Shown here in pieces: positions 1-45,333 of a stretch of 45,333 bases of DNA. The DNA is taken from NCBI GenBank assembly GCA_028284955.1, contig JANQQS010000206.1, positions 1 through 45,333 of the forward strand. The letters are read 5' to 3'. Positions within the stretch are counted from its first letter, which is position 1, and each line of letters starts with the position of its first letter. Origin of the DNA: Myxococcota bacterium (lineage in GTDB: Bacteria; Myxococcota_A; Polyangia; Polyangiales; Houyiibacteriaceae). The notes below the pieces were generated by a model. The model was not told where the DNA came from and did no database searches. It saw nothing but the letters and a program-made list of their open reading frames with translations. The position numbers and the translations under genes were made by a program.

Positions 1-1
1 G

Positions 2-511
2 TTCTTCGAACAAATTCGCGCCGACAACACCATTGTGCAAGAGAGCCCCGCGACTGTGGTGATACGGCGCAGCATAGGCGGAACCCTGAAAGTCGAACCC
101 AACACCGGGCCCGTGCATCTCGACGATTGGTGTTGCGGAAACATCGAAATCGATGGTGGCCAAGTGTTTGCGCGCCAGCTCAACGAAGAAAGCGATGGAG
201 AAAAACTCTTCGTCACCGAAGGATCACTCTTCATTCTAGGGCTCAAGACAGAACTCCTCGGCACCGTAGGACGATTCAGCAATGGTGCGCGCACAGAAAT
301 CTTGGGTGGATTGATCTATCCTACTCAAGGAACCCCGACGGTGCCGATGTACATTAACGAGAACTCAAGTTTCTCTGCGATTCACCGAGAGCTCGCGGGT
401 CCCTACCCAGTGTTCGTTCGCGAAACCCATGAAGGCGATACAAGTGAGCCCGAGGTCCCGTTCACCGGCGGCAGCAACTACGTGTCCGATCTCTACTCAT
501 CAGAGGAGTAG
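2..511 (+). CDS. secreted beta-helix (pectate-lyase-like) protein, C-terminal part
   Basis: The reading frame is open to the left window edge, so only the last 169 residues are present and the true start lies outside. The fragment has short beta-rich turns and a WCCGN motif, followed by the phrase LFILGLKTE and, about 20 residues later, ARTEILGGLIYP. This pattern is familiar from the last rungs of pectate-lyase/GH55-like right-handed beta-helix proteins of secreted carbohydrate-active enzymes. No catalytic residues can be assigned from this part. It ends at a TAG 150 bases before the next lipoprotein, with no obvious terminator. The family call is by recognition of the C-terminal phrases; substrate unknown. 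Confidence 0.6.
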   Translation, partial: FFEQIRADNTIVQESPATVVIRRSIGGTLKVEPNTGPVHLDDWCCGNIEIDGGQVFARQLNEESDGEKLFVTEGSLFILGLKTELLGTVGRFSNGARTEILGGLIYPTQGTPTVPMYINENSSFSAIHRELAGPYPVFVRETHEGDTSEPEVPFTGGSNYVSDLYSSEE

Positions 512-661
512 CCGAAGCTCGTTCGCTGACGAGCCAGCGGAGTCGAGGGACCGCTGGTGTTCGATCGCCGGGCAGCGGCAGGTGCGATCGCTGTTGGTCG
601 GCTCGCTCGGGTGTCGTGCAAACTGGTTGCGACAGCAAGCTGTTTGCGATACCGCTCGCTC

Positions 662-2053
662 ATGCAACGAACCAGCCGCTTTGCTCGCCGAGCCTTCCTT
701 CCGCCGACCTTGCTCCTGTGCGCCGTCGCCTGCTCGGACCCTGCGGAATCCACCGACGGCGAGACAGACGTCGGAACGGATGCGGTTGGGGCTGGCAGCG
801 GCGCCGCGGATTCTGGTTTGCCCGATGTCGGCTCAATCGAAGAAGAGTGCGAGGGGCACGGAACGCTTCACGTGGATCACTGCCACTGCGATGAGGGCTA
901 CGAGCCAGACTCGGACGACGAGCTGCTGTGCGTTGAGATCGATCCGTGCGATATCCCGGGCAACCTCAGCGCGGAGGGAATCCCCGAGCACGGAAGCGTT
1001 GCGTTCGTCATCGTCGATGGAAGCTACCGCTTCATCAAGCAGCCGGGCATGGAAGACACGTCCATCTCCTATATCGACTCGCGTTGTGAGCGTGCTTATG
1101 GCTGGTCACGGGACTTGCCCTACGATGACGATGCGGCGGTGGAATCGTCGTGGGTCTTGGACCTCGCGACGATGGAGTTCACCACGATCTCGATTCCCGA
1201 CACGAATTGGGTCGTGCTCCGCAACGCAACGGACGATGGCCGGGTCGTAGGCAAGCTGTCGTATACCGGCGGCACCGCTGACCCGAGCGATGATGCAAGT
1301 CGAGGGTTCATTCACAATCTGGCCACCGGCGAGACCCAGCTGGTCGCCCGAGACGGGTTTTCAGACATCGGATTTACCGCGCTCAACGAGGATGGCCTCA
1401 TCGTCGGGTTCAACGACTTTGGCACGCAGGGTTTTGCCTACGCGGACAGCGCTTTCGAAGATATCGACCACGTCGATGCGTTTCGGCTCTTCCCCTTCCA
1501 GGTGAACCGCGCGGGGACCATGGTTGGGTTTTGGGGAATCAGCTCCGAGACTTGGTGGGACAACTCGGTGAACGCAGGTTTTGTGGCCGCGCAAACCGCT
1601 GGCAGTCTTGAAGTGCGTCGATACGACATCGAAGGCCAGGCGGGGGTGGGGCTCACTGGGCTGACCGATGATGGTGCGATCGTCGGTCTGGCCTACGCGA
1701 CGTCTTCTTCGCTCCCCGTGGTCTTTCATGCCGCAGACACCGAGGCTGCGCCCACATTCTACCCGCTTCGCGGGGACCTCGAACCATTCCCGACAGGCCT
1801 CTCCGAAGGCGGTGTGATTCACGGCCAGGCGTTCATTCTCGAGGAGCCGCGACCGTGCGGTGGCCACGGAGCGCTCGAGGGAGAAACGTGCCAATGCGAT
1901 GAGGGCTTTGAGCTTGACCCGTACGACATGACGAACTGCCTGCCGCCCGGCGCCGAGTGCAGCGGTCATGGGCATCTGCACGATGACGAATGCCACTGCG
2001 ATCCCGGATTCCGTGTGGATCCGACGGACATGATGGCGTGCATTCCGAGCTGA
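662..2053 (+). CDS. lipoprotein with three EGF-like Cys modules and HAF-type repeats
   Basis: A 463-residue predicted lipoprotein. The ATG at 662 was chosen because it gives a compact signal peptide (RTSRFARR, hydrophobic stretch, lipobox CAVAC with Cys24); the frame is open upstream but that part reads as noise. Three copies of a cysteine module of the form CxGHGxLxxxxCxCDxGFxxDxxDxxxC are visible: one just after an acidic linker (about residues 61-90) and two in tandem at the C-terminus (about 400-463). Between them lie repeats such as DGRVVGKLSY, DGLIVGFNDFG and DGAIVGLAYA, typical of HAF-type extracellular repeat proteins, probably a beta-propeller. No enzymatic motif is seen. Likely exposed at the cell surface; role unknown. 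Confidence 0.75.
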   Translation: MQRTSRFARRAFLPPTLLLCAVACSDPAESTDGETDVGTDAVGAGSGAADSGLPDVGSIEEECEGHGTLHVDHCHCDEGYEPDSDDELLCVEIDPCDIPGNLSAEGIPEHGSVAFVIVDGSYRFIKQPGMEDTSISYIDSRCERAYGWSRDLPYDDDAAVESSWVLDLATMEFTTISIPDTNWVVLRNATDDGRVVGKLSYTGGTADPSDDASRGFIHNLATGETQLVARDGFSDIGFTALNEDGLIVGFNDFGTQGFAYADSAFEDIDHVDAFRLFPFQVNRAGTMVGFWGISSETWWDNSVNAGFVAAQTAGSLEVRRYDIEGQAGVGLTGLTDDGAIVGLAYATSSSLPVVFHAADTEAAPTFYPLRGDLEPFPTGLSEGGVIHGQAFILEEPRPCGGHGALEGETCQCDEGFELDPYDMTNCLPPGAECSGHGHLHDDECHCDPGFRVDPTDMMACIPS

Positions 2054-2061
2054 CGTAGCGC

Positions 2062-2523
2062 CTATGCGTCGCTCGAATCGTCTGCGCCATTTCCTGGAGT
2101 TTCTGTGCACATCAAGAAGATTCCTCCGCCCACGATGATGATGAAGCTTGTCAGCCAGAGGTAGAAGCCGGGCTGGAAATAGAGAAGCTCAAGGCCACCG
2201 ACGCCTCCTTCGTTCTCGGGGATCTTCGCGCGAAACAACATCCAGCTATCGGCCGCCACCAAGGTGGCTACGCTCGCCATGACGGTCGCGATTCGGTGGC
2301 GACCCAGTGCGAGGAGCAACCATGAAGCGAAGAGCAGTGGATTCGCAAACCAAGCGAACTGCCCAATGAGCGGTCCGGCCCAGCCGCAGCCCAAGAAAAA
2401 CAGCCCCGGTTGATCGATGTCGCCTTTGCCCACGCCGCTGCGCATGTGCGCCGCGGGCAACGCGACCGCGAGGGCAAAACACACAAAGGAGGCACCCAAC
2501 GCAACCCATCGAGCATGCTTCAT
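2062..2523 (-). CDS. small integral membrane protein
   Basis: A 153-residue protein with four hydrophobic segments: an N-terminal one that could be a signal anchor (ALGASFVCFALAVALPA), two in the middle (FANPLLFASWLLLAL and the following TVMASVATLVAADSWML), and a C-terminal one (LWLTSFIIIVGGGIFLM), with a polar acidic tail. It starts at an ATG at 2523 with no clear ribosome binding site and ends 8 bases from the convergent lipoprotein gene. I do not recognise the family. The GCGWAGP and FAWFANP motifs recall small uncharacterised inner-membrane proteins, but no function can be assigned. Confidence 0.6.
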   Translation of the reverse strand: MKHARWVALGASFVCFALAVALPAAHMRSGVGKGDIDQPGLFFLGCGWAGPLIGQFAWFANPLLFASWLLLALGRHRIATVMASVATLVAADSWMLFRAKIPENEGGVGGLELLYFQPGFYLWLTSFIIIVGGGIFLMCTETPGNGADDSSDA

Positions 2524-2854
2524 GCGAACACGCTAGCGCGATTGGCTATTCGGTGGGCAGCGGCAAGTGGCCAAAGGTTCCGACCAGGCCGCGACGACGT
2601 CGCCGGTATCTACTTCCACGAAGGTATTTTCTCCATGGAATCCTGCTTGCCCATGCGTATCACGAATCGGCTGCCGAGAGGCTTCGAATGCAGGAAACAA
2701 CGGAAGTTCTCTTTCTCGAATTCGAGATGCGGCCCCGCTTGCCCCAAGCGGAGATTACGGGTGGGCCGTTAGATTCAGGATGCGCCGGGGACAGCAGCGC
2801 ATCCCGCGCAGCGGCCGTACGCGAAGGTGCGGGGTGACGACATCGAAGACGTCC
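2524..2854. other. 331-base stretch without a supported gene
   Basis: No reading frame here has a start signal, recognisable domain or convincing composition. A short plus-strand stretch (about 2625-2760) reads fairly protein-like (HESAAERLRMQETTEV) but is flanked by arginine-rich noise. It may be gene debris. No hairpin terminator stands out. Confidence 0.4.
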
Positions 2855-3466
2855 TCACTGCACTGTGCACTGCCCGTCGTCGTTCTCCTGGTCGGGGAAC
2901 CGTTTATCGAACTCGATTCTTACCGGTTCACTGAAGACATCGCTTTGGTATTCGATCTTGAGATCGGTGGACGGCTCAAGGTCGAGTTTGATTGTGCGAT
3001 GGAAGGGTTCCCCCCCGTTGTCGAAAAAGAGAGTTAGCGCTTGGAGCGTTTGGGGCTCGCGGACCGAGTTCTCGTCGGCAAAAAACTTGTCGTCACAGCG
3101 GGCGCGGGGAGTCATGTTGATCTCGACCAGGTTCGGATAATCGCGCGCTAGTTGACCGAAATCCGTTGTCTTGCATGGAACGTTCATCAGGCTCTTGGTG
3201 TAGTCCGTAGCCGGGTTTCCGGGATGCTCTGTCGTTTCTTGCCGTCTCGCGACTCCGATGAGGCTCCAACCGTACGCGCACAGTACGATTCGTTCACTTC
3301 CCACTATCTTATTTACGCGGGTCGTCTGCTTCTCCTCCGTGGCGACATCGGATGGCTGACCGGGGACAGATTCGGTCGACGCGACACAGCCGACCGCCAG
3401 CGCGGCGACCGCGATGGGTAGTAGAGTCTGGCGACTAGGTTTCTTTAGAACTGACTTTCGAAACAT
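2855..3466 (-). CDS. small Cys-containing lipoprotein, paralogue of the 25533-26177 gene
   Basis: A 203-residue predicted lipoprotein. The ATG at 3466 gives a good signal peptide (FRKSVLKKP, hydrophobic LLPIAVAALAVG, Cys27). The mature part starts CVASTES, then has LCAYGWSLIG, a NVPC motif, INMTPRARC and a C-terminal FPDQENDDGQC. The same order of motifs (CVASTEP, LCALGWSIIG, NLPC, INVTPSYRC, YPDQ, final Cys) occurs in the lipoprotein at 25533-26177, so the two are paralogues about 22 kb apart. The three conserved mature cysteines suggest a disulfide-bonded fold. No known family recognised; probably periplasmic or outer-membrane anchored. Confidence 0.7.
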   Translation of the reverse strand: MFRKSVLKKPSRQTLLPIAVAALAVGCVASTESVPGQPSDVATEEKQTTRVNKIVGSERIVLCAYGWSLIGVARRQETTEHPGNPATDYTKSLMNVPCKTTDFGQLARDYPNLVEINMTPRARCDDKFFADENSVREPQTLQALTLFFDNGGEPFHRTIKLDLEPSTDLKIEYQSDVFSEPVRIEFDKRFPDQENDDGQCTVQ

Positions 3467-3821
3467 CGATGTTCTCCTCGGCGCGAGGCGCCTACAACCG
3501 GAATACGACAAGTACGCTCCCGGACCGATGCAAACCACGTACCATGCATCATCACGCAGCGATTCAGGCATCGATCACGGCTGCAGGATCATGTTTCGTG
3601 TGTCGACGTTTTGGCGCAATTCCAAACATATTGGGAGCCCACAACCGCGTCGCGAGAGCCAGGGGCACGGCTACGTACGAAGCCAACCGTTTCTTCGGTT
3701 TGGGGGACATCGGACACCACCGGACAGTGGAATTTTGAGACAGATTGGGGACGCAGAAAGCAATTCACCGGACCTTCGACGACGGACCGACTTTCATGAG
3801 CTTAGTGAATCGGCTGCCGAT
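3467..3821. other. 355-base intergenic region containing a REP-like repeat
   Basis: This lies between the lipoprotein start and the toxin stop. No reading frame is convincing. It holds the solitary repeat described at 3725-3776. Upstream of the lipoprotein ATG on the minus strand there is an A/G-rich stretch (ggagaacatcg) that could act as a ribosome binding site. Confidence 0.4.
3725..3776 (+). repeat. solitary REP-like repeat, partner of 44680-44712
   Basis: The first 13 bases, CAGTGGAATTTTG (3725-3737), are identical to the end of the ~124 bp element at 32917-33040 read on the opposite strand. From 3742 the motif GATTGGGGACG, then GAAAG, AATT and GGACCT, matches the sequence overlapping the stop codon of the transposase gene at 44711 in about 30 of 35 positions. 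Repeats that pair with a REP-associated transposase commonly occur alone in intergenic DNA, which is the setting here. Confidence 0.55.
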
Positions 3822-4196
3822 TTACTCGTTTTGGTCTTGCGCTGGCGCGCTTCGCACGAGACCCAGGAATAGCGCCAGTCCTTGATCGACTGCGTGCAGC
3901 TCGCTTGTGGAGACTCGCCCGAAGACACGGCGGACGCGGCGCTTGTCGATCGAACGCAGTTGATCCACGAGTGCGTACGACTCCTTAGTGAGGCCGCTCC
4001 GTCCAGGATTTAGCTGGGGGTACAGCGCTCCCACACCCCGCGTGCCGGTTATTGGGACGACCGCGATCATGGGAAATCGTTGATCGACATTGACCGCGGG
4101 ATCACTGACGACGATGCACGGGCGAACGCCGCGCTGTTCGTGCCCTATCGTTGGATCCAGCGTTGTCAGGACGATGGTGCCGCGTGCGACCTTCAT
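3822..4196 (-). CDS. MazF/PemK-type endoribonuclease toxin
   Basis: A 124-residue protein with the typical MazF/PemK layout: an N-terminal beta-strand opening with ARGTIVLTTLDPTIGHEQ, then RGVRPCIVVSD (the family's conserved RP.[VL]V[VL]S), VVPITGT, and SYALVDQLRSIDKRRV, which matches the conserved strand carrying [AS]..[DE]Q[IV]R..D..R. The family cleaves mRNA at short sequences and arrests growth. It lies 10 bases downstream of a ribbon-helix-helix antitoxin on the same strand. Length is normal and no disruption is seen, so the module looks intact. The exact cleavage site cannot be predicted. Confidence 0.9.
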   Translation of the reverse strand: MKVARGTIVLTTLDPTIGHEQRGVRPCIVVSDPAVNVDQRFPMIAVVPITGTRGVGALYPQLNPGRSGLTKESYALVDQLRSIDKRRVRRVFGRVSTSELHAVDQGLALFLGLVRSAPAQDQNE

Positions 4197-4206
4197 CGAA
4201 GGATGC

Positions 4207-4515
4207 CTACTTCTTGCCCTCTTCGACCCAGCCTCGACCTTCGATCCAATGAACTTCGGTTCCGGTAGACGGGTCTACAAGAGGTTCATCCTCGGAAGGC
4301 AACGAGGTACCCCAGGTGTCGAAGCCTTCTTCTGCGAGCTCTGCTGAATCGGGATGAGGGTTTTCGAGCGATTTCAGTAGCCCTGCACGTTGACGACGCC
4401 TCAGCTCGTTCTCAACCGCTTGTGCAATAAAACGGCTGCGGTTCTGCTCAACCCGTTGAATGCTTTCGATGAGCTCCACGGGCAACGTTACAGTGACACG
4501 CTCGGAAGTTGCCAT
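4207..4515 (-). CDS. ribbon-helix-helix (CopG/MazE-like) antitoxin
   Basis: A 102-residue protein. The N-terminal 45 residues (TSERVTVTLPVELIESIQR, then SRFIAQAVENELRRR) are a classic ribbon-helix-helix DNA-binding domain: a beta strand of alternating polar and hydrophobic residues followed by two helices. The C-terminal half is acidic, with tryptophans (DTWGTSL, HWIEGRGW), and is the likely toxin-binding tail. It precedes the MazF-type toxin by 10 bases, so the pair should be one transcript. The start is 13 bases from a row of inverted half-sites (4529-4552), consistent with autoregulation by the antitoxin or the complex. Confidence 0.9.
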   Translation of the reverse strand: MATSERVTVTLPVELIESIQRVEQNRSRFIAQAVENELRRRQRAGLLKSLENPHPDSAELAEEGFDTWGTSLPSEDEPLVDPSTGTEVHWIEGRGWVEEGKK

Positions 4516-4528
4516 ACCATCGCTCCAA

Positions 4529-4552
4529 TCATACTTATAGTATGATCATACT
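4529..4552. promoter_or_regulatory. likely operator of the toxin-antitoxin operon
   Basis: Three half-sites in alternating orientation: TCATACT (4529-4535), AGTATGA (4539-4545) and TCATACT (4546-4552). The last two form a perfect 14-base palindrome, AGTATGATCATACT. The array sits just upstream of the antitoxin ATG (4515), in locally AT-rich DNA that would also hold the promoter. Ribbon-helix-helix antitoxins bind such short tandem inverted sites cooperatively. Confidence 0.7.
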
Positions 4553-4578
4553 GAAACGCAAGGAGTACTTATGGGGTG

Positions 4579-4922
4579 CTAGGCCATCGGTTCATTGAAA
4601 GAGCCCCAGTTCGGGTTCGCGACCGTGGGCCCACAGTTCACCACGAGCTCCCAGGGCCATCTTGGCCCCTCTGGCTCTCTCCATCAAATCCGGGCAGGTT
4701 CAACAAGAGCGGGTTCGCCAACACGGAGAGTTTCGGCAGTGCGATCCGGCCACGGAGTGTTTCTACCGCGAGGAGCGAGTAGCCCAGCAGTAGTCCGGCG
4801 ATCATGGGGGCGGAGAGGAGGGCGTAAAGCGTCTCCAGCGTACCTGCCAGAGTCTCCAGGCCTGCCTGTTGGGAGCTCTCCCAGGTTGCAGTGAGAAAGG
4901 CTCTAGGCGCTGGAATTTTCAA
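4579..4922 (-). pseudogene. fragment of a small membrane protein, frameshifted
   Basis: A minus-strand frame from 4922 has two real-looking segments, TLYALLSAPMIAGLLLGYS and RIALPKLSVLANPLLLNLPG, like the C-terminal helices of small uncharacterised four-helix membrane proteins. After LPGFDG the frame turns to noise and stops at 4638. A neighbouring frame continues as PWELVVNCGPTVANPNWG and stops at a TAG at 4579. The simplest reading is a truncated gene remnant with one frameshift. There is no good start codon (only TTG, soon after a TGA) and no ribosome binding site. Family uncertain. Confidence 0.45.
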
Positions 4923-4981
4923 ACTGGGTCAAGTTTCGCGCATCGTTCGCCAAGCTCGTCGTGGGCTACTAGCGTGGCTGC

Positions 4982-6175
4982 ATGAGCTCATCTGACAAAG
5001 TGCCCGTGACGGTCCTCTGCGGCTTTCTCGGTTCGGGGAAGACCACGTTGCTTCGGCGGTGGCAGGCCGATGAGACGCTTCGCGATGCCGTTATCATCGT
5101 TCACGACCTGAGCGATTTTGGTGTCGATGTTGAACTTCTCTCGAATGAGAACTCGAGGCCACAGCAGGGCCATCTTGTTGACCGCCTCGCAGCCCTGCAC
5201 GGCGCCCATGCTCAAGAGCAGCTTCACGCGTCGGTGGGTCGCGTGTTGAACGAGATCGCGGAGCTCGATCCCGCCCCGCCTCATGTGCTGTGCGAGAGCA
5301 CGGGCGCGGCGCGGCCTTGGCCGTTGATTGCTGCGCTCACCCAGGACGATCGATTCCGCCTGCGCCACTTTATCGTCACCGTGGATGCGCTGAATCTTCA
5401 CCGTGACTTTGCCGATGGCCGTGTCTTCACCGGCGAAGCGAACGCGTCGGGAGACGCCGCTCTCCACTACGCGGCCCAGATCCTCGCTGAGCAGCTCATC
5501 TTCGCTAGCGTGATCATTCTGACGAAGGTCGACACCGTGCCCCGAGCCGTCGTCGATGCCCAAGTCCGTATCTTGAAGAAGCTTCAGCCGCAGGCCACGG
5601 TCGGTCTTTCCACACTGGGAGGGCTTCTTTTGCCTCAGCTTGACGCTACCCCGGCACCCAAGGTCGCCGACCTAGAGACGCGCGCCGAGCAATTCGGCCT
5701 TACCCTTAACGCGCCCACTGCCGATGAGGTTGACGCCATCATCGTCCGTGATCCACGTCCTTTCCATCCTCAGCGATTGTATGATGTGTGTCAGACTCAG
5801 TTGGGCACGGGTGTCTATCGCACCAAGGGTTTTTTGTGGCTTGCCTCGCGCCCCGCCGACGTTCTTCTCTGGCAACAATCGGGTAGCCAGATTGCCTTCG
5901 AAATCACCGGCCTTTGGGCCGCCGAAGCCGTTCACAACCGCTACGGGAAACTGCTTCCCACTGAAGTCGAGTTTCTCAGGGAGCAACTCAGCGCTGCCCA
6001 CCCTGTCTTCGGAGACCGCAATAGTGAGCTCACGCTCATCGGTATGCCGGCCGCTTGCGAAGGCTTCGCCGCTGCTCTGAGAAGCGCATTGTGCACCGAA
6101 GATGAAGTCGCCGCCTGGCAGCGCGGACAAGATTTTCCCGACCCTTGGCCCAAAACACTACGAAAGATCAGCTGA
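4982..6175 (+). CDS. COG0523/CobW-family GTPase (putative metallochaperone)
   Basis: A 397-residue G3E-family GTPase. It shows Walker A GFLGSGKTT (residues 14-22), the conserved ESTG (about 105-108), the guanine-recognition motif TKVD (about 181-184) and a C-terminal CobW-type domain with RTKGFLWLASRP. Members insert or deliver metals (zinc, cobalt, nickel) to client proteins using GTP. Oddly, the CxCC metal-binding motif usual between Walker A and the ESTG motif is absent: the region around residues 58-75 reads RPQQGHLVDRLAALHG with no cysteine. The start at 4982 is an ATG just before the Walker A strand. It converges with the HAD lipoprotein gene. Metal and client are unknown. Confidence 0.88.
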   Translation: MSSSDKVPVTVLCGFLGSGKTTLLRRWQADETLRDAVIIVHDLSDFGVDVELLSNENSRPQQGHLVDRLAALHGAHAQEQLHASVGRVLNEIAELDPAPPHVLCESTGAARPWPLIAALTQDDRFRLRHFIVTVDALNLHRDFADGRVFTGEANASGDAALHYAAQILAEQLIFASVIILTKVDTVPRAVVDAQVRILKKLQPQATVGLSTLGGLLLPQLDATPAPKVADLETRAEQFGLTLNAPTADEVDAIIVRDPRPFHPQRLYDVCQTQLGTGVYRTKGFLWLASRPADVLLWQQSGSQIAFEITGLWAAEAVHNRYGKLLPTEVEFLREQLSAAHPVFGDRNSELTLIGMPAACEGFAAALRSALCTEDEVAAWQRGQDFPDPWPKTLRKIS

Positions 6176-6176
6176 C

Positions 6177-6222
6177 ATCCGGCCGATCATGAGAATCGCA
6201 TTCTAGCGACCATCAGCCGGAT
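6177..6222. terminator. possible bidirectional terminator between convergent genes
   Basis: ATCCGGC (6177-6183) pairs with GCCGGAT (6216-6222), and inside lies a second small dyad AGAAT-CGC-ATTCT. It overlaps the last codons of the minus-strand HAD gene and follows the plus-strand stop by two bases. There is no T tract, so this is a weak call. Confidence 0.3.
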
Positions 6223-7300
6223 AGATGCGCGTCCATTCGTGCTTCATGTCGATGCGTACCCAGCCCTTTGCGGCTGCTTTGTCGAGAGCACGGTCGAGTT
6301 TGCCCACGTTGGACTCGCGGTCATAAGCCCATTCGCGCTCGGCGTCGGTATGATGAACCAACGCGGCAAGTCGCAGTCCTTGCCCTGCAGACACCCAGTC
6401 AAGCATCTCCAAGTCGCCGTCCGAATTGCCAAAGGCAGCGATGGGTCGTCGTCCGAGATGATACTGAATGCTCGCGGGCTTTTCTGAACCATTGTTGAAC
6501 AACGCAAGCTTCGGTGCCCTCATAAGTCGAGCCCCATCCTGTGCATCCTCAAAGCCAAGCGCGATGCGCGAACCGATCACCTGCTCTCGTGAAAGCCCGT
6601 ACGCCTCTTCGCTGAAAGAACGAATAAAGGTCGATCCACCACCTGAGCAGATGTAGAGCGAGAAACCATGGGCTCGAAAGTAACTGAGCAGCTCGATCAT
6701 CGGTTGGAACACCATGCGCACATACGGACGGCCTGTCTTCGGGTGCCGCATATCGCGCATAAAGGCGCCGGCAAGCTCCAAGAATACTTCGGGTGTCATA
6801 CCAGAATGCGTGGCTTCGATGAGCGTGGTAATCGCGTCAGAATCGCCTGCAAGAACTTCCTCGATCTTACCATCGAGCACCGCCCTGAAGGGCTGCTCTT
6901 TGTTCCACCCCGGGTGCTTTGCGCTGAGCTTCGCGACACGATCCTGCGCAAATGCCAACTGTACATACAACGGCTGTTCGCCGATGAGGGTCCCGTCGTT
7001 GTCGAAGACAGCGATGCGCTCAGCGGGTGGAACATAGTCTTTCCCTCCTTCGGCCGTCACCGCCTCAACAAACGCAACAATACGCCGCTTGCTCTCGCCA
7101 TCGACCCAGGACGGCAACTGCGCGTGAAGAGGCAGGCCGGATTGTGCTTCGCTCGCCGAAGCATTCGACGTTGCCGGGCTGCTTGCACCCTTGACCGTGT
7201 TCGAAGCGCCGCATCCTCCAACGACCAGAAGTATGCACAGGAGCCCAATCGCTTGCGTGCATGGAGCATCGCAAAACCAGAAGTTCATGGGCCAGCACAT
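6203..7300 (-). CDS. HAD-superfamily phosphatase-like lipoprotein
   Basis: A 365-residue predicted lipoprotein (hydrophobic AIGLLCILLVVGGC, lipobox Cys30) with a serine/alanine-rich linker and a haloacid-dehalogenase domain. All four HAD motifs are visible: motif I DNDGT with the nucleophile Asp100 and Asp102, motif II in YICSGGG, motif III Lys in NNGSEKP, and motif IV GNSDGD. The cap region between motifs I and II is alpha-helical. The family resembles exported phosphoserine-phosphatase-like proteins (also seen in plant-pathogen and myxobacterial genomes), so phosphate-ester hydrolysis in the periplasm is expected; substrate unknown. A second ATG four codons in (7288) is an equally possible start. 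Confidence 0.82.
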   Translation of the reverse strand: MCWPMNFWFCDAPCTQAIGLLCILLVVGGCGASNTVKGASSPATSNASASEAQSGLPLHAQLPSWVDGESKRRIVAFVEAVTAEGGKDYVPPAERIAVFDNDGTLIGEQPLYVQLAFAQDRVAKLSAKHPGWNKEQPFRAVLDGKIEEVLAGDSDAITTLIEATHSGMTPEVFLELAGAFMRDMRHPKTGRPYVRMVFQPMIELLSYFRAHGFSLYICSGGGSTFIRSFSEEAYGLSREQVIGSRIALGFEDAQDGARLMRAPKLALFNNGSEKPASIQYHLGRRPIAAFGNSDGDLEMLDWVSAGQGLRLAALVHHTDAEREWAYDRESNVGKLDRALDKAAAKGWVRIDMKHEWTRIYPADGR

Positions 7301-7550
7301 ATCAGTTCACGGGGTCGACGTCAGGCCGAAGTCCGCCGCCGTCATGCCGCCCAAGGCAAGGGCGACGATTTGCGTTTGTGCCAGTCATCTCGCCGCCGTC
7401 TTCAAGCGTCATCATCGACGCGTCTCTTCACCCTCCGAGCAAGAAGAAGAGGGTGAAGAGCTGCGTCAATGGGCTTGAAGCCATCCGCATCGGCTCAGTT
7501 TGGCGAGTGTCTGTGTTTGGATGCGCCGTGATGCTCACCGATTAGCGCAA
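7301..7550. other. intergenic region with one inverted repeat, no gene seen
   Basis: Between the HAD lipoprotein start and the small 7551-7742 gene. Apart from the inverted repeat at 7424-7460, nothing with a convincing start or family resemblance was found. Confidence 0.35.
7424..7460. terminator. 12-bp inverted repeat, possible transcript end of the 7551-7742 gene
   Basis: CTCTTCACCCTC (7424-7435) and GAGGGTGAAGAG (7449-7460) are perfect complements with a 13-base loop. It lies about 90 bases downstream of the small minus-strand gene ending at 7551. A T tract is lacking, so it may be only a 3' stabilising hairpin. Confidence 0.4.
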
Positions 7551-7742
7551 CTAACCAGTGCTTATGGGCTCATGGCCGCACGACAAAAAATCCACGGCAC
7601 CACCTCGCATTTTACCGAGCTCCGTGGGACTCGAAACTACGTTTTTTGCGCCCACGATTCGCCGGACGAGGGCGAGCTTGTCCGCCACTTTGGTGTAACC
7701 TCCGCGAGTATCCTCAGATTCAGACTGCGCCACTTTAACCAT
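7551..7742 (-). CDS. small protein of 63 residues, unknown
   Basis: The main support is a strong ribosome binding site: GGAGGG lies 8-9 bases before an ATG at 7742 on the minus strand, in an otherwise gene-free 640-base stretch. The protein begins MVKVAQSESEDTRGGY, has a basic amphipathic middle (KLALVRRIVGAKNVV) and ends with a GAVDFLSCGHEP segment. No signal peptide, membrane helix or known domain is seen. It could be a genuine small protein, or the start of a longer gene truncated by a stop. It lies about 200 bases downstream of the FG-GAP lipoprotein on the same strand. Confidence 0.4.
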   Translation of the reverse strand: MVKVAQSESEDTRGGYTKVADKLALVRRIVGAKNVVSSPTELGKMRGGAVDFLSCGHEPISTG

Positions 7743-7940
7743 GTCAACTTCCCTCCAGTCAGACGTTACCCGACACGTTCACGTCGGACGGATACGTAGC
7801 AAAAAACTCTGCAATTCGTGAGCTCTTTTTCTTCCAAAGCCTTGCGTTGCTCCTCTCCAAGGATGCCCAAGCATTTCCTCGCCGTCGTGCCCAGGTTCGT
7901 GCGCCGATGACTCGCCGATACAAAGAAGTTTCTTCTCCAT

Positions 7941-9947
7941 TTAATCCAAACCTTCCCCGAAGCGTCCGCCGTCCTCGTTGCGCGGACTGAACATAGTGGT
8001 CGTGGGCACTGCGGAAAAGGACGCGTTTCCCATGAATACGAAGGTGGCCCCTTCGTTGCGACCGCCGACCACAAACCGCGGCGCGCCGACCAGCACATCG
8101 CAGTAGCCGTCGCCATCGAAATCATTGCGGCCGGAGATTTCTTCTCCGAAACCAGTGGACGTTTGGCTGGAGTTCTTCATCAACACCGTGGCTGAGCCGA
8201 GCATGCGATCCGCTGAACCAAAGTAGAGGAAGGCGTTGCCGGTGGTCGTGGCGCCTCCGATCTTGCCCGGTGCGCCGACGGCGATGTCATCCAGTCCGTC
8301 TCCGTTGACGTCTCCCAGTCCTTTGACCACAGAGCCAAAGAACGCCTCTTCTTGACCGAACGGATGGCGAATGATCCAGGGAGAGATTTCGATAAAGTCG
8401 AGTGTTCCGTTCCATACATAGGCCTGCCCTTCGTTGTCCGATCGGTCGTCGTGATAGGGCGAGCCCACCAACATATCGGCGTATCCATCGCCATCCATGT
8501 CCCCCGCCGCGCCCACCGCTTCGCCGAAAAACGCCTCTGCTTGGTTCGCTTGGCTGTCCAAGGTGATGGTGGGGTCGGTTTTGCCAGGATCGAGAAAATA
8601 GAGGAACACATTGCCTTCGTCCGCCGCGCCGCGATCTTGCAATGCCGCTCCGATGACCAGATCGGGCCTTCCATCGCCTCCCAGGTCGCCCGGCCCGATC
8701 ACGGATTGACCGAAGCGACCTTCTTCTTGTCCATCGGGATTGTCGAGCACGATGGATGGCGCGCCACCTAATCCACTGGCTGTACCGAAATAAACAAACG
8801 CCGCCCCTTCCAAGCGTGTGCCCATCTCTTGTCCGTTGGAACCGACGACGAAGTCGGCAAAACCATCGGTGTTGACGTCGCCTGCTGCGGCGATCGAAAA
8901 AGCAAACGCCGCGTTGATCTGGCCGGCGGATGGGTTGTCCAGCGTGACCGCGGGGGCGCTGGGGATTCCGTTTCGCGAGCCGAGGTAGACAAACGCGTTT
9001 CCTTCGTTCTGTTCGTCTCGATCGTAGCGCGGGGCGCCGACGACCAGGTCCGCAAAACCATCGGCGTTGAGGTCGCCGACCGCCGCTACGGTCTCGCCAA
9101 AACGAGCGTCGCTTTGATGGGCAGGGCTGGTAAGCGTGGTGGCTGGGCGGCTGGCCAGACCGGTCGCGCCGCCATGAAAAATATACGCAATGCCTTCATC
9201 CGCGCGGTCGCCGGCCGTGCTCTGCCTTGATGCGCCGATGACGGCGTCGCTGTACCCGTCGCCGTTGTAGTCGTTGCGTATGCGTCCCACGTCTAGGTAG
9301 CGCGTTTCGGTCCACGTCGAACACACTCCAGGGGCTGCGCAGGCACGCAATCGCCAGTAGTAGCGCCGTCCTACTGGCGGAGAGGAAGAGACTGGCAGGT
9401 CGTCACCAGGCACGAAGGAGGTACCGGAAGCTCGCGCGCTGATGACTGGCGCGTCGAACTCGCAGCTACGAAATCGCTCTGGTGCACACTCGTCGGTGAT
9501 TTGAATTTCGAAGTCGGCAGCGTCATCGACCGGTTCCCACATAAATTTCGGTCGAAGTGGTTTGTTGGTGGCGTTGGTATTCGCGGCGTGCACGCTGCCG
9601 GAGCGAAACCCGTTCCAAGGAAACCGCGCGCGCGCGTCTGCGGGCGGCAATGCCGTGCGGTTGCCGTCTGCGTCGCGTGAACTCGTGGTACCGGCATCCA
9701 ATGCAGACCCAGGGACGCAGTCGCCGTCGTCATCTTCGCGAAACCCTTCCGGGCACACGCACGCTCGGCTGGCCGTTTCGACGCGGTTCTCCGGGCAAGA
9801 CACGTCTCCGCATCCCAACGCGGGTAGCGCGGAAAACACCAACATCAGCGCCGCGGCTTCACGCGGACGAACAGAACGCGAACGATCAGCGGGTCGACGC
9901 ACCGCGAACAAACTCCTTCGATGGGGTCCAGGAGCCATTGGTAGCAT
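7941..9947 (-). CDS. FG-GAP (integrin-alpha-like) beta-propeller lipoprotein
   Basis: A 668-residue predicted lipoprotein. The signal peptide has a long arginine-rich n-region and a lipobox ALGC (Cys46), followed by an EGF-like cysteine patch (CPENRVETASRACVCPEGF). A fibronectin/Ig-like domain (about 120-225) precedes seven FG-GAP repeats, each with a calcium-binding-type loop: DYNGDGYSD, DLNADGFAD, DVNTDGFAD, DLGGDGRPD, DMDGDGYAD, DVNGDGLDD and DFDGDGYCD, each followed by [VI].G[AS]. Seven repeats make one complete propeller. Such proteins are cell-surface adhesion or scaffold proteins; no catalytic domain is present. Calcium dependence is inferred from the loops. Two close ATGs (9947, 9938) are possible starts. 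Confidence 0.9.
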   Translation of the reverse strand: MLPMAPGPHRRSLFAVRRPADRSRSVRPREAAALMLVFSALPALGCGDVSCPENRVETASRACVCPEGFREDDDGDCVPGSALDAGTTSSRDADGNRTALPPADARARFPWNGFRSGSVHAANTNATNKPLRPKFMWEPVDDAADFEIQITDECAPERFRSCEFDAPVISARASGTSFVPGDDLPVSSSPPVGRRYYWRLRACAAPGVCSTWTETRYLDVGRIRNDYNGDGYSDAVIGASRQSTAGDRADEGIAYIFHGGATGLASRPATTLTSPAHQSDARFGETVAAVGDLNADGFADLVVGAPRYDRDEQNEGNAFVYLGSRNGIPSAPAVTLDNPSAGQINAAFAFSIAAAGDVNTDGFADFVVGSNGQEMGTRLEGAAFVYFGTASGLGGAPSIVLDNPDGQEEGRFGQSVIGPGDLGGDGRPDLVIGAALQDRGAADEGNVFLYFLDPGKTDPTITLDSQANQAEAFFGEAVGAAGDMDGDGYADMLVGSPYHDDRSDNEGQAYVWNGTLDFIEISPWIIRHPFGQEEAFFGSVVKGLGDVNGDGLDDIAVGAPGKIGGATTTGNAFLYFGSADRMLGSATVLMKNSSQTSTGFGEEISGRNDFDGDGYCDVLVGAPRFVVGGRNEGATFVFMGNASFSAVPTTTMFSPRNEDGGRFGEGLD

Positions 9948-10042
9948 ATTGCTCTGGCGAAGGTCAGCGAGCTTGACTGAACAACGCCAATCTGCGAGCT
10001 GCCCTTGGGTTGGAGTTGCCGTGGATGTGAGGACGACGGCTA

Positions 10043-10435
10043 CTACGTAGCGATTCGACTTGCCTTCTTATCGAAGTGCATGGCGACTGCCGTCCAAGCG
10101 GCCGTCAGCAGATCGATCAGGCCGAAGAGGAGCATGCCGATGGGTGCTTTGCCGATGACGATGAAGACTGAAGTCGCAAGAAAAAAAGTCGTCCTGCCGA
10201 TTGTGGAGATGACAAAAAACTGTTTGACGTCGGTCAGGCCCAGCACGGTGTAGTAGAACCCTAGGCCCATCAGCATCAACGCGACCACCAGAATCCAGTG
10301 CTCGGATGTGGTTTCGAATCCGAGAAGTTGCAGAGTAGGGTCCGGGGCGAACAGCAAGGCTGCACCGGTCAACAACCCGTAGATTCCCCAGGCAACGATA
10401 CTTTTTGCCGCGTTACTTATTTCTGCATTGGTCAT
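10043..10435 (-). CDS. small four-helix membrane protein
   Basis: A 130-residue protein with four hydrophobic helices: AWGIYGLLTGAALLF, WILVVALMLMGLGFYYTVL, FFLATSVFIVIG and GMLLFGLIDLLTAAWTAVAM. The charged ends suit an inner-membrane protein. The arrangement resembles uncharacterised small membrane proteins of the DUF4345/DoxX-like size class, but no signature is decisive. The ATG at 10435 has a weak AAGGCG ribosome binding site. It is divergent from selO, with a 7-base inverted repeat (CCAAGGT at 10454, ACCTTGG at 10480) in the shared 175-base upstream region. Confidence 0.65.
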   Translation of the reverse strand: MTNAEISNAAKSIVAWGIYGLLTGAALLFAPDPTLQLLGFETTSEHWILVVALMLMGLGFYYTVLGLTDVKQFFVISTIGRTTFFLATSVFIVIGKAPIGMLLFGLIDLLTAAWTAVAMHFDKKASRIAT

Positions 10436-10610
10436 GACGCCTTGCCCCCCTTGCCAAGGTACATGAGAAATAACAGACCACCTTGGTGCCCGTGTTTCCA
10501 GGACTCGTTAGCACTGCTCGCCGCGAGTCGAAACGTAAATTGATCGTGATGGCCGCCAAGTATCCGTACTCCGTTGCCAAGTACCGCGGCTTGGTGCCAC
10601 GCTGCATCCG

Positions 10611-12113
<1,503 letters not shown>

Positions 12114-12243
12114 TGATCTGCCTACCGGCAGGGGCCTTCGCAACCGTTCACCTACCCCCCTTGAATTTTACCAGGGGAGGTTTTGTGCAAGGCCGCGGCA
12201 GCTCGATTCGCCTGAGCGAAGCGGTTCGTACGGTAGGGGTGAA

Positions 12244-12290
12244 GATTGGTGGACTGAGTTCACCAATCGAGGGGGGCTCGGAAGACCCCC
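12244..12290. terminator. tandem hairpins between convergent selO and folE2
   Basis: First hairpin: GATTGGTGGAC (12244-12254) with GTTCACCAATC (12258-12268), one mismatch, loop TGA. Second: GGGGGG (12271-12276) with CCCCC (12286-12290). They occupy the 184-base gap between two converging genes and probably end transcription from one or both sides, though no long T tract follows. Confidence 0.5.
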
Positions 12291-12297
12291 TGAACAG

Positions 12298-13149
12298 TTA
12301 CGGGCCTTCGATGAGCGCGTAGGCGGAGTGGTTGTGGATCGATTCAAAGTTCTCGACCTCCACGACAAATCTGGTGATGCGTTCGTCTTGGTTCAAGGCG
12401 AGCGCTACATCTCTGGCCAAGTCTTCGACGAACTTGGGGTGGTCGTAGGCGTGCTCGGTGACGAACTTCTCGTCGGGCCGCTTGAGCACGCTGTAGAGCT
12501 GGCTCGATGAGAGCCTCTCCGCGACTTCGATGATCTCTTCAATCCAGATGGTCTCGCTGGCTTCCACGGCGATGGTCACGTGGCTGCGCTGGTTGTGGGC
12601 CCCGTACGCGGAGATTTCCTTTGAGCATGGACACAGGCTGGTCACCGGAATTTGCACCTTGGTGCGGTGGTGGGCCTTGTTGTCCTTGACCTGCCCTTCG
12701 AAGGTGACCTGATAGTCCATCAGGCTCTTCACCCCGGAAACAGGGGCCGCCTTTTCCATAAAAAAGGGAAAGCGCATGTCAATGTGGCTTTCCTCTGCGT
12801 TCAGTAGGCTCGAGACTTCAAACAGCATGTCTCGAAAGGATTGGACCGACATCGCTTTTTCGTGACTGTTTAGAATCTCGACAAACCGGGACATGTGTGT
12901 CCCTTTGAGATTGTGGGGCAAGTTCACGAACATGCTGAACTCGGCTACAGTGGATTGTTCTCCGCCTGCCCGATCCGCAACCTTCACCGGGTGGCGGATG
13001 TCTTTGATGCCCACTTTGTGGATCGGGATTTCCCGAAGGTCTTGGCTGGCTTGAACGTCGCTGACCGAGTCTGCCGGAGCACCCGTGGTGCTTTTGTTGT
13101 TTGGAGCGCTGTCGTCGTGCACAGTTGGCCTTGTTCTCTGAACTTGCAT
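12298..13149 (-). CDS. folE2: GTP cyclohydrolase FolE2 (type IB)
   Basis: A 283-residue FolE2/MptA-family protein. Hallmarks are KGTHMSRF (about 82-89), [13 protein letters not shown], the catalytic-site motif [10 protein letters not shown] (Cys173 and Cys175), GAHNQRSH and a C-terminal NHSAYA. It converts GTP to 7,8-dihydroneopterin triphosphate, the first step of folate and related pterins. Unlike zinc-only FolE, type IB enzymes accept other metals, and in many bacteria they are induced by zinc shortage. The N-terminal 35 residues are low-complexity. It starts 8 bases after the stop of a NUDIX hydrolase gene on the same strand, suggesting a two-gene operon for the first two folate steps. 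Confidence 0.96.
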
Positions 13150-13157
13150 CCGGGCCG

Positions 13158-13679
13158 CTAAGAACGGGGCCCAGCCGACGTGTCTTTGTGGGTATTCGTG
13201 CGGGATGGCAAGTCGATTTCCATGAAGTCCGAGAGATCGATTTGCCCGCGCAGGAGTCTGTCTGCTAGGCGCAGCCCCTCTTGTTGGCCAGGCCAGCGCA
13301 GCTTGGTTTGGGCGTCACCGAGGGTCTCCCAGCAGGCCTCCGAATGTTCTTCATCCAAAACAGGCTCTTTATCTTTGTCGGTCACCGCGACAAAGACCGG
13401 GATGTCGTTGATGCGATCGTGCCGCCATTCGTAGAACCGGTTGATGTATGGGACGGTCAAGAGCCGGCGAATCGGCAATTGGGTCTCTTCCGCTAGCTCT
13501 CGCAAGCATGCTTCCCAGGCAGTTTCGCCTTCTTTCAACTTGCCTCCCACCATGCGCCAGGTGCCCGCATAGATCTTGGTTGCCGCGCGGCGAAGCAACA
13601 GGTACTCGTATTCCGCCGCTGCGGCTGGTCGCGCGACGTGACAGTCAAAGACGCGTACGATCGGATGGCGAGTGGTCAT
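13158..13679 (-). CDS. NUDIX hydrolase, candidate dihydroneopterin-triphosphate pyrophosphatase
   Basis: A 173-residue protein beginning at ATG 13679 ([15 protein letters not shown]). The frame is open further upstream, but that part lacks family resemblance. The NUDIX box is present as [13 protein letters not shown] followed by RELAEET (Thr where Gly is usual), after WRMV. NUDIX enzymes split nucleoside-diphosphate-linked compounds. Being 8 bases upstream of folE2 makes removal of pyrophosphate from dihydroneopterin triphosphate (the NudB/FolQ step) the best guess; this rests on context only. Its ribosome binding site is poor (GGGGCCC). It is divergent from the sulfatase-fold gene. Confidence 0.85.
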
Positions 13680-13872
13680 GGGCCCCGGTTTAGCACGGAC
13701 CCCATCCCGACTCTTCTTCTGCTCGTCTACGTACTCATTTACGGATCGCTGCGTTCGAAAGTTGTCAGGATAGAGTTGTAGATGCAAATCGCTTGCGTTA
13801 TTGCGCTACGCGAGACACGTTCGCGAGCCATTCAACAAAGGAATCCCGACTCCCGGTGGGGGCGAAGACGAT

Positions 13873-16305
13873 ATGCCAGATGACGAAGGTGACGTTCTAG
13901 ACAAAAGCCGACGGCGGATCGTGCAGCTGCTGACCGCGACACCCGTACTATCCAGCCCGGCGGTGAGTCTGCTCAGCGCTTGCGGCGATTGTTCAGGGGA
14001 ATCGCCCGGCGACAGCGACCCGGCGGCTCGAGAGCCGGTACAGCCTCCAAATGCCCCGTGGGCGGGGCGGCGGGCGGAGCGCAGTCTCATCAAACTGTTG
14101 AGCTTCGCCTCGCTGCAACGCAATGGGTTGCTGATCGATTTCGGCTCCACCGACAGCTTCAAATACACCTTCGGAGGCTGGCGTAGCGGTTGGGGCAAGC
14201 ACGCTGAGCGCGACAAAGTCGCCTACACCCATGCGACGGGCACCACGAGTCGCGTTCATTTCCACTGGGGAAAGAGCGAGACGCTGAGAGCGCGCTTTCG
14301 TATTCGGCGCGTCGCGAGCACGTTTTTTTCGGTCTACGTGAACAGTAAGCCGCTGGAGAAGGTTGACATTCATCGCGCCGACTGGGCCACGTACGAAACC
14401 ACGATTCCTGCCGAGCTCGTTCGCGAAGGAGTCAACCACCTGCTCCTGCGTTGGGAGAAAACCGCACCCGCCATGGGCGAAGATGTGGCAGCCGCGGTGG
14501 ACTTCATCCACCTCGCGCCGATCGGCGCGCCGCCGCCCAAGCTCAACACGCTTCCGCGCCACGGGCCTCTCGTTGGAACCGTGGGCGACTCGCCAGCTCT
14601 CGTACTGGGCGCGGGTACGACGCTCTCCTACTGGATGCAGGTGCCCGCGAAAGGCAAGCCGATGCTGGGTTTCACGGCGGCGCGAATCGCGGGATCGAAG
14701 CCAGCTGCGGGATCGAAGCCCGCAGCTGCACCTGAGAAGCCGCTCAACCTCACCGTGACCGCGCACATCGACGGCGTGCTGCCCGCCGAGATCCTCAAGG
14801 CAAAGATCGGCAACGCCAAGCCGGAGCCGCTCGCAGGCCCGATGGATGCCCTCATGAACCAAGCGATTCGACTGGATGTTTCGGTGAGCGGGCCCAAGGG
14901 CAGCACAAGTCAGGTGGCGTTGGTCGAGCCGTCGCTTTACGTGGAGCCGAAGAAGGTTGCGTCCCCACCCAGTGCCTCTGGCAAGAATCAGCCCAGCGCT
15001 GCCGCCAAGAACACGATCGTCGTGATGGTCGATACGTTGCGCGCCGACCATGTCAGCGCGTACGGCAAGACACGCGTGAAGGCACCGGGGCTCGACAAGC
15101 TCGCCAAGGGTGGGGTGCTCTTCGAGCGTTACAGCGCGGTGGAAGACTGGACCAAGCCTTCCTGCGCAACCATGCTCACCGGCCTCTACCCCAATACGCA
15201 CAAGACCCAGACCGATGCCGGCAAGCTGCCGGGATCCGTCAAGATGGTGTCGGAGGAGATGCGGGCGCGCGGCGTCTCCACCGGCGCCTTCATCGCCAAC
15301 GGCTACGTATCGGGCAAGTTCGGGTTCGAACGAGGATGGGACCAGTACACGAACTACATCCGCGAAAGCAAGCAAACCGAGGCCGAGTATGTGTTCGCGG
15401 ATGCGTATCGATGGATCGCGCAGAAGCGACAGGACAAGAAGCGCTTCTACGCCTACGTGCACACGATCGACCCGCATGTCCCCTATGACCCGCCCGAGGA
15501 GTTCCTGAAGCTCTACGAAAAGGAGCCCTATTCGGGGAGCATCAACCCGCGGAGCACGGCGAACCTACTCGAGGACATCAAGAAAGGGCGGTTTAAGCCG
15601 ACCGCTGCAGACAAGCGGCACATCCGCGCGCTCTACGACGGAGAGATCAGCTACCACGACAAGTGGTTTGGCGACTTCATGGACAAGCTCGAGCGTGCCG
15701 GCGCGCTCGAAGACACCCTCGTGATTGTGGTTTCCGACCACGGCGAGGAGTTCTGGGAACACGGCAACGTGGGTCACGGTCACCAGATCCACCAAGAGCT
15801 CATCCATGTGCCCTACATCATGTCCTGGAAAGGTGGTCTGCCGGCGGGCACGCGCGTGGCTGAGAATCAGGATCACTGCAGCCTCGTGCCGACTCTCTTT
15901 GACGCGATGGGTCTCAAGCCTCCCGCGTACTTGGAGGCGGAGTCGGTCATGGCCGTGGCCCGCGGAGAGAGCGCGCCGGCCCCAGCAGCGGGCTTCTCGA
16001 CGCATCAGGGAGAACGCGAGGCGGCTTGGTGCGGCCGCTACAAGCTTCTGCAGCGAGGCCCGATCCGCACCTTTTTGTTTGACGTCGACAAGGACCGCGG
16101 TTGTGAGAACAACCTGAAGGATAGCCATCCCATCGCGCTCACCGTGCTGCGCGCGGTGCTCGGCCAGTTCCAGGGGGCCCCCAACAAGGCCCGCTGGCGT
16201 TCGCGCGAGCTCGAAGCAGGCGCGAAGAAGGACGTTGCAGCAGAGGAAGTCGAGATGGACACCGAGACCAAGGAGCAGCTGAAGGCGCTGGGCTACTTCG
16301 AGTAG
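13873..16305 (+). CDS. exported alkaline-phosphatase/sulfatase-fold protein with Thr at the nucleophile position
   Basis: An 810-residue protein from ATG 13873. It has a Tat-like signal (KSRRRIVQLLT, residues 11-21) and lipobox LLSAC (Cys37), so it is probably a Tat-exported lipoprotein. Residues about 60-370 are a beta-rich domain with an A/P/K-rich linker (GSKPAA repeated). The catalytic domain follows: IVVMVDTLRADHVSAYG, then WTKPSCATMLTGLYP, HTIDPHVPYDPP, SDHGEEFWEHG and GHGHQIHQE. The motif aligns with CxPSRxxxxTG of sulfatases so that Thr427 replaces the formylglycine Cys/Ser, as in phosphoethanolamine and lipoteichoic-acid-type transferases. Phosphoester or phosphotransfer chemistry is therefore as likely as sulfatase activity. 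Its stop codon merges with the repeat at 16304. Confidence 0.85.
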   Translation: MPDDEGDVLDKSRRRIVQLLTATPVLSSPAVSLLSACGDCSGESPGDSDPAAREPVQPPNAPWAGRRAERSLIKLLSFASLQRNGLLIDFGSTDSFKYTFGGWRSGWGKHAERDKVAYTHATGTTSRVHFHWGKSETLRARFRIRRVASTFFSVYVNSKPLEKVDIHRADWATYETTIPAELVREGVNHLLLRWEKTAPAMGEDVAAAVDFIHLAPIGAPPPKLNTLPRHGPLVGTVGDSPALVLGAGTTLSYWMQVPAKGKPMLGFTAARIAGSKPAAGSKPAAAPEKPLNLTVTAHIDGVLPAEILKAKIGNAKPEPLAGPMDALMNQAIRLDVSVSGPKGSTSQVALVEPSLYVEPKKVASPPSASGKNQPSAAAKNTIVVMVDTLRADHVSAYGKTRVKAPGLDKLAKGGVLFERYSAVEDWTKPSCATMLTGLYPNTHKTQTDAGKLPGSVKMVSEEMRARGVSTGAFIANGYVSGKFGFERGWDQYTNYIRESKQTEAEYVFADAYRWIAQKRQDKKRFYAYVHTIDPHVPYDPPEEFLKLYEKEPYSGSINPRSTANLLEDIKKGRFKPTAADKRHIRALYDGEISYHDKWFGDFMDKLERAGALEDTLVIVVSDHGEEFWEHGNVGHGHQIHQELIHVPYIMSWKGGLPAGTRVAENQDHCSLVPTLFDAMGLKPPAYLEAESVMAVARGESAPAPAAGFSTHQGEREAAWCGRYKLLQRGPIRTFLFDVDKDRGCENNLKDSHPIALTVLRAVLGQFQGAPNKARWRSRELEAGAKKDVAAEEVEMDTETKEQLKALGYFE

Positions 16306-17558
16306 ACCAGTGGCCTTTTGGTCCGATCGCGAGCGCCCCGGCAGCGCAGGCCAGCCGACGTACGTCGGGTACTTCGGTTGGCCGAGCAGGGGAGCAGAAA
16401 AAACTCGGAGTGCAATAGCTTCGCCCTAGCGGAACTGTGAAGCCGCCAAACATCGCTGGCTGACGCATGGAATCGACCGGCCTGTCGCATGACCGACGTA
16501 CCGTGCGCAAAACTGACGCGCTTTCGCTGTTTCCCATAGATCAGGTATTCTTGCCCGTGTGACTCGTTGTAGTTCACCGTAATGTTGTTCGCGCCTGCGT
16601 GAAACGCGCGTCGCTGCCCACCACGTTCAAGCTTTTCGAATGCGCTGACCGCCGGAATGATCGCCGCAGGGTCCAGTATCCTCATGACTGCAATCATGTT
16701 GAGTGCGACGTCGACATTGCCCGAGGGCTCATGTGCGTACGGCGTATCGGGTGCAGCGACGAACGGCGAAACGCTGATCATGTGAGTCCCGAGCTCAACG
16801 CCCAAGAAAGCGTTGTGTACTTCGCCTTGTGCGCTATCAGAGCTTGAATTGTTTCTCCTGGGAATGCCTTGAATCGTTCCGGTGCCCACCCGGTAACCGA
16901 GTTGAAGTACGTCTCGAATGCGCTGCCTACGCTCCGAATAGGAGTAGTGAGTAGCCGCCTCCGCTGTTTCTGCATCGGCGTGCTCGAGTTTGATGATTGC
17001 ACTGCCGGCCCCTGCTTTTCTCAATCGAGCGTAGCGCTCTTCATCCAAGGTTCCTACGTTGACGAGAATCTCGACGGGCTGCGCGCGACGTTTCGATTCT
17101 CGCTGGATTTCGGAGATTGCTTCGCACAGTGCGTCAATCTTGGGGATTTCGCCCCCTTGGATGAACACGACAGACAAGCCATCTTGAAGTATGCGCTTTG
17201 CATTGTCGGCGATCTCGCCAGACGTCATTTGGTAGCGAGAGACGTTTGCGCTACCGCGGCCGCTACCATTCTCTTTGCGCATCGGACAGTAGTCACACGA
17301 TCGCTGGCAGAGGTTTGTCCACTCAATGACTCCGCGTACCATCGTAGCCCCACCGAACGTGACTTCGGAAATAGCATCGGCGAAACGGTGCAATATATGT
17401 TGGTCCGAACCTCTCAACATCAACAGTGAGGAGACGAGCGATGAGTACTTACCGCGAAACCGATCGACCGTATCGGCCTGCCCAAACGCGACGGGAAACT
17501 GGCGATACCAGTCTTCCGCGAACGACTGAAGCGTAGAAACAAGGTCGGTCGACAGCAT
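16293..17558 (-). CDS. radical SAM enzyme of the BioB/HydE/PylB type
   Basis: A 421-residue radical SAM protein. The 4Fe-4S motif is NLCQRSCDYCPMRKEN (Cys84, Cys88, Cys91, spaced Cx3Cx2C), followed by a glycine/serine loop, VVFIQGGEIP (SAM-binding GGE) and YRVGTGTIQGIP. A C-terminal FHAGANNITVNYN segment resembles the BATS-like end of biotin synthase relatives. The start at 17558 was chosen because the longer frame overlaps the methyltransferase; ATG 17615 is an alternative. The last ~45 residues are arginine/serine-rich and run through the dispersed repeat at 16304-16394, so the natural C-terminus may have been altered by that insertion. It follows a methyltransferase on the same strand. Product unknown. 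Confidence 0.85.
   Translation of the reverse strand: MLSTDLVSTLQSFAEDWYRQFPVAFGQADTVDRFRGKYSSLVSSLLMLRGSDQHILHRFADAISEVTFGGATMVRGVIEWTNLCQRSCDYCPMRKENGSGRGSANVSRYQMTSGEIADNAKRILQDGLSVVFIQGGEIPKIDALCEAISEIQRESKRRAQPVEILVNVGTLDEERYARLRKAGAGSAIIKLEHADAETAEAATHYSYSERRQRIRDVLQLGYRVGTGTIQGIPRRNNSSSDSAQGEVHNAFLGVELGTHMISVSPFVAAPDTPYAHEPSGNVDVALNMIAVMRILDPAAIIPAVSAFEKLERGGQRRAFHAGANNITVNYNESHGQEYLIYGKQRKRVSFAHGTSVMRQAGRFHASASDVWRLHSSARAKLLHSEFFLLPCSANRSTRRTSAGLRCRGARDRTKRPLVYSK
16304..16394 (-). repeat. dispersed repeat element, copy 1 (partial)
   Basis: It shares with the element at 32917-33040 the end motif CAGTGG-TTTTGG, the block GAGCGCCCCGGCAGC-CAGGCC, an internal hairpin (here GGCCAGCCGA paired with TCGGTTGGCC), and GGCCGAGCAGGGGAG. 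Similarity ends at about 16394, so the far end is missing or diverged. The first bases form the end of the sulfatase-fold gene's TAG stop codon. The 3' end of the radical SAM gene runs through it in antisense. Confidence 0.75.
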
Positions 17559-17649
17559 CGTCGGTTTACTATGGCAGTCGTCGCCGACCACATCCAGGAC
17601 TTCCACAATCGCCATCCAGCGAGATTCGAACAACCGATTGGTCGCGTGC

Positions 17650-18477
17650 TTAGGACTTGTGGCCGATGCCAAACCAAGCGGGCATTTCAATGGTTTGAGG
17701 GCCTTCTCCGAGCTCTTTTCTTAGCCGATCTTCAATGCGCTTCAGAAGGGACGCAAACGCATCTTTCGGGAGTTGTTTTTTGGCCATCACCAGCGCCACG
17801 TGAGCCTCGGACAATCCGCTCCACATGGTGTTCAAGTCGGGCAGCTCCATGGAGTGGTTGTTTGCTTCGATCGTCACGTCGAAGCCGGCTGCTGCCATCT
17901 CGCGACGAAAGGTGTCGGCGTTCGACAAGGGTTGTTCGTTCGCGCCGGGCGGCGCATTCGCGTCAAGAGGCTCAGCAAGTTCCATCATCTCTTGATTGAT
18001 GATGGCAAAGGCGGGAATGGTTTCTGGGGGGTGCCAACTCGCTACGAGGGCTCGTCCTCCCGGCTCGAGGACTCGATACAGTTCAGAAAACCCCCTCGCC
18101 CGGTCCGGAAACATAAACAAGCCAAACATAGAAAACGCGGCTTGAAACGAGCCATCATCATAGGGAAGCGCCTGACCGTCTCCCTGAGTGAGCGTCAGGT
18201 TCGCGAGCTCTTCGTCGGTGGCTTGGCTACGAAGGTTTTCGAGCATGCCCTCGGAAAAATCGAGAGCCCACACTTGAGTGATGCGCGCGGCGGGCAGCGA
18301 TAACGTTCCCGGCCCGGTGGCCACATCCACAATGCGCTCACCCGGCGACACGCTCAGCCGCTTCAATGCATCGTCTGCGTAGAGGCGCAAATGATCGCTT
18401 ACGAATGCGCGATAGCCCGCCGCTACGTCGTCCCAGGCGCGAGGCGTCAACATTTGGCTCAGGTCCAGTGTGCTCAT
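17650..18477 (-). CDS. SAM-dependent class I methyltransferase
   Basis: A 275-residue UbiE/Methyltransf_11-type protein starting STLDLSQMLTPRAWDDVA (ATG 18477; an upstream start at 18495 is possible). Motif I is IVDVATGPGTLSLPA, motif II ends in ALDFSEGM, then GDGQALPYDDGSFQAAF and the post-motif LYRVLEPGGRALV. The C-terminal half has an IEANNHSMELPDLNTMW region that probably shapes the substrate site. It lies directly upstream of the radical SAM gene on the same strand (about 90 bases to its likely start), so the two may be co-transcribed. Substrate unknown. Confidence 0.88.
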   Translation of the reverse strand: MSTLDLSQMLTPRAWDDVAAGYRAFVSDHLRLYADDALKRLSVSPGERIVDVATGPGTLSLPAARITQVWALDFSEGMLENLRSQATDEELANLTLTQGDGQALPYDDGSFQAAFSMFGLFMFPDRARGFSELYRVLEPGGRALVASWHPPETIPAFAIINQEMMELAEPLDANAPPGANEQPLSNADTFRREMAAAGFDVTIEANNHSMELPDLNTMWSGLSEAHVALVMAKKQLPKDAFASLLKRIEDRLRKELGEGPQTIEMPAWFGIGHKS

Positions 18478-18563
18478 GAGGACGGTATCGCACACTCCTA
18501 GGCCCGCGTCAGCGTATCGATCGGGCGGGCAAGCTCACGAACTCGCGGTCTCGCCGTATCTTT

Positions 18564-18971
18564 TCACTCGCCTCTCTCGCCGCGAATCCAATCCTCGATT
18601 CGAACGCCCGGAATCCGCTCGAAGTGTTTCTTGTTTCCCGTAACCAAGGGCGCGTTGTGCACCACCGAAATGGCACCGATCCACAAGTCTGCGTCTGCTA
18701 GGTGAGTTCCTGCTCTTTCCAAGGTGGCCTTGAAGTCGCCAAAGAGCTGCGCGGAAACCGGGTCGATGCCCAGCAGGGGCAGCGTCGACAGGAACTCCGC
18801 AACCAAATCACGGTTGTGCTCGGGCTCAGGGGATTTCGCCGCACCATAATAAAGCTCGGATGCGGTCACCCATGCGGGGCCGACCTTCTGATCGTCCGCT
18901 GCCCGGTGTTCGATCACGCGCGAGTTGCCACGAAGGATTTTGATGCATGTGTCCGTGTCGAGCAGCTTCAC
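18564..18971 (-). CDS. VapC-type PIN-domain toxin
   Basis: A 135-residue PIN-domain ribonuclease. A GTG at 18971 is the likely start, preceded by GAGGAG at 8 bases, giving the canonical opening KLLDTDTCIKIL with Asp5. The other acidic residues are Glu39 in TASELYYGA, and the Asp residues in LADADLWIGA; then come PLVTGNKKHFERIPG. This quartet binds Mg2+/Mn2+ and cleaves RNA, often tRNA. Nothing looks damaged in the toxin. The antitoxin gene immediately upstream (19026-19310) contains an internal stop, which makes the intact toxin unusual. Confidence 0.92.
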   Translation of the reverse strand: MKLLDTDTCIKILRGNSRVIEHRAADDQKVGPAWVTASELYYGAAKSPEPEHNRDLVAEFLSTLPLLGIDPVSAQLFGDFKATLERAGTHLADADLWIGAISVVHNAPLVTGNKKHFERIPGVRIEDWIRGERGE

Positions 18972-18992
18972 TCTCAAAGCTCCTCTGTTTTG

Positions 18993-19040
18993 CAATTCAA
19001 CAGGTCCTTACAACTCAACAGGTCTTCACAATTCAACGGT
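18993..19040 (-). repeat. 18-bp tandem repeat between antitoxin and toxin
   Basis: Unit 1 CAATTCAACAGGTCCTTA (18993-19010), unit 2 CAACTCAACAGGTCTTCA (19011-19028) and a partial unit 3 CAATTCAACGGT (19029-19040). On the coding strand unit 3 is the antitoxin's last codons (TVEL-stop), so the other two look like duplications of the gene's 3' end that widened the gap to vapC. Confidence 0.75.
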
Positions 19041-19310
19041 TCGGCCGCCGCTTCGAGCCCGATAAATTTCGTCAATCTCTTCCGACGCTGATTGCTCTGA
19101 ACGCCATCGGCCCGACAGCTGCCTCCACCTCTCCACTCGGCTGGCGGAGGTGTGTCCGTCCTGGCTGGTCGTTGCCGGGGCGTCGTGTTCCAAAGCGGAT
19201 TCGAGAATGTAGAGCGCCTGCTGAGTACGGCTTCGACGTTGCGCTTTGGCTCTATCTCGCAACCTTTACAGAGTACTTTCGTCAATATTTTCGATCGTTA
19301 AAGATGCCAT
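19026..19310 (-). pseudogene. VapB/FitA-type antitoxin interrupted by an in-frame TAA
   Basis: Reading from ATG 19310 gives ASLTIENIDESTL, then TAA (19268-19266), then RLRDRAKAQRRSRTQQALYI continuing to a proper end, SASEEIDEIYRARSGGRTVE plus L and a stop. Apart from one codon this is a complete 95-codon ribbon-helix-helix antitoxin with the C-terminal SGRW and GRTVEL typical of VapB/FitA. The stop stands where Gln, Lys or Glu would be expected. A TTG two codons later (19262) could allow restart, but the DNA-binding beta strand would be lost. It is upstream of the intact PIN toxin. Confidence 0.8.
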
Positions 19311-19505
19311 CTGCAACCATTTTGCATCCAGCTTGGATGTAAAGCCAGCCAGAATTGGTGCCTGCCACGGTGAGTCAGGCGCAGCTCGATGTGGGGGCCA
19401 AGTCGAAATCCGTCCGGTAGAGATGGTCGATTTCATGGATGCGGATCTTCCGATAGCCGCAAGAATCGGATCGCACCGTCCAAAACGGGCGCTTACGGTC
19501 CGCCG

Positions 19506-20912
19506 ATGCCGACTCTCGAAGACTACCGCCCAGCACTCGAGCGAACGCTGGCTGAGGCGTTGGAATTCCTAGGCGGGCTGCCCCGAGAAGCTGTGTCTGC
19601 GAAAAAATCAGGAGCGGAGATGATTTCTCGATTTCGTACCCCGCTCCCTGAGCAAGGCGCGGCTGCATCTGAGGTCATTCAGCAAATGGTGGACAAGGCC
19701 CGCGGCGGAATCATGCGCACCTCAGGAGGACGATCGTTTGCATGGGTGATCGGCGGAACACTACCAGCGGCGCTTGCCGCGGATTGGATGACGTCGGTTT
19801 GGGACCAAAACGCAGCGCTGAGTGCATGCAGTCCGGCTGCGGCGGCTGTTGAGTCTGTCGTCGGTAGTTGGATCAAGGAGCTGCTCGGACTTCCCGTAGA
19901 CGCGAGCTTCGCTCTGGTGACCGGTTGCCAAATGGCCCACTTCACTTGTCTGGCGGCTGCCCGTCACCATCTTCTGGCGGGAAAGGGTTGGGACGTCGAG
20001 CGTAGAGGCCTACAAGGCGCGCCGAACGTTCGCGTGATCGATGTGAGTGCCCGTCACGCTTCGGTGGATCGCGCCCTGCGGTTTCTTGGGATCGGAACCG
20101 ACGCCGTGGTCTCGATGAGAGGCGAACGTTGCTCTTCGTCTTCCCTCCAAACCGTACTCGGTTCACAACCTGATGCGCCGACGATCGTGCTGACTCAGGC
20201 TGGCGACATTCACACCGGCGAGTCGGATGCGTTCGAGAACGTCATTCTTCTCGCACGCCAGCACGGAGCTTGGGTTCACGTGGATGGTGCGTTCGGTCTC
20301 TGGGCGCAGGCCAGTGCTCGACATCGTCATCGGGTCGCCGGAGTAGAAGGGGCGGATTCCTGGGCAACGGATGGACACAAGTGGCTCAATGTTCCGTTTG
20401 ACTCAGGCTACGCGATCGTCGCTCGGTCGGATGCGCATCGTGCCTCGATGAGCACCAAGGCCACGTACATCGACTCGGCAACCGAAATGAGAGAGCCACT
20501 CGACTGGACGCCGGAGTGGTCGCGGCGTGCACGCGCGTTTTCTACGTATGCAGCTATTCAAGAGCTTGGTCGAAAGGGAATTGAGAAGCAGATTGATCAT
20601 TCGTGTCAGCTGGCGTCCGCTTTGGTCGATCGGATGGGTCGTTTACCGCGAATCGAGATCGTGAGCTCGCCAGTACTCAATCAAGGGCTGATTCGAGTGA
20701 AGCCTTCCAACGCGAACGCCAACCAAGAAGAACACGATTCGGCGACACTTCGTGTCGTCGAACATCTTTCTCAACAGGGTGAAAGTTTCTTTCAGCCGAG
20801 TCGATGGAATGATCGAACGGTGATTCGTGTCTCAGTGTGTAGCTGGCAAACCACTGAAGACGATATTCAGCGAGCGGTCGTTGCGATGGAGCAAGTTCTC
20901 CGTGGCGAGTGA
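19506..20912 (+). CDS. group II PLP-dependent decarboxylase family protein
   Basis: A 468-residue fold-type I PLP enzyme starting PTLEDYRPALERTLAEAL (ATG 19506). Conserved features are the SACSPAAAAVESVVGSWIKE region, VTGCQMAHFTCLAAARHH (PLP phosphate contact), VHVDGAFGLWA (Asp pairs with the pyridine nitrogen) and the Schiff-base lysine in WATDGHKWLNVPFDSG. The C-terminal small domain contains VIRVSVCSWQTTEDDI. The family decarboxylates aromatic or acidic amino acids. The specificity residues do not match a type I can name. It is close to the methyltransferase/radical SAM pair but on the other strand. No strong ribosome binding site. Confidence 0.87.
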   Translation: MPTLEDYRPALERTLAEALEFLGGLPREAVSAKKSGAEMISRFRTPLPEQGAAASEVIQQMVDKARGGIMRTSGGRSFAWVIGGTLPAALAADWMTSVWDQNAALSACSPAAAAVESVVGSWIKELLGLPVDASFALVTGCQMAHFTCLAAARHHLLAGKGWDVERRGLQGAPNVRVIDVSARHASVDRALRFLGIGTDAVVSMRGERCSSSSLQTVLGSQPDAPTIVLTQAGDIHTGESDAFENVILLARQHGAWVHVDGAFGLWAQASARHRHRVAGVEGADSWATDGHKWLNVPFDSGYAIVARSDAHRASMSTKATYIDSATEMREPLDWTPEWSRRARAFSTYAAIQELGRKGIEKQIDHSCQLASALVDRMGRLPRIEIVSSPVLNQGLIRVKPSNANANQEEHDSATLRVVEHLSQQGESFFQPSRWNDRTVIRVSVCSWQTTEDDIQRAVVAMEQVLRGE

Positions 20913-20981
20913 CTACCCGCGGTTCAGGACACGTATGCTCAGTGCAGAAAGACTTCCTATGAGTGGTCAGGAGGTCGTTCG

Positions 20982-21278
20982 ATGGGCAGAGTCCGTGTTT
21001 CCGAAGACATCGTTCCCGTCATTGAGTTCAAGGCCCAGGCGGCCGAGTGGCTTCGGCGTCTTGCAGACGACGACGGCCATCCTCTAATCATCACCCAGAA
21101 CGGAAAACCCGCCGCGGTGATGGTCTCCCCCAAAGAATTCGATCGCCTTACCGAACACCAGCGACTCCTCACCGCGGTGCACCAAGGCATGGAAGACGAA
21201 AAGGAGGGCCGCGTACACAGTAGTGAAGAGGTCTTCCGCCATCTGAGAGAACGCATCGGCAACATGCGAAACAAGTAG
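20982..21278 (+). CDS. Phd/YefM-family antitoxin
   Basis: A 98-residue protein preceded by AGGAGG at 8 bases. The opening VSEDIVPVIEFKAQAAEWLR, then HPLIITQNGKPAAVMVSPKE and FDRL, is the Phd/YefM N-terminal DNA-binding and dimer fold. The C-terminal 40 residues (MEDEKEGRVHSSEEVFRHL) form the toxin-binding helix, typical of antitoxins that pair with ParE/RelE. The partner gene starts 5 bases after the stop but is truncated, so this antitoxin may now be an orphan. Confidence 0.9.
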   Translation: MGRVRVSEDIVPVIEFKAQAAEWLRRLADDDGHPLIITQNGKPAAVMVSPKEFDRLTEHQRLLTAVHQGMEDEKEGRVHSSEEVFRHLRERIGNMRNK

Positions 21279-21283
21279 GCGCC

Positions 21284-21643
21284 ATGTCCGCCGCCGCTGC
21301 CCCGCTTGCAGGACGTGTCGTCCCTGAGGTCAACGACGAAACCGTTCGGGAAGTCTTCCTTCGTCGGTACCGAATCATCTACGGAGTTCGTGATGCATAC
21401 ATCCTTGTCTTCACGGTATTCCGCGGCGACCGGCGGTGCGCCGCGATTGGATTCAAGACGACGGGTAACAGGTCTCTGAACCTACGGACAGGTATTTCGA
21501 GCAAATCTAACCAGGTGCGTGGACGACCTTTGTCTATGCGGAGGCGTAGAGCGCATGCTTGTAAAGACTTGCCAGGTTCTCCAGCGCTTCTTTGTTCACT
21601 TTGCGAAAGTACACATCAGCGATATCGGCTTTCCGGGAGATGA
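21284..21643 (+). pseudogene. truncated ParE-type toxin
   Basis: Residues about 9-50 are a clear ParE C-terminal half: AGRVVPEVNDETVREVFLRR then YRIIYGVRDAYILVFTVFRG. The usual N-terminal ~45-50 residues (two helices) are missing; only a short alanine/proline start (SAAAAPL) precedes the homology. After TVFRGDRR the frame runs on into sequence antisense to the next gene (to 21643) with no family resemblance, so the natural end is also lost. Still 5 bases downstream of its Phd antitoxin, it is likely a non-toxic relic. Confidence 0.75.
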
Positions 21644-22184
21644 CTTTACGTTGTGCATCGATCTCTAACTGGCCAAGCTGGCTTATCAACAGCCCTCTAT
21701 CACCATGCACTTCGTCGGTCGTACCCAGCCGACACAGCTTCTTTCGAAACCAGGCCTTGTTCGCTTTGAGGTGCGCTTCATAGACCGGAACCAGGTGAAC
21801 CTTGTACTGGCCGGACTTCTCATCTGCACTGGCTCGCACCACGCAAGTCTTGTCGTACTTTCCCAGTGAACCAACAGCAACTGGCTTTGCTAGTTCAGAA
21901 CCGTCGATCTCGCTCGCCGAGCCCGAATGGAGGAACGAATCGGCGAACTCCGACAGTTCGCCTGTCCAGTCTTCCAAATGCTTTTGATTTATCCTGATGA
22001 CGCGTTTGATGAACTCGGCGGATTTCAGAAACCTTTCATCCTCGTAGTCGCATTTCTCGAAACTCAATGAGAGCTGGGTATGCCCAAAGGAAAGAGGGGC
22101 ATCCACGACGAGCAGGGCAGCCTTGTGCTCTCCACCAAGCGATATCTGCCTATTCTCGAAGAATAGGTCCTTTGGGTCCGACAT
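21534..22184 (-). CDS. unknown protein of 216 residues
   Basis: The ATG at 22184 has a good ribosome binding site (GGAGG, 5 bases). The protein starts SDPKDLFFENRQISLGG, has a beta-rich first half (KAALLVVDAPLSFGHTQLSL) and a charged, lysine-rich second half ending in an amphipathic helix (KEALENLASLYKHAL). No signal peptide or membrane segment, so it is probably cytoplasmic. I do not recognise a family. It is adjacent to the decayed Phd-ParE locus, and its 3' end overlaps the read-through frame of the broken toxin. Base composition is slightly more AT-rich than the flanks, which may point to acquisition together with that locus. Confidence 0.6.
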   Translation of the reverse strand: MSDPKDLFFENRQISLGGEHKAALLVVDAPLSFGHTQLSLSFEKCDYEDERFLKSAEFIKRVIRINQKHLEDWTGELSEFADSFLHSGSASEIDGSELAKPVAVGSLGKYDKTCVVRASADEKSGQYKVHLVPVYEAHLKANKAWFRKKLCRLGTTDEVHGDRGLLISQLGQLEIDAQRKVISRKADIADVYFRKVNKEALENLASLYKHALYASA

Positions 22185-22471
22185 CCCATCCTCCGTTTGC
22201 TCGTGATCGAACGATCACCCCTCGATGCTATTTCTACCATACAACAGCAGCGGCCTACGGATGAGCATCCGCAACATGCTTCACTTCGAGACTCCCAAGG
22301 AAGGCGGTTTTCGCACGACGTTACGGGGGACGATCGCTCCAATTTGCGGACTCCTCGAACGACTTGACGCTGGCACGACAGTATGGACAGACAACCCCGG
22401 CGGGCCCGGACACGTGACCCCACAAAACCTATCAAATAGGACTTTATTGGAGACTTTTTTTGGCATGTTGA

Positions 22472-24256
22472 ATGCATGAAAGACGCGAGATGCGGTGTCA
22501 CTCGAACTCTTTCATTTGCTCATCCATATTTGGACTTCTCGTCACCACGGGGTCGCTCATCCAGGTGGCGGGTTGCGATGGAGGCTCATCCGGAACATCT
22601 AGACGCACCGACGATCCGAGTGACGGTGCGGACAACCCAAACGACGCCACCACCCACGATCGAGTGTGCAAGGAAGATGACGACGGAGTTCTTTCTTGTG
22701 TTGTAGACGTCGGCGCCGCAACTTCGAACGCCTTCGCTCCCAACGCGAACAATTCGGATGGAGTCGGAGATCAAGATGGCGCGCTCATTTTGCGAACTCA
22801 GACACGGGTCGCTTCGAAGTTCATTTGGATCGCAAACTCCGAGGAAGGCACTGTTTCGAAGTTTGATACGACGACGTACGAAGAACTCGGTCGCTACGTG
22901 ACCGGTTCCCGCGGCCGCAACAACGATCCGTCGCGGACCTCGGTCAATACACTCGGTGACGTCTACGTTGGCAATCGTGTAGGCAGCTCAGTCGCCCGTA
23001 TCGCAGCCCAAAGCGATTCATGTCCGGACACCAACAAAGATGGGACGGTGACATCCTCGACTCGCGGAGACGAAGTGCTTGCATGGGGTCAAGATGACTG
23101 CGTCTTGTGGCATACCGACCTGCGTAGCTATCCAGGTGCGCCTGGCACAGTAGTTCGCTCGGTATCGGCGCAAGATGTCGAGCGACCGGACGGAACGATC
23201 GAGCAATACGTTTGGATCGGTGCCTTCAACGAGCGGCGCTTGTACAAACTCGACGGTCTGACCGGAAGAATCCTTTTTCACGTCGACTTGCCCGTCTATC
23301 CGTACGGGTCGGCGATGGATGGTAAGGGCAACCTTTGGATCGCCTCGAAAAACGATCTGCACATCGCCTACATCGATACGGCGAAATGTGAAGCCGGGAA
23401 CTGTCCTGCAAATCTCGTCGCGCAACCGGACAATGGGTACGGCATTACGGTGGACGCGAAGCAACGTATCTGGCTCGGCGGAACTACGATTAAACGATAT
23501 GATCCGGCGACCGGTAAAATGGACCAAATACCAATCCGGGGGTGGTCGGAAAGCCCTGCCGGCATAAATATTTTCCACGGGATCGCGGCCGATATGAACG
23601 GTTGGATTTGGGCCGCCGGATTCACTTCTGGCGTGGTCCGTATCAACGCGGACAACCCCTCAGAGAACGTCATTGTGCGCGACACGGAAGGGTGGTTCAA
23701 CAAAGGAATGGCGGTCGACGCGGACGGGAAAATTTGGTCGGTGACACAAGAAAGTCGCGCCGTTGTCATTACACCGGGACCGGGATTGAACGATGCGACC
23801 GTGAATCCCGAGGTCGCGAAAACGATCGTCGCGCCGTACACCTATTCCGACATGACTGGCCTTCAATTGCTGTTGGCGATTGGAATCGCACAACGCGTCC
23901 CCGAAGGAAGCTACCGGCGTGTGCTTCGTGGCTGCGGGGATGACCCCGAACGCACAACGGAATGGAAAGCACTAAGCTGGAAAGCCGACACCCCGACCGG
24001 ATCCACCATTACCTTTCGTTTTCGTGTCGCCGACTCCGAGGCCGCGCTTTCGTCCGCGGAGTGGCTGCCTCTAGCGACCGTGCCTACGGACACGTCTCCG
24101 GCGTCCATCGACGACATCATTTCATCGATGAACCTCACCGAAACGTCCTACCTGGAACTCGAAATCGGGTTCCGAGCGGCTCGCGGATCGGCGAGCGCCA
24201 CGCCGAAGGTCGATTCGGTGCGCGTCTCCTACGAATGCCCGCGCACTCTCCGTTAG
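22472..24256 (+). CDS. beta-propeller lipoprotein (virginiamycin-lyase/NHL-like)
   Basis: A 594-residue predicted lipoprotein with lipobox QVAGC (Cys35), then a G/S/D-rich linker. Propeller blades are visible as WIANSEEGTVSKFDT, GDVYVGNRVGSSVARI, YVWIGAFNERRLYKLD, GNLWIASKNDLHIAYID, RIWLGGTTIKRYDP, GWIWAAGFTSGVVRIN and KIWSVTQESRAVVI, giving about seven blades of the Vgb/NHL sort. DTNKDGTV inside resembles a calcium loop. A separate C-terminal beta domain (about 490-590) follows. No lyase residues can be confirmed, so surface binding or scaffolding is as likely as catalysis. A second ATG at 22490 is also possible. The upstream region is AT-rich. Confidence 0.8.
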   Translation: MHERREMRCHSNSFICSSIFGLLVTTGSLIQVAGCDGGSSGTSRRTDDPSDGADNPNDATTHDRVCKEDDDGVLSCVVDVGAATSNAFAPNANNSDGVGDQDGALILRTQTRVASKFIWIANSEEGTVSKFDTTTYEELGRYVTGSRGRNNDPSRTSVNTLGDVYVGNRVGSSVARIAAQSDSCPDTNKDGTVTSSTRGDEVLAWGQDDCVLWHTDLRSYPGAPGTVVRSVSAQDVERPDGTIEQYVWIGAFNERRLYKLDGLTGRILFHVDLPVYPYGSAMDGKGNLWIASKNDLHIAYIDTAKCEAGNCPANLVAQPDNGYGITVDAKQRIWLGGTTIKRYDPATGKMDQIPIRGWSESPAGINIFHGIAADMNGWIWAAGFTSGVVRINADNPSENVIVRDTEGWFNKGMAVDADGKIWSVTQESRAVVITPGPGLNDATVNPEVAKTIVAPYTYSDMTGLQLLLAIGIAQRVPEGSYRRVLRGCGDDPERTTEWKALSWKADTPTGSTITFRFRVADSEAALSSAEWLPLATVPTDTSPASIDDIISSMNLTETSYLELEIGFRAARGSASATPKVDSVRVSYECPRTLR

Positions 24257-24331
24257 ATCGCCTCTAGCGTAGACAAGCAAAAAGCACGCGGACCGTGGTA
24301 CGAAAAGCCGCAATCCACAGGAGGACGCGCA

Positions 24332-25486
24332 ATGAGCGAGTACCAGTACTACGAATTCCTCGCGATCGACCGGCCACTCACGGACAAGCAGATGGGCGAG
24401 CTACGATCCATCTCGTCGCGGGCGGAGATCACTCGAACCCAATTCTCGAACGAGTACAGCTACGGCGATCTTAAGGCCGACCCGCGCACGCTCCTTCAAC
24501 GATACTTCGATGTGCACGTGTACGTGGCCAACTGGGGTACGCATCGCCTTGGCCTGCGACTTCCCGCCGACCTCGTCGATCTCGAAGCGCTGAAGCCATA
24601 CTGCGCGAGCGACCAGACGTCCGTCGAATGCTGCGGGAAACACATCCTCGTTGATATCTGGAGCGAGACCGACGACCACGAAGGCTGGGTCGAAGGCGAT
24701 GGATGGATGGCGTCCCTCGCCCCGGTGCGCGATGAGATTCTCAGGGGCGATCTCCGGGGATCATATCTCGCGTGGCTCTTGGCGGTGCAAAACAGAGAGC
24801 TCGATGCCGAAGACACGGAGCCGCCTGTGCCACCTGGCCTCGGCAAGCTGTCAGTCCCACTGCAAAACCTCGCGCAGTATCTCCGGCTCGACGTGCACCT
24901 CATTGCTGCAGCAGCGGAGGGCAGTGCACCCGAACAGATGGAGCCCACGGGCCTCGAAGCGTGGATCGCCGGATTGCCGAGTGAACAGAAGGATGGGCTA
25001 CTCCTCGACGTCGTCAAGGGCGGCAGTCCCCATGTCGGAATGAAACTCTTACGGCGGTTTCGTTCCGAACTCGGCAACGGCGCTCGGGCAAATGCAGATC
25101 CGAGTCGCACAGTCGGCGAGCTCATGGAGCGAGCTGATGCCCGGCGGGAAGCCCACGAAGCGGAACAAGCTCGCCGAGCCGATCGGAAACGGCGCCAGCG
25201 TGAGAAAGTCGCGGCAGCTGCTCGCGCCAAGCGCCTCGATGATCTCGCAAGGAAGCAGACCGCCGCCTGGCGAGATGTTGAGGCGCTCGTTTCCTCGAAG
25301 AAGCCAAGAGCGTACGACGAGGCTGTTCTCCTACTCAAGGACCTGCACGACCTAGGAGATCGAGACGGCAATACCGAAGCGTTCGCGAAACGTTTCGACT
25401 CCTTGCGGGCGCGCCATGAGCGCAAGCAGAGCTTTATCGCGCGACTCGATCGCGCCGGCTTGCAACCGACGCAGGTGGAGCGATGA
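24332..25486 (+). CDS. conserved protein of unknown function
   Basis: A 384-residue soluble protein with a strong ribosome binding site (AGGAGG before ATG 24332). The N-terminal domain (SEYQYYEFLAIDRPLTDKQM, then ISSRAEITRTQFSNEYSYGD and DVHVYVANWGTHRLGLRLP) is a block I recall from conserved uncharacterised bacterial proteins sometimes found beside SWIM zinc-finger proteins; no such neighbour is seen here. The middle is helical, and about residues 260-315 form a highly charged coiled coil (EAEQARRADRKRRQREK). No signal peptide. Function unknown; nothing looks damaged. Confidence 0.75.
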   Translation: MSEYQYYEFLAIDRPLTDKQMGELRSISSRAEITRTQFSNEYSYGDLKADPRTLLQRYFDVHVYVANWGTHRLGLRLPADLVDLEALKPYCASDQTSVECCGKHILVDIWSETDDHEGWVEGDGWMASLAPVRDEILRGDLRGSYLAWLLAVQNRELDAEDTEPPVPPGLGKLSVPLQNLAQYLRLDVHLIAAAAEGSAPEQMEPTGLEAWIAGLPSEQKDGLLLDVVKGGSPHVGMKLLRRFRSELGNGARANADPSRTVGELMERADARREAHEAEQARRADRKRRQREKVAAAARAKRLDDLARKQTAAWRDVEALVSSKKPRAYDEAVLLLKDLHDLGDRDGNTEAFAKRFDSLRARHERKQSFIARLDRAGLQPTQVER

Positions 25487-25532
25487 GAAGGTACAAGTAG
25501 AGTAGTCTCCTTCGCAAACGACGAAAATCACG

Positions 25533-26177
25533 TCATTTCGGAACTGAAAGAGATGACTTTTCGGTGCGCTTCAGTTGGCAGAATGATCGGTCTTCTGACT
25601 GGTCGGGATAGTAACTGTGAAACCCGTCGATCACTTCAGCGTTCCAAACGTCCGAGCTCTTCACCAACGCCAAAATAGGAGTCAGATTCTTGAATCCTAG
25701 CCCTGTTACACCAACGACCTTGGGGCCATTGTTGGATGTAAGAACCTTGGATTGGATTCCCACTTTGCTCAGCGCCGCAGGCTGGTGTGTCACGTTCGTA
25801 TTCACGACGAACGAGCCGCCACATCGATAACTCGGAGTCACATTGATGAACATGGCGCCTTCGATTCGGCTGACCCTATGTTCGAGTTCACTACATGGCA
25901 AGTTGCGAACGTCAGGGCGGTCTTGTTCGTCATCCGTGCCGAGCATCATCGGATCAAAGGCGCCGATGATGCTCCATCCTAGCGCGCATAGTTTTAGGCC
26001 TCTGACGCTCAAGAGCAGCGCCAGACGGCTTTGCGTCGCCTTCGGCTCGTGGCTGACGGATCTCGCGTCTTCCGTCGATGAAGGCTCGGTCGAGGCAACG
26101 CAGCCGTACAGCGAACCCAACGATACCAAAACTGCTCCCAAGACGTACCGCTTGGCCGCGTGCTGTTTGCAACGCAT
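25533..26177 (-). CDS. small Cys-containing lipoprotein, paralogue of the 2855-3466 gene
   Basis: A 214-residue predicted lipoprotein starting at ATG 26177 after GAGAGGAAG. The signal peptide ends with the lipobox SLYGC (Cys26), then VASTEP as in the paralogue. Conserved landmarks are LCALGWSIIG, NLPC, INVTPSYRC, SNNGPK and YPDQSEDRSFC. The motif order and cysteine spacing match the 2855-3466 protein though overall identity is low. It is the last of four minus-strand genes (AztD-like, TldD, TldE, this), 76 bases after TldE, and may be co-transcribed with them. Function unknown. Confidence 0.72.
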   Translation of the reverse strand: MRCKQHAAKRYVLGAVLVSLGSLYGCVASTEPSSTEDARSVSHEPKATQSRLALLLSVRGLKLCALGWSIIGAFDPMMLGTDDEQDRPDVRNLPCSELEHRVSRIEGAMFINVTPSYRCGGSFVVNTNVTHQPAALSKVGIQSKVLTSNNGPKVVGVTGLGFKNLTPILALVKSSDVWNAEVIDGFHSYYPDQSEDRSFCQLKRTEKSSLSVPK

Positions 26178-26253
26178 TGGCTTCCTCTCTCTTAAGACTG
26201 AACGACGTGAGGGTATCAAGTGAACCTGAGACTTGGCGCTGCGGCGGGCTTGG

Positions 26254-27576
26254 CTATGCACCGCTGAACTGCACGTCTTCGAAGATGAGTGTGGGCGCTC
26301 GTGTCGGACCGTAGGGCCAGGGGTCGTTGCCCAGGGCAACGAGCTTCCCGAATAGCTTAAGCAGATTGCCGGTGACGTTCATTTCGCCGACCGGCTTTGT
26401 CACTTCGCCTTGTTCGACGAGGTGACCGCGGACGCCGAAGGAGAAGTCGCCTGTTGTGGCGTCGGCGTTGCCTCCAAGCCACGAGCTGACGATGACCCCG
26501 CTGCCTGCGTCGTTCACGAGCTGCTCATAGGAGCGATTGCCGATGGGAAGCACCCAGTTCGACCGCGCGCCCGTGGTCGGGGCCATGTCGATCTTCTTCC
26601 CGTAGTAGGTGTCTACGTAGATGTTGGTGAGCACGCCCTTGTCGATGATCGGAAGACTCCGCGCGCTGATTCCTTCGTCGTCGAAATGGCGTGATCCGCT
26701 ACCGCCGCGTAGGAGTGGCTCATCGGTGATCGATAGCTTCTTTGAGACTACGGCTTTGCCCATTGCGTTCTTCCAGAAACTCCGGTCCTGGCTGAAGTGG
26801 TACGCAGACGCGGCGCCAAGCAGCTGGGACAACAAACGACCTGCAGCCCGTGCTTCGACGATCATGGTTGCGCGTTTGGTGGGTCCTTTGATGGCGCCGA
26901 GTCGTCGCGTAGCTTCCCGGAGGGCCAACTTCCCTAGCGCTTGCCGGTTCGGTACGTGTTCAAAACCCGTTCCGCCGGCGTAGTAGTAACCCTCTGGGCG
27001 CTTGCCGCCTTCGCCTCTAAGAGTGACTTCGCCTCCCATCCAAAGAGAGGTTGCGTCGCGCGTTCCCGAAAAGCCGTTGGAGCTCGCTGCGGCCATACGG
27101 CTTGCGCTGTCGTAAACACCAACCGTGCTTGAGATGATCTTGTCGCTACCGCGTGTCGCGCGGTATAACTCTCGGCACCAAGCGAGGCGGTCATTGGGTG
27201 AGATGCGCGAGACTTTCTCGTCGACGATGCCTAAGTTCACGCGGGGGCGATCCTTGAACAAGGCAGCGTCGGGAATCGTCCGATAGGGGTCCTTTTCGAT
27301 GTGCCTCGTCAAGGCCACCGCCTGCGCGATGAAGGAGCGAAGGGAGACAGGCCGTAGGTCCGTGGTCTCGTGGGTCGAGTAGCGACCGCTTACGTAGAGG
27401 CGGACCGAGAGCTTCTGCGCGGTGCTCTCCTGAACCTTCTCAAGCTTGCCGTCTCGATATTCCGTATCCACCGAGCGCTGTTGTTTCGCGACCGCCCACG
27501 CGTCGGCCGCTCCCGCCTTCTTGGACAGCTCCACCGCGTGTTCGGCGCGCTTGAGCAGGGTCGCTTTGTCAGGCAT
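26254..27576 (-). CDS. TldE/PmbA-family protein
   Basis: A 440-residue TldE/PmbA homologue starting PDKATLLKRAEHAVELSKKA (ATG 27576), which overlaps the TldD stop by 8 bases, so translation is probably coupled. It has the RDGKLEKVQESTAQKLSVRLY strand pair, SSNGFSG, EARAAGRLLSQLLGAASAY and the C-terminal GVRGHLVEQGEVTKPVGEMN typical of the family. As expected for TldE it lacks the HExxxH zinc site and should form a heterodimer with TldD that degrades unfolded or modified peptides. No signal peptide is visible, in contrast to its TldD partner. Confidence 0.93.
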   Translation of the reverse strand: MPDKATLLKRAEHAVELSKKAGAADAWAVAKQQRSVDTEYRDGKLEKVQESTAQKLSVRLYVSGRYSTHETTDLRPVSLRSFIAQAVALTRHIEKDPYRTIPDAALFKDRPRVNLGIVDEKVSRISPNDRLAWCRELYRATRGSDKIISSTVGVYDSASRMAAASSNGFSGTRDATSLWMGGEVTLRGEGGKRPEGYYYAGGTGFEHVPNRQALGKLALREATRRLGAIKGPTKRATMIVEARAAGRLLSQLLGAASAYHFSQDRSFWKNAMGKAVVSKKLSITDEPLLRGGSGSRHFDDEGISARSLPIIDKGVLTNIYVDTYYGKKIDMAPTTGARSNWVLPIGNRSYEQLVNDAGSGVIVSSWLGGNADATTGDFSFGVRGHLVEQGEVTKPVGEMNVTGNLLKLFGKLVALGNDPWPYGPTRAPTLIFEDVQFSGA

Positions 27577-29131
27577 CTTCGCCTCCGACAGTGAGCGCCG
27601 AGACAAGAACTGTCGGGATGCCTTGGGAAACCGGGACGCTTTGGCCGTTTTTTCCGCAAGTCCAGCCGCCAGTGTCGAGGTGACCATCGGCCGCTGCCAT
27701 CGTGATCTTGCGCAAGGTCTCGGGTCCGTTGCCGATGATGTTGATGTCTTTGATCGGCTCCGTCACTTTGCCATCTTCGATTCGGTAGCCGTTCTTGATG
27801 TAGAAGGTGTAGTCGCCGGCGCCGATCTGCACCTGACCATTCAGAAAGGTCTCCGCAAGGATTCCGTTTTTCGCGCCCGCAATGATCTCCTCCCGACTGT
27901 GCGGCCCGTCCTCCATGAAGGTGCAGCGCATGCGCGGCATCGGCGAATGCCGAAAGGATTGACGGCGCCCTGAGCCAGTCGGGTTTGCCCGGTACTGCTT
28001 GGCGCTAATCTCATCGTGCATGTACGTGCGGAGATATCCCTTGTCGACGAGTACCGTCCGCTGCGCCGGATTGCCTTCGTCATCGATGTTGATGGCGCCA
28101 CGTTCGTATTCCAGCGTTCCATCATCGACGATGGTGACGAACTCTTCGGCGACCTTCTTGCCCATCATCTCCGAATAGATGCTCACGCCTTTGCGGTTGA
28201 AGTCGGCTTCCATGCCGTGGCCGATCGCTTCGTGCAGTAAGATGCCGCTGGGTCCTGCCGCCAAGACTACCGGCATCTCTCCGGCAGGTGGACGACCTGC
28301 CTCGAAGAGAATCATCGTGCGGTCCACGGCCTGCTTGGTCACGAGCTCGAGTTGCGCTTCGGTAAAGAACTCAAGACCTCGGCGGCCCGCAATGTTGGCG
28401 CTGTTCGACTGAGTTTTGCCTCCCTTTTCCGCCGTTACGGTCACGTACATGCGAGCCATCGGACGTTCGTCGTACACAACCGTGCCGTTCAAGGTCGCGA
28501 TCATCACGCGCGATTCACCATCCGACCAACGAATCTCTACTTTCTTGACCGCGGGATCTCGACGATGCGCGAGTTCAGCGGCTCGTCGAATGATCGGCAG
28601 CTTCTTGTCGATGCCGACATCGCGCCACGGAACCTTGGTGGAGTAGAATCCTTTTCTCAATCCCGTGTGGCGGATCTGCTGCGGCCCCACCGCAGCCTTA
28701 CCGCGTGCAATTAGGGCAGCGGTCTGCGCTGCATCGCGCATCGCCTTTTCGGTGAGCTCCTCCGTGTAGGCGTAGCCCGTTTGGTCACCCACCACACAAC
28801 GAAGGCCGACTCCCAGGTCGATGGATGTGCTCGCTTGCGACACGATGCCGTCTTGGTAGACAAGAGAGCTCGACAGGCTGTGCTGAAAGTAGAGGTCTGC
28901 CTGGTCCGCGCCGCGGGAACTCAGCGCCGCGAGGGTTCGCCGAATGATTCCGTCATCGATGCCGAAGACGTCTGCGAAGGGGTTGTGCCCCGCGTTCGAC
29001 TCGCTGGGCATCGTACCCCCGGCGGCCGACCTCGAAGCACCGCAAGCCTCCAGAAACGTTGGCATACTAAGAGCGGCCGTGGTGGCGGTGGCGTCTCGGA
29101 TGAACTTTCGTCGCGTGATGTCTGCGGACAT
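27569..29131 (-). CDS. TldD-family zinc metalloprotease with Tat lipoprotein signal
   Basis: A 520-residue TldD homologue. The zinc site HEAIGHGMEAD (His301, Glu302, His306) and the C-terminal cysteine ligand motif CGKNGQ (Cys492) are both present, as is SIDLGVGLRCVVGDQTGYAY. Unusually, the N-terminus carries a twin-arginine motif TRRKFIRDA, a hydrophobic stretch and a lipobox-like LEAC (Cys30), so export as a folded, possibly lipid-anchored enzyme is predicted; classical TldD is cytoplasmic. Start ATG 29131 has GGAGGAG at 7 bases. The tldE-like gene overlaps its 3' end. Upstream are three 15-bp tandem repeats and a strong hairpin. Substrate unknown. Confidence 0.94.
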   Translation of the reverse strand: MSADITRRKFIRDATATTAALSMPTFLEACGASRSAAGGTMPSESNAGHNPFADVFGIDDGIIRRTLAALSSRGADQADLYFQHSLSSSLVYQDGIVSQASTSIDLGVGLRCVVGDQTGYAYTEELTEKAMRDAAQTAALIARGKAAVGPQQIRHTGLRKGFYSTKVPWRDVGIDKKLPIIRRAAELAHRRDPAVKKVEIRWSDGESRVMIATLNGTVVYDERPMARMYVTVTAEKGGKTQSNSANIAGRRGLEFFTEAQLELVTKQAVDRTMILFEAGRPPAGEMPVVLAAGPSGILLHEAIGHGMEADFNRKGVSIYSEMMGKKVAEEFVTIVDDGTLEYERGAINIDDEGNPAQRTVLVDKGYLRTYMHDEISAKQYRANPTGSGRRQSFRHSPMPRMRCTFMEDGPHSREEIIAGAKNGILAETFLNGQVQIGAGDYTFYIKNGYRIEDGKVTEPIKDINIIGNGPETLRKITMAAADGHLDTGGWTCGKNGQSVPVSQGIPTVLVSALTVGGEDA

Positions 29132-29148
29132 GTGACTGCTCCTCCTAT

Positions 29149-29193
29149 CTATTCACCGAAGGTCTATTCACCGAAGGCCTATCCACGGGAAGG
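29149..29193 (-). repeat. 15-bp tandem repeat upstream of tldD
   Basis: Three head-to-tail units: CTATTCACCGAAGGT (29149-29163), CTATTCACCGAAGGC (29164-29178) and CTATCCACGGGAAGG (29179-29193). On the transcribed strand they lie immediately 5' of the tldD ribosome binding site, so they are in the leader of the mRNA if it starts further upstream. Such repeats can vary in number by slippage. Confidence 0.8.
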
Positions 29194-29212
29194 CTAGCCC
29201 AAGCTTGCCTCG

Positions 29213-29249
29213 CGAGGGAGGGGGCACGGTCTTCCTGTCCCCTCCCTCG
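29213..29249 (-). terminator. GC-rich hairpin after the AztD-like gene
   Basis: CGAGGGAGGGG (29213-29223) and CCCCTCCCTCG (29239-29249) are perfectly complementary with a 15-base loop. It begins 15 bases after the minus-strand stop at 29265. It is a likely 3' end or attenuator for the AztD-like gene, with no T tract. It would partly uncouple tldD from the gene upstream. Confidence 0.6.
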
Positions 29250-29264
29250 ATGTCTGTGGTCGCC

Positions 29265-30692
29265 TTAGTTGTGGCCCAGGACGACCCCGTCAGGAGGAGC
29301 GCCGACGTGAGCGATGGATGCCGGCGTACCAGGCAGCGTGACCGTGCCGGCAATTTCCCAGCTCTCCGCATCGATGACGACCAGTTCCGTCGAGCCCGGA
29401 GTCGCGACCGAGATTCGTCCGCCACCCACCGTCAACAGAAAGCGATCTGCCGCCGTCGCGACATCCATGGCGTCTCCCTCGGGGGCGAGCGTCGTCGGCG
29501 TGAGGCGATAGAGCTTTCCGTTGGAGCCCATGACCACCACGCGGGTGTCGGTTCCATCGCTGAGGAAAGCGAATCCGGCGCCATTGGCGGCATCAGGCAG
29601 AAGCTGCACGTTCATGGTTTTCGCGGACGGGTCGACCACACCAAGTGCTGGTCCAAAATCGGTGACGAATACGCTTGCATCGGGGTGTGCCAGAACAGTG
29701 TAGGCTCTGGCCAGCGATCCGGCCGGAGGAGCAATCATCTCGCCGGAAAAATCGCTTTCCCCGTAGGTCAAGAGCAACACCCCTTCGTCGCAGCCAAAGG
29801 CCACGTGGTCGCCGTGCACCGCTTCGCCGTGCAGTTTGGTGCACCCGTCGAAGCTCTGCGTTTCGTCGTTGGGATTGTCGAGCGTACGGATGCTGACGCC
29901 CGTGGGGATGCCTCCGAGCCAGCCCTCTTGCTGCTCTTCGTCGGTGGCCATGCGCGAGCTCCGGGTGATGATCACGTGTCCGTGGGTTGGCAGCGCGACA
30001 CCGTGATGGGGCGGTGTGGAGAACACCCAGGTCGGCTCCGTTATGATCCCGGTGATGAGCGACGACTCGGGCAGGAGTCCGGCCTTGGCCTCGCCATCGA
30101 AGTAGAATGCGAATATTCCGTCGTGGTGGACTACATGGGTGGGTTGAGGTCCGGGAAACGCGCGATCCAAAAGCTTTGGCGCGTCGGTATCAAGATGGAA
30201 ATGGTCGTCGTGCGGCTCGTAAACGATGCCGCCATCGATCACTTCGAAGCCTCCGTCATCAAAGTAGTGCGATAGCCAAACAAATCTGCCGCTCGGGTCG
30301 TTGGTGAGGAAGGAGCTGGCGTAGGCGACATCAATGGTCTCGATGACCGTGCGCTCGTCAAGATCGACGACGTAGACCTTCGCCTCCTCGGCATCGCTCA
30401 CCAGCAAGCGGCCGCTCGGCAGGACGACGGGCGACTCTGAAGGTGTTTCCTCATTGGCGTTTGTGGTGTCGGGGTTGTCGGTGCCAGGATTGTCGGTGCC
30501 GGGCAGGACTGGATCGCTGGTTTGCGAGCGATCCCCTTCCATTGGGGTTGCCTGGGTGGGGCCGTCGTTCGAGCAACCTGCGACGGTTGCGAATGCTGCG
30601 CTGGCCACCAAAGCAATGAGCCATGGTTGTCTTCCGTTTTGCGAAAAATACAGAAGTCGTCGCGATTGTTTGAGTTGTTGGTGACGGGTCAT
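29265..30692 (-). CDS. AztD-like beta-propeller lipoprotein (putative periplasmic metallochaperone)
   Basis: A 475-residue predicted lipoprotein with a good start (GAGGGAGGA before ATG 30692), lipobox TVAGC (Cys40) and a D/N/P/T-rich linker. The propeller begins LPSGRLLVSDAEEAKVYVVD. Histidine-rich sites HDDHFH (161-166) and THVVHH (185-190) plus PPHHGVALPTHGHVIIT are arranged as in AztD, the periplasmic zinc chaperone that hands zinc to the AztC binding protein. No aztABC transporter genes are visible in this window. Metal binding by these histidines is inferred from the family. It lies upstream of the exported TldD, a zinc enzyme, on the same strand. Confidence 0.75.
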   Translation of the reverse strand: MTRHQQLKQSRRLLYFSQNGRQPWLIALVASAAFATVAGCSNDGPTQATPMEGDRSQTSDPVLPGTDNPGTDNPDTTNANEETPSESPVVLPSGRLLVSDAEEAKVYVVDLDERTVIETIDVAYASSFLTNDPSGRFVWLSHYFDDGGFEVIDGGIVYEPHDDHFHLDTDAPKLLDRAFPGPQPTHVVHHDGIFAFYFDGEAKAGLLPESSLITGIITEPTWVFSTPPHHGVALPTHGHVIITRSSRMATDEEQQEGWLGGIPTGVSIRTLDNPNDETQSFDGCTKLHGEAVHGDHVAFGCDEGVLLLTYGESDFSGEMIAPPAGSLARAYTVLAHPDASVFVTDFGPALGVVDPSAKTMNVQLLPDAANGAGFAFLSDGTDTRVVVMGSNGKLYRLTPTTLAPEGDAMDVATAADRFLLTVGGGRISVATPGSTELVVIDAESWEIAGTVTLPGTPASIAHVGAPPDGVVLGHN

Positions 30693-30769
30693 CAGAGTCC
30701 TCCCTCGTGAGTAAGCTATCGGCGCCCGAAACGTATCTCGCGAGCCGCAAGGGCCGGGCTAATGCAAGC

Positions 30770-30804
30770 AACTCTCATTTGCAAGTTGCTTGCAAATGAG
30801 AGTT
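30770..30804. promoter_or_regulatory. 35-base palindrome in the divergent intergenic region
   Basis: AACTCTCATTTGCAAG (30770-30785) and CTTGCAAATGAGAGTT (30789-30804) are perfect complements around TTG. It lies 78 bases upstream of the AztD-like start and 177 bases before the LysR start. It could be an operator with a long dyad, a transcript hairpin or a barrier between the divergent units; perfect arms of this length suggest a selected or recently formed structure. Confidence 0.6.
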
Positions 30805-30921
30805 TTGCCGCGGATCTCACTGATGGCTGCGCCTACTCCTAAGCCCGCCGTGGGGTTGATGGCTTTGATATCTGAAGGACTAGGTGGGTGGTGTCGAAAG
30901 CCGATTGGAAACAAAATGGTC

Positions 30922-30954
30922 ATATGCAAAAAGGATAAAGTAGCTTTTACATAT
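30922..30954. promoter_or_regulatory. possible autoregulatory dyad of the LysR gene
   Basis: ATATGCAAAA (30922-30931) and TTTTACATAT (30945-30954) form an inverted repeat with one mismatch and a 13-base spacer, ending 27 bases before the chosen start codon of the LysR-type gene. The stretch is AT-rich. Confidence 0.35.
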
Positions 30955-30980
30955 CGCTTATGCCGATATACCATCGAGCG

Positions 30981-31856
30981 ATGGAATGGTTGAACTTTCG
31001 GCACCTCTACGCGTTTTGGTCGGTATGTCGACACGGCGGCTTTCAAAAGGCGGCGAAACGGGTGCACGTATCCCAATCCACCATCAGCGAGCAGGTCGCT
31101 CAGCTCGAAGACTACCTTGAGGAGACGCTGATCGAGCGAAATACCCGTTCCCTCGTGGTGACCGATCGTGGCACTGCGCTCTGGCGCTACGCCGATGAGA
31201 TCTTCGCGAAGAGCGCCACGATCAACCATCTCTTTCGGGACAAACAAGACACGACGACGCCAGCATCGATCCGCATTGGCATGGTCGGTGGGATTTCGCG
31301 GAACTTCGTGACGGGTCTGGTCCTTCGGAGCCTCATCGAAGAGCGAGGCACGCGGATCAGCCTGGTGGATGGCTCCTTCGACGAGCTCAATGCACTGCTC
31401 AAGTCGTTCGAGATCGACCTCATTTTCAGCCTCGAAAAGCCTCGCAGCAAAGATTTGCTGACCGTAGCGTATCGCAAGGTCGAAACTAGTTCACTCTGCG
31501 CCGCCGGAAAGCCGGAGCTCGTGCGTCGCATCAGGCGTCAGCGAACAAAGCCGCTCCCCGTTGAGCTGTTCATGTTCCGACATTCTTTCGATCGTGAATC
31601 CTTTGAGCGAACGCTCGCTGGCCGCTTCAATCTCGAAGTCGATGTACCGATTGCGACTGATGATATCTCACTGCTCCGCTTCCTTGCGAACACGGGTCGT
31701 GGTCTTGCGGTCGTGCCGGAGATCGGTGTGCAGGAGGACCTTACCGCGGGACATCTCTCGAGCATCAGGCTCGTCGATGCACCTGAGGTTGAGTTCTTCG
31801 CGGTCTACCTCAGCAACGGGTACCAACGGGAATTGATCGACGATTTCCTGACCTAG
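30981..31856 (+). CDS. LysR-type regulator, likely controlling the adjacent SbtA transporter
   Basis: A 291-residue LysR-family regulator. The winged HTH is at the N-terminus (LNFRHLYAFWSVCRHGGFQK, then AAKRVHVSQSTISEQVAQLE), followed by the linker helix and an effector domain from about residue 90 (IRIGMVGGISRNFVTGLVL). The opening EWLNFRHLYAFW is like NhaR-type members, which is why ATG 30981 is preferred over the ATG at 30960. It is followed 129 bases later by an SbtA-type transporter on the same strand, with a T-N11-A dyad between them. Control of bicarbonate uptake is a reasonable inference; effector unknown. Confidence 0.92.
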   Translation: MEWLNFRHLYAFWSVCRHGGFQKAAKRVHVSQSTISEQVAQLEDYLEETLIERNTRSLVVTDRGTALWRYADEIFAKSATINHLFRDKQDTTTPASIRIGMVGGISRNFVTGLVLRSLIEERGTRISLVDGSFDELNALLKSFEIDLIFSLEKPRSKDLLTVAYRKVETSSLCAAGKPELVRRIRRQRTKPLPVELFMFRHSFDRESFERTLAGRFNLEVDVPIATDDISLLRFLANTGRGLAVVPEIGVQEDLTAGHLSSIRLVDAPEVEFFAVYLSNGYQRELIDDFLT

Positions 31857-31871
31857 CGCACGGCTCTATAT

Positions 31872-31886
31872 ATCGAAAAATACGAT
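31872..31886 (+). promoter_or_regulatory. LysR-type binding site upstream of sbtA
   Basis: ATCG-N7-CGAT (31872-31886) contains the LysR consensus T-N11-A inside a perfect dyad. It lies 100 bases before the transporter's ATG in an AT-rich tract. Confidence 0.5.
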
Positions 31887-31985
31887 TGCAGATTGCGAAC
31901 TAATCTTATCGAACGAACTCCACGTTCGCGCTAAATTGTTCTCCACGTGCCGCCGAAAGAACGGCTTGTATCGAACGGAGTGCAC

Positions 31986-32918
31986 ATGATCGACCCAGTG
32001 ATTCTTTTCTTTGGCTTTGGCGTTCTTGCAGGTCTCATCAAGGCGGATGTGGCCCTTCCGCGCTCGGTGGTCGAACTGCTTACCTTCCTGCTTCTTTTTA
32101 CCATCGGACTGAAGGGGGGGATGGAGTTCACCGAGGTCCCGTTCTTGACGCTCTTGCCGAAGCTCCTTTTAGTCGGTTGCCTCGGCATCGTGATTCCCCT
32201 CGTGGCATTCCCCGTGATTCAGCATTGGGGGCGGCTGAACCGTCCCGACGCCGCCGCGCTCGCCGCGCACTACGGGTCTGTCAGCGTCGGGACCTTCGCC
32301 GTATGCGTCGCGTTTCTCCAACGGAGCGGCATCACGTTCGAACCTTTTGTGGTGATCTTCGTCGTTGTCCTCGAGATTCCGGCGATCATCATCGGCCTCA
32401 TGATCGCTCGTGGGCGCTCGGCGCGCGGCGAAATAGGTAAGGCGGTTCGTGAGATCGCGCGAAGCCGCGCCATCGCTGTGCTCATCGGTGGTCTCCTCAT
32501 TGGCGGTCTCGCCGGCAGCGAGCGCCTGGAGCCCTATAGTTCTTTCTTTCTCGATCTTTTCTCGGGCGTCCTCGCGCTCTTTCTCCTCGACATGGGTTTG
32601 ACGGTGAGTCGTCAGCTGAGTCTTGTGCGGCACCACGGCCTTTTCCTTGCTGGGTTTGGCGTTCTGATGCCGCTGGTGGGCGGGGCATTCGCAATGGGGC
32701 TCGGCTTCCTGCTCGAACTATCGGTCGGTGGCATTGTGGTGCTGACGACGCTCGGGGCGAGCGCCTCCTATATCGCAGTGCCCGCGGCGATGCGTGCGTC
32801 GCTTCCCGAAGCGAACCTTGGGCTCTCCGTGGGAAGCTCCCTCGGCGTGACCTTCCCCTTCAACGTGGTCCTTGGAATTCCGCTCTTCTTCAACCTTGCG
32901 ATCTATTTCGCGCGCTAG
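31986..32918 (+). CDS. sbtA: SbtA-type sodium-dependent bicarbonate transporter
   Basis: A 310-residue membrane protein with about ten hydrophobic helices. Conserved SbtA (DUF897) features are the N-terminal PVILFFGFGVLAGLIKAD, LLLFTIGLKGG, AAHYGSVSVGTFAV (the bicarbonate/sodium site), LFLLDMGLTVSRQL, TLGASASYIAVPAAMR and SVGSSLGVTFPFNV at the end. The ATG at 31986 has a GGAG ribosome binding site. SbtA imports bicarbonate with sodium; outside cyanobacteria it supplies carbon for anaplerotic carboxylases or pH homeostasis. It lacks the usual neighbouring PII-like SbtB. Its TAG stop is shared with the start of the dispersed repeat at 32917. Confidence 0.93.
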   Translation: MIDPVILFFGFGVLAGLIKADVALPRSVVELLTFLLLFTIGLKGGMEFTEVPFLTLLPKLLLVGCLGIVIPLVAFPVIQHWGRLNRPDAAALAAHYGSVSVGTFAVCVAFLQRSGITFEPFVVIFVVVLEIPAIIIGLMIARGRSARGEIGKAVREIARSRAIAVLIGGLLIGGLAGSERLEPYSSFFLDLFSGVLALFLLDMGLTVSRQLSLVRHHGLFLAGFGVLMPLVGGAFAMGLGFLLELSVGGIVVLTTLGASASYIAVPAAMRASLPEANLGLSVGSSLGVTFPFNVVLGIPLFFNLAIYFAR

Positions 32919-33040
32919 AGCAGTGGCCTTTTGCCCTGATCTTGGCTTACCTCCCCTGCTCGGCCCGACGAAGCACTAGCGTGCGTCATCGGGCCTGTGC
33001 TGCCGGGGCGCTCAAGCTCAGACCAAAATTCCACTGCTCT
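32917..33040 (+). repeat. dispersed repeat element, copy 2 (complete)
   Basis: A 124-bp element bounded by near-perfect inverted termini: AGAGCAGTGGCCTTTTG at the left and CAAAATTCCACTGCTCT at the right (15 of 17 positions). Inside is a hairpin (GGCCCGACGAAGCA paired with TGCGTCATCGGGCC). Its right half, read on the opposite strand, matches copy 1 at 16304-16394. No coding capacity, so it behaves like a MITE or REP-type element; it may also end transcription of sbtA. Confidence 0.8.
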
Positions 33041-33127
33041 ATGGGATGCAACTTGTGCCGCAATCAACCCAGCTGATCACTGCTTTATCTACTCTAGAGT
33101 CCAATGAAGGGCTTCTGATCGAGTGAC

Positions 33128-33775
33128 TCATCGTGCGCGCCATACCGTGGCCAGCCATGGTTGCTCGTCTCGCGGTAGGCCGGGCGGTCGGTAGTAGTGC
33201 TCGATGAGCTCGAAGCCCGCCGCGGTGACGAAGCGGCTCCAGGTTTCCAACGTGAGATAGGCGCCGTAGCGCAGACCCTGCTGGCGCTCGATATCGGGTC
33301 CGCGAGGGTTGCTGCAAAAGAGTACGCCTCCTGTCACTAGAGTTCGGCGAAGGTCGTTGAGCACCCGGCCGAGCTCTTGCGTTGGCACATGAAAAAGAAC
33401 CGCATTCGCGAAGATGCCGTCGAACCGTTCGGCGGGCAGTTTGAGGGCTAAGAAGTCTTGCTGCCAGACCTCGCAGCCGTTTGCCGTCTGAGCCATCTTT
33501 ACGAACGCGGCTGCGCCGTCGAGTCCCACTGGCGCGTGGCCCTGCGCGATGAACGTGGCGAGGTCGCGGCCCGGTCCACAGCCGAGATCAAGAATTCGCT
33601 GCGGGGCAGACCCCGGCAAGTGGCGGAGCAATGCATTCACGTTTTGCGAAACGTCGTGGTCTTTGGTCCCTTCCCGGAAATCTTCGGCGAGCTCTTCGTA
33701 ATGCGACAGGGTTGAGCGACCAAGGGTCGACAGCTCCTTAGGCGTAAGGCGAACGAGTGGGCGAGGCGGTTCCAT
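33128..33775 (-). CDS. SAM-dependent methyltransferase
   Basis: A 215-residue class I methyltransferase. LSTLGRSTLSHYEELAEDFR leads into ILDLGCGPGRDLATF (motif I), VGLDGAAAFV, and the post-motif FDGIFANAVLFHV; LRRTLVTGGVLFCSNPRGP follows. The ATG at 33775 avoids overlap with hisI, whose stop is at 33807; a GTG at 33835 would overlap it by 29 bases and give 20 extra proline-rich residues. Same strand and close to hisI, so probably co-transcribed with it. The substrate is not predictable, though the family includes small-molecule and tellurite/thiol methylators. Confidence 0.85.
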   Translation of the reverse strand: MEPPRPLVRLTPKELSTLGRSTLSHYEELAEDFREGTKDHDVSQNVNALLRHLPGSAPQRILDLGCGPGRDLATFIAQGHAPVGLDGAAAFVKMAQTANGCEVWQQDFLALKLPAERFDGIFANAVLFHVPTQELGRVLNDLRRTLVTGGVLFCSNPRGPDIERQQGLRYGAYLTLETWSRFVTAAGFELIEHYYRPPGLPRDEQPWLATVWRAR

Positions 33776-33806
33776 CGGTCGTCCAGGAAGGCTAGGGGCG
33801 TTGTTC

Positions 33807-34286
33807 TCAGAGCTTGGTGGGATTGGGGGCGTCACCGTATGTCTCGACCGGGTCGAAAGTCTTGGCCTTCTCCTCGAACGTAAGCTTGACCGGGCCGTCA
33901 GCTTTGCCGAGAGGAACGGAGCGGTAGAAGCATGAGCGATAACCTACGTGGCAGCTCGCATCTCCCACCACCTCCACTTGGAGCCACAACGCATCTTGGT
34001 CGTCGTCGACTCGGAGTTCGACCACTTTCTGCACGAGGCCACTCGTGGCGCCTTTCCGCCACAAGACTTGGCGGCTGCGGCTGTAGTAATGAGCCTCCCC
34101 GCTCTCGATGGTCTTCGCCAGCGCCTCCCGGTTCATGTAGCCGAGCATAAGCACCATGCCGTCTCGAGTGGCGGAAGTCACCACCGGAATGAGCCCGTCG
34201 GCATTAAACTTCGGGGCCAGCTCGTTTCCCTCTTCAACCTGCTCGACGGAACGCCGAGCGGCGAACAGCGGGTTGTCGTCAGCCAT
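33807..34286 (-). CDS. hisI: phosphoribosyl-AMP cyclohydrolase
   Basis: A 159-residue HisI, third step of histidine synthesis: it opens the adenine ring of phosphoribosyl-AMP. Start ATG 34286 follows GGAGGAG by 7 bases. Family motifs: VLMLGYMNREALAKT, ESGEAHYYSRSRQVLWRKG, the magnesium aspartates in VDDDQDALW and the zinc cysteines in GDASCHVGYRSCFYR (Cys112 and Cys119). It lacks the HisE half found in some fusions. No other histidine gene is in the window, so the pathway is scattered in this genome. Confidence 0.96.
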   Translation of the reverse strand: MADDNPLFAARRSVEQVEEGNELAPKFNADGLIPVVTSATRDGMVLMLGYMNREALAKTIESGEAHYYSRSRQVLWRKGATSGLVQKVVELRVDDDQDALWLQVEVVGDASCHVGYRSCFYRSVPLGKADGPVKLTFEEKAKTFDPVETYGDAPNPTKL

Positions 34287-34544
34287 GCAGTACTCCTCCG
34301 CTCGTGGGTGCTTCCTCTTGGTAGCGTCCCGGAAGCCTAGCGTATGTGGACCACATGCAAGCAAATTGCAAAAGCAAAAATTTTACGGTCGGGTTGGGTA
34401 CGTCTACGCGGGATGGACACGGCGAACGCCGGCTCCTCGGAACGCCTCGTTGAGTGAGCGTTCCGGGTGGAGTAGTGTGGCGTGGTTTGGAAAACCTAGC
34501 GCAGGCTGTTTTTACGAAGGCCTCAGAACGACGGAGCCAGCACT

Positions 34545-36176
34545 ATGACGCAACGTCAGACCACCCGCGGCGTCGAATGGATCGGCGGCACCACCGCGAT
34601 GCCGTCTTACGTGATTGAACAGGGCGAGCCTTTTCGGCCGGAGGCGCTGTTCTGGATGGGGGCCAATGGCGCGATTCTGGGTTCTGCTATGGCCAAGCCG
34701 GGCGAGCTCTTGCCCATGGCGAGCGAGAGCCTGCAAAATACAATCGATCGACCAGTATACGGCAGGCCGCACAGCCCGGCGCGGGTGCGGGTAGCGTCGG
34801 CCGAACTCGCCGATGCGCTGCGAGCCGGGCATCCAGGTCTCGACGTCGTATGCGCGCCCACCCCCGAGCTGGATTCGATGCTTGCGCAGATGCTGGAGGA
34901 TATGGCGAAGGATGGCGCGACCAAGCAGTCGTACTTGTCGCAGGAGATCACGCCGGAGGCCATGGCCGCGTTCTTCCGCGCCGCCGCGGCGCTGTTCCGC
35001 GCCAAACCCTGGAAATTGGTGCCGGCCGACCAGAGCCTTTTCTCGGTCACTATCGAGCAGCTCGGCGCGCGCGATGTCGCGATGTCGGTGATCGGCCAAA
35101 TGGAGCAGAGCTTCGGGCTCCTCCTGTTCTCCGATCTCGATGACTTTGAAGCCTACCTCGACGCGGCCACCGTGACCGATCGGCGCGAAGAGTGCATCGT
35201 GCCGTCCCATTTCTCTATCAACTTCAAGCGCGGGGCCGAGCTTGCTCCCGAGCTGCGCAAGGAGATCTCCGAGCACCGATGGGAAGTGGCCGGCGCGGAC
35301 GCCTATCCTTGGCTGGTGGCGATCGGTGGGGAGCTCATCACCCGGCCGCCCACTAGCAAGGAAGTCACCATGGCCGAGGCAATCGCGTTGGCGCTTACCA
35401 GCGTGATGGCGGAAAAGAAGGCGCTGCGGGAAGCGTGGGATGGCGGCGAGCCCTTTGTCCGGACTCTGTCGGTGTCGACTCATGCCGGTGAACTCGAAGT
35501 CACCCTGCGGGCGCCCTATATGCGTGCGCCAGTGGAGTTCGACCCGTCGCATGACGTTCTCGCTGACTTAGCCGCGCTTTCACAGGATGACGAAATCGAC
35601 TACGACGCACGCGAAGCGCTCGAAGATGAGCTGGTGCGGCGATTCGCGGCTTCGCCCGAGGGGAAGCGCCTCGATGAGATCTACGCCTGCCGCTTCGTGA
35701 TGAATCTCGGCGCCGACTACCTCGGCCACACCATCTCCACCCTCGGGTCCACAGATCTACGGGAGGTGCTCTTCGAGCTCATCCCGCGCAAGATCAGCAT
35801 CCAGGCCTCTGACGCACGCTGGATCGTCGAGGAGATGCGCGCTTTCTACGGCTTCTTGAAGCGCGAGTTTGGGCTGAAGCAGGCAGACTCCTGCTTGCGC
35901 GTGCTGGACCGAAATGCAGCGAAGATGCTCGAGGCGGGGCTCTCGGACAGCCGCCACTTCGGCATGGCTAAGTCGCTGGTCATGGCTGGGGCCGATGCCG
36001 GCTTCGACATGCAGACCCAGGAGGGCCTCGACGCCTGGATGCAGTCCATCCAGGGCATGCCACTCCCGCCGTCGGTCTCCTTGCCGAGCCTCCCCCAGCC
36101 ATCGTTCAAGAAAGCAACCAAAGCTGAGAAAAATAAGCGCAAGGCCGCCCGTACAGCACGGAAGAAGAACCGGTAG
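34545..36176 (+). CDS. conserved unknown protein of 543 residues
   Basis: A soluble 543-residue protein, ATG 34545 with a GGAG about 9 bases upstream. It starts TQRQTTRGVEWIGGTTAMP, contains PRPEALFWM-like and VCAPTPELDSMLAQMLEDM segments, a two-domain middle (FGLLLFSDLDDFEAYL) and helical repeats before a lysine/arginine-rich tail (KKATKAEKNKRKAARTARKK). The arrangement recalls uncharacterised proteins of the DUF6930/DUF7309 type, a tentative identification from memory. No signal peptide or enzyme motif. The basic tail may contact nucleic acid or ribosomes. It is divergent from hisI across 258 bases. Confidence 0.7.
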   Translation: MTQRQTTRGVEWIGGTTAMPSYVIEQGEPFRPEALFWMGANGAILGSAMAKPGELLPMASESLQNTIDRPVYGRPHSPARVRVASAELADALRAGHPGLDVVCAPTPELDSMLAQMLEDMAKDGATKQSYLSQEITPEAMAAFFRAAAALFRAKPWKLVPADQSLFSVTIEQLGARDVAMSVIGQMEQSFGLLLFSDLDDFEAYLDAATVTDRREECIVPSHFSINFKRGAELAPELRKEISEHRWEVAGADAYPWLVAIGGELITRPPTSKEVTMAEAIALALTSVMAEKKALREAWDGGEPFVRTLSVSTHAGELEVTLRAPYMRAPVEFDPSHDVLADLAALSQDDEIDYDAREALEDELVRRFAASPEGKRLDEIYACRFVMNLGADYLGHTISTLGSTDLREVLFELIPRKISIQASDARWIVEEMRAFYGFLKREFGLKQADSCLRVLDRNAAKMLEAGLSDSRHFGMAKSLVMAGADAGFDMQTQEGLDAWMQSIQGMPLPPSVSLPSLPQPSFKKATKAEKNKRKAARTARKKNR

Positions 36177-36255
36177 AATGTCCGATGCTTGACTGCAAGG
36201 TCACATCGCTCGGCAGCGAGTGTCGCATCGGTGCTGAGCAATGCGGTGCGGCGTT

Positions 36256-36912
36256 TTAGTCTATTCGCTCCGCGAGTTCGTTGATCTGCGCGGAGTTGAG
36301 AATATCGCCGTTCATCCTGTCGCGAGCCGCTACGATCATCGCTTGGCCGATTTCGGCATTTGACGTGGCGCCGCCGAGCCGCCGGAGGAGCGGGGAGAGC
36401 GCGGTTCCGATGACGTACCCCACGCGGTACAACGTGCCCCGCAGCTTCGCACCGTGCCGGTCTCTTATGTACGCTGGGCGAAAGACGACCACGCTCGCGA
36501 GTCCGAGCGTTTGCAAGTCTTCTTCTGTCCGCTTCTTGACGCGCGCCCACATTGCCCCACCGTCGGCGCCTGAACCAGACAGAAAGCAAAAGCTCGACGC
36601 CGGGCTGTGTTCGACAAGCGTGTTCGCAGCTTCGATGGCATAGGTGTGCGTGATTCGCGTGTACGTTGCCTCGTCCATCCCCGCGGAGGAGATGCCCAGG
36701 CACCAAAAGCATGCGTCGACGTCACGGAAGCATGCGGCAACAGGCGACAGGTCGCCCATGTCGTCCACGATGACTTCGGAAAGCTTCGCGTGTTCGATGC
36801 CGCATGGTGAACGGCCGACGACGGTGACGCGCGTGATCTGGGGCGATGCAAGTGCTTCCGCCAACACGCCTGTGCCGACAAATCCCGTCGCCCCTGTGAT
36901 GAGTGCATGCAT
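36256..36912 (-). CDS. NAD(P)-binding epimerase/reductase-like protein
   Basis: A 218-residue short-chain (atypical SDR) Rossmann protein. The nucleotide loop GATGFVGTG is at residues 7-15, with VTVVGRSP at the second strand and VDACFWCLGIS before the fourth. FCFLSGSGADGG replaces the usual active-site segment and there is no YxxxK in the standard place (WARVKKRTEEDL follows). This pattern fits NmrA/HTATIP2-like or oxidoreductase-related sensors rather than a true sugar epimerase. The next gene upstream is a decayed AraC regulator on the opposite strand, which may once have controlled it. Confidence 0.82.
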   Translation of the reverse strand: MHALITGATGFVGTGVLAEALASPQITRVTVVGRSPCGIEHAKLSEVIVDDMGDLSPVAACFRDVDACFWCLGISSAGMDEATYTRITHTYAIEAANTLVEHSPASSFCFLSGSGADGGAMWARVKKRTEEDLQTLGLASVVVFRPAYIRDRHGAKLRGTLYRVGYVIGTALSPLLRRLGGATSNAEIGQAMIVAARDRMNGDILNSAQINELAERID

Positions 36913-36953
36913 AGTGAATCAGTCTGCGGTGGCGCCTGCCGTCATCTAACTGG

Positions 36954-37194
36954 CCTGCGTGTTGGTTGAAGAAGGAATCCATGTTCGCAACGGCACGAGA
37001 CACATCCTTGTCTATATCGTAAAGGCTACCAAAACTCATCCCAGCTCAGCCGGGAGTTCCGCCGAAAGTTTGGTGTGTCCCCCGCGCGAATGGGCGCGGT
37101 CGATGCGGTAGCGGATGAACTAGCGACCATGCACCGTTGTCTGGCTCGTGACTTTTTCGGAATAGACCTGGAACACGGTCGTTCTGATCCATAG
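36954..37194 (+). pseudogene. remnant of an AraC-family regulator (HTH end)
   Basis: Translating the plus strand gives FATARDTSLSIS, a TAA stop (37020), then GYQNSSQLSREFRRKFGVSP, unmistakably the second helix-turn-helix half of an AraC regulator. The six or so residues expected between the two helices (usually SEIA-like) are gone. At 37078-37083 there is a run of six C; in the shifted frame the sequence continues PARMGAVDAVADELA to a TAG at 37194, so one extra C causes a second break. The sensor domain is missing altogether. No start codon context. Confidence 0.75.
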
Positions 37195-37257
37195 ACGGGT
37201 CGGGTGCTCCCGACTTTCCTGCACCGCAACCCTACACCGCAATCATGGAGGTGAGAG

Positions 37258-37464
37258 ATGATTGAGGACGACCGATTTTCCTCGCTCAGAGGGACATGTC
37301 GCCAACTGCTGATACCTGACGATTACGAACATGACGTCGACGAGGAGCTGGAGTACAGCTTCGAAGACGCAGACGAAGAGACTTTGGTTGACGAGCTCTA
37401 TGACGGCGGCTCAGGTCCGACCCCGCAACCGCTGGCTCGCTTAGGAGATGTGATCTCTGTCTGA
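37258..37464 (+). CDS. small, very acidic protein of 68 residues
   Basis: ATG 37258 is preceded by a very strong ribosome binding site (GGAGGTGAG, 3-5 bases away). The protein has about 20 Asp/Glu against 4 Arg, with the stretch DDYEHDVDEELEYSFEDADE, and ends with a neutral SGPTPQPLARLGDVISV tail. No signal peptide, cysteine pair or known domain. It sits between the wrecked AraC gene and a LysR gene. Acidic small proteins can be DNA mimics, chaperones or peptide precursors; there is no evidence to choose. Confidence 0.65.
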   Translation: MIEDDRFSSLRGTCRQLLIPDDYEHDVDEELEYSFEDADEETLVDELYDGGSGPTPQPLARLGDVISV

Positions 37465-37534
37465 GCCGTCGACGCGTTGGCATGAGAAAAGCCCGGCGAG
37501 TCTGGCACACACGTCATCTGCGTTGAGCTTTTCC

Positions 37535-38437
37535 CTAATCTTTCTTCAGTCCGATCGCTACGTCGGTGAGGTGCTGCTTGAACACGTGCAGTTTGAGCGA
37601 GGGATGCTCGGTGGCGGCTTGGATCATGTACACGGGTTCGAATGGAGGGAGCTCGACGTTCGGAAATAACCGGACGAGGTCGCCACGCTGAATGTAACGT
37701 CGTGCCGCGAATCGCGATACGTAGCCTACGCCGAGGCCCGCGAGGACCAGATCGAGAAGCGCGTTTCCGTCGTTGACTCGGCACGCGGGATTGACCTGAA
37801 CGGTTCGAAGGTTGCCTTCTTCGATGTACGCCCAGGTGGTGATGTCGAACGGAGGTGATTGGTATCCGACGGTGGGGAGCTCGCCGAGCCGGGAAGGGTG
37901 CTCGAGCATCTCGATTTGTTCGAGTAGCGAGGGGGCTGCGACGATGCAGACCTCGTTGTCGACGAGCTTCGATGCGGTCAAGCTTCCTTCTGCGTGGAGA
38001 CCAATCCGCACGGCTACATCGTACCCGTCCCGGCTAAAGTGGAGAGGGCCGTCGTCGAGGACGAGCTGGACGCGGGATTGTGGGAACTCGCGCAGGTACC
38101 GAGCGATTGCGGGCTGAACCAAGTGCTTGCCCACATGAACGAGGCTGTTCACGCGTAGCTCCCCGACGACTTCGCCTCGCAGTTCATCCAAGCGTTCGTG
38201 GAGCTCTGCGATCGACGCGTCTACACGTCGGCTGTGGTCGAGCACCACGCTTCCCGCCTCGGTCAGGCTCATGCTTCGGGAAGTGCGATGGAGGAGCAGA
38301 ACTCCAAGCTCGCGTTCGAGCGACTTGATGTGCTTGCTGACGGTCGAATGACTGAGACCTCGGCGCGCAGCGGCGTGAGAGAACCCGCCCGCATCGATGA
38401 CGTGTTTAAACAGCAGCAGCTTTCCGAGATCGTCCAT
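37535..38437 (-). CDS. LysR-type regulator
   Basis: A 300-residue LysR regulator, start ATG 38437 (DDLGKLLLFKHVIDAGGFSH). The HTH reads AAARRGLSHSTVSKHIKSLE, then ELGVLLLHRTSRSMSLTEAG. The effector domain includes LRVNSLVHVGKHLVQPAIA and YDVAVRIGLHAEGSL. It belongs to the large group with an N-terminal DxxxLLxFxxVxxxGGF start (DsdC/TtdR/AaeR-like). It is divergent from a hydrolase gene, with two dyads of the LysR type in the 136-base gap, which makes the hydrolase operon its probable target. Confidence 0.94.
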   Translation of the reverse strand: MDDLGKLLLFKHVIDAGGFSHAAARRGLSHSTVSKHIKSLERELGVLLLHRTSRSMSLTEAGSVVLDHSRRVDASIAELHERLDELRGEVVGELRVNSLVHVGKHLVQPAIARYLREFPQSRVQLVLDDGPLHFSRDGYDVAVRIGLHAEGSLTASKLVDNEVCIVAAPSLLEQIEMLEHPSRLGELPTVGYQSPPFDITTWAYIEEGNLRTVQVNPACRVNDGNALLDLVLAGLGVGYVSRFAARRYIQRGDLVRLFPNVELPPFEPVYMIQAATEHPSLKLHVFKQHLTDVAIGLKKD

Positions 38438-38474
38438 GTCCAAGGTCGTCCATTCCAAAAGTTGTTCGAGACAA

Positions 38475-38495
38475 TCTGTTCATTCTAGCAACAGA
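38475..38495. promoter_or_regulatory. LysR-type operator dyad 1
   Basis: TCTGTT-N9-AACAGA is a perfect inverted repeat containing T-N11-A, in the divergent region between the LysR gene and the hydrolase gene. Position close to the LysR start suits autoregulation. Confidence 0.6.
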
Positions 38496-38511
38496 TGTCA
38501 TTCCAATTTAT

Positions 38512-38530
38512 CTATTTCGGCAACAAATAG
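38512..38530. promoter_or_regulatory. LysR-type operator dyad 2
   Basis: CTATTT-N7-AAATAG, also containing T-N11-A. It is 37 bases from dyad 1 (centre to centre about 36), close to an even number of helical turns (about 3.5), as in LysR recognition and activation sites. It lies 44 bases from the hydrolase ATG. Confidence 0.5.
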
Positions 38531-38573
38531 CGATCACTACATTGAACGCGACGTTCACATCGGAGGACCGAAC

Positions 38574-39494
38574 ATGACCCATCGAATCAACCTTCAAAAC
38601 ACTGCAGACTCGGCTGACATCGCGCGCATTCCAGTTCGCTTCTCGAGTGGCGACGCGGAACTTGAGGGGCTTCTTTTCACCCCTGCGAGAGTGGAGCGAA
38701 ACCTTCCCGCGGTCGTCGTCACCGGGGCCTGGACGACCGTCAAAGAGCAGATGGCCGGTACATATGCTCGAGAGCTCGCGGCGCGCGGTTTCGCTGCGCT
38801 CGTCTTCGATTTTTCCGGGTGGGGCCGGTCTGGCGGAACGCCTCGGTTTCGTGAGGACCCTGCCGCGAAGACCGCCGACATTCACGCCGCGCTTGCCTTC
38901 CTCGCGAATCGGCCCCAAGTCGATCCGCAGCGAATTTCCGGTCTCGGCATTTGCGCTTCGTCCGGCTACATGGCGGCCGTCGCCGCGGGCAACCCAAAGA
39001 TGACGAAGCTCGCTCTTGTCGCTCCTTGGCTTCACGACCCCAAGATGGCGGAAGAGATCTACGGCGGTCCCGACAGCGCGAAGAAGCTCATCGAGCTGGG
39101 AAGGAGCGCGGAGCTCAAAGACGAGGAGCAGGTCATCGGGGCGGCAAGCTCGACCGACGAGAGTTCGCTGATGTTCCAGGCCCCGTACTACACCGAGCCT
39201 GACCGAGGGCTCATCCGCGAGTACGACAACAAGTTCAACGTTTCATCCTGGGAGCCGTGGCTTACCTACGATGCGCAAGCTGCGGCCGACCATCTTTCCG
39301 TGCCCACGCTCATCGTTTGCTCCGAAGCCGCCGCGCTCCCCGCGGGAGCCCACGCGTTCACAAAGCGCGCCACGGCGCCGACGACAGAGCGGTGGCTCGA
39401 CGATGTGACCCAGTTCGATTTCTACGACCGCGCAGACGTCGTTCGCGACGCGGTGGACGCCGTCGTGGCCCATCTCGAAGGAGAGGCTCGATGA
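38574..39494 (+). CDS. alpha/beta hydrolase with candidate Cys nucleophile
   Basis: A 306-residue alpha/beta hydrolase starting THRINLQNTADSADIARIPV after a CGGAGG ribosome binding site. Typical features are PAVVVTGAWTTVKEQMA (oxyanion region), GFAALVFDFSGWGRSGG and the elbow LGICASSGYM, where Cys127 stands where Ser is usual, as in dienelactone hydrolases and the YcjY-like group. A catalytic Asp/His (LIVCSEAAALPAGAHAF and the last 40 residues) is plausible. No signal peptide. It is the first gene of a likely operon, with two more overlapping starts at its 3' end. Confidence 0.88.
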   Translation: MTHRINLQNTADSADIARIPVRFSSGDAELEGLLFTPARVERNLPAVVVTGAWTTVKEQMAGTYARELAARGFAALVFDFSGWGRSGGTPRFREDPAAKTADIHAALAFLANRPQVDPQRISGLGICASSGYMAAVAAGNPKMTKLALVAPWLHDPKMAEEIYGGPDSAKKLIELGRSAELKDEEQVIGAASSTDESSLMFQAPYYTEPDRGLIREYDNKFNVSSWEPWLTYDAQAAADHLSVPTLIVCSEAAALPAGAHAFTKRATAPTTERWLDDVTQFDFYDRADVVRDAVDAVVAHLEGEAR

Positions 39495-39550
39495 GCAAGG
39501 TCGCTATGGTCGCGGTGCGAACGTTCGGTCCGTTCGGGAGGTGGACATGA
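39491..39550 (+). CDS. tiny coupled reading frame of 19 residues
   Basis: Starts with ATGA overlapping the hydrolase stop and ends with a TGA inside the ATGA that starts the next gene. Its predicted sequence MSKVAMVAVRTFGPFGRWT reads like the start of a longer protein, so it may be a deletion scar that left the first codons joined to the next gene's ribosome binding site. It could also help re-initiation across the operon. Low confidence that a peptide is made. Confidence 0.35.
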   Translation: MSKVAMVAVRTFGPFGRWT

Positions 39551-39984
39551 ACCAGGAAGTGCAAATCGCCAACATCGTGGGTCGGTTCTTCGACGCCGTG
39601 GATGGCCGAAACTGGGACCAGGCGACATCGATGATGTCCGACCCGATACACATCGACTACTCGAGCTTCGGCGCGGGCGACCCGACCGACTCGCGACCGA
39701 TCGATGTTGTTCATGGCTGGCAAAGCATCCTGCCTGGTTTCGACCACACGCACCACCAGCTAGGGAATATGCGGTTCGACGTGAATGGTGATCGCGCGTT
39801 CGTCGAGGCCTACGTCACCGCCACGCACGTGATCGGAGCGGAGATATGGACCGTTGTCGGCAGCTACGAGATCGGTTTGTCTCGCACAAAGGACTGGCTC
39901 ATCTCTTCGCTCCGTTTCCTTTTCAAGTACCAAACTGGCGCGACCGCGTTGCCTGAAGAGGCAAGCCGTCGAGCAAAAACGTGA
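39547..39984 (+). CDS. SnoaL-like (NTF2-fold) protein
   Basis: A 145-residue NTF2-like protein. ATG 39547 has GGGAGG 4-5 bases away. It begins NQEVQIANIVGRFFDAVDGR, followed by WDQATSMMSDPIHIDYSSF, a HGWQSILPGFDHTHHQLGNM segment and FVEAYVTATHVIGAEIWTV; this is the SnoaL_4 layout seen in small dehydratases, isomerases and unassigned binding proteins. Acid/base residues cannot be fixed from sequence. It follows the hydrolase and the 19-codon frame, so co-regulation by the LysR gene is likely. Confidence 0.85.
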   Translation: MNQEVQIANIVGRFFDAVDGRNWDQATSMMSDPIHIDYSSFGAGDPTDSRPIDVVHGWQSILPGFDHTHHQLGNMRFDVNGDRAFVEAYVTATHVIGAEIWTVVGSYEIGLSRTKDWLISSLRFLFKYQTGATALPEEASRRAKT

Positions 39985-40027
39985 GGTCGCCATGGAGCGT
40001 GCTTACTCGCGTGTCGTTCGTCGACGT

Positions 40028-41164
40028 CTATTGAGCGAAGACCTTGGCGACACTTGGGTGCAGTGCGCTCAACGCTTCGGGTGGGGATAGAATCAGACTT
40101 CTCCATTCGTTGAGCGTTTTTTTGGTTAGGTCCTCTGGCCAACCGCCCCAAGACACACTGCGACGAAAATCTGCTCCGCTTTGGAAATGAAATTCTCTCC
40201 GAATGAGGTCGAGCCCGTAGATGCTCCATCGTTCGTGAAAATCACGCATTTCTTTCTCAAGATCTTTGTTCTTAACTTTGATTTCCGAGATTCGAAAATA
40301 AAAATCAATAACGGAAAGAAACGCAATCACAAGACGTTTGGAACGCACGTCCATCGACGGATCCGAGAACCACAGGCCCGACGATAGCTTCTGAATGGGC
40401 GAACTATCGGCCACAAAATGAGCCACCGACATATGGAGCAAACGAAGCAATGCGATATTCTTCACCAGCAAAGCTGTTGTGATCTTATTATTTGTTGGGG
40501 GGTACCATTGGTTGACGGCGGTTTGTGCTGCTCCGATTAGTTCCGAAAAGCCTTTCCGGGTGATTGTTTTTGATACGGTGTTCCGACCTCTTTGGATTCG
40601 GCCGCTGTGGAATCGATGGAACGCACTTGATGGGAAGAAACCTATGATCTCATCTACGTGCTGTGTCTCGAAGTAACTTTCCACTCCCTCGATTAGCTTA
40701 TCGTCAACATGATTCTCAATTAGATTGCCATCAACATCTCGGATCCTTTGTTTTGAAAGCTGGATGGGTATCGGAAGAAGATAAATCTTGTCTAGACACC
40801 GTTGGAGACCTCTTTTTCTCGATAATTTCTTCACTGGAATGGGAAATAGCCACCACTTTTTGATCAAATTGATGATGCTGTCCTTTTTTGCATAACCGAC
40901 ACGATGCGCGAAGTTTAGGCTCGAGTCTCCGAGAGAAAGCATCGCATGCAAGACGTCGATTCCGCGGGGAGAATCGCAGTGGTAGGGAAACGGTTCAAGC
41001 AACGGGACAACGTCTGCACAGCCGACGGCGCCCCCGGACTGTTTTTCGTATGCTCCCGCGGAGTCGTGTCCTCCCACGGCCGGTGAGCACGCCGCCGCAG
41101 AGGTTATCGCGGCCGGCAGAACGTGCCGCCCCAGTCGTCCAAGCATCAACCGCGGCGACAGCAT
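40028..41164 (-). CDS. unknown lipoprotein with AT-rich body
   Basis: A 378-residue predicted lipoprotein: ATG 41164, signal RLGRHVLPAAITSAAAC (Cys26), then a G/A/S-rich linker. From about residue 90 the protein is lysine- and isoleucine-rich (KKDSIINLIKKWWLFPIPVK, KIYLLPIPIQLSKQR) and the DNA is clearly AT-rich compared with the window. A KNKDLEKEMRDFHERW helix near the C-terminus looks like a coiled coil. No family recognised. The composition step between the signal/linker and the body suggests acquisition of the body from another genome. It follows the AraC regulator on the same strand, separated by 86 bases. Confidence 0.65.
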   Translation of the reverse strand: MLSPRLMLGRLGRHVLPAAITSAAACSPAVGGHDSAGAYEKQSGGAVGCADVVPLLEPFPYHCDSPRGIDVLHAMLSLGDSSLNFAHRVGYAKKDSIINLIKKWWLFPIPVKKLSRKRGLQRCLDKIYLLPIPIQLSKQRIRDVDGNLIENHVDDKLIEGVESYFETQHVDEIIGFFPSSAFHRFHSGRIQRGRNTVSKTITRKGFSELIGAAQTAVNQWYPPTNNKITTALLVKNIALLRLLHMSVAHFVADSSPIQKLSSGLWFSDPSMDVRSKRLVIAFLSVIDFYFRISEIKVKNKDLEKEMRDFHERWSIYGLDLIRREFHFQSGADFRRSVSWGGWPEDLTKKTLNEWRSLILSPPEALSALHPSVAKVFAQ

Positions 41165-41250
41165 AGACGATGGTCTTCTACCGTCGTCGTGACGAGCACG
41201 CAACCGGTCATGGTGGACAATCTCATCATGCGCGAACGACTTCAAACGCG

Positions 41251-42258
41251 CTACGTGGATCCACTATCCGTCGATAGGCGCATCGACTCTGGTGTCACGC
41301 CCGTCCATTCGCGAAAGGCGCGAAAGAACGAGCTGGGCTCGTCGAAGCCGATTAGGAAAGAGATTTCCTTGTATCCGAGGTCTGTCTTGGTCAAATAGTG
41401 CCGCGCGAGCTTCTCGCGGGTTGCACATACGATCTGCTTGAATGAGATGCCTTCTGGTTTCAGGCGGCGTTGCAAGGTTCGCGGGCTCAGTCCGAGTCGA
41501 CGGGCAACGACGTCGACCGATGCCTCTCCGCTGGGAAGGCTCTCGAACAGAACCGATTGAACACGTTCGTGTAGCGGCATGGCGCGATCGATTCTGGAGA
41601 GGCTCCGTTTCAATTCGGGTTCGAAGGTCGTCCACAACGATTCGTTGGCGGTGATGAAGGGCGTCGTAGCGTCGGTCATGCGGAACGTAACGCCGCAGTT
41701 GTCGCCGTGGATGGGGGCGACACCAAAAAATGCCTGATACTTCGCCGCGGGTTCGAGCGGGTAGGGGCACTCGACGCGCAGCGGCTCGATGCGCTGCCGG
41801 GTTCCGATGCGTACGATTTGGGTGTGCATGGCTAGCTCTTTCGCGGCAAGGCTCGGAGGCATCTCGTCATCGACATCGTCCCACCGCTCTCCGATGAAGA
41901 ACCCGTCGTGGCGCTCTTCGGCGGTGACCGTCACCGGCGCGAGCAGCCGCTTGTAGTGCGCGATCCGACCTGCGGCCACCACGAAGTTGGGGCTGCATAG
42001 CGCGGCGAACACCATGGGATGGAACGCTTCGGTCGACATCGCTTCGGCCAGTTTGACCGGGAGCATCGGGTCGCCTTCTTCGTGGACGAACGCCTGCCAG
42101 AGCCGGAAGAATTCTCTCGCCGTCAGTTTCGCCCCCTCTTGGGAGAACAGGTCGTCTGGCTGCTCGGCGCGGCGCAATACAGCCCGCCAATCGACGCCGA
42201 GGTCGGTCATAATCAACCGCCATCCGCGGTCGACGGGCACGGCTTTGCGATCGGTCAT
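41251..42258 (-). CDS. AraC-family regulator (Arabinose_bd type)
   Basis: A 335-residue regulator starting TDRKAVPVDRGWRLIMTDLG (ATG 42258). The N-terminal Arabinose_bd-like domain contains LTAREFFRLWQAF and FGVAPIHGDNCGVTF. The C-terminal HTH pair is VDVVARRLGLSPRTLQRRLK and YKEISFLIGFDEPSSFFRAF ending REWTGVTPESMR. This type (OruR/ArgR-like AraC) usually controls catabolic or lipid-related genes. Its target may be the lipoprotein gene downstream or the divergent propeller lipoprotein gene upstream. Confidence 0.93.
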   Translation of the reverse strand: MTDRKAVPVDRGWRLIMTDLGVDWRAVLRRAEQPDDLFSQEGAKLTAREFFRLWQAFVHEEGDPMLPVKLAEAMSTEAFHPMVFAALCSPNFVVAAGRIAHYKRLLAPVTVTAEERHDGFFIGERWDDVDDEMPPSLAAKELAMHTQIVRIGTRQRIEPLRVECPYPLEPAAKYQAFFGVAPIHGDNCGVTFRMTDATTPFITANESLWTTFEPELKRSLSRIDRAMPLHERVQSVLFESLPSGEASVDVVARRLGLSPRTLQRRLKPEGISFKQIVCATREKLARHYLTKTDLGYKEISFLIGFDEPSSFFRAFREWTGVTPESMRLSTDSGST

Positions 42259-42717
42259 GTGCCCATTGTTGGTCACGATCAGCCCAGTGTCATTCGCGTG
42301 ACGCGCCAATCCACCGGCGGCTCACGACAACACGTCGCTTTGCGATAGCGCTTTGTCGTCGGCTGCGAATGACCGAGGCATCGCGACGGTGCATGTTGTT
42401 CTCATCGCAGGCGACCAACGAGGTCAGAGGAAACAAGCATGAAGACTCCACTCATCGCAGGTTGCTCGAGTAGTTTTGGCAAGCTTAGCGCGAAGACCTT
42501 CGCCAATAAGACTGGGATTTCTCCGATCTTTCCGTTCTGATCTTTCCGCGATCGTAGGTCCGCAAGAGAAAGGCGCCTGCGAAAGATCAGAACACGCGTT
42601 CCGTTCCCATTGGCTTGTTTATTGCTGCCGATAGACATCATGGCAGGATGCGCGAGGTCAAGAAGCCACAACCTTCGACGATCAAGGTCGAATTATTGCA
42701 GGTTTCAGAGTGAAGAG
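42259..42717. other. 459-base intergenic region with a long inverted repeat
   Basis: Divergent region between the AraC gene and the propeller lipoprotein gene. Minor frames here lack a start signal or resemblance. The only clear structure is the inverted repeat at 42534-42593. Confidence 0.45.
42534..42593. repeat. 13-bp perfect inverted repeat
   Basis: GTTCTGATCTTTC (42534-42546) and GAAAGATCAGAAC (42581-42593) with a 34-base interior. A related CGATCTTTCCG lies just upstream of the left arm. It could bind a regulator such as the neighbouring AraC protein at separated half-sites, or be a remnant of a mobile element end. Confidence 0.65.
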
Positions 42718-43788
42718 TTGCGACGCTGGAAAATTTCTAAGCGTCGTGTGAGTTTCGTGGGGTGGTCGGTCATCACCGTGGTCGCGGTGGGGTGTTCGGG
42801 CGGATCGGTGGCCGACAGCGCGTCGGACACCTCAACCGCGAGTGAGAAATCAGATCCGCCGGTTGCGTCTTTTGCGGATTGTCGAGAAAGTGAACTGCCC
42901 AAGATCGACCCCGAGCTCGGGACACTGGCTTCCGAGTTTCGCGACAACTATGCGGCGTACGACCTTGGTACGCCGCCGCTTCCCGAAGGCGAAACGTCCG
43001 AAACCTTCTTTGACCCGCTGGGCGGGATCATCATTCCGCGGGACGATCGAAACCGACTGATATTCGTCGCTCGCTCCGAGTCTCGTAGTGCCGCCCTCTA
43101 CTCAGTGGAGATTACGCGGGACGAATGTGATCATATTTCGGGGTTTGTCGGGAAGTCGGTTCATCTCGTAGATGTTTCTCGAGCGGCAGTCGGCTTGGCC
43201 TTCGCCGATGATGGGACGCTCTTCGTGTCCCAGTTTCAGCTGGCTGGGATCGCCCAGCTTGCGCCTGACTTTTCGATTATTCGTGAGACCAGTCTCGACA
43301 CCATGGGCGTCGATGGGCCCGGCGGCCTTTCCAAAGTGCCCGCAGGTTTTGCGAACGAAGGCGCGTTTCGAATCGTCGGGTATCCGAGCGGACGTTGGTA
43401 TGAGCTCGACATGACGAAAACGGAGGCAGGCTACAATCCAACCGGGGTGCACGCGGTGGTCACGCTCGACCATGGCCCGGGAGGCATTGCCTATGTGCCA
43501 CCCAACTCCCCAGCGTTTGGCGACAAGCGCTATGCCCTGCTCACGGAGTGGTTTCAGGGCCGGTTCCAGGTCGAAGGGAACTTCGACCCAGCCGTACAAC
43601 GAGTTGCCGTCTACGAAGTGGACGAACGAGGAAACCCCATCGGGGAAACACGGAGGGATTTCTTTGAGAAGTTTGATCGACCATGGGCGGGCTACTTCGA
43701 CGAATTTTCCGGAGACTTCCTTTTTCTGAGTTGGAACCGGTCGCCGGACCGCGTGGTCGCGGTTCGCGGTTTCAAGCCGCTTCTTTAG
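42718..43788 (+). CDS. beta-propeller lipoprotein
   Basis: A predicted 356-residue lipoprotein. No ATG fits, so the TTG at 42718 is proposed: it gives a signal peptide RRWKISKRRVSFVGWSVITV and lipobox VAVGC (Cys26). An upstream ATG (42640) is possible but adds unlikely residues. The mature part contains propeller-like units LIFVARSESRSAALYSVEIT, VGLAFADDGTLFVSQF and GPGGIAYVPPNSPAF, ending WAGYFDEFSGDFLFLSWNRS. This resembles NHL/SMP-30-type six-bladed proteins of the cell envelope. Function unknown. It converges on the next lipoprotein with a 17-base gap. Confidence 0.75.
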   Translation: MRRWKISKRRVSFVGWSVITVVAVGCSGGSVADSASDTSTASEKSDPPVASFADCRESELPKIDPELGTLASEFRDNYAAYDLGTPPLPEGETSETFFDPLGGIIIPRDDRNRLIFVARSESRSAALYSVEITRDECDHISGFVGKSVHLVDVSRAAVGLAFADDGTLFVSQFQLAGIAQLAPDFSIIRETSLDTMGVDGPGGLSKVPAGFANEGAFRIVGYPSGRWYELDMTKTEAGYNPTGVHAVVTLDHGPGGIAYVPPNSPAFGDKRYALLTEWFQGRFQVEGNFDPAVQRVAVYEVDERGNPIGETRRDFFEKFDRPWAGYFDEFSGDFLFLSWNRSPDRVVAVRGFKPLL

Positions 43789-43805
43789 CGCTGGATCAAG
43801 CCAAG

Positions 43806-44582
43806 TTAGGGTGTAGGGCAGGTCTGATCGCTAGCTGCCGGAGGAAGTGCCGTTAGTTTTTCGAGCATGAGACTGTCGTAGTTGCACACGGGCACTCCCC
43901 AGACGCTTTCGGTATACGGATTGACGAGAAAATATCCGTTGTTCGGGTTGATGTGCAGATGATTGGCGTTGGCTTGAGCCGGGGATCCAGCCCAGACTAG
44001 TTCGTAGCGGTCCGCGTGGTCTGTGAAAGCCTGCGGGTTCGTTACCGCTTCAGGTTTGACTCGAACCACAAATTTAGATTCGCGATAGGTTCCCACGCCG
44101 CCGTAGACATGGTTCTCGCATTGATATTTCGGCACAAAACTGAGTTGAGTGAATTCGATTTCTCGAAATTGTCCGGATTGGTCATTGAGAACCTTCGGGG
44201 CGATTCGGGAATGCTGGTCCGCGGGAATACCTTCCTTGGGCTGTAGGATGCCAGCGTTCCAGACATAGTCCATCTTGAGCCCGAGATTGCTCTCTGGCTG
44301 AGAGCCCAGAGGCGCAAGATGGATCGTGGCGCTGCGTTTGAATACCGCGTTTTCTGGCGAGACCTTGCTGTACCTTTTGTCGTTGCATACCGCGAAGACG
44401 CCCTCGCTCCTTGATGGCTCGGCACCTTTGACGCGAAGCTCGTCCACCAGGTCCTCCAGTTCGAGACGGGGAGCTGCTTTCTCATCGAAAGACTCCTCGT
44501 TGCTCATCGCCGCACTGCAACCGAATAAACCTGAACCCCCAGCTACCAAACACGAAACCCACAGCATTCGCGCTCCAGACAT
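43806..44582 (-). CDS. unknown lipoprotein
   Basis: A 258-residue predicted lipoprotein: AGGAGG before ATG 44582, signal RMLWVSCLVAGGSGLFGC (Cys22). The mature part has VFAVCNDKRYSKVSPE, a LSFVPKYQCENHVYGGVG segment and a C-terminal VWGVPVCNYDSL with a final CPTP. The [TV]P.[YA].C pattern is faintly like the two paralogous lipoproteins at 2855 and 25533, but that link is weak. Four mature cysteines may form two disulfides. No known family. Confidence 0.68.
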   Translation of the reverse strand: MSGARMLWVSCLVAGGSGLFGCSAAMSNEESFDEKAAPRLELEDLVDELRVKGAEPSRSEGVFAVCNDKRYSKVSPENAVFKRSATIHLAPLGSQPESNLGLKMDYVWNAGILQPKEGIPADQHSRIAPKVLNDQSGQFREIEFTQLSFVPKYQCENHVYGGVGTYRESKFVVRVKPEAVTNPQAFTDHADRYELVWAGSPAQANANHLHINPNNGYFLVNPYTESVWGVPVCNYDSLMLEKLTALPPAASDQTCPTP

Positions 44583-44679
44583 CTCAATTTCCTCCTGTCG
44601 GTGCAGCCTGACGGTAGCTCCCCCTTCCTTCTGCTGCAAACCAGGCTTCTTCAAGCCCTTTTCGGGAAAGATTGTGAAA

Positions 44680-44712
44680 GATTGGGGACGGGGAAAGAAA
44701 TTTCCTGGACCT
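44680..44712 (+). repeat. REP-like repeat overlapping the transposase stop
   Basis: AGATTGGGGACG, then GGGAAAG, AATT, CTGGACCTA. It matches 3742-3776 in about 30 of 35 positions. Its end overlaps the last codon of the REP-associated transposase gene (stop at 44711-44713), the usual place for the repeat that the transposase handles. Confidence 0.65.
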
Positions 44713-45333
44713 ATTCCCTGCCTGCGCTGTTCCGACCGCTCGCATCAAGAAAAATATCCATTATACGCGCGATCAATCCCGCGCTCGGCGGCTCAATGCT
44801 CTGAATTCTCTGAAGCGCCTTGGAGATCGCGGATTGGCTGACTCCAAGCTCCGAGCTAAGCCTCACTCCTGTGAGCCCAACCGTGAATCGGGCAATGTGG
44901 AGAAACACATGCTTGGCTCGCGCAGCCGACTTGTCGAGCCCGGGCTTCATGACCAGCTTCGGCCCAACTTCCATCGCTACGGCGACAGCATCTCGGAGCT
45001 GGTTCGCGGCTCCAGGAGGCAAGTGGCCGGGGCCCGCCAGCCTGGGATCGCGAGCTAGATGGGCGCGACTACAAACGAAATGATGAAACGACATTCTTCC
45101 TGACGGCGACGAAGAGAAACCCATCGCGGCGAGCGTCCACTCGGCGCGAAGCCATCTCGGAGCGGTGGTTTCGCCCACGTAGGCTCGGTGACTCGTCCAG
45201 TCCGAATCGAGTGGATTCGATACCACTCCGGCGCGAACTGGATTGTTGTGAATGTACGCAATGAGCGTGGCCAGTGCCTCGTCGTGGTGGATGACGACCG
45301 AGCGAGGTCGTTCTGCAAACACTTGGCCCAGTC
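44711..45333 (-). CDS. REP-associated transposase (TnpA_REP/Y1 type), C-terminal part
   Basis: The frame is open at the right window edge; 207 residues are visible. The segment LGQVFAERPRSVVIHHDEAL, then IAYIHNNPVRAGVV, matches the C-terminal part of the IS200-like domain, including YIHxNPVRAG. The catalytic HUH motif and tyrosine lie outside or near the edge and cannot be checked. A separate C-terminal HTH follows (LTGVRLSSELGVSQSAISKA, then LQRI), as in REP-associated transposases with DnaA-like helix-turn-helix tails. These enzymes cut and join single-stranded REP hairpins. A matching repeat is at its 3' end. Confidence 0.82.
   Translation of the reverse strand, partial: LGQVFAERPRSVVIHHDEALATLIAYIHNNPVRAGVVSNPLDSDWTSHRAYVGETTAPRWLRAEWTLAAMGFSSSPSGRMSFHHFVCSRAHLARDPRLAGPGHLPPGAANQLRDAVAVAMEVGPKLVMKPGLDKSAARAKHVFLHIARFTVGLTGVRLSSELGVSQSAISKALQRIQSIEPPSAGLIARIMDIFLDASGRNSAGRE

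Follow-up and report, generated by a model that had tools for sequence, protein, structure and literature searches.

A Tat-signal-bearing TldD and its signal-less TldE partner in Myxococcota: a putative envelope peptidase associated with zinc limitation

The stretch of DNA analysed here (the window, 45,333 nucleotides of a myxococcotal genome) encodes a TldD protein with a Tat signal and, overlapping it, a TldE protein without one. On balance, we consider this pair to be a second TldD/TldE that resides in the cell envelope, with TldD exported by Tat and TldE hitchhiking on it, and that in the family of the window genome belongs to a zinc-limitation regulon. Work on TldD/TldE has treated it as an enzyme of the cytoplasm that acts on modified peptides, either maturing or clearing them, and the Escherichia coli pair is cytoplasmic.

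A TldD with an export signal and its distribution

Four genes lie one after another on the minus strand: an aztD-like gene for a beta-propeller lipoprotein (29265..30692, lipobox TVAGC), tldD (27569..29131), tldE (26254..27576) and a gene for a small lipoprotein (25533..26177, lipobox SLYGC). A sequence-only reading had described this same-strand array at 26254-30692; all four genes are there, the small lipoprotein falling outside that interval. The latter has a paralogue at 2855-3571 (28 % identity), and the two belong to no known family.

The 520-aa TldD consists of a Tat signal (RRKFIR), a lipobox-like Cys30, a linker and a full TldD moiety with Pfam PmbA_TldD domains 1-3. Its metal ligands, as given in PMC5810440, are intact and comprise the HEAIGH version of the HExxxH motif (28217..28234, minus strand) and the third ligand, a Cys in TCGKNGQ close to the C-terminus. 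The best-scoring TldD structure by sequence is that of the E. coli protein (5nj5, E 1e-106), with which the window protein shares the three domains, the HExxxH and Cys ligands and the inactive TldE partner; at 399 of the 513 bits required by the NCBIfam TldD equivalog model, it falls within the wider family but outside the equivalogs of E. coli TldD. The two E. coli genes are unlinked, whereas those in the window overlap and tldD encodes a Tat signal with a lipobox. The N-terminus (MSADITRRKFIRDATATTAALSMPTFLEAC; codons 1-30, up to and including Cys30, at 29042..29131 on the minus strand) displays the twin-arginine motif and the hydrophobic stretch of a Tat substrate, and the genome encodes one TatC. 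Thus, the Tat signal and the lipobox-like Cys proposed from the sequence are both present, the context of the Cys being non-canonical: LEAC, with Glu at -2, against the lipobox pattern [LVI][ASTVI][GAS]C and the LAGC, LLGC or LAAC of most orthologues. From these features TldD looks Tat-exported, and it is probably lipidated at Cys30.

We surveyed 85 TldDs from Myxococcota, unplaced MAGs and one Parabacteroides, calling Tat signals with an automatic regular expression and correcting the calls by eye, which removed six false positives and restored L122, a false negative. A Tat signal was found in 44 of the 85 proteins, 43 of which have a Cys at the lipobox position, and each of the 44 is adjoined by a signal-less TldE, a few of these being cut by contig ends. 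The window-type TldD (47-71 % identity, or the window protein itself) is present in 17 of the 144 genomes of the order, 16 of which also keep a cytoplasmic-type TldD; the window genome has a separate normal TldD/TldE pair on contig C5. The named relatives belong to Sandaracinaceae, other Myxococcota and unplaced MAGs, and the wider TldD clade, many members of which are without a signal, is represented in 124 of the 377 genomes of the phylum. In phylogenetic trees, the exported-type TldD and TldE form matching clades (100/100 and 100/99) that exclude the cytoplasmic pair.

A search for the gene order in related genomes showed that the tldD-tldE arrangement is conserved well beyond the window genome; the other half of the proposed array did not hold up, because in a comparison with 37 other tldDE loci neither an aztD-like gene nor a small lipoprotein gene adjoined any of them. 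A four-gene operon was rejected by this neighbourhood comparison, and no further conserved neighbours of tldDE were found beyond close genera, with ORF picking that was crude.

The TldE partner and its predicted co-export

The 440-aa TldE contains the same domains as TldD, lacks HExxxH and is encoded in a pair with TldD, which identifies it as TldE/PmbA; its closest solved relative is the TldE of Bacteroides thetaiotaomicron, 1vpb. The proposed start of tldE within the tldD stop is borne out by an 8-bp overlap between the tldE ATG and the tldD stop (ATGCCTGA). A signal on TldE was found in none of the genomes examined, and a search for a hidden signal encoded from an upstream start likewise yielded none. 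Among 25 tldD-tldE pairs measured, a possible tldE start is located between -11 and +12 bp from the tldD stop, and 15-23 residues (35 in one case) precede the TldE core. The idea that such a TldE must ride with TldD gains support from the sequences, the arrangement being found well outside the window genome.

Partner-dependent composition provides an indirect indication. Among 74 TldEs, those with a signal-bearing partner are less acidic than those without (charge of -0.8 vs -9.6) and contain fewer Cys (1.4 vs 2.8). In a phylogenetic regression, a signal-bearing partner is associated with a TldE charge higher by 7.3 (p=0.013) and 1.5 fewer Cys (p=0.004), and the charge of TldD shifts in the same direction with the signal (p 0.013); these effects are modest and involve few independent signal changes, and with four independent pairs a sign test is powerless. 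A shift of this kind is predicted by co-export and not by a cytoplasmic TldE, and therefore speaks for passage of TldE through Tat together with TldD. Tat hitchhiking is established for HybOC and PaoABC (PMC4273604), in which, as in the TldD/TldE pair, one subunit bears the signal and its partner does not; those are redox enzymes, whereas TldD/TldE is a peptidase whose co-export we infer from sequence.

Alternatively, TldD could be exported alone, as a homodimer, with TldE staying in the cytoplasm and perhaps pairing with another TldD. The uniform lack of a TldE signal is compatible with this scenario, and an active TldD homodimer has been reported from Sulfolobus (Hu et al. 2012, as cited in PMC5810440). 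However, the TldEs of signal-bearing pairs form a clade of their own that tracks the matching TldD, the order and overlap of the two genes are conserved, a separate cytoplasmic pair is kept and TldE composition shifts with the TldD signal. Moreover, the activity of E. coli TldD, the metal of which can be zinc or iron, requires TldE (PMC5810440). We therefore regard a TldE left behind in the cytoplasm as unlikely.

A candidate Zur-like operator and a probable zinc-limitation neighbourhood

A perfect inverted repeat of 27 bp (12-3-12; 30774..30800), unique in the genome, separates aztD from a divergent lysR gene and is a candidate operator (core 30780-30794, TGCAAGTTGCTTGCA). The core TGCAA-N5-TTGCA has nine exact copies in 6.07 Mb, compared with four for the reversed control; five of the nine are in an 11-kb cluster (C5:3044-13989) and three in the window. 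The cluster encodes two COG0523 GTPases (one of them a ZigA over the cut-off), DUF1826, MerC, GTP cyclohydrolase I, a second AztD copy, a TonB receptor, a homologue of metal-independent carbonic anhydrase and a Fur-family protein that is Zur-like only distantly (2o03, E 9e-5). The candidate operator is shared by zinc-starvation genes (ZigA, hisI, DUF1826, MerC), and the cluster includes a Fur-family regulator gene, as in a Zur regulon, with binding to the operator being predicted. The resemblance to described Zur/COG0523 zinc-limitation regulons (PMC2770081) includes the ZigA-type GTPases, a hisI paralogue, DUF1826, the outer-membrane receptor and the Fur-family gene; the operator, unlike in those regulons, was derived from the window genome. 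Paralogues of hisI are a known type of Zur-regulated gene (PMC2770081), and the hisI gene of the window (phosphoribosyl-AMP cyclohydrolase; 33807..34286, minus strand) has an exact operator at 34356-34370. A COG0523/cobW-family GTPase is also encoded in the window (4982..6175, plus strand). Together with the hisI site, Zur-like sites (exact or with one mismatch) at 13783-13797, 19312-19326 and 617-631 lie near the genes for a sulfatase lipoprotein, a PLP decarboxylase and hisI.

In other genomes, a Zur-like site with at most one mismatch precedes 11 of 16 AztD-like genes and 1 of 25 exported tldD genes, so that zinc control of tldDE is lineage-specific at best. The single tldD is that of the nearest relative, G089, in which the operator (one mismatch) is located some 45 bp upstream of the tldD start codon. 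The contig that carries tldDE in G089 holds three of the seven exact operators of that genome and two COG0523 genes, one of which is 80 % identical to ZigA of the window genome, and a homologue of the metal-independent (iota) carbonic anhydrase (7c5x, E 1e-24) is encoded directly upstream of tldD. Accordingly, tldDE is found in a zinc-limitation neighbourhood in both sampled carrier genomes of the window genome's family and not at the other loci checked. The operators of G089 speak against an interpretation of tldDE as free of any zinc link. The link appears to exist at the level of regulation, with Zur binding and a zinc response being predicted from the sites. Of the original zinc idea, it is this regulatory form that survives, in the Zur-like operators at aztD and at G089 tldDE, and not a TldD fed by AztD.

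Two further observations concern the same neighbourhoods. The sulfatase lipoprotein of the window has a homologue (36 %) encoded near tldDE in G089, with an operator between the homologue and a subtilase lipoprotein gene. The iota carbonic anhydrase homologues of the zinc-limitation clusters, at 6384-6827 of L029 (G000:C5) and 9005-9466 of L122, are 62 % identical.

A more far-reaching possibility is that, in the family of the window genome, exported TldD/TldE is a zinc-starvation effector which, together with Zur-controlled surface proteins (AztD here, the subtilase lipoprotein in G089), would digest zinc-holding proteins or peptides at the surface, with AztD catching the freed zinc for uptake. 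We hold this to be distinctly improbable.

Gain and loss of the signal

On the TldD tree of the larger set, the signal label requires six changes, at least four of which are forced by supported branches; judging from this tree, the Tat signal is one that has been gained or lost several times. In each of three genomes, a Tat-signal TldD coexists with a signal-less TldD from its own clade (L210/L230 in G606, L211/L231 in G518 and L212/L237 in G450). Each of these TldDs adjoins its own TldE, making them natural pairs for studying address switching.

The N-terminal extension could also be non-functional and the pair an ordinary cytoplasmic TldD/TldE duplicate, given that some members of the clade keep the pair without a signal and that LEAC is atypical. 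Yet the twin arginines, the hydrophobic stretch and the Cys are kept in orthologues at 50-70 % identity across families, and the signal-less members of the clade show no such signal whatsoever, so we give this explanation little credence.

A distant counterpart of the Tat-signal pair (about 40 % identity) occurs in Bacteroidota. A Parabacteroides distasonis plasmid encodes WP_010183233.1/WP_211744342.1, annotated just as TldD-related, in which TldD has a Tat signal with an LGSC lipobox and the signal-less TldE starts 1 bp after TldD. In Parabacteroides, an anaerobic sulfatase-maturation gene lies directly 5' of the exported tldD (L154 3758-4999). In the open-access papers searched, we found nothing relevant on TldD in connection with Tat, signal peptides, Bacteroides or BT3648/9, nor any exported peptidase as a zinc-limitation regulon member.

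The AztD-like lipoprotein

The AztD-like protein matches the NCBIfam AztD model with an E value of 2e-41, yet its 142 bits fall short of the 400-bit cut-off, and the only matches in a PDB sequence search are the AztD structures 6cmk and 6ck1. Among the zinc residues compared (PdAztD H124, H167 and H218; H99, H102, D104 and H408), five His are kept, namely those of site 1 and two of site 2 (H161 and H164 here); Asp104 is replaced by H166, and a His close to the C-terminus is present but not aligned. The protein shares the propeller family and these His with AztD of AztABCD; it differs in the score, the Asp replacement and its lipoprotein nature, and the neighbours of its gene are lysR and tldD, with no adjoining AztC or transporter gene that would make an aztABCD operon. 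Between aztD and tldD, on the minus strand, a strong GC hairpin (29213..29249; z -3.05 for the 141-nt stretch), which lacks a T run, is a possible terminator or attenuator of the aztD transcript. AztD-like genes are present in 21 of the 144 genomes of the order and have no TldD neighbour at the other loci inspected; conversely, no AztD was found in 13 genomes with a window-type TldD (two of which, L093 and L095, are without a Tat signal).

The sequence-only reading had suggested that the AztD-like protein could supply zinc to exported TldD. Tat cargo folds before export (PMC4273604), and because TldD would presumably be metal-loaded by then and the aztD-tldDE link is not conserved, zinc supply by AztD outside the cytoplasm is unlikely. 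A single envelope system of AztD, exported TldD/TldE and the small lipoprotein, in which AztD metallates TldD, has the gene order in the window and the retained zinc ligands in its favour, but is highly improbable given the lack of AztD and small-lipoprotein neighbours at the other tldDE loci compared, the 13 AztD-less genomes, the operator and hairpin that bracket aztD and the export of Tat cargo in a folded state. The most plausible reading of the AztD-like protein is that of a lipoprotein that scavenges zinc and is under separate regulation.

Proposed mechanism and implications

We propose that TldD and TldE, translated from overlapping genes, would assemble in the cytoplasm, where TldD would take up its metal, and that the folded heterodimer would leave by Tat through the TldD signal alone. 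Lipidation of TldD at Cys30 would then probably keep the enzyme periplasmic or attached to the outer membrane, and there it would be expected to shorten small or unfolded peptides starting at their N-terminus, like E. coli TldD/TldE inside the cell. In the family of the window genome, the pair would have been recruited to a Zur-type zinc-limitation regulon, in which the AztD-like lipoprotein would be a zinc scavenger and not the zinc source of the peptidase. Under zinc limitation, exported TldD/TldE may either recover zinc from proteins or merely replace another peptidase.

If this interpretation is correct, the known Tat hitchhikers, most of them redox enzymes, would be joined by a peptidase in a conserved export form whose address is carried by a single subunit. 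TldD/TldE would gain a role outside the cytoplasm, with co-export of the partner being directly testable, and a place in a zinc-limitation regulon would be yet another role, and not an expected one.
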